Part shown: piece after piece, positions 1 to 64,000 of the stretch
Layout of the letters: each line of letters starts with the position of its first letter
Numbering within the stretch: the stretch's first letter is position 1
Assembly: GCA_003210055.1 (NCBI GenBank)
Contig: QCNS01000003.1
Location: forward strand, 1 to 64,000
Origin: SAR116 cluster bacterium AG-426-I14
GTDB taxonomy: Bacteria > Pseudomonadota > Alphaproteobacteria > Puniceispirillales > Marisalimonadaceae
Length of the DNA stretch: 64,000 bases
Direction: 5' to 3'
Notes under the pieces: model-generated
What the model was told of the DNA's origin: nothing
The model's database searches: none
The model's input: the letters and a program-made list of their open reading frames with translations, nothing else
Position numbers and translations under genes: made by a program

Positions 1-2
1 AT

Positions 3-1160
3 CCAAACAGTTTAAAAAAAATTTCTGCAGAATTGGGAATCAGAATATTGGCTTTAGAAAAAGAAATATTTAAAAAAACTGAATGTAATTTTAATATTGG
101 TTCTCCGAAACAACTAGGTGAAATATTATTTGAAAAATTAAAAATAGAGGGAGGTAAAAAATCTAAAACTGGTGCTTGGCAAACAAGTGTAAGTATTTTG
201 AATGAGCTTTCGCAAAAAGGGTATGCAATAGCAAACCTTATTTTAGACTGGAGGCATTTTTCTAAATTAAAAAGTACTTATTCTGAGGCATTACAAACAC
301 AAATTAATAATGAAACTTATAGAATACATACAAATTATTCAATGGTAGGTACTAGTACTGGAAGGTTATCATCATCTGAACCCAATCTTCAAAATATACC
401 TATTAGAACAGACGAAGGTAGGTTAATTAGAAAAGCTTTTGAGGCTAAGAAAAACCATTTATTATTATCAATGGACTATTCTCAAATCGAATTAAGATTA
501 ATTGCCCATATTTCTCATGAAGAGAGCATGATCCAGGCTTTCAATAACAATATTGATATTCATTCAGAGACAGCTTCCAAAGTTTTTAACATCTCGCAAA
601 AAGATTTGACTTCAGAATTAAGAAGAAAGGCCAAGGCTATAAATTTTGGAATAATTTATGGTATTTCACCTTTTGGTTTAGCCAAACAATTAGAATGTTC
701 AAATAATGAAGCAAAGGAATTTATAGACTCTTATTTTTTAAGGTTTCCAAAAATAAGGGATTATATGTTTAATATTAAAAAACAACTTTATGAAGATGGA
801 TTTGTTGAAACCCTTTTTGGCAGGAGGATGTATATCAGCCAGTTTGATACTAAAAATCAAAATTTAAAAATGTTTGCTGAAAGACAAGCTATAAATGCGC
901 CAATACAAGGTACTGCAGCTGATATAATGAAACTTGCTATGATTAAATTATATAATCACTTTAAAGAAAATAATTCTGATATATCTATGCTACTTCAAGT
1001 ACATGATGAGTTGGTTTTTGAAATCAAAGAAAATTTAGAAGATAAAGAAATTGAAGTTATCAAATCAATAATGGAAACAGCAAATTTACCTGTAAAAGAA
1101 TTAAGTGTTTCTCTTAAAGTTGAACATGGATTAGCAAAGAATTGGGCAGATTCACATTAA
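3..1160 (+). CDS. polA: DNA polymerase I, C-terminal polymerase domain (5'-truncated by window edge)
   Basis: Family A DNA polymerase, which fills gaps and replaces primers during replication and repair. The frame is open from the first bases of the window, so the gene starts upstream; the TTG at 33 is an internal Leu codon, not a start. About 385 C-terminal residues are visible. They contain motif A (DYSQIELR), the O-helix motif B (RRKAKAINFGIIYG) and motif C (QVHDELVFE), together with a typical palm/fingers region. The polymerase active site therefore looks intact. The 5'-3' and 3'-5' exonuclease domains lie outside the window and cannot be judged. It is followed by a short promoter-bearing gap before chvI. 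Confidence 0.95.
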   Translation, partial: PNSLKKISAELGIRILALEKEIFKKTECNFNIGSPKQLGEILFEKLKIEGGKKSKTGAWQTSVSILNELSQKGYAIANLILDWRHFSKLKSTYSEALQTQINNETYRIHTNYSMVGTSTGRLSSSEPNLQNIPIRTDEGRLIRKAFEAKKNHLLLSMDYSQIELRLIAHISHEESMIQAFNNNIDIHSETASKVFNISQKDLTSELRRKAKAINFGIIYGISPFGLAKQLECSNNEAKEFIDSYFLRFPKIRDYMFNIKKQLYEDGFVETLFGRRMYISQFDTKNQNLKMFAERQAINAPIQGTAADIMKLAMIKLYNHFKENNSDISMLLQVHDELVFEIKENLEDKEIEVIKSIMETANLPVKELSVSLKVEHGLAKNWADSH

Positions 1161-1202
1161 AAACATATTCTAAACATAAAATAAACTAATTTTTATAAAA
1201 AA

Positions 1203-1211
1203 TGTTATAAT
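1203..1211 (+). promoter_or_regulatory. Extended -10 promoter for chvI-chvG
   Basis: The sequence TGTTATAAT matches the extended -10 consensus TGnTATAAT exactly and lies about 29 bases upstream of the chvI start codon, in the 79-base gap after polA. No good -35 box is seen at the usual spacing, which extended -10 promoters do not strictly need. The assignment rests on motif and position only. Confidence 0.5.
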
Positions 1212-1239
1212 TATAGATTAAATAGTTTTATATAAAATC

Positions 1240-1929
1240 ATGAAAGAAAAAATAATTTTAATTGACGATGATAACCATATTCTAACTTCAGTTTCTGTTT
1301 CTCTTAAATCTGAGGGTTGGGATGTTGAGACTTATCCAGATGGTGAAAAAGGGTTGATTGCATTACAAAGAAATCCTCCTAATTTAGCTATTTTAGATAT
1401 CAAAATGCCAAGAATGGATGGTATGGAACTTCTTAAAAGATTAAGAATTAATAGTAATGTTCCAGTGATTTTTTTGACTAGCAAAGACGATGAAATTGAT
1501 GAGGCACTAGGACTTAGAATGGGTGCAGACGATTACATAACAAAACCATTTTCTCAAAAGCTGTTAATTGAGAGAATAAGGGCTGTTTTAAGAAGAAGTT
1601 CAACATCTCAAGATCAAAACCCTGACAAATTAATAAAGAGGGGAGAATTAGAATTAGATTTAGAGAGACATATGTGCAATTGGAAAGATAATGATGTAAG
1701 GTTAACTGTTACAGAGTTTTTAATTCTTCAAAGCCTTGCGTTTAGACCTGGTTTAGTAAAAAGTAGGGATCAGTTGATGGACGCCGCATATGGTGAGACT
1801 ATTTATGTAGATGATAGAACTATTGATAGTCATATCAAAAGAATGAGAAGAAAATTTAAGCATTACGACAAAAACTTTGATCAAATTGAAACTTTATATG
1901 GTGTAGGATATAGATATAGAGAAATGTAA
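1240..1929 (+). CDS. chvI: OmpR-family response regulator ChvI
   Basis: DNA-binding response regulator of the ChvG-ChvI envelope and acid-stress two-component system of alphaproteobacteria. The receiver domain spans residues 1-120, with the acidic triad near D9-D11, the phospho-acceptor D53 (in AILDIKMP) and the conserved Lys of ITKPF. A winged-helix output domain spans about 130-229 and ends in the typical YGVGYRY. The length of 229 aa is normal. The sensor kinase gene starts directly after its stop codon with no gap, so the two are co-transcribed and probably translationally coupled. Identification as ChvI rather than a generic OmpR regulator rests on the neighbouring chvG and ahcY. Confidence 0.88.
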
Positions 1930-3522
1930 GTGCCAAATTTTTATTACATAATAAAAAAAAAATTGACAAAAAAACTGTATTTTTCTCTAAAGACCAGAAT
2001 ATTGGTTTTGATTATTTTACCTGTTATCTTTTATCCATTGACTATAATTTATTTCAACAAATTTCAAGATTTCTTAATAATATCTGAGTTTGAGGCTATA
2101 GAACGCCAAGGTTTAACATTTTCAAAAACCATAGGCCTGCTTGATGAACAATATGCATTAATTGAAAAAAAAAATATTTCAGGAATAACATTACAAACCT
2201 TACTTCCTTATGACAATAAAAATTATAAACTCCAAGCTAGATTATATGACCTAGAAGCTAATTTAATAGCAGATACTAATACAGGAAAAGTTATTATTAA
2301 CAAGCTTCCATTTGTCGAAGAACATGACGATGAATTTGTTAAAAACATAATTAGTTTTTTATATAAATTTATATCTAAGCCAATAGATCTATCAATATAT
2401 AAAAACGAAATGATATATAACTTTAATTTCGCACCTCCGGAAATTATAGATGCATTAAATGGGGGAAAAACTCGAGTATTAAGAAGAGATAAATCTGGTG
2501 ATTTAATACTGTTTGTTGCTTTGCCTGTTAAAAAACTTAAGTTAATCAGAGGTGCAGTATTAATATCTAGTTCAGGCAAAAAAATTCAAAAAGAGTTAAT
2601 TTATTTACAAACTGAATTATTTAAAATTTTAGGAATTATTCTATTTGCAACATTTGCAATTGGTATTTATTTTGCTAGGTCAGTAACAAATCCTATAAAT
2701 AAATTAGCTAAGTTAGCTGATTATATTACTTTAAATAAAATTCTTAAATTAGATAAATTACCTGACTTCCCAATTAGAAAAGATGAGATAGGTGTACTTG
2801 CTAAATCTTTTTCTTCAATGGTACAAGAGTTGCAAAATAGAGTTGATCATATAGCAAATTTTGCTGCTGACGTTGCACATGAATTAAAAAATCCATTGAC
2901 TTCATTAAGATCTGCAACAGAAACATTTGTGAAATTAAAAAAAAAAAAAGAACAACAACAATTATTGAATATTATTCAAAAGGATGTAGAGAGAATTGAC
3001 AGATTAATTAATGATATATCATTATCAAGCAGATTAGATGCAGAGTTGATTAGAATGAAATTCAGAAAAATTAATCTTACAGATCTAGTAAAAACATTAA
3101 TAAAAATTAGAAAAACTTCTTTAGGTTATAACATTGAACTTATTAATGAAAGTAAAGATTTATTTGTTCAAGGCGATGAAACTAAATTAGCACAAGTGTT
3201 AGATAATATCATAAATAACGCTCATTCATTTTCTGGTAAAAAAGGAAAGATTTATATTATTTTAAAAGATAAAATAAATAAAATACATATTATTATAGAA
3301 GATACTGGTCCAGGTTTCCCAAATTCTGCTCTAAAAAAAGTTTTCGATAGATTTTATTCAGAAAGACCTTTAAACGAAGAATTTGGTAAACATTCTGGTC
3401 TTGGTTTGTCCATTTCTAAACAAATAATAGAAGCCCATCAGGGGAAGGTTATTGCAGAGAATGTATTAGATAAAAATAAGGTAATTGGAGCAAGGATTAA
3501 AATAATTTTAAAAAAAACCTAA
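1930..3522 (+). CDS. chvG: Sensor histidine kinase ChvG
   Basis: Membrane histidine kinase partner of ChvI. It starts with GTG directly after the chvI stop. It has one TM segment near residues 24-46, a periplasmic sensor region of about 180 residues, and a second TM near 232-250. HAMP follows, then HisKA with the H-box AADVAHELKNPLTSL, and HATPase_c with the N-box (NIINNAHSF), G1 (DTGPGF) and G2 (GLGLSI). All catalytic boxes are present. A 13-A homopolymer (2937-2949) lies in frame just after the H-box and encodes a Lys run. The next gene is ahcY; the hprK/PTS genes found here in many alphaproteobacteria are absent. Confidence 0.88.
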   Translation: MPNFYYIIKKKLTKKLYFSLKTRILVLIILPVIFYPLTIIYFNKFQDFLIISEFEAIERQGLTFSKTIGLLDEQYALIEKKNISGITLQTLLPYDNKNYKLQARLYDLEANLIADTNTGKVIINKLPFVEEHDDEFVKNIISFLYKFISKPIDLSIYKNEMIYNFNFAPPEIIDALNGGKTRVLRRDKSGDLILFVALPVKKLKLIRGAVLISSSGKKIQKELIYLQTELFKILGIILFATFAIGIYFARSVTNPINKLAKLADYITLNKILKLDKLPDFPIRKDEIGVLAKSFSSMVQELQNRVDHIANFAADVAHELKNPLTSLRSATETFVKLKKKKEQQQLLNIIQKDVERIDRLINDISLSSRLDAELIRMKFRKINLTDLVKTLIKIRKTSLGYNIELINESKDLFVQGDETKLAQVLDNIINNAHSFSGKKGKIYIILKDKINKIHIIIEDTGPGFPNSALKKVFDRFYSERPLNEEFGKHSGLGLSISKQIIEAHQGKVIAENVLDKNKVIGARIKIILKKT

Positions 3523-3547
3523 AATATAAACAATTTTGAAAATTGAA

Positions 3548-3575
3548 TTGACAATTTTATTTAGACATTTAAATA
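3548..3575 (+). promoter_or_regulatory. Candidate sigma70-type promoter for ahcY
   Basis: A perfect -35 hexamer TTGACA (3548-3553) is followed after 16 bases by TAAATA (3570-3575), leaving a leader of roughly 20 bases before the ahcY ATG. A short leader of this kind leaves no room for an SAH or SAM riboswitch. The -10 is only a partial consensus match. Confidence 0.45.
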
Positions 3576-3600
3576 AATCATATAAAGAAAAGGATAAAAT

Positions 3601-4992
3601 ATGAAAGATTTTGTGGTTACTGACCTATCTTTGTCAAATTGGGGCAAAAAAGAGATGTCAATTGCTGAAACTGAAATGCCTGGTTTAATTGCATGTAGAG
3701 AGCTCTACAGTTCTAAAAAACCTCTTAAAGGTGCGAGGATAGCGGGTTGCTTACACATGACCATACAAACTGCTGTTTTAATAGAAACTTTAGTTTCTCT
3801 TGGAGCATCAGTTCGATGGGCAAGTTGTAATATTTTCTCAACTCAAGACCATGCAGCTGCAGCAATTGCACAAAAACAAATTCCAGTATTCGCTAAGAAA
3901 GGTGAAACTTTAGAAGAGTATTGGGAATATGTTGATAAAATTTTTTCATGGAATGATGATGAAGTTGCAAATATGATTTTGGATGATGGTGGTGATGCAA
4001 CGTTATATATTATTTTAGGTGCAAAAATTGAAGAAGGTAAAGAAGTTTTAAAACACCCTGCGAATGAAGAAGAGGTAGCTCTAAAAAAACAGCTCTTAAA
4101 AAGATATAAAACGTCTCCTGGTTGGTTTACCAAGGTAAGAGATTCACTAAAAGGAGTTACTGAAGAAACAACAACTGGTGTTCTAAGACTTTATCAAATG
4201 GCTGAAAAAAAAGAACTTCCATTTCCAGCAATAAATGTAAATGATTCTGTAACTAAGTCAAAATTTGACAATCTATATGGCTGCAGAGAATCTCTTGTAG
4301 ATGGTATCAGAAGAGCCACAGATGTTATGTTGTCAGGAAAAGTTGCAGTCGTGGCTGGTTTTGGTGACGTTGGTAAAGGTTCTGCAGCATCTTTGAAACA
4401 AGGTGGAGCTAGAGTTATGGTGACGGAGGTGGATCCTATCTGTGCATTACAAGCTGCTATGGAAGGGTATGAAGTATGTACGATGGATGAAGCTTCATCA
4501 AAGGCTGATATTTTTGTAACAGCTACAGGTAATAAAGATGTAATAACAATTGACCACATGCGTGAAATGAAAGATAGAGCGATAGTTTGTAATATTGGCC
4601 ACTTTGATTCAGAAATTCAAGTTGAGTCTCTTCAAAATATGAAATGGACTGAAATCAAACCTCAAGTGGATGAAGTTGAGTTTAATGATGGAAAAAAAAT
4701 TATAGTTTTAGCTAAAGGTAGGTTAGTTAATTTAGGTTGTGCTACAGGACATCCAAGTTTTGTAATGAGCGCCTCATTTACAAATCAAGTATTAGCTCAA
4801 ATGGAAATATGGGAAAACTCGCAGAAATACCAAAATGAGGTTTATACATTGCCAAGACATTTAGATGAAATGGTTGCTAAATTGCATCTAGATAAAGTTG
4901 GGGCAAAACTAACAACATTATCACAAGAACAATCTAATTATATAGGAGTACCTGTAAAAGGTCCTTTTAAATCTGATTCTTATAGATATTAA
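3601..4992 (+). CDS. ahcY: Adenosylhomocysteinase (SAH hydrolase)
   Basis: Cytoplasmic NAD-dependent enzyme that splits S-adenosylhomocysteine into homocysteine and adenosine, relieving product inhibition of methyltransferases in the activated-methyl cycle. The 463 aa length is typical of the bacterial form. Visible signatures are [20 protein letters not shown] (substrate-binding Lys/Asp region), the Rossmann loop [10 protein letters not shown] near residue 253, NIGHFD, and the C-terminal KSDSYRY motif that contributes to the neighbouring NAD site. Its TAA stop overlaps the ATG of tsaE (TAATG), indicating co-translation. Confidence 0.97.
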
Positions 4993-5449
4993 TGATTAAA
5001 AAAAAAAAATAAAATCTAAAGATTCATGCATAAGTTTATTTAATTTGCTTTCAAAAGAATTAAAAGCAGGTGACATAATATTTTTAGAGGGAGATCTTGG
5101 TGTAGGAAAGACATTTATATCTCAGATAATAATAAATAACTTAATAAGTAATAATCTCATATCAAGTCCAACTTTTAATATTGTACATACATATAAGTTT
5201 TTAAATGACATTGAAATATGGCATTGTGATTTCTATAGGATTTTTGAATCCAATGAAATAGAAGAACTTGGTGTTTTTGACAATATAAATAAAAAAATAA
5301 TTTTGATAGAATGGCCTAAATTTTTAGATAATTTTAGTTTAAACCCATTAAAAATTAAAATAGAATTTGGTAAAACAAAAGATGAAAGATACATTTCATT
5401 CTTTTTTAGAGATAATTGGAAAAATAGATTAAATTTTTTATCAATATAG
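4992..5449 (+). CDS. tsaE: tRNA t6A modification ATPase TsaE, with an apparent -1 error in an A-run
   Basis: TsaE is the small P-loop ATPase that works with TsaB and TsaD to make t6A37 in ANN-decoding tRNAs. The Walker A GDLGVGKT, SSPTFNIVH and a late IIEWP-type strand (LIEWP) are present. The frame carrying these is open from 5000 but has no good start: the first usable codon, TTG 5045, removes part of the expected N-terminal helix. An ATG at 4992 overlaps the ahcY stop (TAATG), but its frame meets TAA at 5010 after a run of 12 A (4998-5009). One extra A joins the two frames into a normal N-terminus (about 153 aa). This is either a sequencing or assembly slip, or transcriptional slippage at poly(A). 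The function is secure; the start and frame are not. Confidence 0.8.
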
Positions 5450-5455
5450 GTTTTT

Positions 5456-6883
5456 ATGAATTTTGTTTTTTATGATTTAGAAACTACTGGTAGAAATAAA
5501 GATTGGTCACAAATTATTCAATTTGGTGCTGTTTATACTAATGAAAATTTAGAGGAAATAGATAGATATGAAGCTAAATGTAGACTCAAAACAGGGATAG
5601 TACCTGAACCAAAAGCTTTAATTGTAAATAATAATTCTATAAAAGATTTATCTGGTGTGAATTTATCTCATTATGAATTAATAAGAGAAATTAAAATAAA
5701 ATTTAAAAATTGGACTCCGGCTATTTTTATTGGTTTCAATTCCATACAATTTGATGAAGAAATTTTAAGAAAAAGTTTTTTTAAATCTATGCATGAATCA
5801 TATTTGACACAATTAGAAGGTAATAAAAGGGCTGATATGTTAAATATCGCAAGAACAGCAGACTTTTTTTTTGAGGGTACTTTTAAAACTTTGATAAATC
5901 AAAAAGGAAAAAAGAGTTTTAGATTAGAGGATTTGACTGATGCTAATAATATTGTACACGACGCACATGATGCAATGGGTGATGTAATTGCGACTATAAA
6001 TTTAGCTAAGATAATTAAAACAAAACATAATGATTTCTGGAAGCAATGTATTAATAACTCTTATAAAAAAAATGTAGAAAATTATGTATTTAGAAATAGA
6101 GTTTTTTGTTTCAATGACTTTAATTTTGGTCAGACAAGTACTTTTGCTTTAACATACATATGTATGCATCCAAAATATGGATATATTCAATGTTTTGATT
6201 TAGCAATTGAACCAAATGAAATAATTAATCTTAGTTATAGCGAACTAAAAAAAAGAATTAAAGAAAAACCTTCTTTTATTAAAAGTATACCTCAAAATAA
6301 GCATCCTTTAATTTTTGATAAAAATTATTTAATCAATCTAGAAAAGTTTAAAGAAATTAAATTTTCTATATTTTATGACAGGGCAAATCTTATTCAATCA
6401 AGCGAAGACTTTAAAAAAAGATTAAAATTAATATTAAATGAACAAGCTGAGGAAAAAGAGCAACAAGGTTCTCAATTGGATATTTTGGCAGAAGAAAGTT
6501 TATACTTTGGTGGTTTCCCATCATTTAAAGATAAACTAATAATGGAAGAATTTCATAATATATCTTGGGGTGAGAAGTTTAATATTTCAAATAAATTTGA
6601 AGATGAGAGATTTCAATATTTTGCTCAAAAAATAATTTACGAAGAGTCACCCGAAAATTTACCAAAAGAAGTTTATAATAAAATTCACAAAACTATTGCT
6701 AATCAGATCTTGACTTTAGATGATGTAAACTGGTTTACTTTACCAAAAGCTTATAAACAATTAGATGATTTGAGAGTAAAATTTACAGAAAACAATGACG
6801 AAGATAAATTAAGTTTTTTGACAGAAATTAATAACTATTTAGAAAAAATGGAAAAAACTTATGAACCTGCAAAATTTTTATAG
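5456..6883 (+). CDS. sbcB: Exodeoxyribonuclease I
   Basis: Single-strand-specific 3'-5' DNA exonuclease acting in mismatch repair and recombination. The length of 475 aa equals the classical enzyme. The N-terminal DEDDh nuclease domain shows FYDLETTG (D-x-E), IGFNSIQFDEEILR, and VHDAHDAMGDVIATI, which carries the catalytic His and Asp. The remainder matches the SH3-like and C-terminal helical parts in length. It lies 6 bases after tsaE and 9 bases before trxA. Exonuclease I is mainly gammaproteobacterial, and in many alphaproteobacteria this position holds addB-addA, so replacement or acquisition is possible. Confidence 0.9.
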   Translation: MNFVFYDLETTGRNKDWSQIIQFGAVYTNENLEEIDRYEAKCRLKTGIVPEPKALIVNNNSIKDLSGVNLSHYELIREIKIKFKNWTPAIFIGFNSIQFDEEILRKSFFKSMHESYLTQLEGNKRADMLNIARTADFFFEGTFKTLINQKGKKSFRLEDLTDANNIVHDAHDAMGDVIATINLAKIIKTKHNDFWKQCINNSYKKNVENYVFRNRVFCFNDFNFGQTSTFALTYICMHPKYGYIQCFDLAIEPNEIINLSYSELKKRIKEKPSFIKSIPQNKHPLIFDKNYLINLEKFKEIKFSIFYDRANLIQSSEDFKKRLKLILNEQAEEKEQQGSQLDILAEESLYFGGFPSFKDKLIMEEFHNISWGEKFNISNKFEDERFQYFAQKIIYEESPENLPKEVYNKIHKTIANQILTLDDVNWFTLPKAYKQLDDLRVKFTENNDEDKLSFLTEINNYLEKMEKTYEPAKFL

Positions 6884-6892
6884 GAGTAAAAA

Positions 6893-7216
6893 ATGAGTAC
6901 TTTAAAAATAAGTGATGATAGTTTTAAAGATGACGTATTGGATTCTAAAAAACCAGTTTTAGTTGACTTTTGGGCAGAATGGTGTGGTCCATGCAAGTCT
7001 ATTGCTCCATCATTAGAAGAAATTTCAAATGAAATGTGTGATAAACTTGTAGTAGCTAAAATTAATATAGATGAAAACCCAGTCATTGCGCAGAAATATG
7101 AAATTAGAAGTATTCCTGCATTGATGCTTTTTAAGGAAGGAAAAAAAATTTCTGAAGTAATGGGGGCATTACCAAAATCTAATCTTGAGTCTTGGATTAA
7201 TGATAATTTAACTTAA
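6893..7216 (+). CDS. trxA: Thioredoxin
   Basis: Small cytoplasmic disulfide reductase of 107 aa. The active site WCGPC covers residues 30-34 within VLVDFWAEWCGPCK. The cis-Pro loop RSIPALMLF and the Gly-rich C-terminal helix region are present. A clear Shine-Dalgarno (TAGGAG) precedes the ATG. It ends 4 bases before the stop codon of the convergent gene folC, so the two transcripts probably overlap. The trxA-folC-accD-trp arrangement is usual in alphaproteobacteria. Confidence 0.97.
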   Translation: MSTLKISDDSFKDDVLDSKKPVLVDFWAEWCGPCKSIAPSLEEISNEMCDKLVVAKINIDENPVIAQKYEIRSIPALMLFKEGKKISEVMGALPKSNLESWINDNLT

Positions 7217-7220
7217 CATA

Positions 7221-8447
7221 TTAGTTTTTTTTCAAAAATTCGCCAACTAGGTACAATGACCCAGTAATTAACAAAGCATCGCTTTTTGGAACATTTTCCA
7301 GCGCACTTTCAAGGTTTTCATAACTATATGAATTAATTTTTAACCTTGTTGTTATTTTTTTAAATTCGGAAACTTTGTATATAAAGTCTTGATTATTTAT
7401 TGGAATTGTAAAAACTTTATCAATTTGATTTCTTAATATTTTTAAAAAACCTTCTGCATTTTTATTTTTCATCATACCAATGATTAATGTCCATTTTTTA
7501 GGTTTTAGAGTTTTCAAATGATTTGATAATGCTTGAGCACCATCTAAGTTGTGGGCTCCATCAATCAAAGTAATATTTTTTCTTTTAGAAATTAATTTAC
7601 CTTGATTAATTTTTTGAATTCTCCCATCCCAACTTACATTTTCGAGTCCTTTTTTTATTATTGTTTTATCTATATCAAAGAAATATTGCTTCAAAGCAGT
7701 AGCTGCAATTGAAGCATTTTCGTACTGGTGAATACCTTCTAAACCTAATTTCCAGTTTTTAGGTATTTTAAATAATTTTATAATTTTACTTTGTTTTTTT
7801 ATAACATTTTTAATTATTGTATCTTTTACTACTTTCTTATTTTGGGTACCAATAACTACAGGGGTATTTTTTTTAATAATACCACATTTCTCTAAAGTTA
7901 TTTTTTTAAGATCATTTCCTAAAAAATCTTCGTGATCATATCCTATTTTTGTTATAGCTGAAATTTTTTTAGAAGGTAATACATTTGTAGCATCTAATCT
8001 TCCTCCTAACCCAGTTTCTATTAAACATAAATCACTTGGAAATCTTGAAAAAATTAAAAAACATGTAACAGTAGTAATCTCAAAGAAAGTTATTTTATTG
8101 CCATTATTTATTTTTGCAACCTCAAACAAGGTGTTAAAAAGCAATTTATTATTTATTATTTGACCGTTTAATCTAATTCTTTCATTAAAATTAATAAGGT
8201 GGGGAGATATGTAAGTGTTTACTTTTAATCCATAAACATTTGCAATTGAGTTGATGAAAGCTATGGTTGAACCCTTTCCATTTGTACCTGCTACATGAAT
8301 TACATTTGAAATTTTTTTCTCAGGATTATTTAATTTCCTAAGAAGCTTCTTAATTCTTTTTAAATCAAAGTCTATATATTTAGGATATAAGGTATTCAAA
8401 TAAATCAATAATTCATTTAAATTTTTTACTTCATGAAGATCTTTCAT
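7221..8447 (-). CDS. folC: Bifunctional folylpolyglutamate synthase / dihydrofolate synthase
   Basis: Mur-ligase-family ATPase that adds glutamate to dihydropteroate and polyglutamylates folates. The 408 aa protein has the P-loop GTNGKGST, the NYISPHL-type loop (TYISPHLINFNERIR), the catalytic ETGLGGRLDATN region, and a C-terminal domain with DGAHNLDGA. It is the last gene of the trpF-trpB-trpA-accD-folC operon and follows accD by 7 bases. Its 3' end faces trxA. Confidence 0.95.
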   Translation of the reverse strand: MKDLHEVKNLNELLIYLNTLYPKYIDFDLKRIKKLLRKLNNPEKKISNVIHVAGTNGKGSTIAFINSIANVYGLKVNTYISPHLINFNERIRLNGQIINNKLLFNTLFEVAKINNGNKITFFEITTVTCFLIFSRFPSDLCLIETGLGGRLDATNVLPSKKISAITKIGYDHEDFLGNDLKKITLEKCGIIKKNTPVVIGTQNKKVVKDTIIKNVIKKQSKIIKLFKIPKNWKLGLEGIHQYENASIAATALKQYFFDIDKTIIKKGLENVSWDGRIQKINQGKLISKRKNITLIDGAHNLDGAQALSNHLKTLKPKKWTLIIGMMKNKNAEGFLKILRNQIDKVFTIPINNQDFIYKVSEFKKITTRLKINSYSYENLESALENVPKSDALLITGSLYLVGEFLKKN

Positions 8448-8454
8448 TTAGATT

Positions 8455-9309
8455 TTAGTTGGTTTGGTTGAGAAGATGTTTAAGAATTGTTGATATTTTC
8501 TTCTTTTGGTTTTGACGAGAAATTACAATATCAATCATGCCATGTGAAAGTAAATACTCAGATTTTTGAAAGTCTTCTGGTAAAGTTTCTTTAACTGTTT
8601 TTTCAATTACACGTCTACCAGCAAAGCCAATTATTGCCCCTGGTTCAGCTATGTGAACATCGCCTAACATTGCAAAACTTGCAGTCACACCTCCAGTTGT
8701 TGGATTAGACAAGAGGACGATGTATGGAAGGGAATTATCTCTAATTTTATTTATTCCTATTATAGAACGTGGTAATTGCATTAGAGAAAAAATTCCTTCT
8801 TGCATTCTTGCACCCCCTGATGAAGGAATTACTATCAAAGGACATTTTCGACTTATTGCCTCTTCTGATGCTTGTAAAATTGCATTGCCAACGTATCTCC
8901 CCATAGAACCACCCATAAAAGCAAAATCAAAACAAGCTATCATGCATGGAATTTTATTTATTTGTCCAAAAGCACAAATAATAGCTTCATTAGCACTTGT
9001 TTTGGATTTAGTTTGCTTAATTCTATCAGTATATTTCTTTAAATCTTTGAAATTCAGAGGGTCTTCATCAATTGGATTTATTTTAATTTTTTCTATCGTA
9101 TTTTCATCATATAGATATTTTAATCTACTTTCTGCATCTATATAACCATGAAAACCACATGACATGCAAACGTTAAGATTTTTAGTATACTCCTTATGAA
9201 AAATCATTTGAGAACATGATTTACATTTTATCCATAATATTTCTTCAGTTTCTTTTTTTGATACAAAAGCTTTAAACTTTGGTAGAACTTTTTCTGTAAT
9301 CCAATTCAA
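8455..9309 (-). CDS. accD: Acetyl-CoA carboxylase carboxyltransferase beta subunit
   Basis: Zinc-containing half of the carboxyltransferase that makes malonyl-CoA for fatty-acid synthesis. The N-terminal zinc ribbon has two CxxC pairs (CKSC and CMSC, residues about 29-51). The crotonase-like carboxyltransferase domain follows, with the oxyanion stretch PSSGGARMQEG and the helix start TTGGVTASFAMLGD. The 284 aa length is standard. Placement between trpA and folC follows the common alphaproteobacterial order, where no accA is adjacent. Confidence 0.96.
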   Translation of the reverse strand: MNWITEKVLPKFKAFVSKKETEEILWIKCKSCSQMIFHKEYTKNLNVCMSCGFHGYIDAESRLKYLYDENTIEKIKINPIDEDPLNFKDLKKYTDRIKQTKSKTSANEAIICAFGQINKIPCMIACFDFAFMGGSMGRYVGNAILQASEEAISRKCPLIVIPSSGGARMQEGIFSLMQLPRSIIGINKIRDNSLPYIVLLSNPTTGGVTASFAMLGDVHIAEPGAIIGFAGRRVIEKTVKETLPEDFQKSEYLLSHGMIDIVISRQNQKKKISTILKHLLNQTN

Positions 9310-9347
9310 ATTAGCACCTCTATATAGTTAGATAAATATGAAACATG

Positions 9348-10142
9348 TCAAAACTTTGTAATTATTTTTTTAATGAATGACATACAATTTTCATAAACAT
9401 TTTTAGATGATTTTGATTTTTTTATTTCTTCCACTATTGATGAACCAATTACAATTCCATCTGAAATATTTGACATTTGCCTTGCTTGTTCAGGCGTCTT
9501 AATACCAAAACCAATTATTACGGGTAAATTGGTTAATGATTTAATAAGTTTAACTCTTTTTGAAACATCAAAACTTTTAGCACTTTTTGTTCCTGTAATT
9601 CCTGTAACTGCAACATAATAGATGAAGCCTTGTGCTTTTTTTATTATTTTTTTTAATCTACTCAAGTTAGTTGTCGGTGTGACAAGTCTAATAACTTGGA
9701 GATTATTTTTTTTTGCATCATAAAAAAACTCATTATCTTCTTCAATAGGCAAATCTACTATAATTACACCATCAACTCCAAGATTAACAGCTTTCTTTAT
9801 AAATTTATTATTACCATAACTAAAAATTGGATTATAATATCCCATTAAGATTAATGGTTTATTTTTTTCTTTGATTCTAATTTCAGTTACTAAATCAAAG
9901 CACCTTTCTATATTCATACCTTTTTTTAGAGCTTCTTCGCTTGATTCTTGTATTAATGGACCATCAGCCATAGGGTCTGAAAAAGGAATACCAATTTCTA
10001 TGAAATCAACACCTATATCAGGTAAATTTTTTAGTATTTTTTTTGATATATTAAAATTTGGATAACCAGCTGTTAAAAAAACACCAAACGCTTTTTTCTT
10101 TTTTAGTTTTATACTTTTAAAGTATTTTTCAATTCTATTCAT
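9348..10142 (-). CDS. trpA: Tryptophan synthase alpha chain
   Basis: TIM-barrel subunit that cleaves indole-3-glycerol phosphate to indole and glyceraldehyde 3-phosphate and channels indole to TrpB. The 264 aa protein carries the catalytic Glu in [17 protein letters not shown], the second catalytic acid in [12 protein letters not shown], and the phosphate-binding [11 protein letters not shown] and GIVIGSSIV loops. Its start codon overlaps the trpB stop (ATGA, 10139-10142), so translation is coupled, as expected for stoichiometric subunits. Confidence 0.97.
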
Positions 10143-11362
10143 AATTGATAATTTTTTTCTAATAAAGGTAAAACACTCGGCAAATCTTTGTCACCTCTGC
10201 CACACATATTCATAATCAAGATTTGATTTTTATTTCGTCCTTTTGCAATTTTTCCAGTAACATGAAGAGCATGTGCAGGTTCTAAAGCAGGTATAATGCC
10301 TTCAAGTTTACTACACAATTTAAAAGCTTTTATACTTTGAGAATCAGTGGCGCTTAAATATTTTACCCTACCTATATCACTTAGCCAAGAGTGTTCAGGA
10401 CCAATGCCAGGATAATCTAAACCAGCCGAAATTGAGTGAGCGTCATCTATTTGTCCAAATTTATCTTGAAGTAAATAAGTTTTATTTCCATGAAGAACAC
10501 CCTGTTTTCCAGCGTTGATTGATGAAGCATGCTTACCACTACTTAGACCTTTGCCAGCTGCCTCAACACCAATCAACTCAACTTCTTTATCATCTAAAAA
10601 TGGATGAAACAATCCAATAGCATTTGAACCCCCACCTATACAAGCTATAAGAGTATTAGGCAATTTACCCTCTTTTTCTAAAATTTGCTTTTTTGTTTCT
10701 TCACCTATAATAGATTGAAAGTCTCTTACCATTTTTGGATATGGATGAGGACCTGCCACAGTACCAATTATGTAAAAATGCGATTCTGCATTTGATACCC
10801 AATATCTAAGCGCTTCATTCATGGCGTCCTTTAAAGTTGCTGTTCCACTATTTACAGGATGGATTTTTGCCCCTAAAAGTTTCATTCTTTGGACATTAGG
10901 CTTTTGTCTTTCAATATCCGAGACACCCATAAAAACATCACAGTGAAATCCAAAAAGTGCGCATGCTGTTGCTGTTGCAACTCCATGTTGACCTGCACCT
11001 GTCTCTGCAATTATATTTCTTTTGCCCATCATTTTTGCTAAGAGAATTTGTCCAATTACATTATTGATTTTGTGTGCACCTGTATGATTTAATTCATCTC
11101 TTTTAAAATAAATTTTTGCTCCTCCAAAAAATTTAGTTAGTCTTTCGGCAAAATAAAGCGGACTTGGACGACCAATAAAATCTCTTCTATAAGCATCAAG
11201 TTTATTTATAAATTTTTCGTTCTTAATAGCTTTTTCATAAGATGACTCAACTTTTAAAATCAGTGGCATGAGTGTTTCAGCTACAAATCTACCACCAAAA
11301 TCACCAAAACGACCATTTATATCTGGCATATTTCTTAAACTATTTTCTTTTCCACTTACCAT
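10139..11362 (-). CDS. trpB: Tryptophan synthase beta chain
   Basis: PLP enzyme that joins indole and serine to form tryptophan. The 407 aa sequence has the PLP lysine in [12 protein letters not shown], the phosphate cradle GGGSNAIG, and the substrate loop [14 protein letters not shown]-terminal [17 protein letters not shown] is typical. It follows trpF without a gap and overlaps trpA. No leader peptide or attenuator is visible upstream of this trp cluster, and trpE, trpG, trpD and trpC are elsewhere, so the pathway is split. Confidence 0.97.
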
Positions 11363-12016
11363 TTAAAAAACCTTCTCAATATCTTTACACTTTAACACAA
11401 ATTCTTCTATTAATTTAGGTGATTTTTTCCCTTTTGAAATTTCTACCCCAGAAGAAACATCTACACCTTTAGCTTTAGTAATTAACAAAGCATTTTTTAT
11501 ATTTGAAATATTTAAACCTCCTGCAATGAGCCAATCTACTTTAATCTCATTATTTTTAAGAAGTTCCCAATCGAACTTTTCTCCATTACCTCCAGGCAAA
11601 AAACTTTTTGGAGCATCTAAAATAAATTCATCAACAAATCTTTTATATTTATTAATGTCATTTTGTAGTGAACAAATGTCTCTAACTTCCAATGCCTTAA
11701 TTATTTTGATGTTATATTTATCTCGAATTTCCTTACACCTATTAGGACTTTCAGAACCATGAAACTGAAAATAATCAGGTTTAATTTCATTAATAACTTT
11801 ATTAAGAAAACAATCTTTTGCATTTACAGTAAGTGCAACAATTTTAGTATTACTATTTTTAAAATTGATGAGTTTTTGTGCTTTATCCAACGAAATATTT
11901 CTTGGTGATAATGGGAAAAAAACAAGTCCAACATAATCTACATTAAGTTTAAAAGCTACCTCTACACTGTCTTTATCAGTAATTCCACAAATTTTTATTT
12001 TAATATTTTTTGTCAT
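11363..12016 (-). CDS. trpF: Phosphoribosylanthranilate isomerase
   Basis: TIM-barrel isomerase of tryptophan synthesis, about 217 aa. KICGITD carries the catalytic Cys near the N-terminus, and the catalytic Asp lies in EFILDAPK. The phosphate-binding ends LIAGGLNISNI and GVDVSSGVE are both visible. ATG at 12016 is preferred over the adjacent upstream GTG at 12019; neither has a clear Shine-Dalgarno. It is the first trp gene of the cluster and lies 32 bases downstream of ihfB. Confidence 0.95.
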   Translation of the reverse strand: MTKNIKIKICGITDKDSVEVAFKLNVDYVGLVFFPLSPRNISLDKAQKLINFKNSNTKIVALTVNAKDCFLNKVINEIKPDYFQFHGSESPNRCKEIRDKYNIKIIKALEVRDICSLQNDINKYKRFVDEFILDAPKSFLPGGNGEKFDWELLKNNEIKVDWLIAGGLNISNIKNALLITKAKGVDVSSGVEISKGKKSPKLIEEFVLKCKDIEKVF

Positions 12017-12048
12017 CACAAGACAAATTTATAATAAGAACAGGGTAA

Positions 12049-12327
12049 TTATTTATTCAATCTTAAACGCATATTCTTTCCCATTTTAAAAAAAGGAATG
12101 TTTTTTGATTGAACTGGAACTGGTTCTCCTGTCCTAGGGTTTCTTGCAATTCTTGCAGCCCTGTTTTTTACACCAAATGCTCCAAATCCACGTAACTCGA
12201 TTCTGTTACCATTTTCCAATGATTCACTAATCTTACCAAAAAAAGTATCAATAACTTTTTGTACATCTTTCAGAAGAAGATACTTGTTTTTCTCGGTTAT
12301 TTTTAAAATTAAATCAGATTTTGTCAA
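12049..12327 (-). CDS. ihfB: Integration host factor beta subunit
   Basis: HU/IHF-type DNA-bending protein of 92 aa. The beta-arm tip RNPRTGEPVPV and the N-terminal helices typical of IHF are visible. The start is TTG (12325-12327): no ATG or GTG fits, and the motif AAGGA sits 6 bases upstream. Position directly downstream of rpsA is the standard place for ihfB in proteobacteria, which favours IHF-beta over HU. Confidence 0.92.
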   Translation of the reverse strand: MTKSDLILKITEKNKYLLLKDVQKVIDTFFGKISESLENGNRIELRGFGAFGVKNRAARIARNPRTGEPVPVQSKNIPFFKMGKNMRLRLNK

Positions 12328-12339
12328 TTTAGATCCTTA

Positions 12340-14064
12340 CTATTTTTTATCTTCTATATTCTTTTTTTCAAGAGCTGCCCCCAAAATATCACCTAGACTA
12401 GCACCGCTATCTGAGGAGCCATACTCTTCCATTGCTTTCTTTTCTTCTTCTATTTCTCTAGCTTTGATAGACAAGGTTAATTTTCTCTGTTTTTTGTCTA
12501 TTTTTATGACTGTTGCATCAACTTTATCACTTATACCAAATCTATCAGTTTTTTGTTCAGCTCTATCTCGTGATAAATCTGATTTTTTGATAAAGCCTTT
12601 TATATTATCACTTACAGTCACTTCTAAATTAGTATCAGAAATCTTAATGATTGTACAAGTTACTGTATCTCCCAATTTAATATTTTCTAATTCATTAGCC
12701 ACAACATCTTTGGTTAACTGTTTAATACCTAGGGAAACTCTCTCCTTTTCAACATTTATATCAAGAACTTTTGTGTTAATCTTTGTAGATTTTTTATAGT
12801 TTTTAATTAATTCATCACCATTACCTTCCCAGCTAATATCTGATAAATGAATAAGACCATCTATATCTCCTTCTAAACCAATGAATAAACCAAAATCAGT
12901 TATATTTTTTATCTCACCCTCTATTTCCTCACCTATCTTATGATTTTTACTAAAAGTTTCCCATGGGTTTTCTAAGCATTGTTTAATTCCAAGTGATATA
13001 CGTCTTTTTTCTTCATCAATTTCAAGGACCATAACTTCAACTTTTTCAGATGTTGAGAGCAATTTATTTGGGTGTACATTTTTATGAGTCCAACTCATTT
13101 CAGAGACATGTACAAGCCCTTCAATACCATCGTCTAGTTCAACAAAAGAACCATAATCGGTAATATTAGTCACAGTACCTGTTAATTTTTTTCCTATCGG
13201 ATATCTTTCATAAATACTAACCCATGGATCTTCATTTAACTGTTTTATACCTAAAGAAATCCTTTTAGTTTCATCATTAAATTTAATCACTTTAACTTTT
13301 ACGCTTTCACCAATTTTAAGCAATTCAGAGGGATGGTTAATTCTTTTCCATGAAATATCTGTAACATGAAGCAGACCATCCACACCACCTAAGTCTACAA
13401 AAGCTCCATAATCAGTAATATTTTTTACAATACCATCAAGAGTTTGACCTTCTTCTATGTTTGATACTAACTCAGATCTTGCTTCAGCTCTATTTTCTTC
13501 AAGGACAGCTCTTCTAGAGATGACAATATTTCCTCTTCTTCTATCCATCTTTAAAATTTGAAAGTTTTGAGGTATGTTCATTATTGAATTAAAATCTTTA
13601 ATAGGTTTAATATCTACTTGACTTCCAGGAAGAAAAGCTGTTGCTCCATCTATATCGACGGTGAAACCTCCCTTAACTCTTCCTAAAATAATGCCAGAAA
13701 CTATTTCTTGGGCTTCATGAGATTTTTCAAGTGCAACCCAAGCCTCTTCTCGACGAGCTTTTTCTCTACTTAGAAGTAATTGACCGTTAATATCTTCAAG
13801 TCTTTCAATATAAACTTCAACTTCATCACCCTCTTTTATCTTTGAGTTTTCCCCATCATGACCAAATTCTCTTTTTGAAATTCTACCTTCAGATTTTAAT
13901 CCAATATCTACAGTTATTATGTCCTTTTCAACAGTGATAACTTTTCCAGACACGACAGAACCCTCAATACTATTAATATTGGAAAAACTTTCTTCCAATA
14001 ATTCAGAAAATTTTTCATTTTTATTATCTATAGCCATATTAGGTTTTGCCAAACTTTTCTCCAT
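12340..14064 (-). CDS. rpsA: 30S ribosomal protein S1
   Basis: Six-S1-domain mRNA-binding ribosomal protein that aids initiation on structured or leaderless mRNAs. The domains fall roughly at residues 33-100, 118-185, 205-275, 290-362, 377-447 and 460-530. Repeats 3-5 are the best conserved, each with an ITDYG/ITDFG strand followed by GLxHxxxxSW. The C-terminal tail ends in a short SLGDILGAA helix common in alphaproteobacterial S1. At 574 aa the length is normal. The ATG at 14064 is taken; the ATG nine codons further in (14037) is the alternative. Confidence 0.96.
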   Translation of the reverse strand: MEKSLAKPNMAIDNKNEKFSELLEESFSNINSIEGSVVSGKVITVEKDIITVDIGLKSEGRISKREFGHDGENSKIKEGDEVEVYIERLEDINGQLLLSREKARREEAWVALEKSHEAQEIVSGIILGRVKGGFTVDIDGATAFLPGSQVDIKPIKDFNSIMNIPQNFQILKMDRRRGNIVISRRAVLEENRAEARSELVSNIEEGQTLDGIVKNITDYGAFVDLGGVDGLLHVTDISWKRINHPSELLKIGESVKVKVIKFNDETKRISLGIKQLNEDPWVSIYERYPIGKKLTGTVTNITDYGSFVELDDGIEGLVHVSEMSWTHKNVHPNKLLSTSEKVEVMVLEIDEEKRRISLGIKQCLENPWETFSKNHKIGEEIEGEIKNITDFGLFIGLEGDIDGLIHLSDISWEGNGDELIKNYKKSTKINTKVLDINVEKERVSLGIKQLTKDVVANELENIKLGDTVTCTIIKISDTNLEVTVSDNIKGFIKKSDLSRDRAEQKTDRFGISDKVDATVIKIDKKQRKLTLSIKAREIEEEKKAMEEYGSSDSGASLGDILGAALEKKNIEDKK

Positions 14065-14129
14065 TTTTTCATTTAGTTATTGATTTGTATAAATAGTTTT
14101 GAAAAAAAAACAATAAATCTTTTAAAAAA

Positions 14130-14801
14130 TTAAGTTTTTTTTTTATAAATTTTATTTATTGCTATTTCCTCGACTTCTTTTGGGGTTAAAAGTGACGTAT
14201 CTATTTCATAAGCATCTATCGCCTTTTTCAGAGGTGAGTTCTCTCTATTGAAATCATTTTCATCTCTCTGATTTATTTTTAATAAATAATCATTAAACAT
14301 ACAATTTTGTTCATGGGGTTGCAAGTTTGCTCTACCTTCTTCTTTAAGTTTTCGTTTTGCACGAACCTCTGGAGATGCAGTTATAAAAAATTTGATGTCA
14401 GCATTAGGTAAAATTATTGTTCCAATATCTCTTCCGTCTAAAATACAACCTTCTTTGAGTTTAATAGAATCTTCAACAAATTGAGTTTGTTTCAAGTTTA
14501 AAATATTTCTAATTGCTTTAATTTTACTTATTTCAGAAGCTAGTAATCCTATTTTATCATCTCTCAAAGAATTAGTATCCTCTATATTTGTAAAATTAAT
14601 TGTTCTAATTACTTTTATTACTCGTTCAACAGTTTCGTTATCAAAATTTATCGTAGTTTTTTTTTCAGCTTTAAAAAACTCAAGAGCTACTTTTCTATAT
14701 AATATTCCTGTGTCTAGATAAGGAAGATTTAATCTTTTAGAAAGTCTTTTTGATAAAGTACCTTTTCCAGATCCTGCAGTTCCATCTATCGCTATAATCA
14801 T
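14130..14801 (-). CDS. cmk: Cytidylate kinase
   Basis: Phosphorylates CMP and dCMP to the diphosphates for RNA, DNA and CDP-lipid synthesis. The 223 aa protein has the P-loop GTAGSGKGT at the extreme N-terminus, LDTGILYRKVA (nucleotide binding), LDGRDIGTIILP, and the lid region with RAKRKLKEEG. The start overlaps the aroA stop (ATGA), showing coupling. The aroA-cmk-rpsA-ihfB string is a widely conserved proteobacterial operon. Confidence 0.96.
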   Translation of the reverse strand: MIIAIDGTAGSGKGTLSKRLSKRLNLPYLDTGILYRKVALEFFKAEKKTTINFDNETVERVIKVIRTINFTNIEDTNSLRDDKIGLLASEISKIKAIRNILNLKQTQFVEDSIKLKEGCILDGRDIGTIILPNADIKFFITASPEVRAKRKLKEEGRANLQPHEQNCMFNDYLLKINQRDENDFNRENSPLKKAIDAYEIDTSLLTPKEVEEIAINKIYKKKT

Positions 14802-16135
14802 TTAGGTAACCTTTGGTTACTTTTAATAAGATTTCCACCAATTTTTTTCATGGATTCTAAAAAATTAGGAAATGATGTTTGGATTGTTTGTGCCCTTTTG
14901 ATTATAATTGGTTGACTTGAACAAAAACCCATACATAAAAAAGACATAGCAATCCTATGATCTAATTTTGAGTCTATTTCTATTCCACCTTTAACAACTT
15001 TATGATTATTTCCTGTAATTATAATTTTATTTTGTGTTGACGATGCTGCTATACCTAATCTATTTAAGTTATCAACTACCTCAGCAATTCTATTAGTTTC
15101 TTTATATTTTAACTCTTCAACTCCATTAAAAGTTGTTTTACCTTTTGCAAAACTTGCTGCTACAGACAAAATTGGGTATTCATCAATCATTGATGGAGAC
15201 CTATTAGCTGGAACATTTATAGCATTTAATTTACTACTCTTAACAATTAAATCAGCTATTTTCTCGCCATTTGAATATTTCTCATTAACCACATCAATTT
15301 TTCCTCCCATTTCTAGAAGTGTTTTAATAAATCCAATTCTAAGTTTATTCATCAATACCTCTTTGATCATAATTTGACTATTTGGAGTTATCAACGCAGA
15401 TACAATAGGAAATGAGGCGCTTGATGGGTCATTTGGTATTTTAAAATCAACACTCTTTAGAGTAGGTAAACCAGCCATTGAAATTTTCCATTTACCTTCA
15501 CAGCTTGAAGTTTTAATTTTAGCCCCCATAAATTCAAGCATTCTTTCAGTATGATCTCTTGATAAAATTGGTTCATAATAATTAGTTCTTCCGGAAGATG
15601 TTAAACCAGAAATAAGAACTGCAGATTTTACCTGAGCCGATGACATGTTCGAAGAAAAGTTTATCGGTAAAGGTATTTTTGAACCTTTTATTGTAACTGG
15701 CAGACTATTTTCTTCAGATTCTATTTGAGCTCCGGATTGCATCAAAGGTTCAATAACTCTTTTCATGGGTCTTTTTGAAAGTGATTCGTCTCCTACAAAA
15801 GTTGCTTCACAGTCACAACCAGAAATTAAACCCATAAGTAACCGTACACCAGTACCAGAGTTTCCCAAGTTTAATTGACCTTTAAAACCAGCAATAGATC
15901 CTAGTCCATTTCCATAAACATTCCAAACTTGATTATGTTTTTTAATTTTAACACCTAGAGTTTTTAGAGCATTTAATGTTGAAAAAACATCTTCACTTTC
16001 AAGTAAATTAGAAATAGTACTCATACCAATGGCACAAGAAGATAGTATAAGTGACCTATGAGAAATAGATTTGTCACCAGGAATTAATATTTCTCCATTC
16101 AAACTCAGTGATTTATAAGATTTTATTATTGTCAT
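14798..16135 (-). CDS. aroA: 3-phosphoshikimate 1-carboxyvinyltransferase (EPSP synthase)
   Basis: Sixth step of the shikimate pathway, transferring the enolpyruvyl group of PEP to shikimate 3-phosphate. About 445 aa. Motifs are PGDKSISHRSL near the N-terminus, NLGNSGTGVRLLMGL (PEP loop), SAQVKSAVLISGL, SRDHTERML, and a C-terminal DHRIAMSF. The ATG at 16135 is preferred over an in-frame TTG six bases upstream; AAGGA upstream could serve either. It is the first gene of the operon continuing to cmk and rpsA, divergent from the FYDLN-acid gene. Confidence 0.96.
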   Translation of the reverse strand: MTIIKSYKSLSLNGEILIPGDKSISHRSLILSSCAIGMSTISNLLESEDVFSTLNALKTLGVKIKKHNQVWNVYGNGLGSIAGFKGQLNLGNSGTGVRLLMGLISGCDCEATFVGDESLSKRPMKRVIEPLMQSGAQIESEENSLPVTIKGSKIPLPINFSSNMSSAQVKSAVLISGLTSSGRTNYYEPILSRDHTERMLEFMGAKIKTSSCEGKWKISMAGLPTLKSVDFKIPNDPSSASFPIVSALITPNSQIMIKEVLMNKLRIGFIKTLLEMGGKIDVVNEKYSNGEKIADLIVKSSKLNAINVPANRSPSMIDEYPILSVAASFAKGKTTFNGVEELKYKETNRIAEVVDNLNRLGIAASSTQNKIIITGNNHKVVKGGIEIDSKLDHRIAMSFLCMGFCSSQPIIIKRAQTIQTSFPNFLESMKKIGGNLIKSNQRLPK

Positions 16136-16182
16136 TTTCAATTAATCCTTATAACTATTAAAACATAAAAATCAAAAATATT

Positions 16183-16212
16183 TTGACATAAAAGATTTTT
16201 TAAGGGTATTAC
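16183..16212 (+). promoter_or_regulatory. Candidate promoter of the FYDLN-acid protein gene
   Basis: A perfect TTGACA (16183-16188) is followed after 18 bases by TATTAC (16207-16212), about 30 bases before the gene start. It lies in the short divergent region between aroA and this gene, so regulation of both could overlap there. Evidence is motif match only. Confidence 0.4.
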
Positions 16213-16243
16213 CAATTTTATATTTTATTTTATGGAGAAAAAA

Positions 16244-16678
16244 ATGTCCAAACCTGAATGGGGAATAAAAAGAATTTGTCCTTCTTGTGGGATAAAATAT
16301 TACGATTTTGAAAAAACACCAATTACTTGTCCAAAATGTAACTTTGAATTTGACCCGGACCTTTTGTTAAAGAGTAGAAAGGGAAGGGGAATTACTAATA
16401 AAGTTGAAGAAAGTGAAAAAAGTAATTTAGAGGTTGACCAAGATGTAATTTCAGATGAAGAAAAAAATATGAACGAAGTAGACGAAAATGCTGATATTTT
16501 AGAAATAGAAAATGATGAACAATTAGATGAAAATATTGATACAGAAATAGAACAAAGCTTAAAAGATACTATTGAAGAAGACATTAATACTAATGAGGAA
16601 CAAGTTCCTTTCATTGAAGAAGAAATAGAAGATGAGGAAATTTCAATAGAAATTAAAGATGATAAAGAAAAAGATTAA
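16244..16678 (+). CDS. TIGR02300/FYDLN-acid family protein
   Basis: Alphaproteobacterial family of unknown function with an N-terminal zinc-ribbon-like domain and a long acidic tail. Residues 1-45 hold two Cys pairs (CPSC and CPKC) around KYYDFEKTP, matching the characteristic FYDLN-like segment, followed by CPKCNFEFD. The remaining 100 residues are very rich in Glu, Asp and Asn and are probably disordered. ATG 16244 is chosen because GGAGA sits just upstream; the earlier ATG at 16232 would swallow that site. Its place beside aroA and a tRNA-Ala is the usual alphaproteobacterial context. Confidence 0.85.
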   Translation: MSKPEWGIKRICPSCGIKYYDFEKTPITCPKCNFEFDPDLLLKSRKGRGITNKVEESEKSNLEVDQDVISDEEKNMNEVDENADILEIENDEQLDENIDTEIEQSLKDTIEEDINTNEEQVPFIEEEIEDEEISIEIKDDKEKD

Positions 16679-16686
16679 TACTTTTA

Positions 16687-16762
16687 GGGGCTATAGCTCA
16701 GTTGGGAGAGCGCTACACTGGCAGTGTAGAGGTCAGGGGTTCGAATCCCCTTAGCTCCACCA
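16687..16762 (+). tRNA. tRNA-Ala (anticodon GGC)
   Basis: A 76-nt cloverleaf with CCA encoded. The seven-base anticodon loop CTGGCAG gives anticodon GGC. Acceptor stem GGGGCTA/TAGCTCC contains the G3-U70 wobble pair, the alanine identity element. The D-arm (AGCTCAGTTGGGAGAGC) and the TTCGAAT T-loop are normal. It begins 8 bases after the FYDLN-acid gene stop and may be processed from that transcript. Confidence 0.97.
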
Positions 16763-16770
16763 GTAAAATA

Positions 16771-17316
16771 TTATTTTTTTGTCCAGGTTTCCTGAAAATC
16801 CAATTTCCTAGTTTCTCTTAAAATTAATTTTCTTTCGTGTTCAGACAGAGGTTTTTGAACCAGATTTGCAAGTTTTTTAAATTCTTTTTGATTACCTAAA
16901 GACCAATTTTTTTGTACTTTGACAGTTGCTTTAGATCGCCACTCAAAAATAAATGCTTTAAGACTTGCTAACCCATCATCATTATCTATTTTATTTTTTT
17001 TCTTGGTAACTAAAGGATCTAAAAAAATACTATTAAAATTTCTTTTTACATATCGATTCGTATAGTTAAATCTATAAAAAATATAAGTTTTAAGAAAATT
17101 TATTGACTTATCATTTATGTTATAATCGCTTAAAGCTCTTAAAAACTTTTCGGCATTTTGTTCAAGTTCCTTTGCAGAAAGTCCATCATAATCTTCGCTG
17201 AGGCCATCTGCATATTTTTTTGATATAAAGCTCAATCCATGCCCAATTTCAATATAATCAATTCCGCATTGAGCAGATATACAATCAAATAACCATTGTG
17301 GACAGTATTTAGGCAT
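16771..17316 (-). CDS. Hypothetical protein, 181 aa, unrecognised
   Basis: I do not recognise a family. The reading frame is intact, uses codons like its neighbours and starts with ATG; no signal peptide or TM segment is seen. The protein is rich in aromatic and basic residues, with two Cys near the N-terminus (CPQW and CISAQCG). The second half is basic and helix-like (KTYIFYRFNYTNRYVKRNF, then KVQKNWSLGNQKEFKKL), compatible with nucleic-acid or membrane-surface binding. It ends 9 bases from tRNA-Ala on the opposite strand and is divergent from the following dehydrogenase cassette. Confidence 0.65.
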   Translation of the reverse strand: MPKYCPQWLFDCISAQCGIDYIEIGHGLSFISKKYADGLSEDYDGLSAKELEQNAEKFLRALSDYNINDKSINFLKTYIFYRFNYTNRYVKRNFNSIFLDPLVTKKKNKIDNDDGLASLKAFIFEWRSKATVKVQKNWSLGNQKEFKKLANLVQKPLSEHERKLILRETRKLDFQETWTKK

Positions 17317-17375
17317 AATTTTTACTGATCAATTTAATCTCAAGATTAAAAATTAAAGTTCTTCATAAGCTAAAT

Positions 17376-17456
17376 TTTGATTAATTTACAGTTTAAAACA
17401 GTTTTAATCAAATTTTTATTTAAATTATCACTTTTTTGAAATTGTACTTTGATTAA
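17376..17456. repeat. Three TTTGATTAA repeats upstream of the dehydrogenase/aldolase cassette
   Basis: The 9-mer TTTGATTAA occurs at 17376-17384 and 17448-17456, and as its exact inverse TTAATCAAA at 17404-17412. The first two form a perfect 9-bp inverted repeat around a 19-base loop. Within that loop ACAGTTT is directly repeated. The motifs sit in the 189-base divergent gap and could be operator sites for the downstream genes. AT-rich background makes chance recurrence possible. Confidence 0.35.
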
Positions 17457-17505
17457 AATTAATTTTATCTGATAATATTTCACAAAATTGGATAGAATAA
17501 TAATA

Positions 17506-18447
17506 ATGGAAAATATAGTAGTTTTTTATAATAGAGGTTCAAATGAACAATACCTAATAGAATGGGAAAAGGAACTTAAAAAAACTTATAAAAATATTAA
17601 ACTTGTTTCTATTGATCATAAAAAGGCTGTCGATGCAAAAGTAGCTTTATTATGGAAACCTCCAATAGAAAAAATAAAAAAATTGAAAAAAATTTCATCA
17701 ATAATTTCATTAGGACAAGGTGTAGATCATATTATTAATTACCCAGATTTTCCGCAACATATTGATGTTTATCGAATAGTTGATTCTTACATGGCAAAAT
17801 CTATGAGTCATTGGGTAATTTTGTCAATTTTAAATTATATTAGAGATTTTGAAGGTTATAGAAATCAACAAAAAGAAAAAATTTATAAAGCTAGAGAAAT
17901 TATAGATTTTCAGTCCTTATCTATAGGGATTTATGGAATTGGTGAAATAGGAACTGTAGTAGCTGAGGATCTATGTAGGCTGGGTTTTAAAGTTAATGGA
18001 TGGAGTAGAACAAAAAAAATCAATAAATTTTTTAAATCTTATGACGGAGTTCATGGGTTTTTATATTTAAATAAAAATTCTGATATTCATATATCTCTTT
18101 TACCTTTGACAAGTTCAACTGAAGGAATTTTTAACAAAATTTTTTTTTCAAATGTAAAAAATGACTCATGTTTCATAAACGCTGGAAGAGGAGATCAGGT
18201 AATTGAAGAAGATTTATTATGGGCTTGTAGAAAAAATAAAATTAAAATTGCAATTCTTGATGTTTATAAACATGAACCATTACCAATTGATCATCCATTT
18301 TGGGAAAATAGTAAAATTATCGTATGGCCTCATGTTTCGGCTGAAACAAATCATAAAACTGCAGCAAAGCAGGTTGCTAACGCTATTAAATTAATTCATC
18401 AAAATCAAATACCAAAAAATAAAATTAATTTAAAATTAGGTTATTAA
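17506..18447 (+). CDS. GhrA-like D-isomer 2-hydroxyacid dehydrogenase (glyoxylate/hydroxypyruvate reductase type)
   Basis: NAD(P)H-dependent reductase family, probably acting on glyoxylate, hydroxypyruvate or a related 2-oxoacid. About 313 aa. The Rossmann loop is GIYGIGEIGT, the catalytic Arg lies in INAGRGDQV, the Glu in DVYKHEPLP, and the His in WPHVSAETN. The PHVSAETN ending and the short N-terminal domain resemble GhrA rather than SerA. ATG 17506 is preferred over the TTG at 17488. It is followed 25 bases later by an HpcH/HpaI aldolase and then a second dehydrogenase, forming a cassette. Confidence 0.8.
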   Translation: MENIVVFYNRGSNEQYLIEWEKELKKTYKNIKLVSIDHKKAVDAKVALLWKPPIEKIKKLKKISSIISLGQGVDHIINYPDFPQHIDVYRIVDSYMAKSMSHWVILSILNYIRDFEGYRNQQKEKIYKAREIIDFQSLSIGIYGIGEIGTVVAEDLCRLGFKVNGWSRTKKINKFFKSYDGVHGFLYLNKNSDIHISLLPLTSSTEGIFNKIFFSNVKNDSCFINAGRGDQVIEEDLLWACRKNKIKIAILDVYKHEPLPIDHPFWENSKIIVWPHVSAETNHKTAAKQVANAIKLIHQNQIPKNKINLKLGY

Positions 18448-18472
18448 ATATTAAAAATTATTGGAGTTAAAG

Positions 18473-19228
18473 ATGATAAAAAAAGATTTAAAAACTAAAT
18501 TTGTAAATTTAGAAAAAGTCAGAGGTTCTATGATATTTGATTATTTTAATCCTGGCATTTCTCATATTTTAAAAAACTCAGGTTGTGAATTCGTTATATT
18601 TGATATGGAGCATGGTGGATTATCCTTAGAAAGTTTTAAGACCTTATCAATTGCAAGCAGAGGTGTAGGGATTTATCCTTTGATAAGAGTACCAAGTTTG
18701 CAATACAATTTTATTTCAAGATCGTTAGATCTTGGAGCTTATGGCGTTATGGTACCTATGGTTAATAATAAAACTGAAGCAAATTCAATTGTAAGATTTT
18801 CAAAATATCCACCCCAAGGAATTAGGGGAGCTGGGTTTGGGTTTGTTCATGACGAATATAAATCATATAAGCCGATAGATGTGATGAAACAATCAAATGA
18901 AAACCTGATTAATATAATCCAAATTGAGACTAAAGAGGGTTTAGAAAACATTGATGAAATTGCAAAATTAGATGGAGTTGATTGTCTATGGGTTGGGCAT
19001 TTTGATTTAACAAACTTTCTAGGCGTCTCAGGTGATTTCGAATCTAAGATTTATAAGGATGCAATAAAAAAAGTTGTGAATGCTGGTAAAATTAATAAAA
19101 AATCTCTTGGAATCATGGTTAGTAACAAAAATGATTTAGAATATTATGATGATTTAGGATTTAACATAATTGCTGTGGGGACAGAAATGTCAATATTACA
19201 AAATTCAATTAAAAACTTGATAAGTTAA
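18473..19228 (+). CDS. HpcH/HpaI-family aldolase
   Basis: Class II pyruvate-type aldolase/lyase family that cleaves 4-hydroxy-2-oxoacids or 2-keto-3-deoxy sugar acids using a divalent metal. About 251 aa. The catalytic His is in FDMEHGG, the Arg in LIRVPS. Metal ligands lie in IIQIETKEG (Glu) and VGHFDLTNFLG (Asp). The start ATG 18473 has GGAG ten bases upstream; the in-frame TTG at 18461 overlaps that site. It is flanked by two 2-hydroxyacid dehydrogenases, suggesting reversible cleavage with reduction or oxidation of the products. The exact substrate is unknown. Confidence 0.82.
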   Translation: MIKKDLKTKFVNLEKVRGSMIFDYFNPGISHILKNSGCEFVIFDMEHGGLSLESFKTLSIASRGVGIYPLIRVPSLQYNFISRSLDLGAYGVMVPMVNNKTEANSIVRFSKYPPQGIRGAGFGFVHDEYKSYKPIDVMKQSNENLINIIQIETKEGLENIDEIAKLDGVDCLWVGHFDLTNFLGVSGDFESKIYKDAIKKVVNAGKINKKSLGIMVSNKNDLEYYDDLGFNIIAVGTEMSILQNSIKNLIS

Positions 19229-19248
19229 GATTTAAAATGGAGTTGTAG

Positions 19249-20226
19249 ATGAAATTTAAATTAGGAATCTCAGGTGATTTGATTAACTCTGAGGGAATTC
19301 CATGCTTTGGAGAAAAACCATTAGAAAAAATTTATAATCGTGGAGATATAGATTTGGAATGGATGAATCCAAATATAAGAGAAATTTCTCAAGATATGGC
19401 AGCAAAATTTGATGCAATTTTATTGAACCTACCTAAAGCTACTAAGGAAAGTGTAAACAGAGTTGATTGTAGATTGAAAATTATTTCAAGGTTTGGTGTA
19501 GGCTTTGATACTGTTGATATAGTTGCTATGAAAAATAAAAATATAATTGTAACAAATACACCAAATGCTGTTAGAAGGCCAGTAGCTGTTGCCGCTTTAA
19601 CAATGATTTTTTCTTTATCAGGAAAATTATTACTTAAAGATGAACTAGTAAGATCAGGAAGTTGGAATGAAAGAACAAACCATATGGGTGTTGGTCTAAC
19701 AGAAAAAACATTAGGTGTTATAGGTGCTGGTAATATAGGTTCTGAACTTATCCAACTAGCAAAGCCTTTTTTTGGCAAAATAATATCCCACGATCCATTT
19801 TTATCTTTGGAAGAATTCATTAAAAAAGGAATTGAAAAAGTAGATCTTTTAGAATTGGCAAATAAAAGTGATTTTGTAGTAATTCTTTGTAACCTAAACG
19901 AAAATACAAAAAATTTGATAGATAGAAAATTTTTTGAGGAAATGAAAGACTCTTCATTTATAATAAATATGTCTCGAGGGCCTGTCATAAATGAACAAGA
20001 ACTTGTTTTTGCATTAAAAAACAAATTAATAAATGGAGCTGGTCTAGATGTAATGACAATAGAGCCAATAGAAAATGATAATCCACTTTTAGAGATGAAA
20101 AATACTATTTTAACACCTCATGCATTATGTTGGACTGATGAATGTTTTGAAGCTATTGCAAACGAAGCTATACAGTCAATTTTAGATTATAAAGATAATA
20201 AAAAAATTAAAAATAGAGTAAATTGA
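19249..20226 (+). CDS. D-2-hydroxyacid dehydrogenase, phosphoglycerate-dehydrogenase-like
   Basis: Of 325 aa, without the C-terminal ACT domain of full SerA. The substrate-domain sequence SRFGVGFDTVDI, the NAD loop VIGAGNIGSEL, the Arg of MSRGPVINE, the Glu of MTIEP and the His of LTPHALCWTDE complete the catalytic set. GGAG precedes the ATG. It ends the three-gene cassette and converges on ptsN with a 2-base gap. A paralogous dehydrogenase-aldolase pair lies at 51175-52916. It could act on a sugar acid or hydroxyacid; serine biosynthesis is less likely given the context. Confidence 0.8.
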   Translation: MKFKLGISGDLINSEGIPCFGEKPLEKIYNRGDIDLEWMNPNIREISQDMAAKFDAILLNLPKATKESVNRVDCRLKIISRFGVGFDTVDIVAMKNKNIIVTNTPNAVRRPVAVAALTMIFSLSGKLLLKDELVRSGSWNERTNHMGVGLTEKTLGVIGAGNIGSELIQLAKPFFGKIISHDPFLSLEEFIKKGIEKVDLLELANKSDFVVILCNLNENTKNLIDRKFFEEMKDSSFIINMSRGPVINEQELVFALKNKLINGAGLDVMTIEPIENDNPLLEMKNTILTPHALCWTDECFEAIANEAIQSILDYKDNKKIKNRVN

Positions 20227-20228
20227 AC

Positions 20229-20696
20229 TTAAGCTGCTTTGTACTCAATTATTTGTGAAAAAGTTGCAAATGCACTATCTTGGTTTTTGCATCCACGTAA
20301 TTTATTTGTCAAATCACTATTTCTTAATAATCGAGAAATTGAAGCAAGAATTTGAAGGTGCTCAGAATTTCTATTAGCTGGGAAAAACAGTAAAATAACT
20401 ATATCTACAGGAATATTATCTAATGAGTCAAAATTAATTCCTTTTGATAAAATTGAGATTAATCCCTTAGGTTCTGTTATAAAGTTATCGACTATGTGGG
20501 GAATGGCAACCCCATTACCAACAACAGTTGATCCAAGTCTCTCACGCTTAAAAAGATTGTTTAATACCCTTATTTTATCAAAATTATATATTTTTGAAGC
20601 TTCATTTACTATTGATTCATATATAGATTTTTTACTCGAGGGATTACTGATAAATACAAAACTATTTTTATCAATAGTATCAAAAAAATTAACCAC
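20229..20696 (-). CDS. ptsN: PTS-Ntr EIIA component (PtsN)
   Basis: Regulatory phosphotransfer protein of the nitrogen PTS. The 155 aa EIIA domain has the phospho-acceptor His67 in GNGVAIPH and the second motif NSEHLQILASISRLL. It starts with GTG, with AAGG eight bases upstream. It lies directly downstream of lptB, where rpoN and hpf usually intervene; neither is present. A TTGACA in the 74-base gap (20749-20754 on the complement) may give it a separate promoter. No HPr or EI gene is in the window, so its phosphodonor is unknown. Confidence 0.9.
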   Translation of the reverse strand: MVNFFDTIDKNSFVFISNPSSKKSIYESIVNEASKIYNFDKIRVLNNLFKRERLGSTVVGNGVAIPHIVDNFITEPKGLISILSKGINFDSLDNIPVDIVILLFFPANRNSEHLQILASISRLLRNSDLTNKLRGCKNQDSAFATFSQIIEYKAA

Positions 20697-20770
20697 AATT
20701 TATACCTTTTTCTAAACGAGTTAATATTCCTAATATGAAGAATTATTTTGTCAAGTAATTTAAAATAAAA

Positions 20771-21574
20771 TTAGAACAATGAAAAATCATCACCTAAATA
20801 AACATCTTTTACATCCTTACTGCTTGTAATTTCTTTCGGTGTTCCTGACATCAGAACGTTACCATCGTATAAAATATAAGCTTTTTCTACTATTTCCAGA
20901 GTATCTCTTACATTATGGTCAGTGATGAGTATACCTATTCCTTTATTTTTAAGATAATGAATAAGTTTTTTTAAATCTTTTACGGCTATTGGATCAATTC
21001 CTGCAAATGGTTCATCAAGTAAAATGTGTGAAGGATCACTTGCTAGTGTTCTAGCAATTTCAACTCTTCTTCTTTCTCCACCTGAAAGAGTGATTCCTAG
21101 AGAGTTTCTTATTTTGGAGATATTGAATTCTACAAGCAGTTCTTCAAGTAATTGATATCTTTTATGATTATCATTTTCTACAGTTTCGATTATTGACATC
21201 AAATTATCTTCAACTGTCATACCTCTAAAAATTGAAGGTTCTTGAGGTAAGTATCCTATACCCATTCTAGCACGCTGAAAAATAGGGAAATCATTAATTT
21301 TTTCATTATTTAAAAAAATATCTCCTTCATCACATTTCACAAGGCCAGCAATTATGTAAAAACAAGTAGTTTTTCCAGCTCCATTAGGTCCAAGCAGTCC
21401 AACAACAGAGCCTCTTTCAAGACTAATAGAAACATTATTAACTATTTTAATTTTATTATATGACTTGGAAATTTTTTTTATTATTAAGCTTTCATTATCA
21501 GTTTCTTCGTTAGTTAAATGAGTTGACGAAGGAAGTTTCTTTAATCTCTCAAGTTGTTCTTTTAGGTTATCCAG
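20771..21574 (-). CDS. lptB: LPS export ABC transporter ATPase LptB, probable CUG start
   Basis: ATPase of the LptB2FGC machine that extracts lipopolysaccharide from the inner membrane. Walker A ([12 protein letters not shown]), signature LSGGERRR, Walker [11 protein letters not shown] and the H-loop ITDHN are intact. The first canonical start, GTG 21340, lies after Walker A and cannot be the real one. The frame is open back to the lptA stop. The only sensible start is CTG at 21574-21572, which has AGGAGA five bases upstream and gives 267 aa with a 38-residue N-terminal extension before the ABC core. It follows lptA by 9 bases. Confidence 0.88.
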
Positions 21575-21583
21575 TTTAGTCTC

Positions 21584-22351
21584 CTATTTTTTTTTAGAAG
21601 GTATAAATTTACCCTTAACTCTTTGCTTTTTCTTATTTCCAAGTATTTTACTTACTCCAGTACTTAAGTTTGTTAAACCACTCTGGCCGATAATTGATAA
21701 ATTATCTTGAAAAATTCTTACGTTTTCTTCTAGAAAAATTATATTAGATTTTCTATTATATCTGGCTTTTTGTGCAAAACTTTTACTAGACTTAGTATAA
21801 ATCTCAATATTCCCTCTACCAGTTGCTTCTTGCAATAAATTGTCATTTCTATCAAATAACGCTACAACTTCATCAGCGAAAATTTTAGTATTTTTTTTTA
21901 AAATTATTTTAACGTTCCCTTTTCCTTTTGCAGTGAAAGTTTTGTTGTCATAAGACAAGTTTTTATTTGACTCTATAAAAATATCTTCAGTTTTAAAAAA
22001 TTGATTACCATTAGTGAATTTAATAGTTTCGTTATACAAATCATAAACCACATGGTTGCCTTCAGCCAAAATTTTATTTTTACTGATTTTAACATTTCCA
22101 AGTCCAAAAATGACTTTAATTTGATTATCATCTTTATTTTTATCAAAAAAAGCTTTTATTTTATCTGCTCTTAGAGTAACTCCATTTTTGGAAGCTAAAG
22201 CATTACCACTTGCCAAGTAATATCTTTCTTTTTCAAAATATTCTATAGAGGTATCAGCTTCAACAATCAAAGAATTATTTTCACTAGCAAACGTATTTTC
22301 AAACACAAAAACTGTAATAAATAAATAAAATAAATTTTGCAATTTAATCAT
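21584..22351 (-). CDS. lptA: LptA-like periplasmic LPS transport protein (OstA domain)
   Basis: Bridge protein of the Lpt pathway, carrying LPS across the periplasm on a beta-jellyroll scaffold. The 255 aa protein has a Sec signal peptide (residues about 1-22, ending FENTFAS). OstA-type repeated strands follow, for example ASGNALASKNGVTLRADKI and GNVKISKNKILAEGNHVVYD. The C-terminus is basic (KGKFIPSKKK). It sits between lptC and lptB in the standard order. Length is somewhat greater than E. coli LptA but normal for alphaproteobacteria. Confidence 0.85.
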   Translation of the reverse strand: MIKLQNLFYLFITVFVFENTFASENNSLIVEADTSIEYFEKERYYLASGNALASKNGVTLRADKIKAFFDKNKDDNQIKVIFGLGNVKISKNKILAEGNHVVYDLYNETIKFTNGNQFFKTEDIFIESNKNLSYDNKTFTAKGKGNVKIILKKNTKIFADEVVALFDRNDNLLQEATGRGNIEIYTKSSKSFAQKARYNRKSNIIFLEENVRIFQDNLSIIGQSGLTNLSTGVSKILGNKKKQRVKGKFIPSKKK

Positions 22352-22352
22352 T

Positions 22353-22895
22353 TTATTTCGATATCATTTTAGCTTTACCAATGATTTTAATATATTCTCC
22401 ATGATCATGCATTTGTATTCCTTTACCTATTATATGTTTATCATTAATAATTAAGTATACATCATTTTTTGAAAACATTGATCCCTTATTAAATTCTCCA
22501 GTGATTGATTTGGTTTTTAACATAAATTTTTTAGATTTATTTATTATTCTGACCTTTTTCATAAAATTAAATTTTTTAAAATTATCAGAAATTATTGCTT
22601 TGCCAGAAGTAATTGTTGTTGTTTCTCCATTTTTTTTTATGTTAGTTTTACTATTTATTAGTTTAAATGTCTTGTTTTTCTTATCTTCATTAAGTTGTTC
22701 TGCTTCCACAAACATAGTTTCTCCTTGAGAATTTTTTCTCTGAATTTTTATGCCAGAAGCTTTATCCAATTTTTCATCTAAAACTTCATTAGTTTGTGAC
22801 TTGATTAACTTATTAGAAAATAAAATATTTGATAGAAATAATATAATTATAATACCAATAAAAAGCACAAAATAATTTTTTAGGCTAAATTTCAT
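22353..22895 (-). CDS. lptC: LptC-like LPS export protein
   Basis: Bitopic inner-membrane partner of LptB2FG. The 180 aa sequence has one N-terminal TM segment (residues about 8-26) and a periplasmic jellyroll domain with alternating strands. Sequence identity signals in this family are weak; the assignment relies on topology, length and its place one base before lptA and downstream of the RNase D-like gene, which is the common alphaproteobacterial order. Confidence 0.8.
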   Translation of the reverse strand: MKFSLKNYFVLFIGIIIILFLSNILFSNKLIKSQTNEVLDEKLDKASGIKIQRKNSQGETMFVEAEQLNEDKKNKTFKLINSKTNIKKNGETTTITSGKAIISDNFKKFNFMKKVRIINKSKKFMLKTKSITGEFNKGSMFSKNDVYLIINDKHIIGKGIQMHDHGEYIKIIGKAKMISK

Positions 22896-22908
22896 TTTCT
22901 TTTTCTAA

Positions 22909-23523
22909 TCAATGAGAAAAAATATCTGTATCTTCAAACCCTGCTAAATCTAATTTTGAACGAGTTATTAAAAATTCAAAACATTTTTTTGCAATTTTAT
23001 CTTTTCCTTCTCTTTTAAGAATAGTGTCTAACTTTTTTTTAATTTGATGAAGATACCAAACATCACAACTAGCATATTCTAATTGTGAGCCACTTAATTT
23101 TATTGCACCCCAATCAGAAGTTTGTTGAATTTTATTTAATTCAATTCCCAACAAATCTAAACAGAGATCTTTTAATCCGTGTTTGGCTCCAAAAGTTCTA
23201 CAGAGTTTTGATGCAATTTTCGTACAATAAATTGGTCCTTCTACTGTACATATATTTTTATCTAAAATTGATAAATCAAAGCGTGCGAAATGAAATAATT
23301 TAGTAATTTTACTATTTTTTAAAAGCTTTATTAGATTTTTAGGTTTACTTTTTACATTCTTTTTTATTTGAATTAAGTGAGCAATTCCATCACCATTGGA
23401 TATTTGAACAAGACATAATCTATCTCTATGAGGTTTTAAACCCATAGTTTCAGTATCTATAGCCACAATGTTATTAAATTTTAGGCTTGATGGTAAATCG
23501 TTATTGTATAATTTATATTCCAT
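22909..23523 (-). CDS. rnd: RNase D-like 3'-5' exonuclease (single domain)
   Basis: DEDDy-family exonuclease of about 204 aa. Exo I motif AIDTETMGL, Exo II region LFHFARFDL and Exo III YASCDVWYLHQI carry the four acids and the Tyr. The HRDC domains of E. coli RNase D are absent, as is usual for the short alphaproteobacterial form next to lptC. ATG 23523 is chosen; the TTG at 23544 would add seven residues without a ribosome-binding site. It is first in the rnd-lptC-lptA-lptB run. Confidence 0.85.
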   Translation of the reverse strand: MEYKLYNNDLPSSLKFNNIVAIDTETMGLKPHRDRLCLVQISNGDGIAHLIQIKKNVKSKPKNLIKLLKNSKITKLFHFARFDLSILDKNICTVEGPIYCTKIASKLCRTFGAKHGLKDLCLDLLGIELNKIQQTSDWGAIKLSGSQLEYASCDVWYLHQIKKKLDTILKREGKDKIAKKCFEFLITRSKLDLAGFEDTDIFSH

Positions 23524-23606
23524 GAATATATATATCTTACACAAAACTGTTAATTAATTAAGTTTATTTTTGTTGGAAAACAACTTAAAAAAAAAAGAAT
23601 GTTGAA

Positions 23607-24527
23607 ATGATAAAAAATAAAAAGATTTTAGTTCTTGGTGGTTCTGGGTTTTTAGGTAAGTTTGTTGTAGAAAAATTGCTTGAAGCTGGAGGTAGAGTAT
23701 TAGTTCTAACAAGAAATGAAAATAGAATTAAACTGTCAAAAACATCTGCACTTCCTGGTCAACTTGAAATAATTTCTGCTAATATTTTTGAAGATGGAAT
23801 ATTAGAAACCTATATTCAGGATAAATATGCAGTTATCAATCTTTGCGGAATTTTGTTTGAAAGTGAAGAGAATGAATTTGAAAAAATTCATACTTATTTA
23901 CCTGGCTTAATTGCTGAAATCTCTAAAAAAAATAATGTTGAAAAGTTTGTTCATATTTCCGCTCTAGGTTCATCAAAAAATTCAAAAAGTCTTTACTCAA
24001 GAACAAAGGCTTTAGGGGAAGAGAGAGTTTTTAAAAATTTTAAAAAATCTGTTGTTTTAAAACCATCTATTATTTTTGGTAAAGGTGATAACTTCTTTGG
24101 ACAGTTTGCAAAGATGTCTAAGTTTTTACCTTTTTTGCCAGTAATTGGACCAAATGTTAAATTTCAACCAGTATATGTAGGTGATGTTGCCCAAGCAATT
24201 ACAAATGTTTTGTCTTTTAAAGAGATTTTTTCAAACACTTATGAGTTGGGTGGGCCTGACAAATATACTTTTTACAAATTGTTATCCTTAATGTTAGATA
24301 TACTTGAAAGAAAAAGAGTTTTAATAAAGATAAATCCAATTTTAATGATTCTCCCTGGATATTTTCTTAGTTATTTACCAAAACCACCTTTTACGTCTGA
24401 TCAAATGAAGTTACTAATGTCAGATAACATAGTTAACCCAAATAAACCTGGACTTAACGATTTAAAAGTAAAACCTAGTAAACTTGAGGTTTTACTTCCT
24501 GAAATATTAAAATTTTTTAAATTTTAA
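23607..24527 (+). CDS. NAD(P)-binding protein, complex I NDUFA9-type subfamily
   Basis: Atypical short-chain dehydrogenase of 306 aa. The N-terminal Rossmann loop VLGGSGFLGKFVV and the active-site-like region FVHISALGSSKNSKSLYSRTKALGE (Tyr-x3-Lys replaced by Ser-Arg-Thr-Lys context) are visible, as is LKPSIIFGKGDNFF. This subfamily is common in alphaproteobacteria and is related to the NDUFA9 accessory subunit of mitochondrial complex I, with a proposed role in quinone or NADH dehydrogenase function. It ends 4 bases from the convergent uppP. Confidence 0.8.
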   Translation: MIKNKKILVLGGSGFLGKFVVEKLLEAGGRVLVLTRNENRIKLSKTSALPGQLEIISANIFEDGILETYIQDKYAVINLCGILFESEENEFEKIHTYLPGLIAEISKKNNVEKFVHISALGSSKNSKSLYSRTKALGEERVFKNFKKSVVLKPSIIFGKGDNFFGQFAKMSKFLPFLPVIGPNVKFQPVYVGDVAQAITNVLSFKEIFSNTYELGGPDKYTFYKLLSLMLDILERKRVLIKINPILMILPGYFLSYLPKPPFTSDQMKLLMSDNIVNPNKPGLNDLKVKPSKLEVLLPEILKFFKF

Positions 24528-24531
24528 TTTA

Positions 24532-25323
24532 TTACGTTAAATATGCAAAATATAAAATAATTGCTCCTAATATTATTCTATAATATACAAAAACCTTTAA
24601 TGAAGCTTTTTCAATATAACTCATAAATATTTTTATAGTTAAAAATGAAAATATTAGACTTAGTGAAAACCCTATTATTATATCCAGTGAAAAAGTAATT
24701 TCATCTGTTTGAAATATATAGATAGATTTTAATGTCATTGCAGCAAAAATAACAGGTATTGACAAGAACAATGAAAATTTTGACGATTGAACTCTATCGT
24801 AACCTAGAAATCTTGAGGTTGTAATAACAATTCCTGATCTACTGACACCGGGTATTATTGCAATGGATTGCATTAAACCAATAATTATTGAGTCTTTTAG
24901 TTTAGGTGAGAATTTTTTATTTGTTATTGTTTTATCAGCTATCCCCAACAATATTCCGAAGGTTAAAGTTGTCCAACCTACAATTTGAATTAATTTAATA
25001 AATTCTAGTTTATATAGGTTAATTATATACCCAACTAAAATAACAGGTAAAGTTGCAAGAAAAATACATTTTAAGAAATAGAAACTTTTGGAAGTAAATC
25101 GTTCTTTAGAGATCATATCTTTTAAAATTTCAAAAATATCGTTTTTTAAATAAAATATTACTGCAAATAAGCTTCCAAAATGTAACACTACATCAAATGT
25201 TTTACCTTGATATGGTATCTCTATAAAATATGGCAGTATAACAAGGTGACCACTGGAAGAAACTGGAAGAAATTCCGTTATTCCTTGAGTTAAAGTTAAA
25301 AGTAATATTAAACCGAAAATCAT
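24532..25323 (-). CDS. uppP: Undecaprenyl-diphosphate phosphatase (UppP/BacA)
   Basis: Polytopic membrane phosphatase that recycles the undecaprenyl carrier lipid for peptidoglycan and LPS synthesis. About 263 aa with seven to eight TM helices. The two catalytic repeats are visible: GITEFLPVSSSGH near the N-terminus and IIPGVSRSG in the middle. ATG 25323 is preferred; an in-frame TTG at 25350 would add nine residues. It is divergent from gltB. Confidence 0.94.
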   Translation of the reverse strand: MIFGLILLLTLTQGITEFLPVSSSGHLVILPYFIEIPYQGKTFDVVLHFGSLFAVIFYLKNDIFEILKDMISKERFTSKSFYFLKCIFLATLPVILVGYIINLYKLEFIKLIQIVGWTTLTFGILLGIADKTITNKKFSPKLKDSIIIGLMQSIAIIPGVSRSGIVITTSRFLGYDRVQSSKFSLFLSIPVIFAAMTLKSIYIFQTDEITFSLDIIIGFSLSLIFSFLTIKIFMSYIEKASLKVFVYYRIILGAIILYFAYLT

Positions 25324-25409
25324 TTTAAAATCATTATATATTTTTTTCAATTTTGAAATTAAAATTGTTAAACATAATTTACAACGATTTATAACTTTTT
25401 TTTAAAATG

Positions 25410-25418
25410 TGATATAAT
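25410..25418 (+). promoter_or_regulatory. Extended -10 promoter upstream of gltB
   Basis: TGATATAAT (TG at 25410-25411, TATAAT at 25413-25418) matches the extended -10 consensus perfectly. It lies about 118 bases before the gltB start, leaving a leader of some 110 bases with no recognisable riboswitch or leader peptide. No convincing -35 is seen. Confidence 0.45.
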
Positions 25419-25535
25419 TGAGCAAACATTTATGAATTTAAATTTTTTTCTTGGTATTTTTTAATAACAAGTATAAAAGTTTATAATTTTTTAACTATAT
25501 TAATATTAAAGAACTAACCTGTAGGTAATTTGATA

Positions 25536-28500
25536 GTGAAAAATGATATGATTTACAAGAGAATTGGGTTCCCTGAAAAAATTGGAATGTATGACCCTAA
25601 ACATGAGCACGATTCTTGTGGATTTGGCTTTATTGCCAACATTGATAATGAGCCAAAACATGAAATAGTTCATCAGGCATTAGACATAGTCCATAAGTTA
25701 GATCACAGGGGGGCGATAGGAGCCGACCCATTAGCTGGAGACGGAGCTGGTATTTTAATTCAAATTCCTGATGAATTTTTTAGAAATTATTTTAATAAGT
25801 TAAAATTGCCATTACCTGATTTGGGAGATTATGCGGTAGGGATGGTATTCTTGCCAAATGATAAGACTAGATCAGGTATAGCTATAAATGCAATTGAAAA
25901 GGCTATATCCAATGAAGGTCAAATTTTGATTGGATGGAGAGATGTGCCTGTGGATGTTTCCGTTCTTGGCGAAACAGTTAAGAACACAAGGCCATTGATA
26001 AAACAATTTTTTATTCAAAAAAGTAAAAATTGCAATGATGAAAGTGCTTTTCAAAGAAAACTATATGTAATTAGAAAGCAAGCACACCTAGAGCTTCATA
26101 AAAGTAAATTATTAGAATGGCAAGATTTTTATATTGTCTCATTATCAACGCGAACTATCATTTTTAAAGGAATGGTATTGGCACCAAATTTATCAAAGTT
26201 TTATGTTGATTTTCAAGAGAAAAATTTTAAGACTGCAATAGCTTTATTCCATCAGAGATTTTCAACTAACACTTTTCCATCATGGAGATTGGCACAACCA
26301 TTTAGATATTTATGTCATAATGGAGAAATAAATACACTAAGAGGTAATATTAATTGGATGAACTCCAGAAGGCATAGTATGAAATCAGTGTCACTAGGTG
26401 AAGATCTAGAAAAACTATGGCCTATAATTGAAGAATCTCCTTCAGATTCGTCGACGTTTGACAATGCTTTGGAATTACTTGTTATGGGTGGGTATACCTT
26501 ACCCCATGCAATGATGTTAATGATACCTGAGGCATGGAAAGATAACGATTTAATGGATCCAGAAAGAAGAGCTTTTTATGAGTATTATTCTGCACTCATG
26601 GAACCATGGGATGGCCCAGCTGCTATGGCATTTACTGATGGAAGGCAAATAGCTGCTACTTTAGATAGGAATGGCTTGAGACCTGCTAGATATATAGTTA
26701 CAGATGATAATCTTATAATTATGGCATCAGAAGTGGGGGTTTTACCAGAAATACCTGAAGAAAAAATCATTAAGAAATGGAGACTTCAACCGGGAAAAAT
26801 GTTACTGGTTGATTTAGATGAGAATAGAATAATTTCAGATGAAGAGTTGAAAGACGAACTTAAACAATCTCATCCTTACCAAGATTGGCTAAATTCAAAT
26901 CAAATTAGATTAACTAATGTACCCAAAGAAATTGGTCCTATGACGCCTGATGAGAACGCATTACTGAAATTGCAGCAAGCTTTTGGGTATTCTAAAGAAG
27001 ATATAAAGTTTTTTCTTGAACCCATGATTCAAAAAGGTGAGGACCCAATTGGTTCAATGGGTAGAGATATCCCTTTGGCTGCTCTATCAGATAAAAGCAG
27101 ATTACTTTTTGATTATTTTTTTCAAAACTTTGCTCAAGTTACTAATCCACCAATAGACCCTATAAGAGAAGAGTTAGTTATGTCGCTAGTTAGTTTTATA
27201 GGTCCTAGACCAAACTTACTTGATTTGACTTCAGGTGGTAAACAGAAAAGATTAGAAGTGGATCAACCAATCTTAACAAACACTGATCTTGAAAGAATAA
27301 GAAGAATTGAGAACCACGTTGATGGATCATTTAAAACTTACACATTAAATATTTGCTACAGAAAAGATGTAAGCAAAGATGACAACTTAGCAAATATACT
27401 TGAAAAAATTTGTAAAAAAGCTGAAGAAGTAGTAACAAACCAAGGTTATAATATTATAATCCTCTCAGATAGAGGTGTAGATGAAGAGCATATTGCGATA
27501 CCATCATTATTAGCTACTGGTGCCGTACACCATCACTTAATAAAAAAAGGATTAAGAACAGAAGTTGGTATTGTAATTGAAACAGGTGAAGCGAAGAGAG
27601 TTCATGATGTTTGTCTTCTTGCAGGTTACGGTGCTGAAGCAGTAAATCCTTATTTAGGTTTTTATACCCTATCAAATATTATTCAAAAAAGTAAATTAAA
27701 CATTTTAGAAGAAGAAGCTCAAAAAAAGTATATTAAAGCCTTAAATAAAGGAATGTTAAAAGTGATGTCAAAAATGGGTATTTCTACTTTTCAATCTTAT
27801 TGTGGAGCTCAAATTTTTGATGCAGTAGGTCTTTCTCAAAATATTGTTGACAGATATTTTTCTGGTACTTCAACTAAAGTTGAGGGTATTGATATTGATG
27901 AAATTAGAATAGAAACAGAAAACCGACATTTAGGTGCTTACAGTGATAAAACAAATTTAATTAATGATTTAGATTTTGGTGGTGATTTAAGTTACAGACT
28001 TCATGGAGAAAATCACGTATGGACACCAGAAACCATTGGAATATTGCAACACGCTGTTAGAAGTGCAAATTATTCAATGTTTAAAAGATATTCAAAAAAA
28101 ATTAATGATCAAACTCATAAATTTAAAAGCTTAAGAGGATTACTAGAATTTAAAAATGGTAATTCAATTCCTCTTGATGAAGTTGAACCGGCTTCAGAAA
28201 TAGTTAAAAGATTTGCAACAGGTGCAATGTCTCTGGGATCTATATCTACTGAAGCTCATTCTACCCTGGCAATAGCGATGAATAGAATAGGTGGAAGATC
28301 GAATACTGGTGAAGGTGGAGAAGAGGCAATTAGATTTAAACCACTATCAAACGGTGATTCTATGAAATCTAGAATTAAGCAAGTCGCATCTGGTAGGTTT
28401 GGTGTAACTAATGAATATCTTACTAATTCTACCGACATACAAATTAAAATGGCCCAGGGTGCAAAACCTGGAGAAGGTGGTCAATTACCTGGACACAAAG

Positions 28501-30164
28501 TAGATCAATTTATTGCTAGAGTAAGACATTCAACTCCTGGGGTTGGGTTAATATCCCCCCCACCTCATCATGATATATACTCAATTGAAGATTTAGCTCA
28601 GTTGATATTTGACCTAAAAAATGTAAATCCAGATGCAAGAATTTCCGTTAAGCTAGTTTCTGAAATAGGTGTTGGTACTGTAGCCGCTGGCGTTAGTAAG
28701 GCTCATGCAGATCATGTAACAATATCAGGCCATGATGGAGGTACAGGAGCAAGTCCAATTACATCAGTTTTAAATGCTGGAGGACCATGGGAAATAGGTC
28801 TTTCTGAAACACATCAAACTCTTGTAATGAATGGATTGAGAGGCAGAATTTCCGTACAAGTTGATGGTGGTTTGAGAACTGGAAGAGATGTGATTGTTGG
28901 AGGTTTGTTAGGGGCAGATGAATTTGGTTTTGCGACTGCAGCTCTTATATCTGAAGGATGTATAATGATGAGAAAATGTCATTTAAATACTTGTCCTGTT
29001 GGAGTGGCAACTCAAGATCCTGAATTACGTAAACATTTTTCAGGAAAGCCTGAACATGTTGTTAATTTCTTTCTATATATTGCAGAAGAAGTTAGAGAAT
29101 TGATGTCTGAATTGGGATTTAAAACATTTAATGAACTTATAGGGCAAAGACAATTTTTAAATTTCAATCCTGCAAAAGACCATTGGAAGTCACATAATTT
29201 AGATCTAGAAAAATTAATCTTTAATGTAATTCCTAAAAATGGCGAGAATATCTATAATTGTGAAATTCAAAATCATGGATTAGAAAAAGTTTTAGATCAG
29301 AAATTAATAGTTGATTGCGCAAAGTCAATTGAAAATAAGACTAAAGTAAACTTAAACTATAAAATATATAATATTAACAGAAGCGTTGGAGCAATGTTAT
29401 CTGGTAAAATTGCGAAAAAGTATGGTCACAAAGGTCTCCCCGAAAATACAATTAAAATAAATTTTCAAGGTAGTGCTGGGCAAAGTTTTGGAGCATGGTT
29501 ATCTAAAGGTGTTACAATGAAACTTGAGGGAGATGCCAACGATTATGTTGGTAAAGGCCTCTCAGGAGGAATAATAATAATTAAACCTAGCAAAAATAGT
29601 GTAATTTTAGCTGAAGAGAATATTATTGCTGGAAATACCCTTTTATACGGTTCGATATCAGGTGAATGTTATTTTAATGGAGTTGTTGGGGAGAGGTTTG
29701 CAGTAAGAAATTCTGGTGCAATAGCAGTTGCTGAAGGTTGTGGCGATCACGGATGTGAATATATGACCGGTGGAGTTGTTGTTATATTAGGAGATACAGG
29801 ACGAAATTTTTCAGCTGGAATGTCTGGAGGTATCGCCTATGTCTTTGATGAAGGTGAAGACTTTTATGAAAAATGTAACACATCAATGGTAGAGATAAAA
29901 AAATTGACCACATTACCTGTTAACCGAGATATAAGTGCAGAGGACATTGATAATGATCTACTCAATTATGATGAAGCTAGACTGAACAAAATTCTCAAAA
30001 AACATTTAAAACACACAAACAGTGTCAAAGCTAAGATGATTATTGACAATTGGGAGAAAATGCTATCTAAGTTTGTCAAAATCACTCCTATCGAATACAG
30101 AAAAGCTTTAGAGAGTAAAAATATTTTAAAATTAAATGAAGAAATAAAAGTTGCTGGAGAATAA
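25536..30164 (+). CDS. gltB: Glutamate synthase (NADPH) large chain
   Basis: Large subunit of GOGAT, making glutamate from glutamine and 2-oxoglutarate with FMN and a 3Fe-4S cluster. The catalytic N-terminal nucleophile is the Cys of HDSCGFGF, about residue 28, after a short propeptide. The class II amidotransferase domain is followed by the central domain, the FMN/synthase domain with [11 protein letters not shown], the cluster cysteines in [13 protein letters not shown], and the C-terminal GXGXG-repeat domain. The length of about 1540 aa is normal. GTG 25536 is taken as the start; TTG 25530 and ATG 25548 are alternatives. gltD follows after 2 bases. Confidence 0.96.
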
Positions 30165-30166
30165 TA

Positions 30167-31609
30167 ATGGGTAGTCCTACTGGTTTTTTAGAAATCAAAA
30201 AATTTGATAGAACCTATGAGCCTCCTAATAAAAGAATAAAGCATTTCAAAGAGTTTTTAATACCTCTTGAAAATGAGATAGTGTCTAAACAAGGTGCAAG
30301 ATGTATGGACTGCGGTATACCTTATTGTCACCAAGGTTGTCCGGTTAATAATTTAATCCCAGATTGGAATGACTTGGTTTACAAACATGAGTGGAAAAAA
30401 GCCCTAGAAACTCTTCATTTAACAAATAATTTTCCTGAATTTACAGGACGTATATGTCCTGCTCCGTGTGAAGCTTCATGTACATTAAACCTAACTGATA
30501 AACCAGTGTCTATAAAATCAATTGAATGTTCAATCGTTGATTATGGATGGAAAAAAGGATGGATTAAACCACAACTACCTATAACTCATACAGACAAAAA
30601 AGTTGCTGTTATTGGTTCTGGTCCAGCTGGCTTGGCATGTGCGCAACAATTAGCTCGCGCTGGACACCAAGTGGTGGTTTTTGAGAAAAACGACAGAATT
30701 GGTGGTTTGCTGAGGATAGGTATACCAGATTTTAAAATGGAAAAAATGTTAATTGATAGAAGAATGGCTCAAATGCAATCAGAAGGTGTTGAATTTAAGT
30801 CTAATAGTGAAGTTGGAAAAAATATTTTAGTTGAAGACTTATTTGAAGAATTTGATGCTTTATCTATTTGCATAGGTTCAGAAGTTCCACGAGATCTAGA
30901 TGTTCCTGGAAGAAATTTTACAGGCATTCATTTTGCAATGGATTTTTTGACACAACAAAATGATAAAATAGCTGGTAAGAAAAATAATTTTAGTGAGATT
31001 ACAGCTAAAGATAAAAATGTTTTAGTTATAGGTGGAGGTGACACTGGTTCAGATTGTGTTGGTACATCAATAAGACAAGGAGCTAAATCTGTAACTCAAC
31101 TAGAATTATTATCTCAACCACCTGAGGCTGAAGATAAATCTCTTACCTGGCCTAACTGGCCCATGAAATTAAGAACATCAAGTTCACATGAGGAGGGTTG
31201 TGAAAGACAATGGTCTATTCTTACAAAATCATTTGTAGCAAATGATAAAAATGAAGTCAAAAGATTGAACTGTGTTAAAGTTGATTGGAAGAAAGACGAT
31301 AATGGTACTTTCAAAATGAATGAGATTAAAGACTCAAATTTTACAATTGAAGCCGATCTTGTTTTATTAGCTATGGGTTTTATACATCCTGTTCATGAAG
31401 GTTTAATTAAAGATCTAAAATTAGATTTAGACATTCGAGGAAATATTAAAGCAAATGAAACTGATTATAAGACATCTTTAAATAAAATATTTGTTGCTGG
31501 AGACTCAAGAAGAGGACAGTCATTAGTAGTATGGGCCATTAGAGAAGGGAGACAATGTGCTTATTCTATTGACAAATTTTTAATGGGAACTTCTAATTTG
31601 AGAAGGTAA
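30167..31609 (+). CDS. gltD: Glutamate synthase small chain
   Basis: FAD-containing NADPH-oxidising subunit feeding electrons to GltB. The 480 aa protein has two N-terminal cysteine groups for 4Fe-4S clusters ([14 protein letters not shown] and CPAPCEASC). The FAD loop [12 protein letters not shown] and the NADPH loop [10 protein letters not shown] follow, with the C-terminal VFVAGD-type segment [17 protein letters not shown]. Together with gltB this is the ammonia-assimilation route with glutamine synthetase. Confidence 0.96.
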
Positions 31610-31646
31610 TACCTTTTATAAAAATCAAGTAATGTTTAGCTAGAAA

Positions 31647-32309
31647 ATGTATGTTTTATATCATTATTTTTTGTGTCCTTCATCAAGGTTTATTAGAGTT
31701 TGTCTTGATGAAAAAAAAATTAAATTTAGATTACAAATTGAAAATTTTTGGAATCCACAAACCAATTTTTTACTAATGAACCCTGGTGCTTTTTTCCCAG
31801 TACTTTTGAAAGAAGAAAATAATTATATAGTTGGTTCAAATGTAATTGTTGAGTTTTTAGAAGAAATTAAAAGCACCCAATCTTTGTTTGAAGAAAAAAA
31901 AAGATATGAAATTAGAAGAATAGTAAATTGGTTTGAATTTATATTTAAAAGAGATGTTGTTGAACCAATATTGTATGAAAAAATTTTTAAAAGATTTGAA
32001 GAAAAAAACAACCCAAATAGTAGAAACATCAGAAAAGCTCTAGAAAATTTAAAGTTTAATTTAAGTTATTTCGAATACTTAATAGGAGATAATGAGTATA
32101 TAGTTGGTGATAAAATTACCTATGCTGATATATTTTATGCATCATCCCTTTCAGTTTTAGATTATATGGATGAGTTGAATTTTAGAGAATTTAACAAATC
32201 AAAAGATTTGTATTTAAAAATAAAATCTAGACCTTCTTTTAAGAGTGTTTTAAAAGATCGCATAGTTGGTGTAAGTCCAAACAAAAAATATATGCAATTT
32301 GATTATTGA
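31647..32309 (+). CDS. Glutathione S-transferase-like protein
   Basis: Two-domain GST fold of 220 aa. An N-terminal thioredoxin-like domain begins YHYFLCPSSRFIRVCLDEK, with FFPVLL (cis-Pro) and GSNVIVEFLEE, the glutathione gamma-glutamyl contact. The C-terminal all-helical domain has VGDKITYADIFYASSL, the conserved N-capping box. The SSR segment resembles the Ser-type catalytic site of bacterial GSTs. The substrate is not predictable. It lies 37 bases after gltD and converges with the hydrolase gene. Confidence 0.8.
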   Translation: MYVLYHYFLCPSSRFIRVCLDEKKIKFRLQIENFWNPQTNFLLMNPGAFFPVLLKEENNYIVGSNVIVEFLEEIKSTQSLFEEKKRYEIRRIVNWFEFIFKRDVVEPILYEKIFKRFEEKNNPNSRNIRKALENLKFNLSYFEYLIGDNEYIVGDKITYADIFYASSLSVLDYMDELNFREFNKSKDLYLKIKSRPSFKSVLKDRIVGVSPNKKYMQFDY

Positions 32310-32311
32310 AA

Positions 32312-33049
32312 TTATATTGATAATTCTATAAGTTTTAAAATTGTAAAAATTTCATTATCCTCAGAAAGTCTGTGTTCTCCATTTTTTTCAAGTATTAATT
32401 TAACGTTTTTTGCATTTTGAATATTTTCAGCAATTAATAAGCTTTCTTGAAATGGAACAGAAACATCTTTCATACCATGATATAAAAAAACATTTCCTTC
32501 AAAATAAATTTTATTATTCATAACAAAATTTTTATATGAATCTTTTATAAGGTCGTAACTTATTGTGTAACCTTCTTCATACTCACTAGGTAAGATTAAT
32601 TTCTTTGTACTTACTAGGTCTTTTTTTTGGGAGTAAGACAATTTATCCCAAATCAATCTTTTAGGAAAATCTGGAGCAGGGGCTACACCTATAATTGACT
32701 TGACATTAAAAATGCCTTTTTTTATCACATTTAAAATAACCCAACCACCCATTGATGATCCAATAAGTACTTGAGGACCAGACGTAAAATTTTTAATCAT
32801 AAATTCGGAATCTTCTAGCCAATTACTAAATACTAATTTTTCAAATATTCCAGATGAATTCCCATGTCCAGTGTAGTCAAACCTCAAGTATGAATGGTCG
32901 TTCTCCTTTGCCCATTTTTCTATCTCAATTGCTTTTTGACCAGTCATATCTGATTTAAATCCACCAAAAAATACAATTCCTGTTTTTTTTCCATCAATTT
33001 TGTTGTATGCAATTGTTTGGTTATATTTAGTTTTAATGAAATCTGTCAT
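32312..33049 (-). CDS. Alpha/beta hydrolase
   Basis: Serine hydrolase of 245 aa with the nucleophile elbow GSSMGGW (Ser about residue 98). A strand-loop FDYTGHGNSSG probably forms part of the oxyanion hole. The late acid is in YHGMKDVSVPFQ and the His in NGEHRLS, completing a catalytic triad. It is similar to small cytoplasmic BAAT/monoacylglycerol-lipase-type esterases; the substrate is unknown. Its start is divergent from the glycosyltransferase with only about 21 bases between them, so their promoters must overlap the genes. Confidence 0.78.
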   Translation of the reverse strand: MTDFIKTKYNQTIAYNKIDGKKTGIVFFGGFKSDMTGQKAIEIEKWAKENDHSYLRFDYTGHGNSSGIFEKLVFSNWLEDSEFMIKNFTSGPQVLIGSSMGGWVILNVIKKGIFNVKSIIGVAPAPDFPKRLIWDKLSYSQKKDLVSTKKLILPSEYEEGYTISYDLIKDSYKNFVMNNKIYFEGNVFLYHGMKDVSVPFQESLLIAENIQNAKNVKLILEKNGEHRLSEDNEIFTILKLIELSI

Positions 33050-33070
33050 ATTAGTTATAGTAAATTAAAA

Positions 33071-34228
33071 ATGTTAAAGAATAAAACAATTCTTCAAATC
33101 GTACCAGCCTTAGATAATGGAGGGGTTGAAAGAGGTGTAATTGAAATTTCTAATTATATATCAAAAATTAATTGTAAATCTATTGTCATCTCCTCTGGTG
33201 GTAAATTAAAACATACTGTTGAAAGAAATGGAGGTATTCACTATACTTTAGGCGTAAATACAAAAAATCCCTTTAAATGGAGTTTTTTAAGAAAAAAAAT
33301 TGAAAAAATTATTAATATAGAAAATATTGACCTAATCCATGTATGTTCTCGTATTCCTGCGTGGATAGCCCATCCACTGTCCGCTAAATTAAATATTCCA
33401 ATAATTTCATCAGTTCACAGTAGATTTAGAAAAGAAAATTTTTTTAAAAATTTTTACAATAGCATTTTGGTTAAAAGTGATTATGTCATTGCGATATCAA
33501 AACATATTGAAAATGAAATCATATCTGTTTTTCCTAATTCTAAATCAAAAATAAGAACAATTTACCGTGGTGTAGATCTAGATTTATTTAACTCTTCAAA
33601 TATTTCTGCTTCAAGAATAATCAATCAATCTAAATTAATGGAAATAGATTATGGAAAGCCAGTAATTCTTATGGCATCTAGACCTTCATTTTGGAAGGGT
33701 CACTTATGCCTTATAAAATCTCTAAAGAAAATAAATACTGATTTTCAATGTATATTAATAGGAGCCTATGATGGGAAAATAAGTTTTAAAAAAAAATTAT
33801 ATAAATTAATAGAAAAACTCGGTCTAGGAGATAAAGTTAGATTGTGTTCTGTTTCAAATGATATTCAAGCTGCATTAATGCTAGGAGACGTAATAGTAAT
33901 GCCTTCAATTGAACCAGAACCTTTTGGAAGGTTAATAATTGAAGCCCAATCATTAGGAAAAATTGTTGTTGGATTTGATCATGGAGGTGTTTCTGAAACA
34001 ATTATCAACGGAGATACTGGTTTTCTTGCAGATCCAAAAAATATTGACAGTTTGTCAGAAAAGCTTCAGATTGCATTAAACCTTAGGGAAACTGAACGAA
34101 AAAAAATGATTAAAAATGCTAAAAGAACAGTTGAAAGAAAATTTTCACATTTAAAAATGTGTTCTGAAACAGTAAAATTATATGAAAAGTGTATTTTTGA
34201 AAGCGAAATTAAACGTAAGTTAAAATAA
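33071..34228 (+). CDS. Family 4-type glycosyltransferase
   Basis: GT-B fold glycosyltransferase of about 385 aa. The N-terminal nucleotide-sugar enzyme signature [26 protein letters not shown], and the C-terminal donor-binding motif [16 protein letters not shown] with [10 protein letters not shown] are visible. ATG 33071 is chosen because the upstream in-frame extension overlaps the divergent hydrolase gene. It probably acts on cell-surface polysaccharide or LPS core, but nothing near it confirms the acceptor. It lies one base before thrS. Confidence 0.85.
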
Positions 34229-34229
34229 T

Positions 34230-36149
34230 ATGATCGATATACTTTTGCCTAATGGGCAATCAAAAAAATATGATAATCCAATTTCACCTTTTGAAATAGC
34301 AAAAGAAATTTCGAGTTCTTTAGCAAAAGAGGCCTTGATAGCAAAGGTTAATGATGATTTATGGGATTTAAGTAGATTAATTGATAAAAGTTGCAAAATT
34401 AAAATTTTAACTCGGAAAGATCCTGAAACACTAGCTGTATTAAGGCATGATGCTGCACACATTATGGCAGAAGCAGTTTTAGAACTATATCCTGATACAC
34501 AAATAACAATTGGTCCTGCTATTGAAAATGGTTTTTATTATGATTTTTACAGAGCAGAAAGTTTTGTTTTTGATGACTTAAATAAAATTGAAAAAAGAAT
34601 GCATGAAATTGTAAATCGAAATGAAAAAATTCATCGTGAAGTATGGAGTAAATTAAAAGCTATAGAATTTTTTAAAAAGAATAATGAAAAGTTTAAAGTT
34701 GAGTTGGTTGAAGGTATACCAGATGAAGAAGAAGTTACATTTTATTCACAAGGTAAATTTATAGATTTGTGCAGAGGACCTCACCTTCCTTCAACTAGTA
34801 AGTTAGGTCATTCATTTAAATTAATGAAGCTGGCTGGTTCATATTGGAGAGGGGATAGTAAAAACCAAACACTTCAAAGGATATATGGTACGGCTTTTTT
34901 TGAAAAAAAGGATTTAGATAAATATCTAAATCTAATTGAAGAAGCTGAAAAAAGAGATCATAGAAAATTAGGAAAACAGTTAAATTTATTTCACCTTCAG
35001 GAAGAGGCAACAGGCTCGGTTTTTTGGCATCCAAAAGGGTGGTCAATCTATCTAGAAATTGAGTCTTATATGAGAAGGAAGTTAAAAAATAACAATTATG
35101 AAGAAGTTAAAACACCACAAGTAATTGATCGAAGTTTGTGGGAAAAATCAGGTCATTGGGATAAATTTAAAGAAAATATGTTCATGGCCTCTGGTGATGA
35201 TGATAAAATTTTAGCTTTAAAGCCAATGAATTGTCCTGGTCATGTTCAAATATATAAACAAGGAATAAAATCATATAAAGATTTACCCCTTAAAATTGCT
35301 GAATTTGGTTCTTGTCATCGAAACGAACCTTCAGGTGCTTTGCATGGAATTATGAGGGTAAGACAGTTCACTCAAGATGATGCACATATATTTTGTACGG
35401 AAGATCAAATAACAGATGAATCACTACAATTTTGTGACTTGTTGAGAGAGGTATATCATGATTTTGGTTTTAAAGAGATAAAGGTGAAGTTTTCTGATAG
35501 ACCAAGCGTAAGGGCTGGCGATAGCAAGGTGTGGGATAAGTCTGAAAAATCACTTTTAGATGCGATAAAAAAAGGTAAGCTTGAATATGAGCTTAATCCT
35601 GGGGAAGGTGCTTTTTATGGACCAAAATTAGAGTTTGTGCTTACAGATGCAATTGGCAGAGATTGGCAATGTGGAACCTTGCAATTAGATTTTGTTTTAC
35701 CTGAAAGATTGGGTGCACAATATATAGATGAGAAAGGTAATAAAAAAAATCCTGTGATGTTGCATCGAGCTATTCTTGGTTCAATTGAAAGATGGATAGG
35801 TATTTTGATAGAACAATATTCAGGACGATTACCAATATGGTTATCTCCAATTCAAGTCGTGATTTGTACAATTGTAGAAAAATCCAATAATTATGCGAAT
35901 AAAATTTATATGAAGCTAATAGAATTAGGTATTAGGGTTGAAATTGATTTGAGAAACGAAAAAATTGGATATAAAATTAGAGAACATTCTATTAATGCAA
36001 CTCCAATAATATTAATTATTGGAGAAAAAGAGGAAGAAAATAAAACTGTTGCAATTAGAAAATTAGGTTCAAATTCTCAAGAGGTTAATAAATTAGATAA
36101 TTTTCTTGAAGATATAAAAATAAAGACTTTGCCACCAGATTTAATTTGA
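34230..36149 (+). CDS. thrS: Threonyl-tRNA synthetase
   Basis: Class II aminoacyl-tRNA synthetase of 639 aa. It contains an N-terminal TGS domain (residues 1-60), the editing domain with [11 protein letters not shown], and the core with the zinc Cys in [13 protein letters not shown]. Motif 2 is [20 protein letters not shown] and motif 3 begins [15 protein letters not shown]-terminal anticodon-binding domain completes it. Its position just upstream of infC-rpmI-rplT-pheST matches the gammaproteobacterial order. Confidence 0.97.
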
Positions 36150-36172
36150 ATTATCTTGTCAAGATGTATAAT
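36146..36172 (+). promoter_or_regulatory. Weak promoter candidate for infC-rpmI-rplT-pheST
   Basis: TTGAAT (36146-36151) and TATAAT (36167-36172) flank a 15-base spacer, shorter than optimal, at the end of thrS. A leader of about 65 bases would remain before infC. It contains a five-codon ATG frame (36196-36213) that is probably incidental. Confidence 0.3.
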
Positions 36173-36247
36173 TTAACTTATCAAATATTTTTTATATGGA
36201 GATATTAATATAAATATAACAAAAGTAATAAAAAAGGAGATTTCGAT

Positions 36248-36778
36248 ATAAACGAAACAAAATCAAGCCTGCCTGGAGATGGTCCAAAAATTAATCAATA
36301 TATTTCTGCAAAAACTGTAAGGTGTATAGGTCCTAATGGAGAACAATTAGGAATAATTTCAATTGAAGAAGCAATTAAGGCAGCAATATCTCAAAGTTTG
36401 GACTTGGTAGAGGTTCAACCAAACGTTGAACCACCAGTTTGCAAAATATTAGATTATGGTAAGTATAAATACGAGGCTCAAAAAAGAAAAAATGAGGCAA
36501 GAAAAAAACAAAAGATTATAGATATTAAGGAAATTAAACTAAGACCAAATATTGACCATCATGATTTTAATGTAAAAATGAAATCTGTAAAAAAGTTTAT
36601 TGATAATGGAGACAAAGTTAAAGTTACTTTGAGATTTAGAGGCAGAGAAATGGCTCATCACGAGCTTGGTTCAACCGTTCTAGATAGAGTCAAAGAAAAT
36701 ACATCTGACATGTGCAAAGTTGAAGTCTTGCCAAAGTTAGAAGGCAGACAAATGGTAATGATATTAGCTCCAAAATAA
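36248..36778 (+). CDS. infC: Translation initiation factor IF-3, apparent AUA start
   Basis: IF-3 prevents premature subunit joining and checks start-codon pairing. The conserved N-domain (TVRCIGPNGEQLGIISIEEA), the linker and the C-domain (KEIKLRPNIDHHDF) are all in one frame. The first ATG/GTG/TTG-type codon with that frame is TTG 36398, inside the N-domain, so it cannot be the start. AAGGAGA (36234-36240) is followed seven bases later by ATA at 36248, giving 176 aa, the normal size. Non-AUG initiation (AUU in E. coli) is the basis of IF-3 autoregulation; AUA here would fit that. rpmI and rplT follow. Confidence 0.9.
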   Translation: MNETKSSLPGDGPKINQYISAKTVRCIGPNGEQLGIISIEEAIKAAISQSLDLVEVQPNVEPPVCKILDYGKYKYEAQKRKNEARKKQKIIDIKEIKLRPNIDHHDFNVKMKSVKKFIDNGDKVKVTLRFRGREMAHHELGSTVLDRVKENTSDMCKVEVLPKLEGRQMVMILAPK

Positions 36779-36844
36779 AAAAAACAATTCTTTGGTTGAT
36801 TACTTTAATATCTTTGTATATATACATAAAAAAAGATTAATTAA

Positions 36845-37042
36845 ATGTCTAAATTAAAAACAAAAAGTGGTGCAAAAAAGAGATTTAAACTGACCGCTAG
36901 TGGTAAGGTTAGAGGAAGTGCAGCTTTCTTAAGTCATAACCTCAGAAAACGTTCTCAAAAGATGAAACGTAAAGCTCGAGGCACAATGATATTGCAAGAC
37001 TGTGACGCAAAAATTGTTAAGCAATTTTTGCCATACGCTTAG
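36845..37042 (+). CDS. rpmI: 50S ribosomal protein L35
   Basis: A 65 aa basic ribosomal protein. [20 protein letters not shown] is the family N-terminus and [17 protein letters not shown] the central motif. Standard place between infC and rplT; an operon is evident. Confidence 0.96.
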
Positions 37043-37058
37043 TTAAGGAGTTTTTTAC

Positions 37059-37415
37059 ATGTCAAGAGTTAAAAGGGGTGTAACCACTCACGCAAGACAT
37101 AAAAAAGTGTTAAAAGCCGCAAAAGGATATTATGGAGCGAGAAGACGCCTTTATGGCGTAGCACTTCAAGCTGTAGAAAAAGCTAGTGCATATGCCTATA
37201 GAGATCGTAAGACCAAAAAAAGAAACTTTAGATCTCTATGGATACAAAGAATTAATGCGGGGGTAAGGGAATTTGGTCTTACATATTCAAAATTTATAAA
37301 TGGTTTGAAATTGGCAGGTATTGAAATGGACAGAAAAGTGTTATCAGAAATTGCGGCCAATGAATCTAATGTATTTAAGTCATTAGTAGAAAAAGTAAAA
37401 AAAAATATCTCCTAG
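37059..37415 (+). CDS. rplT: 50S ribosomal protein L20
   Basis: Early 23S rRNA-binding assembly protein of 118 aa. The basic N-terminal extension ([19 protein letters not shown]) and [10 protein letters not shown] are characteristic. A Shine-Dalgarno (TAAGGAG) lies in the 16-base gap after rpmI. In other bacteria L20 represses this operon by binding its mRNA; no matching leader structure was identified here. Confidence 0.96.
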
Positions 37416-37454
37416 TCATGTAATAAAGTCTTTATATAAGATCTAAACTTTAAG

Positions 37455-38570
37455 ATGCCTAAAAATTTAAAAAATGAAATTTTGCTTGTTGGAAAAGGCC
37501 TAAAAGATAAGATTTCATATGCTAAAAATGTGAAGTCACTAGAGGATATAAGAATATCCGCTCTTGGAAAAAAAGGTGAAATCACAAATTATTTAAAACA
37601 ATTAAAGTCTTTTGATCATGAACAAAGAATCCAATTAGGTTCAGTTTTAAATGAGATTAAAAATAATTTATTAAACTCTTTAGAAGAAAAAAAACGTATA
37701 ATTATTAACGAAGAGTTAGAAAAAAAATTATTGGATGAAAAAATTGATATAACTTTGCAAGAAAGTCCTAATAATCAAGGTACCTTGCATCCATTGTCAA
37801 AAACAATTGATGATATATCTGCAATTTTTGCAGACATGGGTTTTGAAATTGCAGTAGGTCCAGATATAGAAACAGATTATTATAATTTTACAGCTTTAAA
37901 TATTCCCGAAGATCATCCGGCTAGACAAGAACATGACACTTTTTACCTTCAACCAGACCATGATGGTTTTAGAAAAGTTTTAAGAACACATACAAGTCCT
38001 GTTCAGATAAGAACTTTGGAAAAAATAAATATAGAAAAATTAGATGAATTGAGGGTAATAGTGCCTGGTAGAACTTATAGGTCAGATCACGATGCTACGC
38101 ATTCACCAATGTTTCATCAATGTGAAGGACTAGTTATAGGTAAGAAAATAAAAATGAGTCACCTTAAAGGTGCTCTCATAGAGTTTTGCAGGGTTTTTTT
38201 CGGTTCGGAAAATTTGCCTGTGAGATTTAGACCAAGTTTTTTTCCCTTTACTGAGCCCTCTGCAGAGGTTGATATAGGTTGCAAAAAATTACAAGATGGA
38301 AGCTTGTCTATTGGAGGAGGAGAGGATTGGCTTGAAATATTAGGGTCAGGGATGGTTCACCCAAAAGTTCTATCTGGAGTTGGAATAGATCCAGATTTGT
38401 ATCAAGGTTTTGCATTCGGTATGGGTTTAGAGAGATTGACAATGTTAAAATATGGTATTCCAGATTTAAGACCATTTTACGATAGTGACTTACGATGGCT
38501 AAAGCATTACGGGTTTTTGGGAATAGAAGAAACTAGTCTTCACTCGGGCTTAAATGGTGTGAATTCATGA
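37455..38570 (+). CDS. pheS: Phenylalanyl-tRNA synthetase alpha subunit
   Basis: Catalytic subunit of the alpha2-beta2 class II enzyme, 371 aa. The N-terminal coiled coil (residues about 1-90) binds tRNA. The core has HPLSKTIDDI, GPDIETDYYNFTALNIP, motif 2 (VIVPGRTYRSDHDATHSPMF) and motif 3 (GFAFGMGLERLTML). Its stop overlaps the pheT start (ATGA, 38567-38570), coupling the two subunits. Confidence 0.97.
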   Translation: MPKNLKNEILLVGKGLKDKISYAKNVKSLEDIRISALGKKGEITNYLKQLKSFDHEQRIQLGSVLNEIKNNLLNSLEEKKRIIINEELEKKLLDEKIDITLQESPNNQGTLHPLSKTIDDISAIFADMGFEIAVGPDIETDYYNFTALNIPEDHPARQEHDTFYLQPDHDGFRKVLRTHTSPVQIRTLEKINIEKLDELRVIVPGRTYRSDHDATHSPMFHQCEGLVIGKKIKMSHLKGALIEFCRVFFGSENLPVRFRPSFFPFTEPSAEVDIGCKKLQDGSLSIGGGEDWLEILGSGMVHPKVLSGVGIDPDLYQGFAFGMGLERLTMLKYGIPDLRPFYDSDLRWLKHYGFLGIEETSLHSGLNGVNS

Positions 38571-40972
38571 AATTTACTTTAAGTTGGTTGAAGGATCATT
38601 TAGAAACAGATGCCTCACTTTATGAAGTCATAGAAGCCTTAAATAAATTGGGACTTGAGGTAAGTTCTTATTCAAAAATTAGTTCAGAAATAAAAAACTT
38701 CAAGGCAGCCAAGGTTACAAAAATTGAAAAACATAAAAATGCCGATAAATTGAATGTTTGCTATATAAGTACAGGAACAGAAACTTTTAAAGTAGTATGT
38801 GGCGCATCTAATCTCAAATTGAATATGATTGGTGTTTATGCCCCACCAGGAACATATATACCTGGTTTAGATTTAACTTTAAAAGAAGTAGAAATAAGGG
38901 GCGTGCTTTCGAGTGGAATGCTGTGTTCTGAAAAAGAACTGCAAATTTCAGATAATCATGAAGGAATAATTCATCTACCTCTAAATACTAAAATTGGTTC
39001 AGAAGTTTCTAATTATTTAGGAATTGATGACCCTCTAATAGAAATAGAAATAACACCTAATAGAGGTGATTGTTTAGGCGTCAGAGGAATTGCAAGAGAT
39101 CTTGCTGCTTACGGTATAGGTACTTTAAAAAATCTTCAACTTTTTAAAGATAAGGGAGAATTTGAATCAAGTGTTAAATGGAATTTAGATTTACCCGAAG
39201 AAAAGAAATATTTATGTACTAAAATAATTGGGAGATCTTTTAAAAATTTAAATAACTTATCATCTCCACTTTGGATGCAAAATAGATTAAAAGCCGTAGG
39301 TCAAAGACCTATTTCAGCATTAGTTGATATAACAAATTATATAATGTTAGATATTGGTCGACCATTACATGCTTATGATTTAAAAAAAATAAAAGGTAAC
39401 TTTCTTAACATAAGATTAGCAAAAAATGGAGAAAAATTTGAAGCTTTAAATGGTAAAGTATACGATCTTAAAGAAAACATGTTAGTTATAGCTGATGATA
39501 TAGGACCAGACGATCTTGCGGGCATAATGGGTGGAGAAAGAACTGGAATCGACAAAAATACAAACGAAATGTTTTTGGAAATTGCTATTTTTTCTCCTTC
39601 TTCAGTTTCTCAAACCGGAAGAGATTTAAATTTAATATCCGACGCTAGGTATAGATTTGAGAGAGGGTTAGATTTTGAATGTCCTGATTGGGCAGTTCAT
39701 TATACATCTAAGTTAATTAAAGATATTTGTGGAGGCAGTTCGAGTTATATAGATTACCATTCTCAAAATTTAGAAACAAAAAAAATAAATTTTAAACCTA
39801 GTCTTGTTGAAAGTTTAATTGGAATTAAGATTAGTGAAGATAAAATATCAAAAATTTTATCAACACTCGGTTTTTCTCTCAAAAAAAATAATGATATTTG
39901 GTCAGTCACCGTTCCTTCATGGCGAAATGATGTTGATGGAAAGGCTGACTTGGTAGAAGAGATAATAAGAGTTTATGGTTACGAAAACATCCCTACAGAT
40001 TTATTAAAAAGAAAAAATTATATAACTAAGCCAAGTTTAAAAAATCAGCAAAGAAAAATATTGTACGCTAGGAAGTTGCTTGCAACAAGGGGTTATAACG
40101 AAGTTTTAACTTTTTCTTTTTTAGACAAAAAAAAGGCTAATCTTTTTAATGGAGGACAAAAAAAATTAACTTTAGTAAACCCTATTTCCTCCGAATTAAC
40201 AAACATGAGACCATCAATTATTCCAAATTTAATAGATGCAGTTTATAAAAATACCAATAAAGGATTTTATAACCTCTCTTTTTTTGAAGTGGGGCCAGTT
40301 TTTAATGGTGATATGCCTAATGAACAAGTGATAGTAGCAACTGGAATAAGGTATGGAAAAGAAATAGAGAAAGATTGGAAGAATGAAGAAAAACTATTTG
40401 ATTTTTATAAAATTAAATCAGATGTTTTAGAAGTATTAAGAGCTTTGTCTTGTCCAGTTTCAAATTTAAAAATTGATAATCTATCCCCTCCTAAATATTA
40501 TCATCCAGGTAGGTCGGCATGTCTAAAACTAGGTAAATTAAATATTGCTTATTTTGGACAGTTAAATCCTTTTGTTTTGAAGGACTTAAATTTTAAAAAT
40601 GATTGTTTCTGCTTTGAAATATTTTTGGATAATCTTCCCAAGAAAAATAGTAAAAATGTCTCGAGGTCTTTGTTAAAAAAATCGCCTTTTCAATCTACTT
40701 ACAGAGACTTTGCATTTGTAGTTAATGATGAATTAGCAGCTATGGACTTAGTTAATGTAATTCAAAATGCAGATAAAGAAATAATAAACGAAATAAAAGT
40801 TTTTGATATATTCAAAGGTAAAAATATTCCAGATCAAAAAAAATCAATTGCTTTATCTGTTGAAATTATACCACAAGATAAAACCCTAAATGAAAGGGAG
40901 ATAGATACTTTAAGTGAGAGAATTATCTCTGAGGTTTCAAAAAAACTAAATGGTCAAATTAGACAGGAATAA
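38567..40972 (+). CDS. pheT: Phenylalanyl-tRNA synthetase beta subunit
   Basis: 801 aa. An N-terminal EMAP/OB tRNA-binding domain (residues about 38-150, KVTKIEKHKNADKLNVC) is followed by the B3/4 editing domain, B5 domains and a C-terminal ferredoxin-fold anticodon-binding domain (SPFQSTYRDFAFVV). Length and order of domains are normal. It closes the thrS-to-pheT block. No clear terminator follows. Confidence 0.97.
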   Translation: MKFTLSWLKDHLETDASLYEVIEALNKLGLEVSSYSKISSEIKNFKAAKVTKIEKHKNADKLNVCYISTGTETFKVVCGASNLKLNMIGVYAPPGTYIPGLDLTLKEVEIRGVLSSGMLCSEKELQISDNHEGIIHLPLNTKIGSEVSNYLGIDDPLIEIEITPNRGDCLGVRGIARDLAAYGIGTLKNLQLFKDKGEFESSVKWNLDLPEEKKYLCTKIIGRSFKNLNNLSSPLWMQNRLKAVGQRPISALVDITNYIMLDIGRPLHAYDLKKIKGNFLNIRLAKNGEKFEALNGKVYDLKENMLVIADDIGPDDLAGIMGGERTGIDKNTNEMFLEIAIFSPSSVSQTGRDLNLISDARYRFERGLDFECPDWAVHYTSKLIKDICGGSSSYIDYHSQNLETKKINFKPSLVESLIGIKISEDKISKILSTLGFSLKKNNDIWSVTVPSWRNDVDGKADLVEEIIRVYGYENIPTDLLKRKNYITKPSLKNQQRKILYARKLLATRGYNEVLTFSFLDKKKANLFNGGQKKLTLVNPISSELTNMRPSIIPNLIDAVYKNTNKGFYNLSFFEVGPVFNGDMPNEQVIVATGIRYGKEIEKDWKNEEKLFDFYKIKSDVLEVLRALSCPVSNLKIDNLSPPKYYHPGRSACLKLGKLNIAYFGQLNPFVLKDLNFKNDCFCFEIFLDNLPKKNSKNVSRSLLKKSPFQSTYRDFAFVVNDELAAMDLVNVIQNADKEIINEIKVFDIFKGKNIPDQKKSIALSVEIIPQDKTLNEREIDTLSERIISEVSKKLNGQIRQE

Positions 40973-41171
40973 TTTAAAAGAATGTTGTTTAATAAATATA
41001 TTTAAAAAAGACAACTATTTTCTATCAGAACAATCATAATATTTCGTGTTCTAATGCAATTAAAAATCTAATTTTATTGACTAAAAAGAAATAGTAATAA
41101 TTTTAAATAATATTTAAACTATTTTGCAGTTTAAAAAATGAAGTAATAATTATGTTTAGGGTTTAAAAAAA
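40973..41171. other. Intergenic stretch after pheT
   Basis: About 200 bases of very AT-rich sequence between pheT and tRNA-Thr. I found no open frame with coding character, no strong hairpin terminator and no tRNA in it. It would carry the end of the pheT transcript and, on the other strand, sequence downstream of the tRNA-Thr gene. Confidence 0.5.
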
Positions 41172-41247
41172 TGGTGCCGCCAACTGGATTTGAACCAGTG
41201 ACCTCGTCATTACCAATGACGCGCTCTACCGCTGGAGCTATGGCGGC
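41172..41247 (-). tRNA. tRNA-Thr (anticodon GGT)
   Basis: A 76-nt cloverleaf on the complement with encoded CCA. Acceptor GCCGCCA/TGGCGGC pairs perfectly. The anticodon loop TTGGTAA gives anticodon GGT. D-arm (AGCTCCAGCGGTAGAGC) and T-loop (TTCAAAT) are normal. It is isolated, antisense to the flanking genes. Confidence 0.97.
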
Positions 41248-41312
41248 ATTTAAATACATTTAATATTTCAAAATCTAGACAATAAATTATTTGTCAATTA
41301 TATTAAAGCTTT

Positions 41313-41501
41313 ATGCTAGTAAAAACAATGTCAAAAAAGATTAGTACAAATAATAATACTTTATCAATTTCTCTTAGAAAAAATTTACAATTAAGAAAAA
41401 AACAAACAACAGATAGAGACGCAAATAAAGTTACAGGTAAAAGGTTATCTAAAATAGGTTTTTCATCATTGCTAAATAATAAAAATTTAAAAAATAAATG
41501 A
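41313..41501 (+). CDS. Small basic hypothetical protein upstream of murA
   Basis: A 62 aa frame (57 aa if the second ATG at 41328 is used), very rich in Lys, Asn, Ser and Thr, with no TM segment. The segment SISLRKNLQLRKKQ is amphipathic and basic. Its stop overlaps the murA ATG by four bases (ATGA, 41498-41501), which is the main reason to believe it is translated and coupled to murA. No Shine-Dalgarno is evident. I do not recognise the family. Confidence 0.5.
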   Translation: MLVKTMSKKISTNNNTLSISLRKNLQLRKKQTTDRDANKVTGKRLSKIGFSSLLNNKNLKNK

Positions 41502-42751
41502 ATAGTTTTGACAAATTAATTATTAAGGGGAAAAAAAAGTTATTTGGTGAAGTTAATATAAGTGGTGCTAAAAACTCTGCATTACCATTGATGGCTGCAT
41601 CCATATTGATAAATAATGATTATGAATTAAATAATGTACCTAACCTCTTAGATACAAAAATTATGATAAAACTTTTAAAATCTCTAGGAGTTAAAACACA
41701 AGTATCAAAGGGTAACATTAAGTTTTTAAGTCCCCCTTTAATTCATGTTGCTCCTGAAAAATTAGTGAATACTATGAGGGCTTCTATTTTAATTTTAGCT
41801 CCATTATTACAATCTAGGAAACATGCTGTTGTTCCTTTACCAGGTGGGTGCGCAATAGGAACTAGACCAATTGATCTACATATTGATGTGGTTAAAAAAC
41901 TAGGAGCAAATATAGAGTTAAGAGATGGTTTTCTTAGTGCTAAACTACCAGAAGTTGGTTTCAGAGGCTGTCAAATCAAGTTTCCTAAAGTCTCGGTTGG
42001 TGCCACTGAGTGCGCTATTATGGCATCAGTTTTAGCTCAAGGGACAACTGAACTTATAAATGCTGCAAGAGAACCAGAAATTGTTGATTTAGGAAATTGT
42101 ATGATTAAAGCTGGAGCAAAAATATCAGGATTGGGTGAAAGTAAAATCATTATTGAAGGTGTACAAAAGTTAAATCCTACAACTTTTTCTGTTATACCCG
42201 ATAGAATTGAAGCTGGCTCATTTGCGATTGCAGCATCAATAACAGGTGGTGAAGTTAATATAAAAGAAATCAGATATTCTGACCTTGAAACATTTTTAAA
42301 TAAATTAAAACTAACAGGTACTAAAGTTATTTATGGGCAAAACGAAGTCAAAATAATTGGATCCAATAAGCTTAAGTCAGTTAATATTTCTACAGAACCA
42401 CATCCAGGTTTTCCAACAGATCTTCAAGCACAATTCATGAGTCTTATGTGTTTAGCAGATGGTAAATCTATAATTAATGAAAATATTTTTGAAAATAGAT
42501 TTCAACATGTTCCAGAATTAAAAAAAATGGGAGCAAGAATTATGGTTGTGAATAACACTGCATCTGTTATGGGATTAGAAAGTTTAAAAGGTGCAAATGT
42601 GAAAGCAACAGATTTAAGAGCTTCAATGTCGTTAATAATTGCTGCATTAGCTGCTGAAGGAATAACAAATGTTTTTGAACTAGAACATTTAAAAAGAGGT
42701 TACGAAAATATTGAAGATAAATTAAGTAATTTAGGGGCAGAAATAAGTTAG
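41498..42751 (+). CDS. murA: UDP-N-acetylglucosamine 1-carboxyvinyltransferase
   Basis: First committed step of peptidoglycan synthesis. The 417 aa enolpyruvyl transferase has the early loop SGAKNSALPLMAAS and the catalytic, fosfomycin-sensitive Cys in PGGCAIGTRPIDLH (about residue 117). PHPGFPTDLQAQFM and the C-terminal LKRGYENI are also present. Cys rather than Asp is retained at the active site. It forms an operon with DUF2948 and hisG-hisD. Confidence 0.97.
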   Translation: MNSFDKLIIKGKKKLFGEVNISGAKNSALPLMAASILINNDYELNNVPNLLDTKIMIKLLKSLGVKTQVSKGNIKFLSPPLIHVAPEKLVNTMRASILILAPLLQSRKHAVVPLPGGCAIGTRPIDLHIDVVKKLGANIELRDGFLSAKLPEVGFRGCQIKFPKVSVGATECAIMASVLAQGTTELINAAREPEIVDLGNCMIKAGAKISGLGESKIIIEGVQKLNPTTFSVIPDRIEAGSFAIAASITGGEVNIKEIRYSDLETFLNKLKLTGTKVIYGQNEVKIIGSNKLKSVNISTEPHPGFPTDLQAQFMSLMCLADGKSIINENIFENRFQHVPELKKMGARIMVVNNTASVMGLESLKGANVKATDLRASMSLIIAALAAEGITNVFELEHLKRGYENIEDKLSNLGAEIS

Positions 42752-42760
42752 TTAATAAAA

Positions 42761-43222
42761 ATGAAAAAAAATAAGATAATTAAACAAAACTTATCAAATG
42801 ATTACAATGTTAAAAAATTAAAAATAAAAGCGTTAGATATCAATGATATAAAAATTTTATCTACTTTATGCCAAGATGGAATTTTCTCTCTTGAAGAAAT
42901 GAAATATTTAAATTTTGAACAAGTTTTTGTAGCTACTTTTTCGAGATTTTGTTGGGAATATTATGATAATAATAAAAATGTATCTTATAGAGTTGTGTCT
43001 GGATTACAATTTAAAGAAATAAATCATGTTGAATTTGTTAACTTCAATAATGAAGATAAAAAAGATTACTTAAATTTGTTGGCAATAACATTTAAAAACA
43101 AATATTTAGAATTGAATTTTTCATCTTCAAAATTGATTAGACTTAGTGTAAATAGAATTAGTATTTTGTTAGAAGACATAAATTTACCATGGCCAACAAA
43201 AAACAAACCAATACATAAATGA
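42761..43222 (+). CDS. DUF2948 family protein
   Basis: A 153 aa cytoplasmic protein of unknown function, restricted largely to alphaproteobacteria and typically found between murA and hisD. It shows the family pattern LKIKALDINDIKILSTLCQDGI near the N-terminus, RFCWEYYD in the middle and SVNRISILLEDINLPWPTKNKP at the C-terminus. Its stop overlaps hisG (ATGA). No catalytic residues are known. Confidence 0.82.
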   Translation: MKKNKIIKQNLSNDYNVKKLKIKALDINDIKILSTLCQDGIFSLEEMKYLNFEQVFVATFSRFCWEYYDNNKNVSYRVVSGLQFKEINHVEFVNFNNEDKKDYLNLLAITFKNKYLELNFSSSKLIRLSVNRISILLEDINLPWPTKNKPIHK

Positions 43223-43890
43223 ACATTATGAACAATTTACAAGACATGTATATAGCAATACCAAAAGGAAGAGTTATGATTGAAGCAATTCCAATTCTAG
43301 AGGAAATTGGTTTAATTCCAGAAAAATCATTCTTTGATAATAATAGTAGAATTTTGCAATTCTCAACTAATAAAAAAAATGTAAAAATAATTAAAGTTAG
43401 ATCTTTTGATGTTGCTACTTTTTTAATTTACGGTGCTGTCCAAATTGCAATTATTGGTAGTGATGTACTCGATGAGTTTAATCATTCAGAAATTTATTCA
43501 CCCATAGATTTAAATGTTGGTCATTGTAGAATGGTTGTAGCATCAAGCAATGAAATATTAAAAAAAGAAAATCCTCTAGAATGGAGTTATGTCAGAGTGG
43601 CAACCAAGTATCCTAATATTACAAAAAAACATTTTGAAAAAAGAGGAGTTCATGCAGAATGTATAAAACTTAATGGTGCAATGGAAATAGCTCCAAAAAT
43701 GAGTTTATGTAGAAGGATAGTAGACTTAGTTGATACTGGTAAGACTTTAGAAGCTAATGGTTTAATAGAAGTAGAGGAGATTACAAAAGTTTCTACTCGT
43801 ATAGCTATAAATAGGACTGCCTATAAAACAAGGTTTGAGGAGATGATTGAATTGATAAATAAATTTGAGAGTATCAATAATGAAAAATAA
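43219..43890 (+). CDS. hisG: ATP phosphoribosyltransferase, short form
   Basis: First enzyme of histidine synthesis. The 223 aa sequence is the HisG-S type, without the C-terminal ACT-like regulatory domain. YIAIPKGRVM, FDVATFLIYGAVQIAIIGSDVL and the PRPP loop IVDLVDTGKTLEANGL are visible. The short form needs HisZ for activity; hisZ is not in this window. The start overlaps the DUF2948 stop; ATG 43228 is an alternative. Confidence 0.92.
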   Translation: MNIMNNLQDMYIAIPKGRVMIEAIPILEEIGLIPEKSFFDNNSRILQFSTNKKNVKIIKVRSFDVATFLIYGAVQIAIIGSDVLDEFNHSEIYSPIDLNVGHCRMVVASSNEILKKENPLEWSYVRVATKYPNITKKHFEKRGVHAECIKLNGAMEIAPKMSLCRRIVDLVDTGKTLEANGLIEVEEITKVSTRIAINRTAYKTRFEEMIELINKFESINNEK

Positions 43891-45181
43891 TAAAACTAAT
43901 TTTATTTTTTCTAATAAACCAAATTTCAATAACTTATTGAGAAAATTATTATTAAGTAAAAATGAAAAAATAGATGATGTATCGGAAATAGTAAAAAATA
44001 TTATTTTTAAAGTTAAGACTAAAGGTGATAAAGCTCTGTTATCGTTAATAAAAAAATATGATAACGATAACATCAATAGTATTGAAGACATAAAGATTAG
44101 TTATAAAACTATGAAAAAAGCTTTTCATGATCTTCCGTTAAATCAAAAAAATGCTCTAAAATTTGCAGTAAAAAGAATTAGATCATTTCATGAAAAGCAG
44201 ACTCCAAAAAATTTAGATTATAGAGATGAATTGGATGTTCGTTTAGGATTAAAATTTGAGCCTATTAACTCTGTCGGTTTTTATGTTCCAGGCGGAAAAG
44301 CCATTTATCCCTCTTCTATAATTATGAACGTAATTCCATCATTGGTTGCAGGTGTCTATGATAGAAAATTGGTTACACCTGTTTCAGTTAAAAATCCTCC
44401 TCAAATAATTCTTGCAACTGCTTATATGACCGAAGTTAGTCAGTTCTATGCTATGGGTGGCGCACACTCAATTGCTGCTTTGGCTTTTGGAACAGAAAGT
44501 ATTGAAAGAGTAGACAAAATTGTTGGGCCAGGAAATATGTTTGTAGCAGAGGCAAAGCGTCAGGTTTTTGGAAAGGTTGGAATCGACTCAATAGCTGGCC
44601 CATCCGAAATACTTATTGTTACAGATAATAAAAGTAATCCTGATTGGATAGCTTATGATCTTCTTTCACAATCAGAACATGATGAGCAGGCCCAAGCAAT
44701 TTTAATAACTGATGATAAAGATTTTGCAAAAAGAGTTGAAAATTCCATAGATTTAGCACTAAAAACATTACCTCGACAAAAAATTGCATCATCTTCATGG
44801 TTTTCTAAAGGATGTATAATTGTTCTAGAAAATTTAGAACAATCTGTTGATTTAATAAATTCAATTGCACCTGAACATTTAGAAATTGCAGTAAATAATC
44901 CAAATAAGTTTCTTAAAAAAATAAAAAATGCTGGTTCAATATTTTTGGGTAGATATACACCTGAAGCAATAGGTGATTATGTGGCTGGCCCTAACCATGT
45001 TTTACCAACTGGTGGAACTGCTAAATTCTCAAGTGGATTAGGAGTAGCTGATTTTATGAAAAGAAGTACATTTATAGAGTGTAACAAAAATAATCTATTT
45101 TTGTTAAGAGAGCATGCAAGTATTTTAGCTTCATTAGAAGGTTTCCAAGCTCATAAAATTTCAATGGAAATAAGAAAATAA
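43880..45181 (+). CDS. hisD: Histidinol dehydrogenase
   Basis: Zinc enzyme for the last two oxidations of histidine synthesis. About 433 aa. VGFYVPGGKAIYPSSIIMN, GPGNMFVAEAKRQVFGKVGID, AGPSEILI, the zinc/catalytic SQSEHDEQAQAIL and the catalytic Glu-His of IAPEHLEI are all present. ATG 43880, overlapping the hisG end by 11 bases, is preferred over TTG 43865. Ordering after murA-DUF2948 is the usual alphaproteobacterial one. Confidence 0.95.
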   Translation: MKNNKTNFIFSNKPNFNNLLRKLLLSKNEKIDDVSEIVKNIIFKVKTKGDKALLSLIKKYDNDNINSIEDIKISYKTMKKAFHDLPLNQKNALKFAVKRIRSFHEKQTPKNLDYRDELDVRLGLKFEPINSVGFYVPGGKAIYPSSIIMNVIPSLVAGVYDRKLVTPVSVKNPPQIILATAYMTEVSQFYAMGGAHSIAALAFGTESIERVDKIVGPGNMFVAEAKRQVFGKVGIDSIAGPSEILIVTDNKSNPDWIAYDLLSQSEHDEQAQAILITDDKDFAKRVENSIDLALKTLPRQKIASSSWFSKGCIIVLENLEQSVDLINSIAPEHLEIAVNNPNKFLKKIKNAGSIFLGRYTPEAIGDYVAGPNHVLPTGGTAKFSSGLGVADFMKRSTFIECNKNNLFLLREHASILASLEGFQAHKISMEIRK

Positions 45182-45243
45182 AATTCAAATTATAACTTGA
45201 CTAATTAAGATTTATCAGCAGATTAAACTTAAAAAGGATATAA

Positions 45244-45462
45244 ATGGCTAAAGAAGGCGTAATTGAATTTTCTGGGATTGTTGAAGAGCTTTTACCAAAT
45301 GCAATGTTTAGAGTTAAACTTGATAACGAACACGAAGTTTTAGCTCACACTAGCGGGAAAATGAGAAAAAATAGAATACGTGTTTTACTTGGTGATAGGG
45401 TAAATGTAGAGATGACACCTTATGATTTAACTAAAGGTAGAATTACATTTAGATATAAATAA
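45244..45462 (+). CDS. infA: Translation initiation factor IF-1
   Basis: 72 aa OB-fold protein of the 30S A-site. [33 protein letters not shown] and the C-terminal [11 protein letters not shown] are diagnostic. AAGGATAT precedes the ATG. It stands after a 62-base gap from hisD and probably has its own promoter. Confidence 0.97.
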
Positions 45463-45479
45463 ATATCTTCGATTTTAAA

Positions 45480-46085
45480 ATGATTGATTTAAACAATGAA
45501 ATTCATTTCATTCTTGGTTCCTCATCTCCAAGAAGGTTAGAACTTTTAGCCCAAATTGGTATAATTCCTAATCAAACCGTTTCACCTAAAATAGAAGAGA
45601 AAATTCTTAAAAATGAATTGCCGTTATCGTATGTAAAGAGAATTGTTACAAAAAAAATGTCCAAAGTTAGAAAAGAAAACCCAACTTCATTAATTTTAAC
45701 GGCTGACACAATTGTCCATGTAGGTAGACGAATATTAAATAAGACTTCAGAATTAAAAGAGGCAGAAAGTTTCTTGAAACTCTTGTCTGGAAGACGACAT
45801 AAAGTAACAACAGCTTTCATTATCTCTAGTCCAAGTTATAAGGGTAAGTTAAACTTAGTTTCATCAATAGTTAAATTTAAGAGATTAACTCTTCAGGAAA
45901 TAGATTTTTATTTAAAAACAAATGAATGGAAAGGAAAGGCTGGAGGTTACGGTGTACAAGGAATAGCATCAAGATATATTAATTTTATTTCTGGTTCTTA
46001 TTCAAATATAGTTGGTTTACCTTTGGCAGATGTATATGGAAAACTAATTGCAGCAGGATTCATAAAGATTAATGAAAAATTATAA
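45480..46085 (+). CDS. maf: Maf-family nucleotide pyrophosphatase
   Basis: House-cleaning nucleoside triphosphate pyrophosphatase of 201 aa acting on dTTP/UTP or modified pyrimidines. The family loop LGSSSPRRLELLAQIGI, LTADTIV (catalytic Asp), LSGRRHKVTTAF and KAGGYGVQG with NIVGLPL are visible. It overlaps yacG by 14 bases. The paralogue type (YhdE or YceF) cannot be assigned with confidence. Confidence 0.92.
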   Translation: MIDLNNEIHFILGSSSPRRLELLAQIGIIPNQTVSPKIEEKILKNELPLSYVKRIVTKKMSKVRKENPTSLILTADTIVHVGRRILNKTSELKEAESFLKLLSGRRHKVTTAFIISSPSYKGKLNLVSSIVKFKRLTLQEIDFYLKTNEWKGKAGGYGVQGIASRYINFISGSYSNIVGLPLADVYGKLIAAGFIKINEKL

Positions 46086-46233
46086 AGTATATATTTGTGT
46101 AACTTGTAAAAATAAAAACAATAACCAAAATGAGTTTTATCCATTTTGTTCAAAAAAATGTAGAGATATAGATTTAAGCAAATGGTTAAATGAAGAATAT
46201 GCCATTGAAGATAATATAATTGAACAAAAATAA
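46072..46233 (+). CDS. yacG: YacG, DNA gyrase-inhibiting zinc ribbon protein
   Basis: A 53 aa gene. Four Cys form the YacG zinc site (CVTC and CSKKC) around a short FYPFCS segment, followed by RDIDLSKWLNEEYAI, the conserved tail. YacG binds gyrase and blocks DNA binding in E. coli. It begins inside the end of maf and is followed 55 bases later by tRNA-Phe. In many alphaproteobacteria an RNase E/G gene lies between maf and yacG; none is here. Confidence 0.85.
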   Translation: MKNYKVYICVTCKNKNNNQNEFYPFCSKKCRDIDLSKWLNEEYAIEDNIIEQK

Positions 46234-46288
46234 AATTAGTTATCTAATATAGACAATTCTTAATGTTAGGGGTATAGATATATTAAGT

Positions 46289-46364
46289 GCCCAGGTAGCT
46301 CAGTAGGTAGAGCAGAGGACTGAAAATCCTCGTGTCGGTGGTTCGAATCCGCCCCTGGGCACCA
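46289..46364 (+). tRNA. tRNA-Phe (anticodon GAA)
   Basis: A 76-nt cloverleaf with encoded CCA. Acceptor GCCCAGG/CCTGGGC pairs, the anticodon loop CTGAAAA gives GAA, and the D-arm (AGCTCAGTAGGTAGAGC) and T-loop (TTCGAAT) are normal. The yacG-tRNA-Phe adjacency is common in alphaproteobacteria. Confidence 0.97.
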
Positions 46365-46366
46365 CT

Positions 46367-46495
46367 TTATTTCTTTCTATAACCTACATGAACAGTTAAA
46401 TCACACCCCCTGTTAATTTCTTTAAGAATCTCAGGATTATTTAAAATAGTCAAACTTGTTATGACGGAGGTATGATCAAAATTATTTTTTAGAAT
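46367..46495 (-). pseudogene. Possible 3' remnant of an unidentified gene
   Basis: A 42-codon frame on the complement, closed upstream by TAG and without any start codon. Its translation looks protein-like (FDHTSVITSLTILNNPEIL, then a terminal VHVGYRKK). It lies between tRNA-Phe and the hydratase gene of the accessory locus, on the same strand as the latter. It may be the decaying end of a gene disrupted when the accessory locus formed. I do not recognise the parent family; the frame could also be chance. Confidence 0.3.
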
Positions 46496-46528
46496 CTAAA
46501 TTGAAAAGAATTAAAATAGATGATTAGA

Positions 46529-47326
46529 CTATTTATTATCAATTTCTGTATAAATTTGACCCAACTTACCATAATCTGCTGTAATTTTATCACCAGGTGA
46601 AAAATTTAATGGCTTAGCACAGGTTCCAGTTGAAACAAATTGGCCTTTTTTTATTGTTATGTTATTTTTTGAAAGTTCATTTACAAGCCAATTGAGAGCT
46701 AAATAGGGGCTTCCTAAAACATTCGAACCAGATCCTATATTAACACTTCCATTAGAAGAACTAATACTTATTTTAAGTTCTGATAAGTTTGTAACTCTCC
46801 ATTCTTCAGACATTTTTGGTCCAATAATAAACTGATGAGCGCAAGCATTATCAGCAATTAAAATAAATTCACCAACATTTGAAAAATTTTTAAAGCGAGA
46901 GTCTGGAAGTTCGATTGCAGGGTGCATTGTTCCAACTGCTTGCAAAATTTCATCATCAGTATAACTTTCCTTTTTTGGAAATAAATCATTTTTAAATTTA
47001 AAAGCTATTTCTGGTTCTGCAACTGACATATTATTTTTACTATTTTTAATAGTTGTATTATGTGTAAATACCTTCTCTTTTAAAATTCTTCCAATCAATG
47101 GATTTTTGACACCAATATGAAACTGACCTGCTTTACTTGTGGCTGCAATTTTCCATCCAAACAATGGACTTTTGCTGAATGACTCATAAACTTCTTGAAC
47201 ATTGTAGGCTTCTAATTTGGTTTTTGGGACAAATTTTGAAGGTAACTTATCTATTAAATTACCATTTTCCCATGAATTCCAAATTAATTCAGCTGCTCTT
47301 TTTGGTTCAAAATTTCTAAACATCAT
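46529..47326 (-). CDS. 2-keto-4-pentenoate hydratase/FAH-superfamily enzyme (MhpD-like)
   Basis: About 265 aa. The family hydrates 2-hydroxypentadienoates or decarboxylates 2-oxo-hexenedioates using a divalent metal. GWKIAATSKAGQFHIGVKNPLIGRIL, the metal site MSVAEPEIAFKF, MHPAIELPDSRF, and GSPYLALNWLVNEL with GQFVSTGTCAKPL match the MhpD/HpaH pattern. The start is uncertain (GTG 47338, ATG 47326 or 47323). It is last in the minus-strand run with the enolase-superfamily, GMC and TauD genes, so it may act on a 2-oxoacid made by the preceding dehydratase. Confidence 0.82.
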   Translation of the reverse strand: MMFRNFEPKRAAELIWNSWENGNLIDKLPSKFVPKTKLEAYNVQEVYESFSKSPLFGWKIAATSKAGQFHIGVKNPLIGRILKEKVFTHNTTIKNSKNNMSVAEPEIAFKFKNDLFPKKESYTDDEILQAVGTMHPAIELPDSRFKNFSNVGEFILIADNACAHQFIIGPKMSEEWRVTNLSELKISISSSNGSVNIGSGSNVLGSPYLALNWLVNELSKNNITIKKGQFVSTGTCAKPLNFSPGDKITADYGKLGQIYTEIDNK

Positions 47327-47377
47327 CCTATAAAACACTAAAAATACATTAAATTATTTTATATAATACTAACTGAT

Positions 47378-48583
47378 TTAAATATATTCTCTTAATAATA
47401 AACTTGAAGTATTAAACATCTCATTATTCAAATCTACCCCTAGACCAGGATTTTGGTTCAATGAGATCATTCCATTATTTATTATTGGTAATCCAGTAAC
47501 GATGTTTTGATACCAGTCATAAAAAAATGATCTTGTAATTTCTTGTTCTATCACATTCTGAAAAGTTAATGCTAGATGTGTTGAAGCCGCAAGTGTAATT
47601 GGTCCAGAACAATCATGAAAGGCAATAGATTTTCCTCTACTTTCAGCTATTGTAGCTGCTTTTTTAGCGAATGTTATTCCACCACCCCAAGTTACATCTA
47701 TAATTGGAAATGCAATATCGGCTACCTCAATTAACTGTGAAATTTGAGATAGTCCACCTAAGGTTTCACCTCCTGCTAGTGGTTGATTAGTATAATTTGC
47801 TAATTTAGGAATATCATAAAAATTATCCATCCAAATTGGATCTTCAACCCAGTCCATTTCAAATTCTTCTAGGGCTCGACATATTTTTTTTGATGCTTCC
47901 AAACTCCAAATACCATGAAGTTCTGCTTTAATTTTTATTTTATTTCCATGAGTTTTTCTAATTTTTTTAAATGGAGTTATATATTTTTTTAAATCATCTT
48001 TAGATATTGAAAGTCCTTTTAAAGCTCCTTTTGCAAAATCAAAAGGCCATATTTTCATAGATTTTATTCCCATCTCTAATAATGAAGTAGCTAATTCTTC
48101 AGGGTTGTTCATAAACATATCCAGATCTTCATAAACTTTTTTAAGTTTTTGTTTTGAGTGAAAAGTACCAAAATTTTCTGGTCTTACATCTGCGTTTTTA
48201 GAGACATATAATGGACCAGCACAAGTATTATAAACTTTTATACTTGTTCTAGTTTGCCCACCTAAAACTTGGTACAAAGGTACATTTAATATTTTTGCAT
48301 TTAAATCCCACAAAGCTACATCTATAGCAGATAAAGCCCTCATTTCTGCACCAGTTCCAAAAAAACCAATATATGGTCTCATCTTAGAGTAAATAAATTC
48401 AATTTTAGTTGGATCCTGATTTATTATAATTGGAGCAATTCTTGAATGAATATCAGCTTCGACCGCTTCTGCGCCAAACCAAGTTTCTCCTATCCCATAT
48501 AATCCTTCATTTGTATATATTTTAACCCAGATTAAATTTGGATGTTCAGGAATACGTATTGTTTGAATTTTAGTTATTTTCAT
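47378..48583 (-). CDS. Mandelate racemase/muconate lactonizing (enolase superfamily) dehydratase
   Basis: 401 aa. The N-terminal capping domain begins MKITKIQTIRIPEHPN. The barrel has RALSAIDVALWDLNAK, then the metal-ligand strand ends KAELHG, WVEDPI and AGGETLGG, and a late His in IAFHDCSGP. The ELHG pattern and GETLGG resemble acid-sugar dehydratases (galactonate, rhamnonate or mannonate types), which turn aldonic acids into 2-keto-3-deoxy acids. The substrate is not resolved. It lies 12 bases downstream of the GMC gene. Confidence 0.84.
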   Translation of the reverse strand: MKITKIQTIRIPEHPNLIWVKIYTNEGLYGIGETWFGAEAVEADIHSRIAPIIINQDPTKIEFIYSKMRPYIGFFGTGAEMRALSAIDVALWDLNAKILNVPLYQVLGGQTRTSIKVYNTCAGPLYVSKNADVRPENFGTFHSKQKLKKVYEDLDMFMNNPEELATSLLEMGIKSMKIWPFDFAKGALKGLSISKDDLKKYITPFKKIRKTHGNKIKIKAELHGIWSLEASKKICRALEEFEMDWVEDPIWMDNFYDIPKLANYTNQPLAGGETLGGLSQISQLIEVADIAFPIIDVTWGGGITFAKKAATIAESRGKSIAFHDCSGPITLAASTHLALTFQNVIEQEITRSFFYDWYQNIVTGLPIINNGMISLNQNPGLGVDLNNEMFNTSSLLLREYI

Positions 48584-48595
48584 TAAATAGACTTT

Positions 48596-50203
48596 TTATT
48601 CATTTTTCAAAATTAAATCTGATCCTTTTTCTGCAATCATGTTAGTTGCGGCATAGGTGTTTCCAGATACCATCTCAGGCATAATTGAAGCATCAATAAT
48701 TCGTAAATTTTTAACTCCATTTACTTTTAATCTTAGATCAACCACAGCATTTTGATCACTACCCATTCTGCAAGTACCAATAGGATGATAAATTGTAGAA
48801 CCATTTTTCTGTGCATAGTTTAGTAACTGCTCGTCACTAATAATATTTTTACCTGGTATTGTCTCTTCAATACAATATTCTTTTAATGGTGAAGACGAAA
48901 AAAACTTTCTTACTAACTTTATGCCTTCTACTATTGTCTGTTTATCAAATTCATTATCTAGATAATTAGGTTGTATTTCTGGAGGATCAATGGCTTTGTT
49001 AGAGACAGCCTTAACCCAACCTTTGCTAGCTGGTCTTAATTGAGTTACTCCACATGTCATGCCTGGCAATTTTTCTAGTTTTGCAGTTCCCACGTTTACA
49101 CTTTGATAACTTGCAGGTGCAAATAACATTTGTACATTAGGATTTTCCAACTCTCTTTTTGTTTTTGCAAATACACCAGCACTTGAAACTGGGGTAGTCA
49201 ACATACCTTTTTTAAAAAAAATATATTTAAAAATTTCATTCAATAAATATAAACCTCTTGATTTTTCATTGTATGTGGATATACCCTTTGCTCTCATAGC
49301 AATTCTAACTGCATAATGATCTTTTAAGTTTTGTCCAACTTCTGGTAAATGGTGTAAACATCTTACACCTATTTTTTCTAACTCTTCTTTATTTCCAATT
49401 CCTGAAATTTGTAAAAGGTGAGGAGTATTAATTGAGCCAGCGCTTAAAATAACTTCCTTTCTAACTAAAACTTTATATCTTTTATTTTTTTTTTCAAACA
49501 ATACGCCTTCTATTTTATTTTTATTTAATAATAACTTAAAGGCTAGTGAATTTTTAATTAACTTAAAATTTGGATTTTTTAAAATTGGTTTTAAATAAGC
49601 ATCCGCAGCACTCCACCTAGAACTATTTTTAATCATATTTTGGTATGTAGACGTACCTTCTTGACTTCCACTATTATAATCAACGTTTTTTTTAATACCA
49701 AATTTATCAACTGTATCTATAAAAATTTCAGTTAAAGGATGAACTTCAGTTAGATCTGAAATAATTAAAGGACCAGATTTACCTCTTACACTTTCATCAC
49801 CATTGATTCTGGTTTCTGCTTTTTTAAAATATGGCAGTACATTTTCCCAATCCCAGCCAGTACAACCTAATTGGGACCAACCATTATAATCAGCAGCTTG
49901 ACCTCTAACGTATAAATGACCATTAATTGAGCTCGAACCACCAATAACTCTCCCTCTAGGAAATTGAATAGACCTGTTATATGAGTTTTTTGATGGAGAA
50001 GTAAAGTAAGGCCAGTTTAATTTTTTATTATAAACTGTTTTGGAAAATCCTGCAGGTATTTTTATAAAGGGATTATTATCATCACCTCCAGCTTCAAGGC
50101 ATATGATAGAGAGGTTTTTGAATTTACTAGCCAATCTATTAGCAACAACACAGCCAGCCGCTCCAGCACCAATTATAAGATAATCGAAATGTAATTCTTC
50201 CAA
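48596..50203 (-). CDS. GMC-family FAD oxidoreductase (choline-dehydrogenase-like)
   Basis: 535 aa flavoprotein oxidising alcohols to aldehydes. The ADP-binding loop IIGAGAAGCVVANRL, the first GMC signature GRVIGGSSSINGHLYVRG, the second signature GSINTPHLLQISG, and the C-terminal catalytic HPIGTCRMG and NTYAATNMIAEK are present. No signal peptide. The substrate may be an alcohol or sugar derivative; choline is possible but no betaine genes are nearby. It follows the TauD-like dioxygenase by 12 bases. Confidence 0.88.
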   Translation of the reverse strand: MEELHFDYLIIGAGAAGCVVANRLASKFKNLSIICLEAGGDDNNPFIKIPAGFSKTVYNKKLNWPYFTSPSKNSYNRSIQFPRGRVIGGSSSINGHLYVRGQAADYNGWSQLGCTGWDWENVLPYFKKAETRINGDESVRGKSGPLIISDLTEVHPLTEIFIDTVDKFGIKKNVDYNSGSQEGTSTYQNMIKNSSRWSAADAYLKPILKNPNFKLIKNSLAFKLLLNKNKIEGVLFEKKNKRYKVLVRKEVILSAGSINTPHLLQISGIGNKEELEKIGVRCLHHLPEVGQNLKDHYAVRIAMRAKGISTYNEKSRGLYLLNEIFKYIFFKKGMLTTPVSSAGVFAKTKRELENPNVQMLFAPASYQSVNVGTAKLEKLPGMTCGVTQLRPASKGWVKAVSNKAIDPPEIQPNYLDNEFDKQTIVEGIKLVRKFFSSSPLKEYCIEETIPGKNIISDEQLLNYAQKNGSTIYHPIGTCRMGSDQNAVVDLRLKVNGVKNLRIIDASIMPEMVSGNTYAATNMIAEKGSDLILKNE

Positions 50204-50215
50204 AATCTTTCTCTT

Positions 50216-51070
50216 TTAATTTAAATATTCTGCTCTAGTGAAGCTGTCTTCAACTGTTGTTCTAACCAAATATCTCGGCTCCTCAGGGTTATAACTTTTG
50301 CCTCTATGAAGAATAGCTCTGTTATCCCAAATTAATAAATCATTTTCTTCCCATTCATGAGAATAAATAAATTTTTCTTTAGTAGCAAAGTCTAACAAAT
50401 AATTAAGTAAACCAATGCTTTCATTTTTCGATAAGTCTTTGACATATGCAGTATGTGAACCAAAATAAAGAGCCTTTTTTTTATTTTTTGGATTGACTTT
50501 AACCATTGGTTGAATTACCGGAGGGAATTTTTCATACTCTTCTTTACTTACCATTTTTTCATCAATTTTAGACCTTGAATGGGCAAAATGATGGACTGCC
50601 TTTAACTCATCTACCTTTAATTTTATGTCTTCCTTTAAATTTTCGTAAACGTTACGCATACTGACAAAGTCAGTATTACCACCTTGAGATGGAATTTTTT
50701 TACCTGATAGAATAGAGGCTTGAGCAGGTACAATTTTAAATGAACTGTCACTATGCCATTGTTGATTAGCTCTATCATTTTTTGATTGCTTATGACTCGT
50801 ACTTACTACATTACCAAATTCATCTATATTAGTTAAAATCACAACATTTGAATTTGAACCTAATGTACCTGGTTTTGTTATTTCTAATTTACCAAAAATT
50901 TTTGAGAATTTTATTTGTTCATCATTAGTGATTTTTTGATTTTTTATAATTAAAAGTGAATATTCTTCAAAAAGTTCAATTATTTTAGCAGACTCTTCTT
51001 TTTCAAGTTTTGTAATATCTACGTCACTTATTTCTTTTCCAAAGTCAGTATGAATATTTTTAGTTTTCAT
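50216..51070 (-). CDS. TauD/TfdA-family Fe(II)/2-oxoglutarate dioxygenase
   Basis: 284 aa. The iron facial triad is visible as HSDSSF (His-x-Asp) and the distal His of NRAILHRG; the 2-oxoglutarate Arg lies in RYLVRTTVED. The family hydroxylates sulfonates, phenoxy acids, carnitine-like and other substrates. An upstream gap of about 100 bases separates it divergently from the dehydrogenase/aldolase operon, so it is probably the first gene of the minus-strand operon. The substrate is unknown. Confidence 0.88.
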   Translation of the reverse strand: MKTKNIHTDFGKEISDVDITKLEKEESAKIIELFEEYSLLIIKNQKITNDEQIKFSKIFGKLEITKPGTLGSNSNVVILTNIDEFGNVVSTSHKQSKNDRANQQWHSDSSFKIVPAQASILSGKKIPSQGGNTDFVSMRNVYENLKEDIKLKVDELKAVHHFAHSRSKIDEKMVSKEEYEKFPPVIQPMVKVNPKNKKKALYFGSHTAYVKDLSKNESIGLLNYLLDFATKEKFIYSHEWEENDLLIWDNRAILHRGKSYNPEEPRYLVRTTVEDSFTRAEYLN

Positions 51071-51174
51071 AATAAATTACTCCTGAAAAAGATTTTATTT
51101 TAAACAAATAAAAAAAAATAAGTAGTTATTTTATTAATATTTTATTAAATTTAAATATTAAATAGGTAAATTAT

Positions 51175-52155
51175 ATGGAAACTAATAAAAGAAAAGTTTT
51201 GGTTGTTCAAGGCTTGCATGAAGAAGGCATCAAAATGCTTGAAAATAGACAAGATGTCGATTTTCAAGTTTTAATGTCTGATGATGAAAATGAAATTTGT
51301 GAAGCGGCAAAAGACGCTCATGCCATAACTGTAAGGACGGCTAACATTACTAAAAAAATTATTGAAGCTGCTGAAAAGTTGTTAGTTGTTTCCAGACATG
51401 GTGTTGGTTATGATTCAATCGATGTTGATACACTCACTTCAAAAAAAGTACCTTTAACTATAGCGGCAAATTCAAACATGGTTACAGTTTCAGAACATAC
51501 AATGATGATGATGTTAGGATTATCAAAAAATGTATTCTATTATGATGAATTTACAAGAAAAGCTGACTGGTCAACTAGATGGAATAATAAATCTTGGGAT
51601 CTTGCAGGAAAAAAACTCCTTGTGATTGGTTTCGGAAGAATTGGTTCTAGGGTGACAAAACGTGCTATAGCATTTGATATGGACATAATAGTTTATGACC
51701 CTTATGTTTCTAAAGATTTAATTCATGATGTGGGTGCAAAAAAAGTTGACAGCTATTTTGATATCTTATCAGAAATAGACGTTGTGACAATACATTGTCC
51801 AAGGAACAAACAAACTGAAAATATGTTTTCAAGCAGAGAGTTTGAAGAAATGAAGAAAACTTCCTACATCATAAATTGTGCAAGAGGAGGTATAATCAAT
51901 GAAATAGATTTATATGATGCTCTTAAAAATAACAAAATATCAGGAGCAGGATTAGATGTATTTGACATAGAACCAGCTCCATTGAATAACAAGCTTTTAG
52001 AATTAAAAAATGTTATTTTGTCACCTCACATTGCTGGCGTAACTGTCGAAGCAACCATAAGAATGTCAACTGAGTCTGTGCAAAATGTTTTTGATATTTT
52101 TGACAATAAAATAAATCAAAATGTAATTGTAAATAAGGAAATTATGAAGGGATAA
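51175..52155 (+). CDS. D-2-hydroxyacid dehydrogenase, SerA-like without ACT domain
   Basis: 326 aa. SRHGVGYDSIDVDTL, the NAD loop VIGFGRIGSRV, Arg in NCARGGIINE, Glu in FDIEPAPL and His in SPHIAGVTVEA are all in place. It has the same domain plan as the protein at 19249. The aldolase gene follows after 2 bases. Divergent transcription from the TauD-like gene suggests shared control of both operons. Confidence 0.86.
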   Translation: METNKRKVLVVQGLHEEGIKMLENRQDVDFQVLMSDDENEICEAAKDAHAITVRTANITKKIIEAAEKLLVVSRHGVGYDSIDVDTLTSKKVPLTIAANSNMVTVSEHTMMMMLGLSKNVFYYDEFTRKADWSTRWNNKSWDLAGKKLLVIGFGRIGSRVTKRAIAFDMDIIVYDPYVSKDLIHDVGAKKVDSYFDILSEIDVVTIHCPRNKQTENMFSSREFEEMKKTSYIINCARGGIINEIDLYDALKNNKISGAGLDVFDIEPAPLNNKLLELKNVILSPHIAGVTVEATIRMSTESVQNVFDIFDNKINQNVIVNKEIMKG

Positions 52156-52157
52156 TT

Positions 52158-52916
52158 ATGAAACAACAAGGCTTAAATAAATGTTGGATAGAGGGTAAAG
52201 GCGCAATCAATGGTTGGTGTTCGATACCATCTACGATTACAGCTGAGATAATGTCTCTTAATAAATTTGACTCTATAACGATTGACTTACAACATGGATT
52301 AATCGATTATCAAGCTGCTCTTAATATGCTTCAAACTTTGTCAAAAATAGAAATTACTCCTATGGTGAGAGTACCATGGAATGAACCAGGTATTATTATG
52401 AAATTATTAGATGCAGGTTCCTTAGGTGTTATTTGTCCAATGATAAATAACAAAGAAGATGCTCTAAAGTTTGTAGGTGCCACTAAATATGTACCAGATG
52501 GATTTAGAAGTTCGGGACCAACTAGAGCTTTGATGGTTCATGGTGGGGATTATCATAACGAGGCAAATGATAAAATTATTTCATTAGCTATGGTTGAAAC
52601 TGAAGAAGCATTAGAAAATGTTGACGAAATTGCATCAACTGATGGTTTGACTGGAATATATATTGGTCCATCGGATCTAAGTATTTCATTGGGGTTAAAA
52701 CCAGGATTAGACAGAACCGAAGAAAAAATTGTTCAGGCTATTGATAAAATTAAACTAGCATGTAAAAAGCAGAATATAAAAGTTGGTATTCACTGCCTAT
52801 CTCCAGAATTTCTTAAAAATAAGATTAAAGAAGGTTTTGATCTTACCACTCTTGCGTCAGATGTAAGATTTTTTACTGAGATGGTATCAAAAAAAATCCA
52901 AGAAGCTAGAGGTTAA
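52158..52916 (+). CDS. HpcH/HpaI-family aldolase (2-keto-3-deoxy-acid type)
   Basis: 252 aa. Catalytic His in IDLQHGLIDY, Arg in MVRVPWNEP, metal Glu in AMVETEEALEN and Asp in YIGPSDLSISLG. It is more canonical than the paralogue at 18473 and resembles 2-dehydro-3-deoxy-glucarate or -rhamnonate aldolases. An acid-sugar dehydratase encoded in the divergent operon would provide a matching 2-keto-3-deoxy substrate. The TSUP permease frame begins straight after its stop. Confidence 0.86.
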   Translation: MKQQGLNKCWIEGKGAINGWCSIPSTITAEIMSLNKFDSITIDLQHGLIDYQAALNMLQTLSKIEITPMVRVPWNEPGIIMKLLDAGSLGVICPMINNKEDALKFVGATKYVPDGFRSSGPTRALMVHGGDYHNEANDKIISLAMVETEEALENVDEIASTDGLTGIYIGPSDLSISLGLKPGLDRTEEKIVQAIDKIKLACKKQNIKVGIHCLSPEFLKNKIKEGFDLTTLASDVRFFTEMVSKKIQEARG

Positions 52917-52922
52917 TCAAAA

Positions 52923-53678
52923 ATTTTTTTTCCTGATTCTTATTTATTTTATATAATCACTTTTTTTGCTTTTTTTGCAGCTGGGATTTTAAAAGGTGCG
53001 ACTGGAGCAGGAGTTCCTATTATAACAATACCAGTGATTTCTGCATTTTATGATGTAAGACTAGCAGTGGTGATAATGGTTATTCCAAATGTATTAACTA
53101 ATATTCATCAATTATATAATTATAGAAAGTCAATATTGCCTTTACCAATGACATTTGCTTTTGCTTTCGGAGGAGGGTTTGGAGCTTTTATAGGAACTAT
53201 TTTTTTAGTAAACCTATCTTTAGAAGCTCTCTCAATAGGTGTGGGTTGCATAGTATTAATTTATGTAATATTTAAACTATTCGTACCGAGTTGGAAGCTG
53301 GTTTATCAAAAATCTAAAATTTTATTTTTCCCATTTGGGTTGTTTGGAGGTATATTACAAGGCGCTTCAGGAATTTCTGCTCCAATATCTATTACTTTTT
53401 TAAATTCAATGAAATTAACAAGAGAAACTTTTATTTCCACTATTTCAGTCTATTTCATGATGATGTCTTTTTTTCAGGCTCCGGCATTAATTTATTACGA
53501 ATTTTTAGGTTACGACATTATTATAGTTAGTTTAATTTGCACATTTGTATTGTTATCAAGCATGCCAATCGGGGCCAAAATAGCCAAGTCAATATCAGTA
53601 AATACTTTTGACAAGATAATTTTAATATTATTAGTAGTTATCTCATTCAAAATATTTTTTGATTTACTAATAGATTGA
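52923..53678 (+). CDS. TSUP (TauE/SafE)-family membrane permease, non-canonical start
   Basis: Sulfite/organic-anion exporter family of about 251 aa with seven to eight TM helices in two repeats. The repeat motifs ILKGATGAGVPIITIPVIS and ILQGASGISAPISI are visible. The first ATG/GTG/TTG in frame is GTG 53034, which would remove the first helix and its signature. The frame is open back to the aldolase stop (52914-52916), and ATT 52923 with AGAGG about ten bases upstream is the best start available. A sequence error that removed an ATG is equally possible. The family is linked to export of sulfite, sulfoacetate or carboxylates. Confidence 0.8.
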   Translation: MFFPDSYLFYIITFFAFFAAGILKGATGAGVPIITIPVISAFYDVRLAVVIMVIPNVLTNIHQLYNYRKSILPLPMTFAFAFGGGFGAFIGTIFLVNLSLEALSIGVGCIVLIYVIFKLFVPSWKLVYQKSKILFFPFGLFGGILQGASGISAPISITFLNSMKLTRETFISTISVYFMMMSFFQAPALIYYEFLGYDIIIVSLICTFVLLSSMPIGAKIAKSISVNTFDKIILILLVVISFKIFFDLLID

Positions 53679-54338
53679 TTATTGATGTCCACAAAAAAGT
53701 TTTTCGTTAGATACAGTACATTTATAGTTTGATTGTTTCTCTGATTTAAAATTGTAAATTGGCTCAGTACATTTTTCTAAAAAGTCTGACTTTTTGAAAT
53801 TAATAGGTTTATTTTTAGTTAAATTATTATTTTTAAAAAAATAAAAATTATTTGTTTTTAATTTTATTTTTTTAGAATCTTTAGTATATAAGTCAGCATT
53901 TACTTGAAGTGTTTTTACAAAATGAGAATTTTTTTGATGGGAGATCATAATATGTCCCAAATTATTTTGAATTATATATTCCTTAACATTAATATTAAAT
54001 TTTAATTTATCTTTATTATTTACAAAAATTAATAATTTACCTTTTACAACTGATAGGGATATTATATTTTTATAATCTTCGATTGAGGAAATTTTAATCG
54101 AAGTTTGTTTAGAAAAACACAATTTATTAAAACCTATTATTATTAAAGCAGGGTTTTTTTTTGAACTTAAAAAATCGCCAGTCTTAATTATTACATCTGG
54201 AGACGCATTATATCTTTTCCCATGAATATCTAAAATTGAGATATTGTTTTGAACATTTTTAATTTTAAAGTTTTTATCTGCAAATACAAATTTACTGAAC
54301 AAAACTAATAGTAAAAAGATTTTTAAAAAGTAGTTCAA
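53679..54338 (-). CDS. Secreted FecR-like domain protein
   Basis: 219 aa with a clear Sec signal peptide (residues about 1-20, FLKIFLLLVLFSKFVFA). The following region has the beta-rich pattern of FecR-type domains, with GDFLSSKKNPALIIIGF, CFSKQTSIKISS and ISLSVVKGKLLIF. The end is Lys/Asn-rich and carries three Cys in the last 30 residues (EKCTEP, YKCTVS, FCGHQ). No TM anchor remains after cleavage, so it is probably periplasmic. It is last in the transport operon, after a strong hairpin, and abuts the convergent TSUP gene end to end. Family assignment is tentative. Confidence 0.55.
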   Translation of the reverse strand: MNYFLKIFLLLVLFSKFVFADKNFKIKNVQNNISILDIHGKRYNASPDVIIKTGDFLSSKKNPALIIIGFNKLCFSKQTSIKISSIEDYKNIISLSVVKGKLLIFVNNKDKLKFNINVKEYIIQNNLGHIMISHQKNSHFVKTLQVNADLYTKDSKKIKLKTNNFYFFKNNNLTKNKPINFKKSDFLEKCTEPIYNFKSEKQSNYKCTVSNEKLFCGHQ

Positions 54339-54344
54339 TTTTTT

Positions 54345-54376
54345 AAAGTAAGCGATGAATACTCATCGCTTACTTT
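54345..54376 (-). terminator. 14-bp perfect hairpin after the BMP-protein gene
   Basis: The stem runs 54345-54358 against 54363-54376 with a four-base loop; the arms are exact complements (AAAGTAAGCGATGA in one arm). It lies between the stop of the BMP substrate-binding protein and the start of the FecR-like gene, both on the complement. The U-tract following it in that direction is poor, so it may act as an mRNA 3'-stabilising element or partial terminator rather than a strong intrinsic terminator. Confidence 0.65.
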
Positions 54377-54384
54377 TAGGACTT

Positions 54385-55491
54385 TTATTTAGGAACTTTA
54401 CCAGTTACACCATCCAAGTAATAATTCATACCCCAAAGAGCACCATCATCTAATTCTTTACCAGATGCTAATATTTCTTTGCCTGAATTATCCTTTAATG
54501 GTCCAGCAAATATTTTTATTTTTCCACTTTTAATACCATCGTGAGCTTTTTTAGCTTTTGCTGCCACATCACTTGGCATGTTTTTAAATTCTGATAGTAA
54601 AAGCATATCAGTAGACATCCCACCCCAAGTATTTCCTGGCCAATGATTAGGCCCATCACCGGTATTCCATTTTCCATTTCTAAGTTGCTTAATTTTCTCT
54701 ACATAGTAAGGACCCCAATTATTTATTGAAGCAAATAATTGTGCTTTTGGCGCAAAAGCTCCCATATCTGTAGATTGTCCAAAACCCAAAGCCCCTTTTT
54801 TTTCTGCAATTTGCAACATGGCTGGAGAGTCTGTGTGCTGAGCTAAAATATCTGCACCTTCAGCAATGTGTACTTTCGCTGCATCAGCTTCCTTAACTGG
54901 ATCATACCATGTATTTGCCCATATGACTGAGATTGTAGCTTTATTATTTACTGATCTCATTCCCTGAGCAAAAGCATTTATTCCCATTATAACTTCTGAA
55001 ATAGGGTATGCACCTATGTATCCTATTTTATTGGTTTTAGTCATTAAACCTGCAACCACGCCTTGAACGTATCTGCCTTCATAGAATCTAATATTTCCTG
55101 TAGCAACATTTTTAGATCTTTTGTAACCAGTAATATGTTCAAATTTTACATTTGGAAACTCTTTTGCAACTTTTAAAGTTGGTTCCATGTAACCAAATGA
55201 TGTGGTGAAAATAATTTCATTACCTTGTTTTGCAAGTTCTCTAATAACTCGAGTAGCATCAGGACCTTCTGGAACATTCTCAACAACACTAATTTTAACT
55301 TTATTGCCAAATTCTTTTTCTACCATTTGTTTTCCTATTTCATGAGCGTAAGTCCAACCATGGTCACCTGGTGTTGTTAGATAAACAAATCCAACTTTGG
55401 TTGTTTTGGCCAATGCTTTAGTATTTACAAGTAAAAATGGTGTTATTAAAATGCTTAAGAAAGTAATCAATTTCATAAATTTCTTATACAT
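54385..55491 (-). CDS. BMP-family ABC transporter substrate-binding protein
   Basis: 368 aa periplasmic binding protein of the basic-membrane-protein/Med family, usually specific for purine nucleosides or related compounds. A Sec signal peptide (residues about 1-28, ending NTKALA) lacks a lipobox Cys, so the mature protein should be soluble. KVGFVYLTTPGDHGWTYAH, the TSFGYMEP loop and IGYIGAYPISEVIMGINAF are family features. It lies downstream of the ATPase and the two permeases and just before a strong hairpin, an arrangement that would favour a stable, abundant transcript of this gene. Confidence 0.88.
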   Translation of the reverse strand: MYKKFMKLITFLSILITPFLLVNTKALAKTTKVGFVYLTTPGDHGWTYAHEIGKQMVEKEFGNKVKISVVENVPEGPDATRVIRELAKQGNEIIFTTSFGYMEPTLKVAKEFPNVKFEHITGYKRSKNVATGNIRFYEGRYVQGVVAGLMTKTNKIGYIGAYPISEVIMGINAFAQGMRSVNNKATISVIWANTWYDPVKEADAAKVHIAEGADILAQHTDSPAMLQIAEKKGALGFGQSTDMGAFAPKAQLFASINNWGPYYVEKIKQLRNGKWNTGDGPNHWPGNTWGGMSTDMLLLSEFKNMPSDVAAKAKKAHDGIKSGKIKIFAGPLKDNSGKEILASGKELDDGALWGMNYYLDGVTGKVPK

Positions 55492-55572
55492 TTATATCTC
55501 CTTAAAAAATTTAATTCTAAGCTTAATTATAAAATGCACAATACTTATTTTTTAAAAAATTAAGTTTCTTTT

Positions 55573-56484
55573 CTAATTATTTTCAAGAAAAGGTTTACCT
55601 AAGCTAGATGGAACTAATGTATTACCAGAACGAGTCTTAATAGAAATTATTGATAATGCTATAATTGTGACCAAGTATGGTAGCATATTTAGAAATTGTG
55701 ATGGAAAAGGCCAACCTCTTGCCTGTCCTACGAATTGTAATATTGTAATACCACCAAAAATAAGTGCACCTAAAAGCAATCTAAAAGGAAGCCAGGAAGC
55801 AAAAACTACAAGTGCAAGAGCTATCCAACCTTTCCCCGCTGTCATTCCCTCTGACCAGTGAGGAGTAAGTACTAATGGTATATAAGCACCTCCCATACCA
55901 GCACACATGCCTCCAAAACCAACACATAATAATCTGATTATTTTTACTGGATAACCTATTGAATGAGCGCTGTCATGATTATCCCCTACAGCTCTAATAA
56001 TGATACCATATCTTGATTTAATCAAAAAAAAGTGTACCGCAATAATTAAGAGAATAGATAAATAAAATAAAATATCATGTTTGAAAAAAATAGAACCTAA
56101 AAAAGGAATATCAGATAAAAATATAATTTCGATTTTTGGTAAGGATGATATTGTTTTTCCTACAAATGGCTCACCGATTAAACCAGTTAATCCCGTAGCA
56201 AAAATTGTTAAACCTAAACCGGTGGCAACTTGATTTGTCATAAGGAAGATAGTGAAAAAAGAAAAGATTAAACTTATTAAAATTCCAGCAAGAGCTCCGA
56301 AAAAAATTCCTGCAAGAGGGTTTCCAAATATGAGAACAGAACCAAGGGCGGCAACAGCACCAGTTAACATCATGCCTTCCACACCAAGATTTAACACACC
56401 ACTTTTTTCTGCAATTAATTCTCCAGTTCCTGCTAAAAGAATTGGAACTGATGTAACTAAAATTGTTATTAATAAACTTTCCAT
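55573..56484 (-). CDS. ABC transporter permease (BMP/nucleoside type, second)
   Basis: 303 aa with about eight TM helices. EKSGVLNLGVEGMMLTGA is the characteristic N-terminal motif of the YufQ/NupQ-like permease, followed by NQVATGLGLTIFATGL and GDNHDSAHSIGYPV (the EAA-like cytoplasmic loop). It starts directly after the stop of the first permease, so the two form a heterodimer with the ATPase. Substrate as for the BMP protein. Confidence 0.92.
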   Translation of the reverse strand: MESLLITILVTSVPILLAGTGELIAEKSGVLNLGVEGMMLTGAVAALGSVLIFGNPLAGIFFGALAGILISLIFSFFTIFLMTNQVATGLGLTIFATGLTGLIGEPFVGKTISSLPKIEIIFLSDIPFLGSIFFKHDILFYLSILLIIAVHFFLIKSRYGIIIRAVGDNHDSAHSIGYPVKIIRLLCVGFGGMCAGMGGAYIPLVLTPHWSEGMTAGKGWIALALVVFASWLPFRLLLGALIFGGITILQFVGQARGWPFPSQFLNMLPYLVTIIALSIISIKTRSGNTLVPSSLGKPFLENN

Positions 56485-57561
56485 TTAACTATTTCTCTTT
56501 AATGAAACTTTATAATTTTGAATCGTTTCACCTGCTAACAAAAAAAATAATAAAATACCCTCAAAAATACCAGTTACTACTTTTGGAATACCTAATATCA
56601 TTTGAGCATTATCAGCACCTAGCTTAGCTGTAGCAATTACTAACCCTGCTATTATGACCCCATAAGGATTTAACCTACCTAGAAAAGCAACTATTATGGC
56701 TGTGAAACCATAACCGAAAGAAACTTCGGGCTGTAATTGACCCATATTAGCTGAAACTTCTATTACTCCTGCAAGTCCTGCCATACCACCAGACATAATT
56801 AGGACACCTAAAGTAATTTTATTTTTGTTAAAACCAGCAAAACTTGAAGCTTTAGGAGCAGATCCAAATACTTTTATTTGAAAACCAGGTAATGTTCTAT
56901 TTATTAAAAACCATGAAAATGGAGCTAAAAACAAAATACTTATAATTCCATAATGTAACTGACCTAAATAACCAATTCCAGGAAAGTTTATTTTGGAAAT
57001 TATTGCTCCATCGGGGTATGGCTTTGACAGTGGGAAACCAAAACTCATAGGATCTCTCAGAGGACCCCTGACAATAAAATCTATAAAAAGCATTGCAACA
57101 TAGACTAACATTAAGCTAACTAAAATTTCATTTACATTAAGTTTTATTTTTAATATTGCTGGAATAGAGGCCCACAAAGCACCTCCTAAAAATCCAACTA
57201 AAAACATTGAAAGCAAAAGAATATGATTATTATTTTCTGGAAATAATAAAGCAAATGAACCTGCACATAAAGTCCCAATGATAAATTGTCCCTCTGCCCC
57301 AATATTCCAAATATTTGCTCTAAAACAAAATATTAAGCCAATTCCAATTATAATTAATGGACAAGCTTTTACTAAAATATCTGCTATTCTATCAACCCTT
57401 GAAAATGGTGAAATAAAAACTTGGTATAAGGATTCTGTTACAGGGTAATTCAACATTTTAAATATTAAAGCACCTATTATTATGGTAAGAATTATTGATA
57501 TCAAAGGCCCAATTAATACCCAATGATTACTTTGAATAGTTCTAGGTGTAAATATTAGCAT
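56485..57561 (-). CDS. ABC transporter permease (BMP/nucleoside type, first)
   Basis: 358 aa with about nine TM helices. RANIWNIGAEGQFIIGTLCAG, LNVNEILVSLMLVYVAMLF and the loop IKVFGSAPKASSFAGFNKNK match the YufP/NupP-type permease. It begins 18 bases after the ATPase gene and abuts the second permease. No signal or fusion is seen. Confidence 0.92.
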   Translation of the reverse strand: MLIFTPRTIQSNHWVLIGPLISIILTIIIGALIFKMLNYPVTESLYQVFISPFSRVDRIADILVKACPLIIIGIGLIFCFRANIWNIGAEGQFIIGTLCAGSFALLFPENNNHILLLSMFLVGFLGGALWASIPAILKIKLNVNEILVSLMLVYVAMLFIDFIVRGPLRDPMSFGFPLSKPYPDGAIISKINFPGIGYLGQLHYGIISILFLAPFSWFLINRTLPGFQIKVFGSAPKASSFAGFNKNKITLGVLIMSGGMAGLAGVIEVSANMGQLQPEVSFGYGFTAIIVAFLGRLNPYGVIIAGLVIATAKLGADNAQMILGIPKVVTGIFEGILLFFLLAGETIQNYKVSLKRNS

Positions 57562-57579
57562 TATTAATTATCTTCCATA

Positions 57580-59106
57580 TTAACTTACACCCATTAAAAG
57601 TCCAACTTGTGTAGGAGTCATATTTTTTTTATTTTTTATTTTTGATAAGTTACCATTGCTGATAACACCTATACTGTCAGATAATTCAAAAATTTCGTCA
57701 AGGTCCTGACTTATTAGGATTATTGCTTTTCCCATACTCGCTAAATTCAATATTTTTTGTCTTATTATGTTTGCAGCTCCAATATCTACCCCCCATGTAG
57801 GTTGAGATATAATAACTAATTTTGGATTTGCTTGAAAAGCTCTTCCTATAACAAATTTTTGAAGATTACCTCCAGACAATTGCTTGGCTAAAGGGTTATC
57901 ATATGGACAACGGACATCATTTTTTTTCTCTATTTGTTTACTTGCTTGAATTGAAAGTTTTGGGTTAGTAAATATTTTGTTAAAAAAAGATTTATTAAAA
58001 ATATGGTAACCGAAGAATGTTAAAAATGTATTTTCATGAAGTTTGAGATCTGGAACCGTGGCGTGATTATTTCTTTCTTCTGGAACAAACTCAATTCCCA
58101 ATTGTCTTCTATATTCAATCTTTGAATTACCAATAGACTTATTTTCAAAAATTATTTCTTCTTTTTTACCTAACGTTTCTCCACTAAGTGCTTCCATTAA
58201 CTCTACTTGACCATTACCTGCAATTCCAGCGATACCCAAAACTTGACCATAATCAATAGTAAAATTTATATTATTCAAGGTAACTCCAAATTGATTTTTT
58301 TTAAAACGATAAAGATTGTTTACGGATAATGCTAAATTTGATTTTAATTTTTTTAGGTTTTTTTTAGCTTTAAGTCTTATTATTTTTTTGCCAACCATTT
58401 TTTCTGCCAAAATATTTGTTGAAACATTTTTTGTTTCCATTGTATCAACAACTTTTGCAGATTTAAGAATAGTCACTTTACTTGCTATTTCTTTAATTTC
58501 GTGCAGTTTGTGACTAATATATAAAATCGAACACCCAGATTTTGATAAATTTTTTAATACTTTAAATAAATTTACAATCTCTTGAGGTGATAAAACAGAA
58601 GTAGGTTCATCCATTATCAATAGTTTTGGTTTTTGCAATAAACATCTTACTATTTCAACTCTTTGTTGTTCTCCAACAGATAACTCAGCAACTTTTTTAG
58701 ATGGACTTACTTTTAATCCCCATTTTTTTGAAGTATTTATAATACTTTTCTCCAACTGTTTTTTGGTAAGTTTTTCATCAAGTGATATCAGAATATTTTC
58801 ACTTACACTAAGAGCTGGGAAAAGAGAAAAATGTTGAAAAACCATTCCAATACCCATTGCTCTAGCAAACTTTGGATTTAACAAATTAATAATTTTATTA
58901 TTGAATTTTATGTTTCCTTCGTCAGGAGCTAATAGCCCATAAAACATTTTAACCAATGTTGATTTTCCTGCTCCATTTTCTCCCAGAAGAGCGTGTATTT
59001 CACCTTTTTTGATTTCTATATTTATTGAGTCATTAGCAACAAATGAACCGAATTTTTTTGTTAAGCCAGATGCTTTTAGAAGAGTTTTTGAATTTTTTTT
59101 ATCCAT
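57580..59106 (-). CDS. ABC transporter ATPase, tandem domains (BMP/nucleoside type)
   Basis: 508 aa with two ABC domains. Domain 1 (about 1-245) has Walker A GENGAGKST, signature LSVGEQQR and Walker B LLIMDEPTS. Domain 2 (about 260-508) has a degenerate Walker A (GIAGNGQVE), LSGGNLQK and VISQPTWGVD. The degenerate second site is usual in the YufO/NupO and sugar-type ATPases. It pairs with the two permeases and BMP protein downstream, and lies 33 bases after the small membrane protein gene. Confidence 0.93.
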   Translation of the reverse strand: MDKKNSKTLLKASGLTKKFGSFVANDSINIEIKKGEIHALLGENGAGKSTLVKMFYGLLAPDEGNIKFNNKIINLLNPKFARAMGIGMVFQHFSLFPALSVSENILISLDEKLTKKQLEKSIINTSKKWGLKVSPSKKVAELSVGEQQRVEIVRCLLQKPKLLIMDEPTSVLSPQEIVNLFKVLKNLSKSGCSILYISHKLHEIKEIASKVTILKSAKVVDTMETKNVSTNILAEKMVGKKIIRLKAKKNLKKLKSNLALSVNNLYRFKKNQFGVTLNNINFTIDYGQVLGIAGIAGNGQVELMEALSGETLGKKEEIIFENKSIGNSKIEYRRQLGIEFVPEERNNHATVPDLKLHENTFLTFFGYHIFNKSFFNKIFTNPKLSIQASKQIEKKNDVRCPYDNPLAKQLSGGNLQKFVIGRAFQANPKLVIISQPTWGVDIGAANIIRQKILNLASMGKAIILISQDLDEIFELSDSIGVISNGNLSKIKNKKNMTPTQVGLLMGVS

Positions 59107-59139
59107 TAACCTAAAAGTTTCAACGAAATAATTTTAAAT

Positions 59140-59319
59140 TTATTTTTTATTATTCCTTAAAATGTAAAATAATAATAGTCCAGAAGAAATAAAAACTACA
59201 GAAATAAATAAATTGAAGATACTCACATGCATATGGTTTAACCCACATGCAAAAATAATTAATGAAACAATTATTATTGCTATCCAGTGATTTAAAGGTC
59301 CTATAAATATATTCTTCAT
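59140..59319 (-). CDS. Small two-TM membrane protein, 59 aa, unrecognised
   Basis: The ATG (59319-59317) overlaps the TRAP permease stop in a four-base ATGA junction, the usual sign of translational coupling. The predicted protein is 59 aa: a short N-terminus, TM1 about residues 12-26 (HWIAIIIVSLIIFAC), a loop with His, Asn and Met (GLNHMHVS), TM2 about 33-53, and a basic C-terminus (RNNKK). Positive-inside reasoning suggests both ends cytoplasmic. It sits between a TAXI-TRAP permease and an ABC importer and might be an accessory subunit of the TRAP permease. No family recognised. Confidence 0.7.
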   Translation of the reverse strand: MKNIFIGPLNHWIAIIIVSLIIFACGLNHMHVSIFNLFISVVFISSGLLLFYILRNNKK

Positions 59320-61328
59320 TTGGAACTCTCTAAATTAAAATTTAATTTACCTTGAAGAAAGTATATTAAAGTTAATAAAATAAATCCTAAAGCATTAATA
59401 ATAAATCCAGAAACCTCATAAATTGTTTCTAATGGTGGTATTAAAAGAAAAATTGAACCAACAATTGATATTAATCTTTTGTATATATTTAGAGGGCCAT
59501 TGAACCAACCTTCTAATCCTAGGGTCATGCACCAATAAGCAAGAAGCACTGAACAAAGACTATATATGCTAATTAAGATTGGTCCTTCCATTAATAGAGA
59601 AGGGTTATAAATGAAAGCAAACGGAACTATATATTTCGCTATTCCTACTTTACTTGACTCTACTGCTGTCGACATTGGAGGTGATTTTGCAATAGCTGCT
59701 CCTGCAAATGATGCTAATGCAACAGGGGGAGTTATTGTTGATACAACACCAAAGTAAAAAGCAAACATATGAGCGGCAACTGGAATTATACCTGACTGAA
59801 TAAGAGAAGGTACTATTAATGCAGCAACAGTTATATATACTGCTGTTGTAGTCATACCCATTCCTAAAATGATAGCAGAAATTGCAGTTAAACACAGTAG
59901 AGGAAATAACATTCCACCTGATAACTCAATTACAGATTGAGTAAATTTTAATCCTAATCCAGAAACAAAAACTGAACCTATTATTATTCCTGCACAAGCA
60001 CAGGCTATAGTAACAGGCACTGTTGATTTAATACCACTTTCAAAGGCGCCTAATAAATCTACCACAGACATACGAGTATTTTTTTTAAAAAAACTTAAGA
60101 TGATAACAGATACTATAGCCCAAAAACCTGCTTTCATTGCTGTATAACCATAAATTAGCAAACCCATCAGTACAACCAAAGAAAGTAGCATATGCCAGCC
60201 ACCTCTGAGGACTTCAAATATATTAGGCAACATAGATTTATCAATTTTTTCAATCCCATGCTTTTCAGCTTCCACATGGACCATGAAATAAATTGTTGTA
60301 AAATATAAAAAAGCAGGAATTATTGCGGCTAAAATAACATAAGAATAAGGTGCCTCTAAAAATTCAGCCATTATGAAAGCGGCTGCGCCCATTATTGGCG
60401 GTGTTATTTGTCCACCAGATGATGCACATGCTTCTACAGCAGCCGCGAACTTTGCTCTATAACCGTAATTTTTCATAAGTGGGATAGTAAAAGAACCAGT
60501 GGTTACCACATTTGCTACTGCAGAACCATATACAGTTCCTGTCATACCTGACGCTACAACAGCAGCTTTAGCTGGGCCACCTGTTCTGTGTCCTGTTAAA
60601 GCTATAGCTAAATCAACAAAAAAACGACCAACTCCAGATCTAATTAAAATACCACCAAAAATAATAAATAGGACAATATAGGTTGAAGCTACATATAAAG
60701 GTATTCCAAAAATACCATCAGACGTCATAAATAAAGTATCAATGTATTTTGCTAAATTTGTAGGAGGGCCATAAAAGAAACCAAAAAACTTATGTGCAAA
60801 CAATGCATGCATCATAAAAAACACTGCAACAAACACCATAGCCCAACCAACTGCTCTTCTAGTACCATCTAAAACTAAGTATAATAGAATAGAACCAACG
60901 ATAATATCACCAATGTATTTATCGCCATATCTTAGTGTAAAAGTTTCAATATCCCAAATAGTCCATAACTGAACAAACAAAATCATTAAAATTATTAAGA
61001 GATCATAAAAAAAACCAGCAAGTCTTAAAAAATTATTTTTATCATTAACGATAAAAATAGGGTCTTTCAGACTTTGACGAAATAAAGGATATATAAATAC
61101 TGCAAGTATCATCATTACTGATAAATGAACCGATCTGAATGATCTGCCTTCAGGTGTTCCGTAAACTGCAACAAATAAATGATAAAAAGCTAGACTTACA
61201 GAAAGCCAACTACAAATTACTATAATCCAATATGTAAAAGATTTTTCTTTAGACCAAACAATAAGTTCATCTAAAAAACTAAATTCTTTTACTTCATTAT
61301 AAACTAGTTTTTTTTGACCTTTAGTCAT
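59316..61328 (-). CDS. TRAP transporter fused permease (4TM/12TM)
   Basis: 670 aa secondary transporter for TAXI-type receptors, fusing the small DctQ-like domain (N-terminal helices about 35-190) to the large DctM-like domain. VASGMTGTVYGSAVANVVTTGSFTIPLM, the SSGGQITPPIMGAAAF loop and GMGMTTTAVYITVAALIVP are family hallmarks. About 16 or more TM helices are expected. It lies 57 bases after the receptor gene across a strong hairpin. TAXI-TRAP systems move organic acids with Na+; the substrate here is unknown. Confidence 0.94.
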   Translation of the reverse strand: MTKGQKKLVYNEVKEFSFLDELIVWSKEKSFTYWIIVICSWLSVSLAFYHLFVAVYGTPEGRSFRSVHLSVMMILAVFIYPLFRQSLKDPIFIVNDKNNFLRLAGFFYDLLIILMILFVQLWTIWDIETFTLRYGDKYIGDIIVGSILLYLVLDGTRRAVGWAMVFVAVFFMMHALFAHKFFGFFYGPPTNLAKYIDTLFMTSDGIFGIPLYVASTYIVLFIIFGGILIRSGVGRFFVDLAIALTGHRTGGPAKAAVVASGMTGTVYGSAVANVVTTGSFTIPLMKNYGYRAKFAAAVEACASSGGQITPPIMGAAAFIMAEFLEAPYSYVILAAIIPAFLYFTTIYFMVHVEAEKHGIEKIDKSMLPNIFEVLRGGWHMLLSLVVLMGLLIYGYTAMKAGFWAIVSVIILSFFKKNTRMSVVDLLGAFESGIKSTVPVTIACACAGIIIGSVFVSGLGLKFTQSVIELSGGMLFPLLCLTAISAIILGMGMTTTAVYITVAALIVPSLIQSGIIPVAAHMFAFYFGVVSTITPPVALASFAGAAIAKSPPMSTAVESSKVGIAKYIVPFAFIYNPSLLMEGPILISIYSLCSVLLAYWCMTLGLEGWFNGPLNIYKRLISIVGSIFLLIPPLETIYEVSGFIINALGFILLTLIYFLQGKLNFNLESSK

Positions 61329-61352
61329 AGAAAAATCTTAGAAGAATTGAAT

Positions 61353-61378
61353 AAAAAGGCACGTAAACGTGCCTTTTT
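61353..61378 (-). terminator. Intrinsic-terminator-like hairpin between TAXI receptor and TRAP permease
   Basis: The arms AAAAAGGCACG (61353-61363) and CGTGCCTTTTT (61368-61378) are perfect complements around a four-base loop. The stem has a GC-rich top and an A/U base on both strands, the classic symmetrical terminator form. It starts 7 bases after the receptor stop and ends 25 bases before the permease start, on the same transcript. It probably acts as a partial terminator or 3' stabiliser so that receptor mRNA exceeds permease mRNA. Confidence 0.75.
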
Positions 61379-61385
61379 AAAATTA

Positions 61386-62342
61386 TTACATTACACCAAC
61401 TTCTTTATAGTATTTAGCTACACCTGGGTGTATTGGAATAGCTGAGCCTGTAACAGCTTCTTTTAAAACAACTTTATTCCAAATACTTTTAACTTTTGCA
61501 AACTCTGCATGATTTTCCCAAAAGACTTTAGCCATTTTATATACTAAATCATCAGGTAAATCTTTATGAACAATTGCAGATGTAACAATTCCTAATGTTG
61601 GTATATCAAAAGGATTGGTTTTATATGCGCTTGATGGAATAACAGCTTTGATATAACCTGGATTATTTTTTACAATTCTATCAAGTCTGTGTGGTGGAAG
61701 ACCAATAAACCTTATTCCTGGACTATTTTCTAATTCAAGAAAACTAGCTTGAGGAACAGATGTTGCTGCCATAAAAACATCAGCTTGACCATCTTTCATC
61801 AAAGCCACAGACTCTTTATAACTTACCATATGAACGACACCACCATTTTTTTTAATAGTGTCGAAGTTAAATCCATAATCCTTTAAAATTGACTCACAAA
61901 AGGCTGTACCAGTCCATTTTGGTTTTCCAGGACTAATATTAGCTGCTTTCATATCTTCAAAACCTTTTATTTTTGAGTCCGCTCTTACAGCAACTTGAAA
62001 AGCTGCAGGATACAATGTTGCAAAATAACGCACATTTTTTCTTGCTTTCTTAAATTTACCTTTTCCATTATAACCGTTAGCAACTGTATGTGCATATGTA
62101 AAACCAAATTGTGCATCTCCGTCGTCTACTGACATTACGTTAGAGATTCCTCCTCCAGATGTATTGGAAGTAGCAGTTCCTTTAATTTTTGCTTGAAAGG
62201 TTTGCATGATTTTAGCACCAAGTGGATACCAAGAACCTCCAGAAGGCCCTGACACCATTTTGATAAATGTATCTGCATTAGCCACATTTGCTAAAAAAGC
62301 AAATGAAGATGCTATCGCAAGTAGTTTAACAGTTTTTTTCAT
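61386..62342 (-). CDS. TAXI-family TRAP transporter solute receptor
   Basis: About 318 aa periplasmic receptor. A Sec signal peptide spans residues about 1-23 (ending NVANA). MVSGPSGGSWYPLGAKI with TSNTSGGGISNV is the TAXI ligand-binding signature, and AQFGFTYAHTVANGY follows. ATG 62342 is chosen since GGGGGA sits ten bases upstream; the ATG at 62357 would overlap that site. It is first in the long minus-strand transport operon and divergent from the HMG-CoA-lyase-family gene. Confidence 0.92.
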   Translation of the reverse strand: MKKTVKLLAIASSFAFLANVANADTFIKMVSGPSGGSWYPLGAKIMQTFQAKIKGTATSNTSGGGISNVMSVDDGDAQFGFTYAHTVANGYNGKGKFKKARKNVRYFATLYPAAFQVAVRADSKIKGFEDMKAANISPGKPKWTGTAFCESILKDYGFNFDTIKKNGGVVHMVSYKESVALMKDGQADVFMAATSVPQASFLELENSPGIRFIGLPPHRLDRIVKNNPGYIKAVIPSSAYKTNPFDIPTLGIVTSAIVHKDLPDDLVYKMAKVFWENHAEFAKVKSIWNKVVLKEAVTGSAIPIHPGVAKYYKEVGVM

Positions 62343-62476
62343 TTTAATTTCCCCCATAACTGTATTTTGAAAATGATTTCATAGTTCACTAGTTATTTAT
62401 GCATGAGTCAAGTATTATAAAAATAATAATGATTATTTTCTAAACATTTATTATATATAGAAGGGGAGGTTTAACG

Positions 62477-63421
62477 ATGAACAAAAATATAAAAAATGTT
62501 ATAATTACTGAGGTAGGTACTAGAGATGGTTTTCAATCTGAAAAAAAAACTATTGATACGCAAGATAAAATATTGCTAATTGATGATTTAGTAGATGCTG
62601 GATTCAAAAGAATAGAATTTTCCTCCTTTGTCTCTCCTAAAGCAATTCCTCAACTAGCTGATGCTGATCAAGTAATCAAACAAGTTAAAAGAAAATCAGA
62701 TGTTACTATGACGGCACTTGTTCCAAATTTGCGAGGTGCAATAAGAGCTGTTGAGTCAAAAATAGATGAAATTGTTGTTTTTTTGTCAGCTTCAGAAAGT
62801 CACAATAAGAAAAATCTAAATAGAACCATAAATGAATCTTTGATAGGTTTTGAAGAAGTAATTAAGTTGGCTCAAGACTCAAATATTCCTGTTCATGGTG
62901 ACATTTCAACTGCATTTGGTTGTCCTTTTGAGGGTGAAATATCAGTTAAAAAAATTGTAGAAATAACGAAAGAATATAAAAAATTAGGTTTCAAAGGTGT
63001 TACTCTTGGAGATACAACTGGAATGGCAACACCACCTGTCGTAACAAAAACAATTCGTGAAATAAAAGAAAATATTCCAGATTTTGAAATAACTCTTCAT
63101 TTTCATAATACTAGAGGTGTTGGGTTGGCAAACGTACTCGTGGGACTGAATGAGGGAATTACTCATTATGAAAGTTGTTTTGGTGGTATTGGAGGATGTC
63201 CTTTTGCTCCTGATGCTACTGGAAATATTTGTACCGAAGATCTTGTTTATTTATTACATGAAATGAATATCCAAACTGGTATTGATTTAAATAAATTAAT
63301 TCAAGTAGCCCAAAAAGCTGAAACCATTCTAGGTTATACCCTTCCTGGGCAAGTAATGCATGCAGGTCCAAGGTTAAAAAAATATTCAGTTGATAATGTT
63401 CCTACAGCAACTGGTGGGTGA
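62477..63421 (+). CDS. HMG-CoA lyase family enzyme
   Basis: 314 aa TIM-barrel DRE-metallolyase-type enzyme cleaving HMG-CoA or a related 3-hydroxyacyl-CoA. EVGTRDGFQSE (catalytic Arg-Asp), the metal site LHFHNTRGVG (His-x-His) and the loop GGIGGCPFAPDATGN with the reactive Cys are all present. GGGGAGG lies just upstream of the ATG. The CoA-transferase gene follows after 7 bases, suggesting activation of an organic acid to a CoA thioester and its cleavage. (S)-citramalyl-CoA or similar is a possible alternative substrate. Confidence 0.9.
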   Translation: MNKNIKNVIITEVGTRDGFQSEKKTIDTQDKILLIDDLVDAGFKRIEFSSFVSPKAIPQLADADQVIKQVKRKSDVTMTALVPNLRGAIRAVESKIDEIVVFLSASESHNKKNLNRTINESLIGFEEVIKLAQDSNIPVHGDISTAFGCPFEGEISVKKIVEITKEYKKLGFKGVTLGDTTGMATPPVVTKTIREIKENIPDFEITLHFHNTRGVGLANVLVGLNEGITHYESCFGGIGGCPFAPDATGNICTEDLVYLLHEMNIQTGIDLNKLIQVAQKAETILGYTLPGQVMHAGPRLKKYSVDNVPTATGG

Positions 63422-63428
63422 ATTACCT

Positions 63429-64000
63429 ATGAATGAAAAAGGGGCTTTAAACGGAATAAAAGTTATCGATTTAACAAGAGTTATCTCTGGACCTTTTTGT
63501 ACACTTTTGTTAGCTGATATGGGAGCTGAAGTTATTAAGGTAGAACCACCTAAAGGAGATAATGTTAGAAATCAAGGTAATTTTGTTGACGGCTTCAGTG
63601 CTTATTTCACTCAATTTAATAGAAATAAAAAGTCTATAATTTTAGATTTATATAAAGATAAAGATAAAGATATTTTAAAATCATTATTAAGTGCATCAGA
63701 TGTGTTAGTCGATAATTTTAGACCAGGCATACTATCTAAAATGGGATTTGATGAAAATACACTTAATAATATAAACCCAAGATTAATAAAAGCCTCTGTA
63801 AATGGATTTGGAAGTAAAGGAGAATATAGTCAAAGACCTGCGTTTGATTTTATTGCTCAAGCTATGTCTGGTTTTATGCATATGAATGGTTCAGATGATA
63901 CTGGCCCAGTTAGAACAGCATTACCTATATCAGATCTTATTGCAGGGTTATATTGCGCATTTGGTATAGTATGTGCTTTGCAATCAAGACAAAAATCTAA
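63429..64000 (+). CDS. Class III (CaiB/BaiF) CoA-transferase, 3'-truncated by window edge
   Basis: The first 190 residues of a frame that runs off the window. LNGIKVIDLTRVISGPFCTLLLADMGAEVIKVEPPKGD is the family N-terminus. NRNKKSIILDL, DVLVDNFRPGIL and the catalytic Asp of PAFDFIAQAMSG follow. Members transfer CoA between carboxylic acids such as succinyl-CoA and a hydroxyacid. ATG 63429 is used; the nearby ATG at 63433 is in another frame. Operon with the HMG-CoA-lyase-family gene. Confidence 0.92.
   Translation, partial: MNEKGALNGIKVIDLTRVISGPFCTLLLADMGAEVIKVEPPKGDNVRNQGNFVDGFSAYFTQFNRNKKSIILDLYKDKDKDILKSLLSASDVLVDNFRPGILSKMGFDENTLNNINPRLIKASVNGFGSKGEYSQRPAFDFIAQAMSGFMHMNGSDDTGPVRTALPISDLIAGLYCAFGIVCALQSRQKS

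Follow-up and report, generated by a model that had tools for sequence, protein, structure and literature searches.

What do seven genes, divided between two divergent transcription units in the genome of a SAR116 alphaproteobacterium, do together, and do they serve one pathway? Members of SAR116 are abundant in the surface ocean, yet little is known of the carbon compounds they use, and the locus presents a small, testable set of genes in which a dioxygenase-oxidoreductase pair is tied to an aldolase module. The window, by which we mean the whole stretch of 64,000 nucleotides that was analysed, comes from a genome of 1.88 Mb in 65 contigs (~78% complete). A preliminary description had assigned seven gene identities at 46529-53678; all seven open reading frames were found at that span and in that orientation, and every family was matched there by Pfam/NCBIfam (FAA_hydrolase-C/MhpD-HpaH group, MR_MLE N+C, GMC N+C, TauD, 2-Hacid_dh, HpcH_HpaI and TauE). 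The features are as follows.

46529..47338, minus strand: MhpD/HpaH-like protein of the FAH-fold hydratase/decarboxylase group (Pfam/NCBIfam, solved relatives)
47378..48583, minus strand: MR/MLE enolase-superfamily protein of the 4dx3/2pod group, likely an acid-sugar dehydratase (domains, structures, motifs)
48596..50203, minus strand: GMC flavin oxidoreductase, partner of TauD (domains, neighbourhoods)
50216..51070, minus strand: TauD/TfdA-superfamily Fe(II)/2-oxoglutarate dioxygenase of its own subfamily (domains, alignment, structures)
51071..51174, no strand: AT-rich divergent intergenic region of 104 nt, presumed promoters (layout)
51175..52155, plus strand: D-isomer-specific 2-hydroxyacid dehydrogenase (HADH), PGDH/glyoxylate reductase-like (domains)
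52158..52916, plus strand: HpcH/HpaI class II pyruvate-type aldolase (domains, structures, motifs)
52923..53678, plus strand: TSUP (TauE/SafE) anion transporter, probable ATT start (PF01925, start comparison)

The minus-strand genes are transcribed in the order TauD, GMC, enolase and MhpD-like (from 51070 down to 46529), with 12, 12 and 39 nt between successive genes; on the plus strand HADH and HpcH are 2 nt apart, and the two halves of the locus are separated by 104 nt, a layout that fits two divergent operons. Since a promoter scan of the divergent intergenic region gave no clear excess over shuffles, the promoters in 51071..51174 are presumed from the layout. An Rfam search returned tRNAs only, and a tRNA-Phe lies at 46289-46364. 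The nearest named record, SAR116 cluster bacterium AG-426-B08 (a single cell; locus L038), carries the seven genes in identical order at 96-99% identity.

We read this as a mosaic catabolic locus, an old divergent core that was extended in one sub-clade, and we put the probability of this reading, with its step order and substrate included, at about one half. The mosaic structure itself, a five-gene divergent core plus a later enolase/MhpD pair, is well supported. In the core, TauD-GMC faces away from HADH-HpcH-TSUP. TauD of the type found in groups g1 (the genus of the window) and g4 is present in 13 of the 136 genomes of the order, and in 13/13 of these HpcH is divergent from it at ~1 kb, as judged by coordinates; for six of them (the window, G001, G002, G045, G049 and G054) we went through the core one gene at a time, and all six loci place TauD-GMC opposite HpcH-TSUP with the dehydrogenase between, the G045 dehydrogenase frame not being called separately. 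Three of 13 g4 genomes have neither TauD nor HpcH. The two operons, which had been expected to co-occur, are thus found together in every order genome with this type of TauD. G002, which belongs to the same genus as the window, and genomes of g4 have the five-gene core with neither enolase nor MhpD at the locus; on contigs that extend far enough, a hypothetical gene comes next, and then transporters of the BMP-type ABC and TRAP kinds.

The two core modules are not neighbours in the sister genera g2 and g3: the HADH-HpcH module, with an extra zinc-type dehydrogenase ahead of TSUP, occupies the same BMP site, and TauD-GMC is a lone pair elsewhere in the genome, so that a single pathway is not required. 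GMC adjoins TauD in g1, g2, g3 and g4 and in two other alphaproteobacteria (G164 and G437), and the G164 pair is followed by another HpcH-family gene. The two modules might then be unrelated pathways standing back to back and sharing nothing but their location, a reading that would account for their being unlinked in g2/g3 and in G164/G437, with the flanking hisD-maf and BMP-ABC order as a common backbone. We consider it somewhat unlikely, however, given that the linkage holds in all 13 g1 and g4 genomes with this TauD, across 60-72% TauD identity, and that in each of the TauD, GMC and HpcH trees g1 groups with g4 and is separate from g2/g3.

An enolase ortholog was found in three of the 136 order genomes (the window genome, G000, together with G001 and G043), and only in G000 and G001 do enolase and MhpD both stand at the core locus. 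The G043 enolase is 75% identical; its short contig carries an isochorismatase-family gene, with two small genes upstream, but no core gene. Orthologs in other alphaproteobacteria (56-63% identity) are away from the other six genes as far as the contigs were read. MhpD is 96% identical in G001, its next best SAR116 family relatives (49-57%) being unlinked at the loci read. The preliminary description had proposed to look for the seven-gene neighbourhood in marine genomes; with the enolase as query across 58 genomes of the family, 136 of the order and 385 of the class, it turned up in G000 and G001 only, and an enolase scan of named genomes gave four loci, with the cluster in the SAR116 single cell alone. 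Because the core occurs without both genes in G002 and g4 and the enolase ortholog is in so few order genomes, enolase and MhpD are most simply a late addition to the older core, made in one sub-clade at the 3' end of the TauD-GMC module; the alternative, that every other lineage lost the two genes, is less simple.

The added pair might instead be a separately acquired step that is merely transcribed from the TauD-GMC promoter and gives HpcH no substrate. Its presence at this site in two genomes only, the G002 core that does without it and the location of the G043 enolase would all suit such an origin; we consider it somewhat unlikely, because the enolase follows only 12 nt behind GMC and because independent lineages repeatedly place a sugar-acid dehydratase close to an HpcH aldolase.

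HpcH belongs to the HpcH/HpaI class II aldolases by its PF03328 match and its metal and active-site residues, present by motif as H46, R71, D85, E147 and D173, and its closest solved relative is a hydroxyketoacid aldolase (6r62/7o5i). A 60% identical relative in G166, of the same order, has an epimerase-type SDR and a sugar-acid dehydratase of the IlvD/Edd kind nearby, and relatives at 43-49% stand beside MR/MLE, garD/gudD or iolD/iolE/iolG genes (plasmid loci, several genera). It is the pairing rather than the gene that recurs, since in Mesorhizobium the MR/MLE neighbour of HpcH shares only 24% identity with the window enolase. Relatives of the latter at 42-43% occur with lactonases and sugar dehydrogenases and, in Vibrio, also with a DHDPS-family aldolase. 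Taken together, the HpcH and enolase-relative contexts favour a 2-keto-3-deoxy-acid route in which a polyhydroxy-acid dehydratase makes the substrate of a keto-acid aldolase, and these repeated contexts in other lineages make the dehydratase-to-aldolase step that had been proposed plausible.

The enolase falls within the MR/MLE superfamily by its MR_MLE N and C domains and by its likely acid/base and metal residues (K177, E221, H223, E247, E273, D296 and H323, by motif). Its best score against acid-sugar dehydratases of known substrate (galactonate, gluconate, mannonate and others) is 177 vs an equivalog cut-off of 311, and its closest solved structures, 4dx3 and 2pod, carry generic names only. 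The MhpD-like protein reaches 20.9 bits in Pfam, where the gathering score is 23.9, and stays far under the NCBIfam equivalog cut-off for the MhpD/HpaH hydratases (94 vs 351 bits), and its best solved relative is the 4-oxalocrotonate decarboxylase NahK; of the earlier label 'MhpD-like hydratase', the placement in the HpaH/MhpD group clearly stands by NCBIfam, and the hydratase function is a putative one. HADH resembles PGDH and glyoxylate reductase and could reduce the aldolase's 2-oxoacid product; its comparison with the HADH partners in inositol clusters is loose, the identity being only ~35%. The HADH and Ldh_2 neighbours in L221 and L224 hint at a possible SlcC/ComC-like racemising pair, which we keep as a lead only.

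TauD, together with TSUP, had raised the option of a sulfonated substrate with sulfite or sulfo-acid export. The dioxygenase clearly belongs to the TauD/TfdA superfamily (PF02668 at 200 bits, an HxD...H iron triad and C-terminal arginines), and the WHSD/WHxD, HR and R motifs are kept in 33 TauD relatives and in the more distant L238. In taurine dioxygenase, His70 and Arg270 contact taurine and Tyr73 belongs to the pocket (PMC9304159). Aligned to the E. coli enzyme, the window TauD has T at His70 and G at Tyr73 and keeps Arg270, the His70-Tyr73 stretch being replaced by TKxG[TS] in the window protein and in all 33 close relatives compared; its NCBIfam score for taurine dioxygenase proper is 141.7 vs a cut-off of 313, and with His70 and Tyr73 missing we do not place it among the taurine dioxygenases. 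As Arg270 is kept, the substrate is likely to be acidic. Plasmid TauD matches, at 33-34% identity, were uninformative.

The plus-strand transporter, TSUP, is assigned on a PF01925 match, and no solved relative was found; sulfite is at most a putative cargo. There is no ATG, GTG or TTG at the expected start, the earliest such codon being GTG at 53034, inside the conserved domain. An ATT at 52923 lies 10 nt past an AGAGG stretch and is at the same position in G001 and G002, with a TTG near the equivalent site in g3/g4, and the simplest reading of these sequences is that this non-canonical ATT is the start. TSUP is absent at the G043 site and split in G040.

A sulfonate or sulfosugar pathway would have TauD free sulfite from a sulfonated acid, TSUP export sulfite or a sulfo-acid, and the aldolase act on a sulfo-keto-acid as in sulfo-ED. 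The Pfam assignments of TauD and TauE invite this, and other bacteria are described that attack SQ with an iron/2OG-dependent dioxygenase and excrete sulfite, or that use a KDSG aldolase step. We nonetheless find it very unlikely: T and G replace His70 and Tyr73 throughout the TauD subfamily, the best solved TauD relatives are 2,4-D-type dioxygenases (5bke and 5j92), none of 58 family genomes passed the cut-off in a search for Xsc, TSUP is dispensable, and among the genes of the locus we saw neither a glycosidase nor an SQ dehydrogenase, nor any other gene specific to sulfonates. The sulfonate option is thereby weakened and a sulfonate substrate made less probable; a sugar acid or an O-substituted organic acid is the more likely substrate.

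Under our preferred mosaic reading, TauD would hydroxylate a carboxylated substrate beside a hetero-substituent, releasing the substituent, and GMC would oxidise the alcohol so freed. From the polyhydroxy acid formed in this way the enolase would remove water to give a 2-keto-3-deoxy acid, which HpcH may split, if it runs in this direction, into pyruvate or hydroxypyruvate and an aldehyde; the hydroxyacid dehydrogenase would then reduce the 2-oxoacid, and MhpD might hydrate or dehydrate a side intermediate. The earlier proposal that all seven genes form one pathway survives in part, inasmuch as the five-gene core is conserved and the dehydratase-to-aldolase step plausible, but enolase and MhpD joined in one sub-clade. 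A more specific version, in which a TfdA-type dioxygenase and GMC strip a substituent from a sugar acid that is O-substituted or ether-linked, a keto-acid aldolase route takes up the product and an acid-sugar dehydratase was captured in one sub-clade, all as an undescribed SAR116 pathway, strikes us as distinctly unlikely to be right in full. The remark that no described pathway with exactly this gene set was known agrees with our search of the open-access literature, which turned up none.

The locus shows a catabolic operon growing by two genes between close relatives, and if its substrate is found, a function would follow for an uncharacterised enolase-superfamily group and for a TauD subfamily.

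The locus is made of known enzyme kinds and is a variant of the sugar-acid/keto-acid aldolase type of cluster. With KDG-type pathways that use HpcH/HpaI aldolases it shares a polyhydroxy-acid dehydratase, HpcH and a 2-oxo/hydroxyacid oxidoreductase at one locus, and related HpcH genes lie in garD/gudD, IlvD/Edd and MR/MLE clusters; it differs from them in adding a linked TauD dioxygenase and GMC oxidoreductase, in having no lactonase, and in that the five-gene core of most relatives is without any dehydratase. The resemblance of TauD to the TfdA/2,4-D dioxygenase group (PDB 5bke, 5j92) extends to the iron triad and the arginines, but the similarity is moderate only, and the window TauD has its own TKxG[TS] motif and a GMC partner. 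Of the sulfosugar routes, sulfo-ASDO has an iron/2OG-dependent dioxygenase in common with the locus and sulfo-ED a dehydratase and KDSG aldolase, whereas the window locus has no assigned SquF-type reductase or SQ dehydrogenase and its dioxygenase is missing the taurine-pocket residues. SwHKA of Sphingomonas wittichii (PDB 6r62), for which the accessible literature on 6r62 names no physiological role, keeps the same class II active-site residues as the window HpcH, but its GIFC is GIHC in the window protein. Finally, the enolase-superfamily paralog expansion of SAR202 (PMC6946804) is alike in that a small marine genome holds several divergent MR/MLE paralogs, whereas in the SAR116 window one of them forms part of a defined operon.

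Two transporter-encoding stretches occupy the following positions in the window:

54385-59106, BMP-type ABC transporter, adjoining the core (TauD-GMC divergent from the hydroxyacid dehydrogenase, HpcH and TSUP genes)
59316-63998, adjoining genes for a TRAP (TAXI-type) transporter, an HMGL-like lyase and a CaiB-type CoA transferase

In all the SAR116 core loci that were read and reach far enough, the BMP-type ABC transporter adjoins the core. The likeness of its binding protein to the Brucella protein 3s99 and to the atrazine-pathway protein 6pi5 suggests a purine- or heterocycle-like cargo. The TRAP, lyase and CoA transferase genes are probably a separate unit for acid uptake and activation.

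At the expected start of the TSUP anion transporter gene (window 52917-52961), no ATG, GTG or TTG was found. An ATT at 52923 is conserved there across all three genomes of the window's genus, and relatives in genera g3 and g4 have TTG near the equivalent site; ATT 52923 is the likely translation start in all three. The gene is interrupted by a stop codon in G040 (locus L175, 9139-9882) and missing from the site in G043 (L188). MhpD-like homologs in 11 g3 genomes (L152, L153, L156, L158-L162, L164-L166) carry an in-frame stop codon, as if decaying.

In the unrelated alphaproteobacterium G164, a TauD-GMC pair precedes another, distinct gene of the HpcH family (L226, 3704-6976).

Genome-wide (G000, 1.9 Mb), we counted ~8-10 additional MR/MLE enolase-superfamily loci, a multiplicity similar to that of the SAR202 enolase-superfamily expansion, in which a small marine genome carries several divergent MR/MLE paralogs (PMC6946804).
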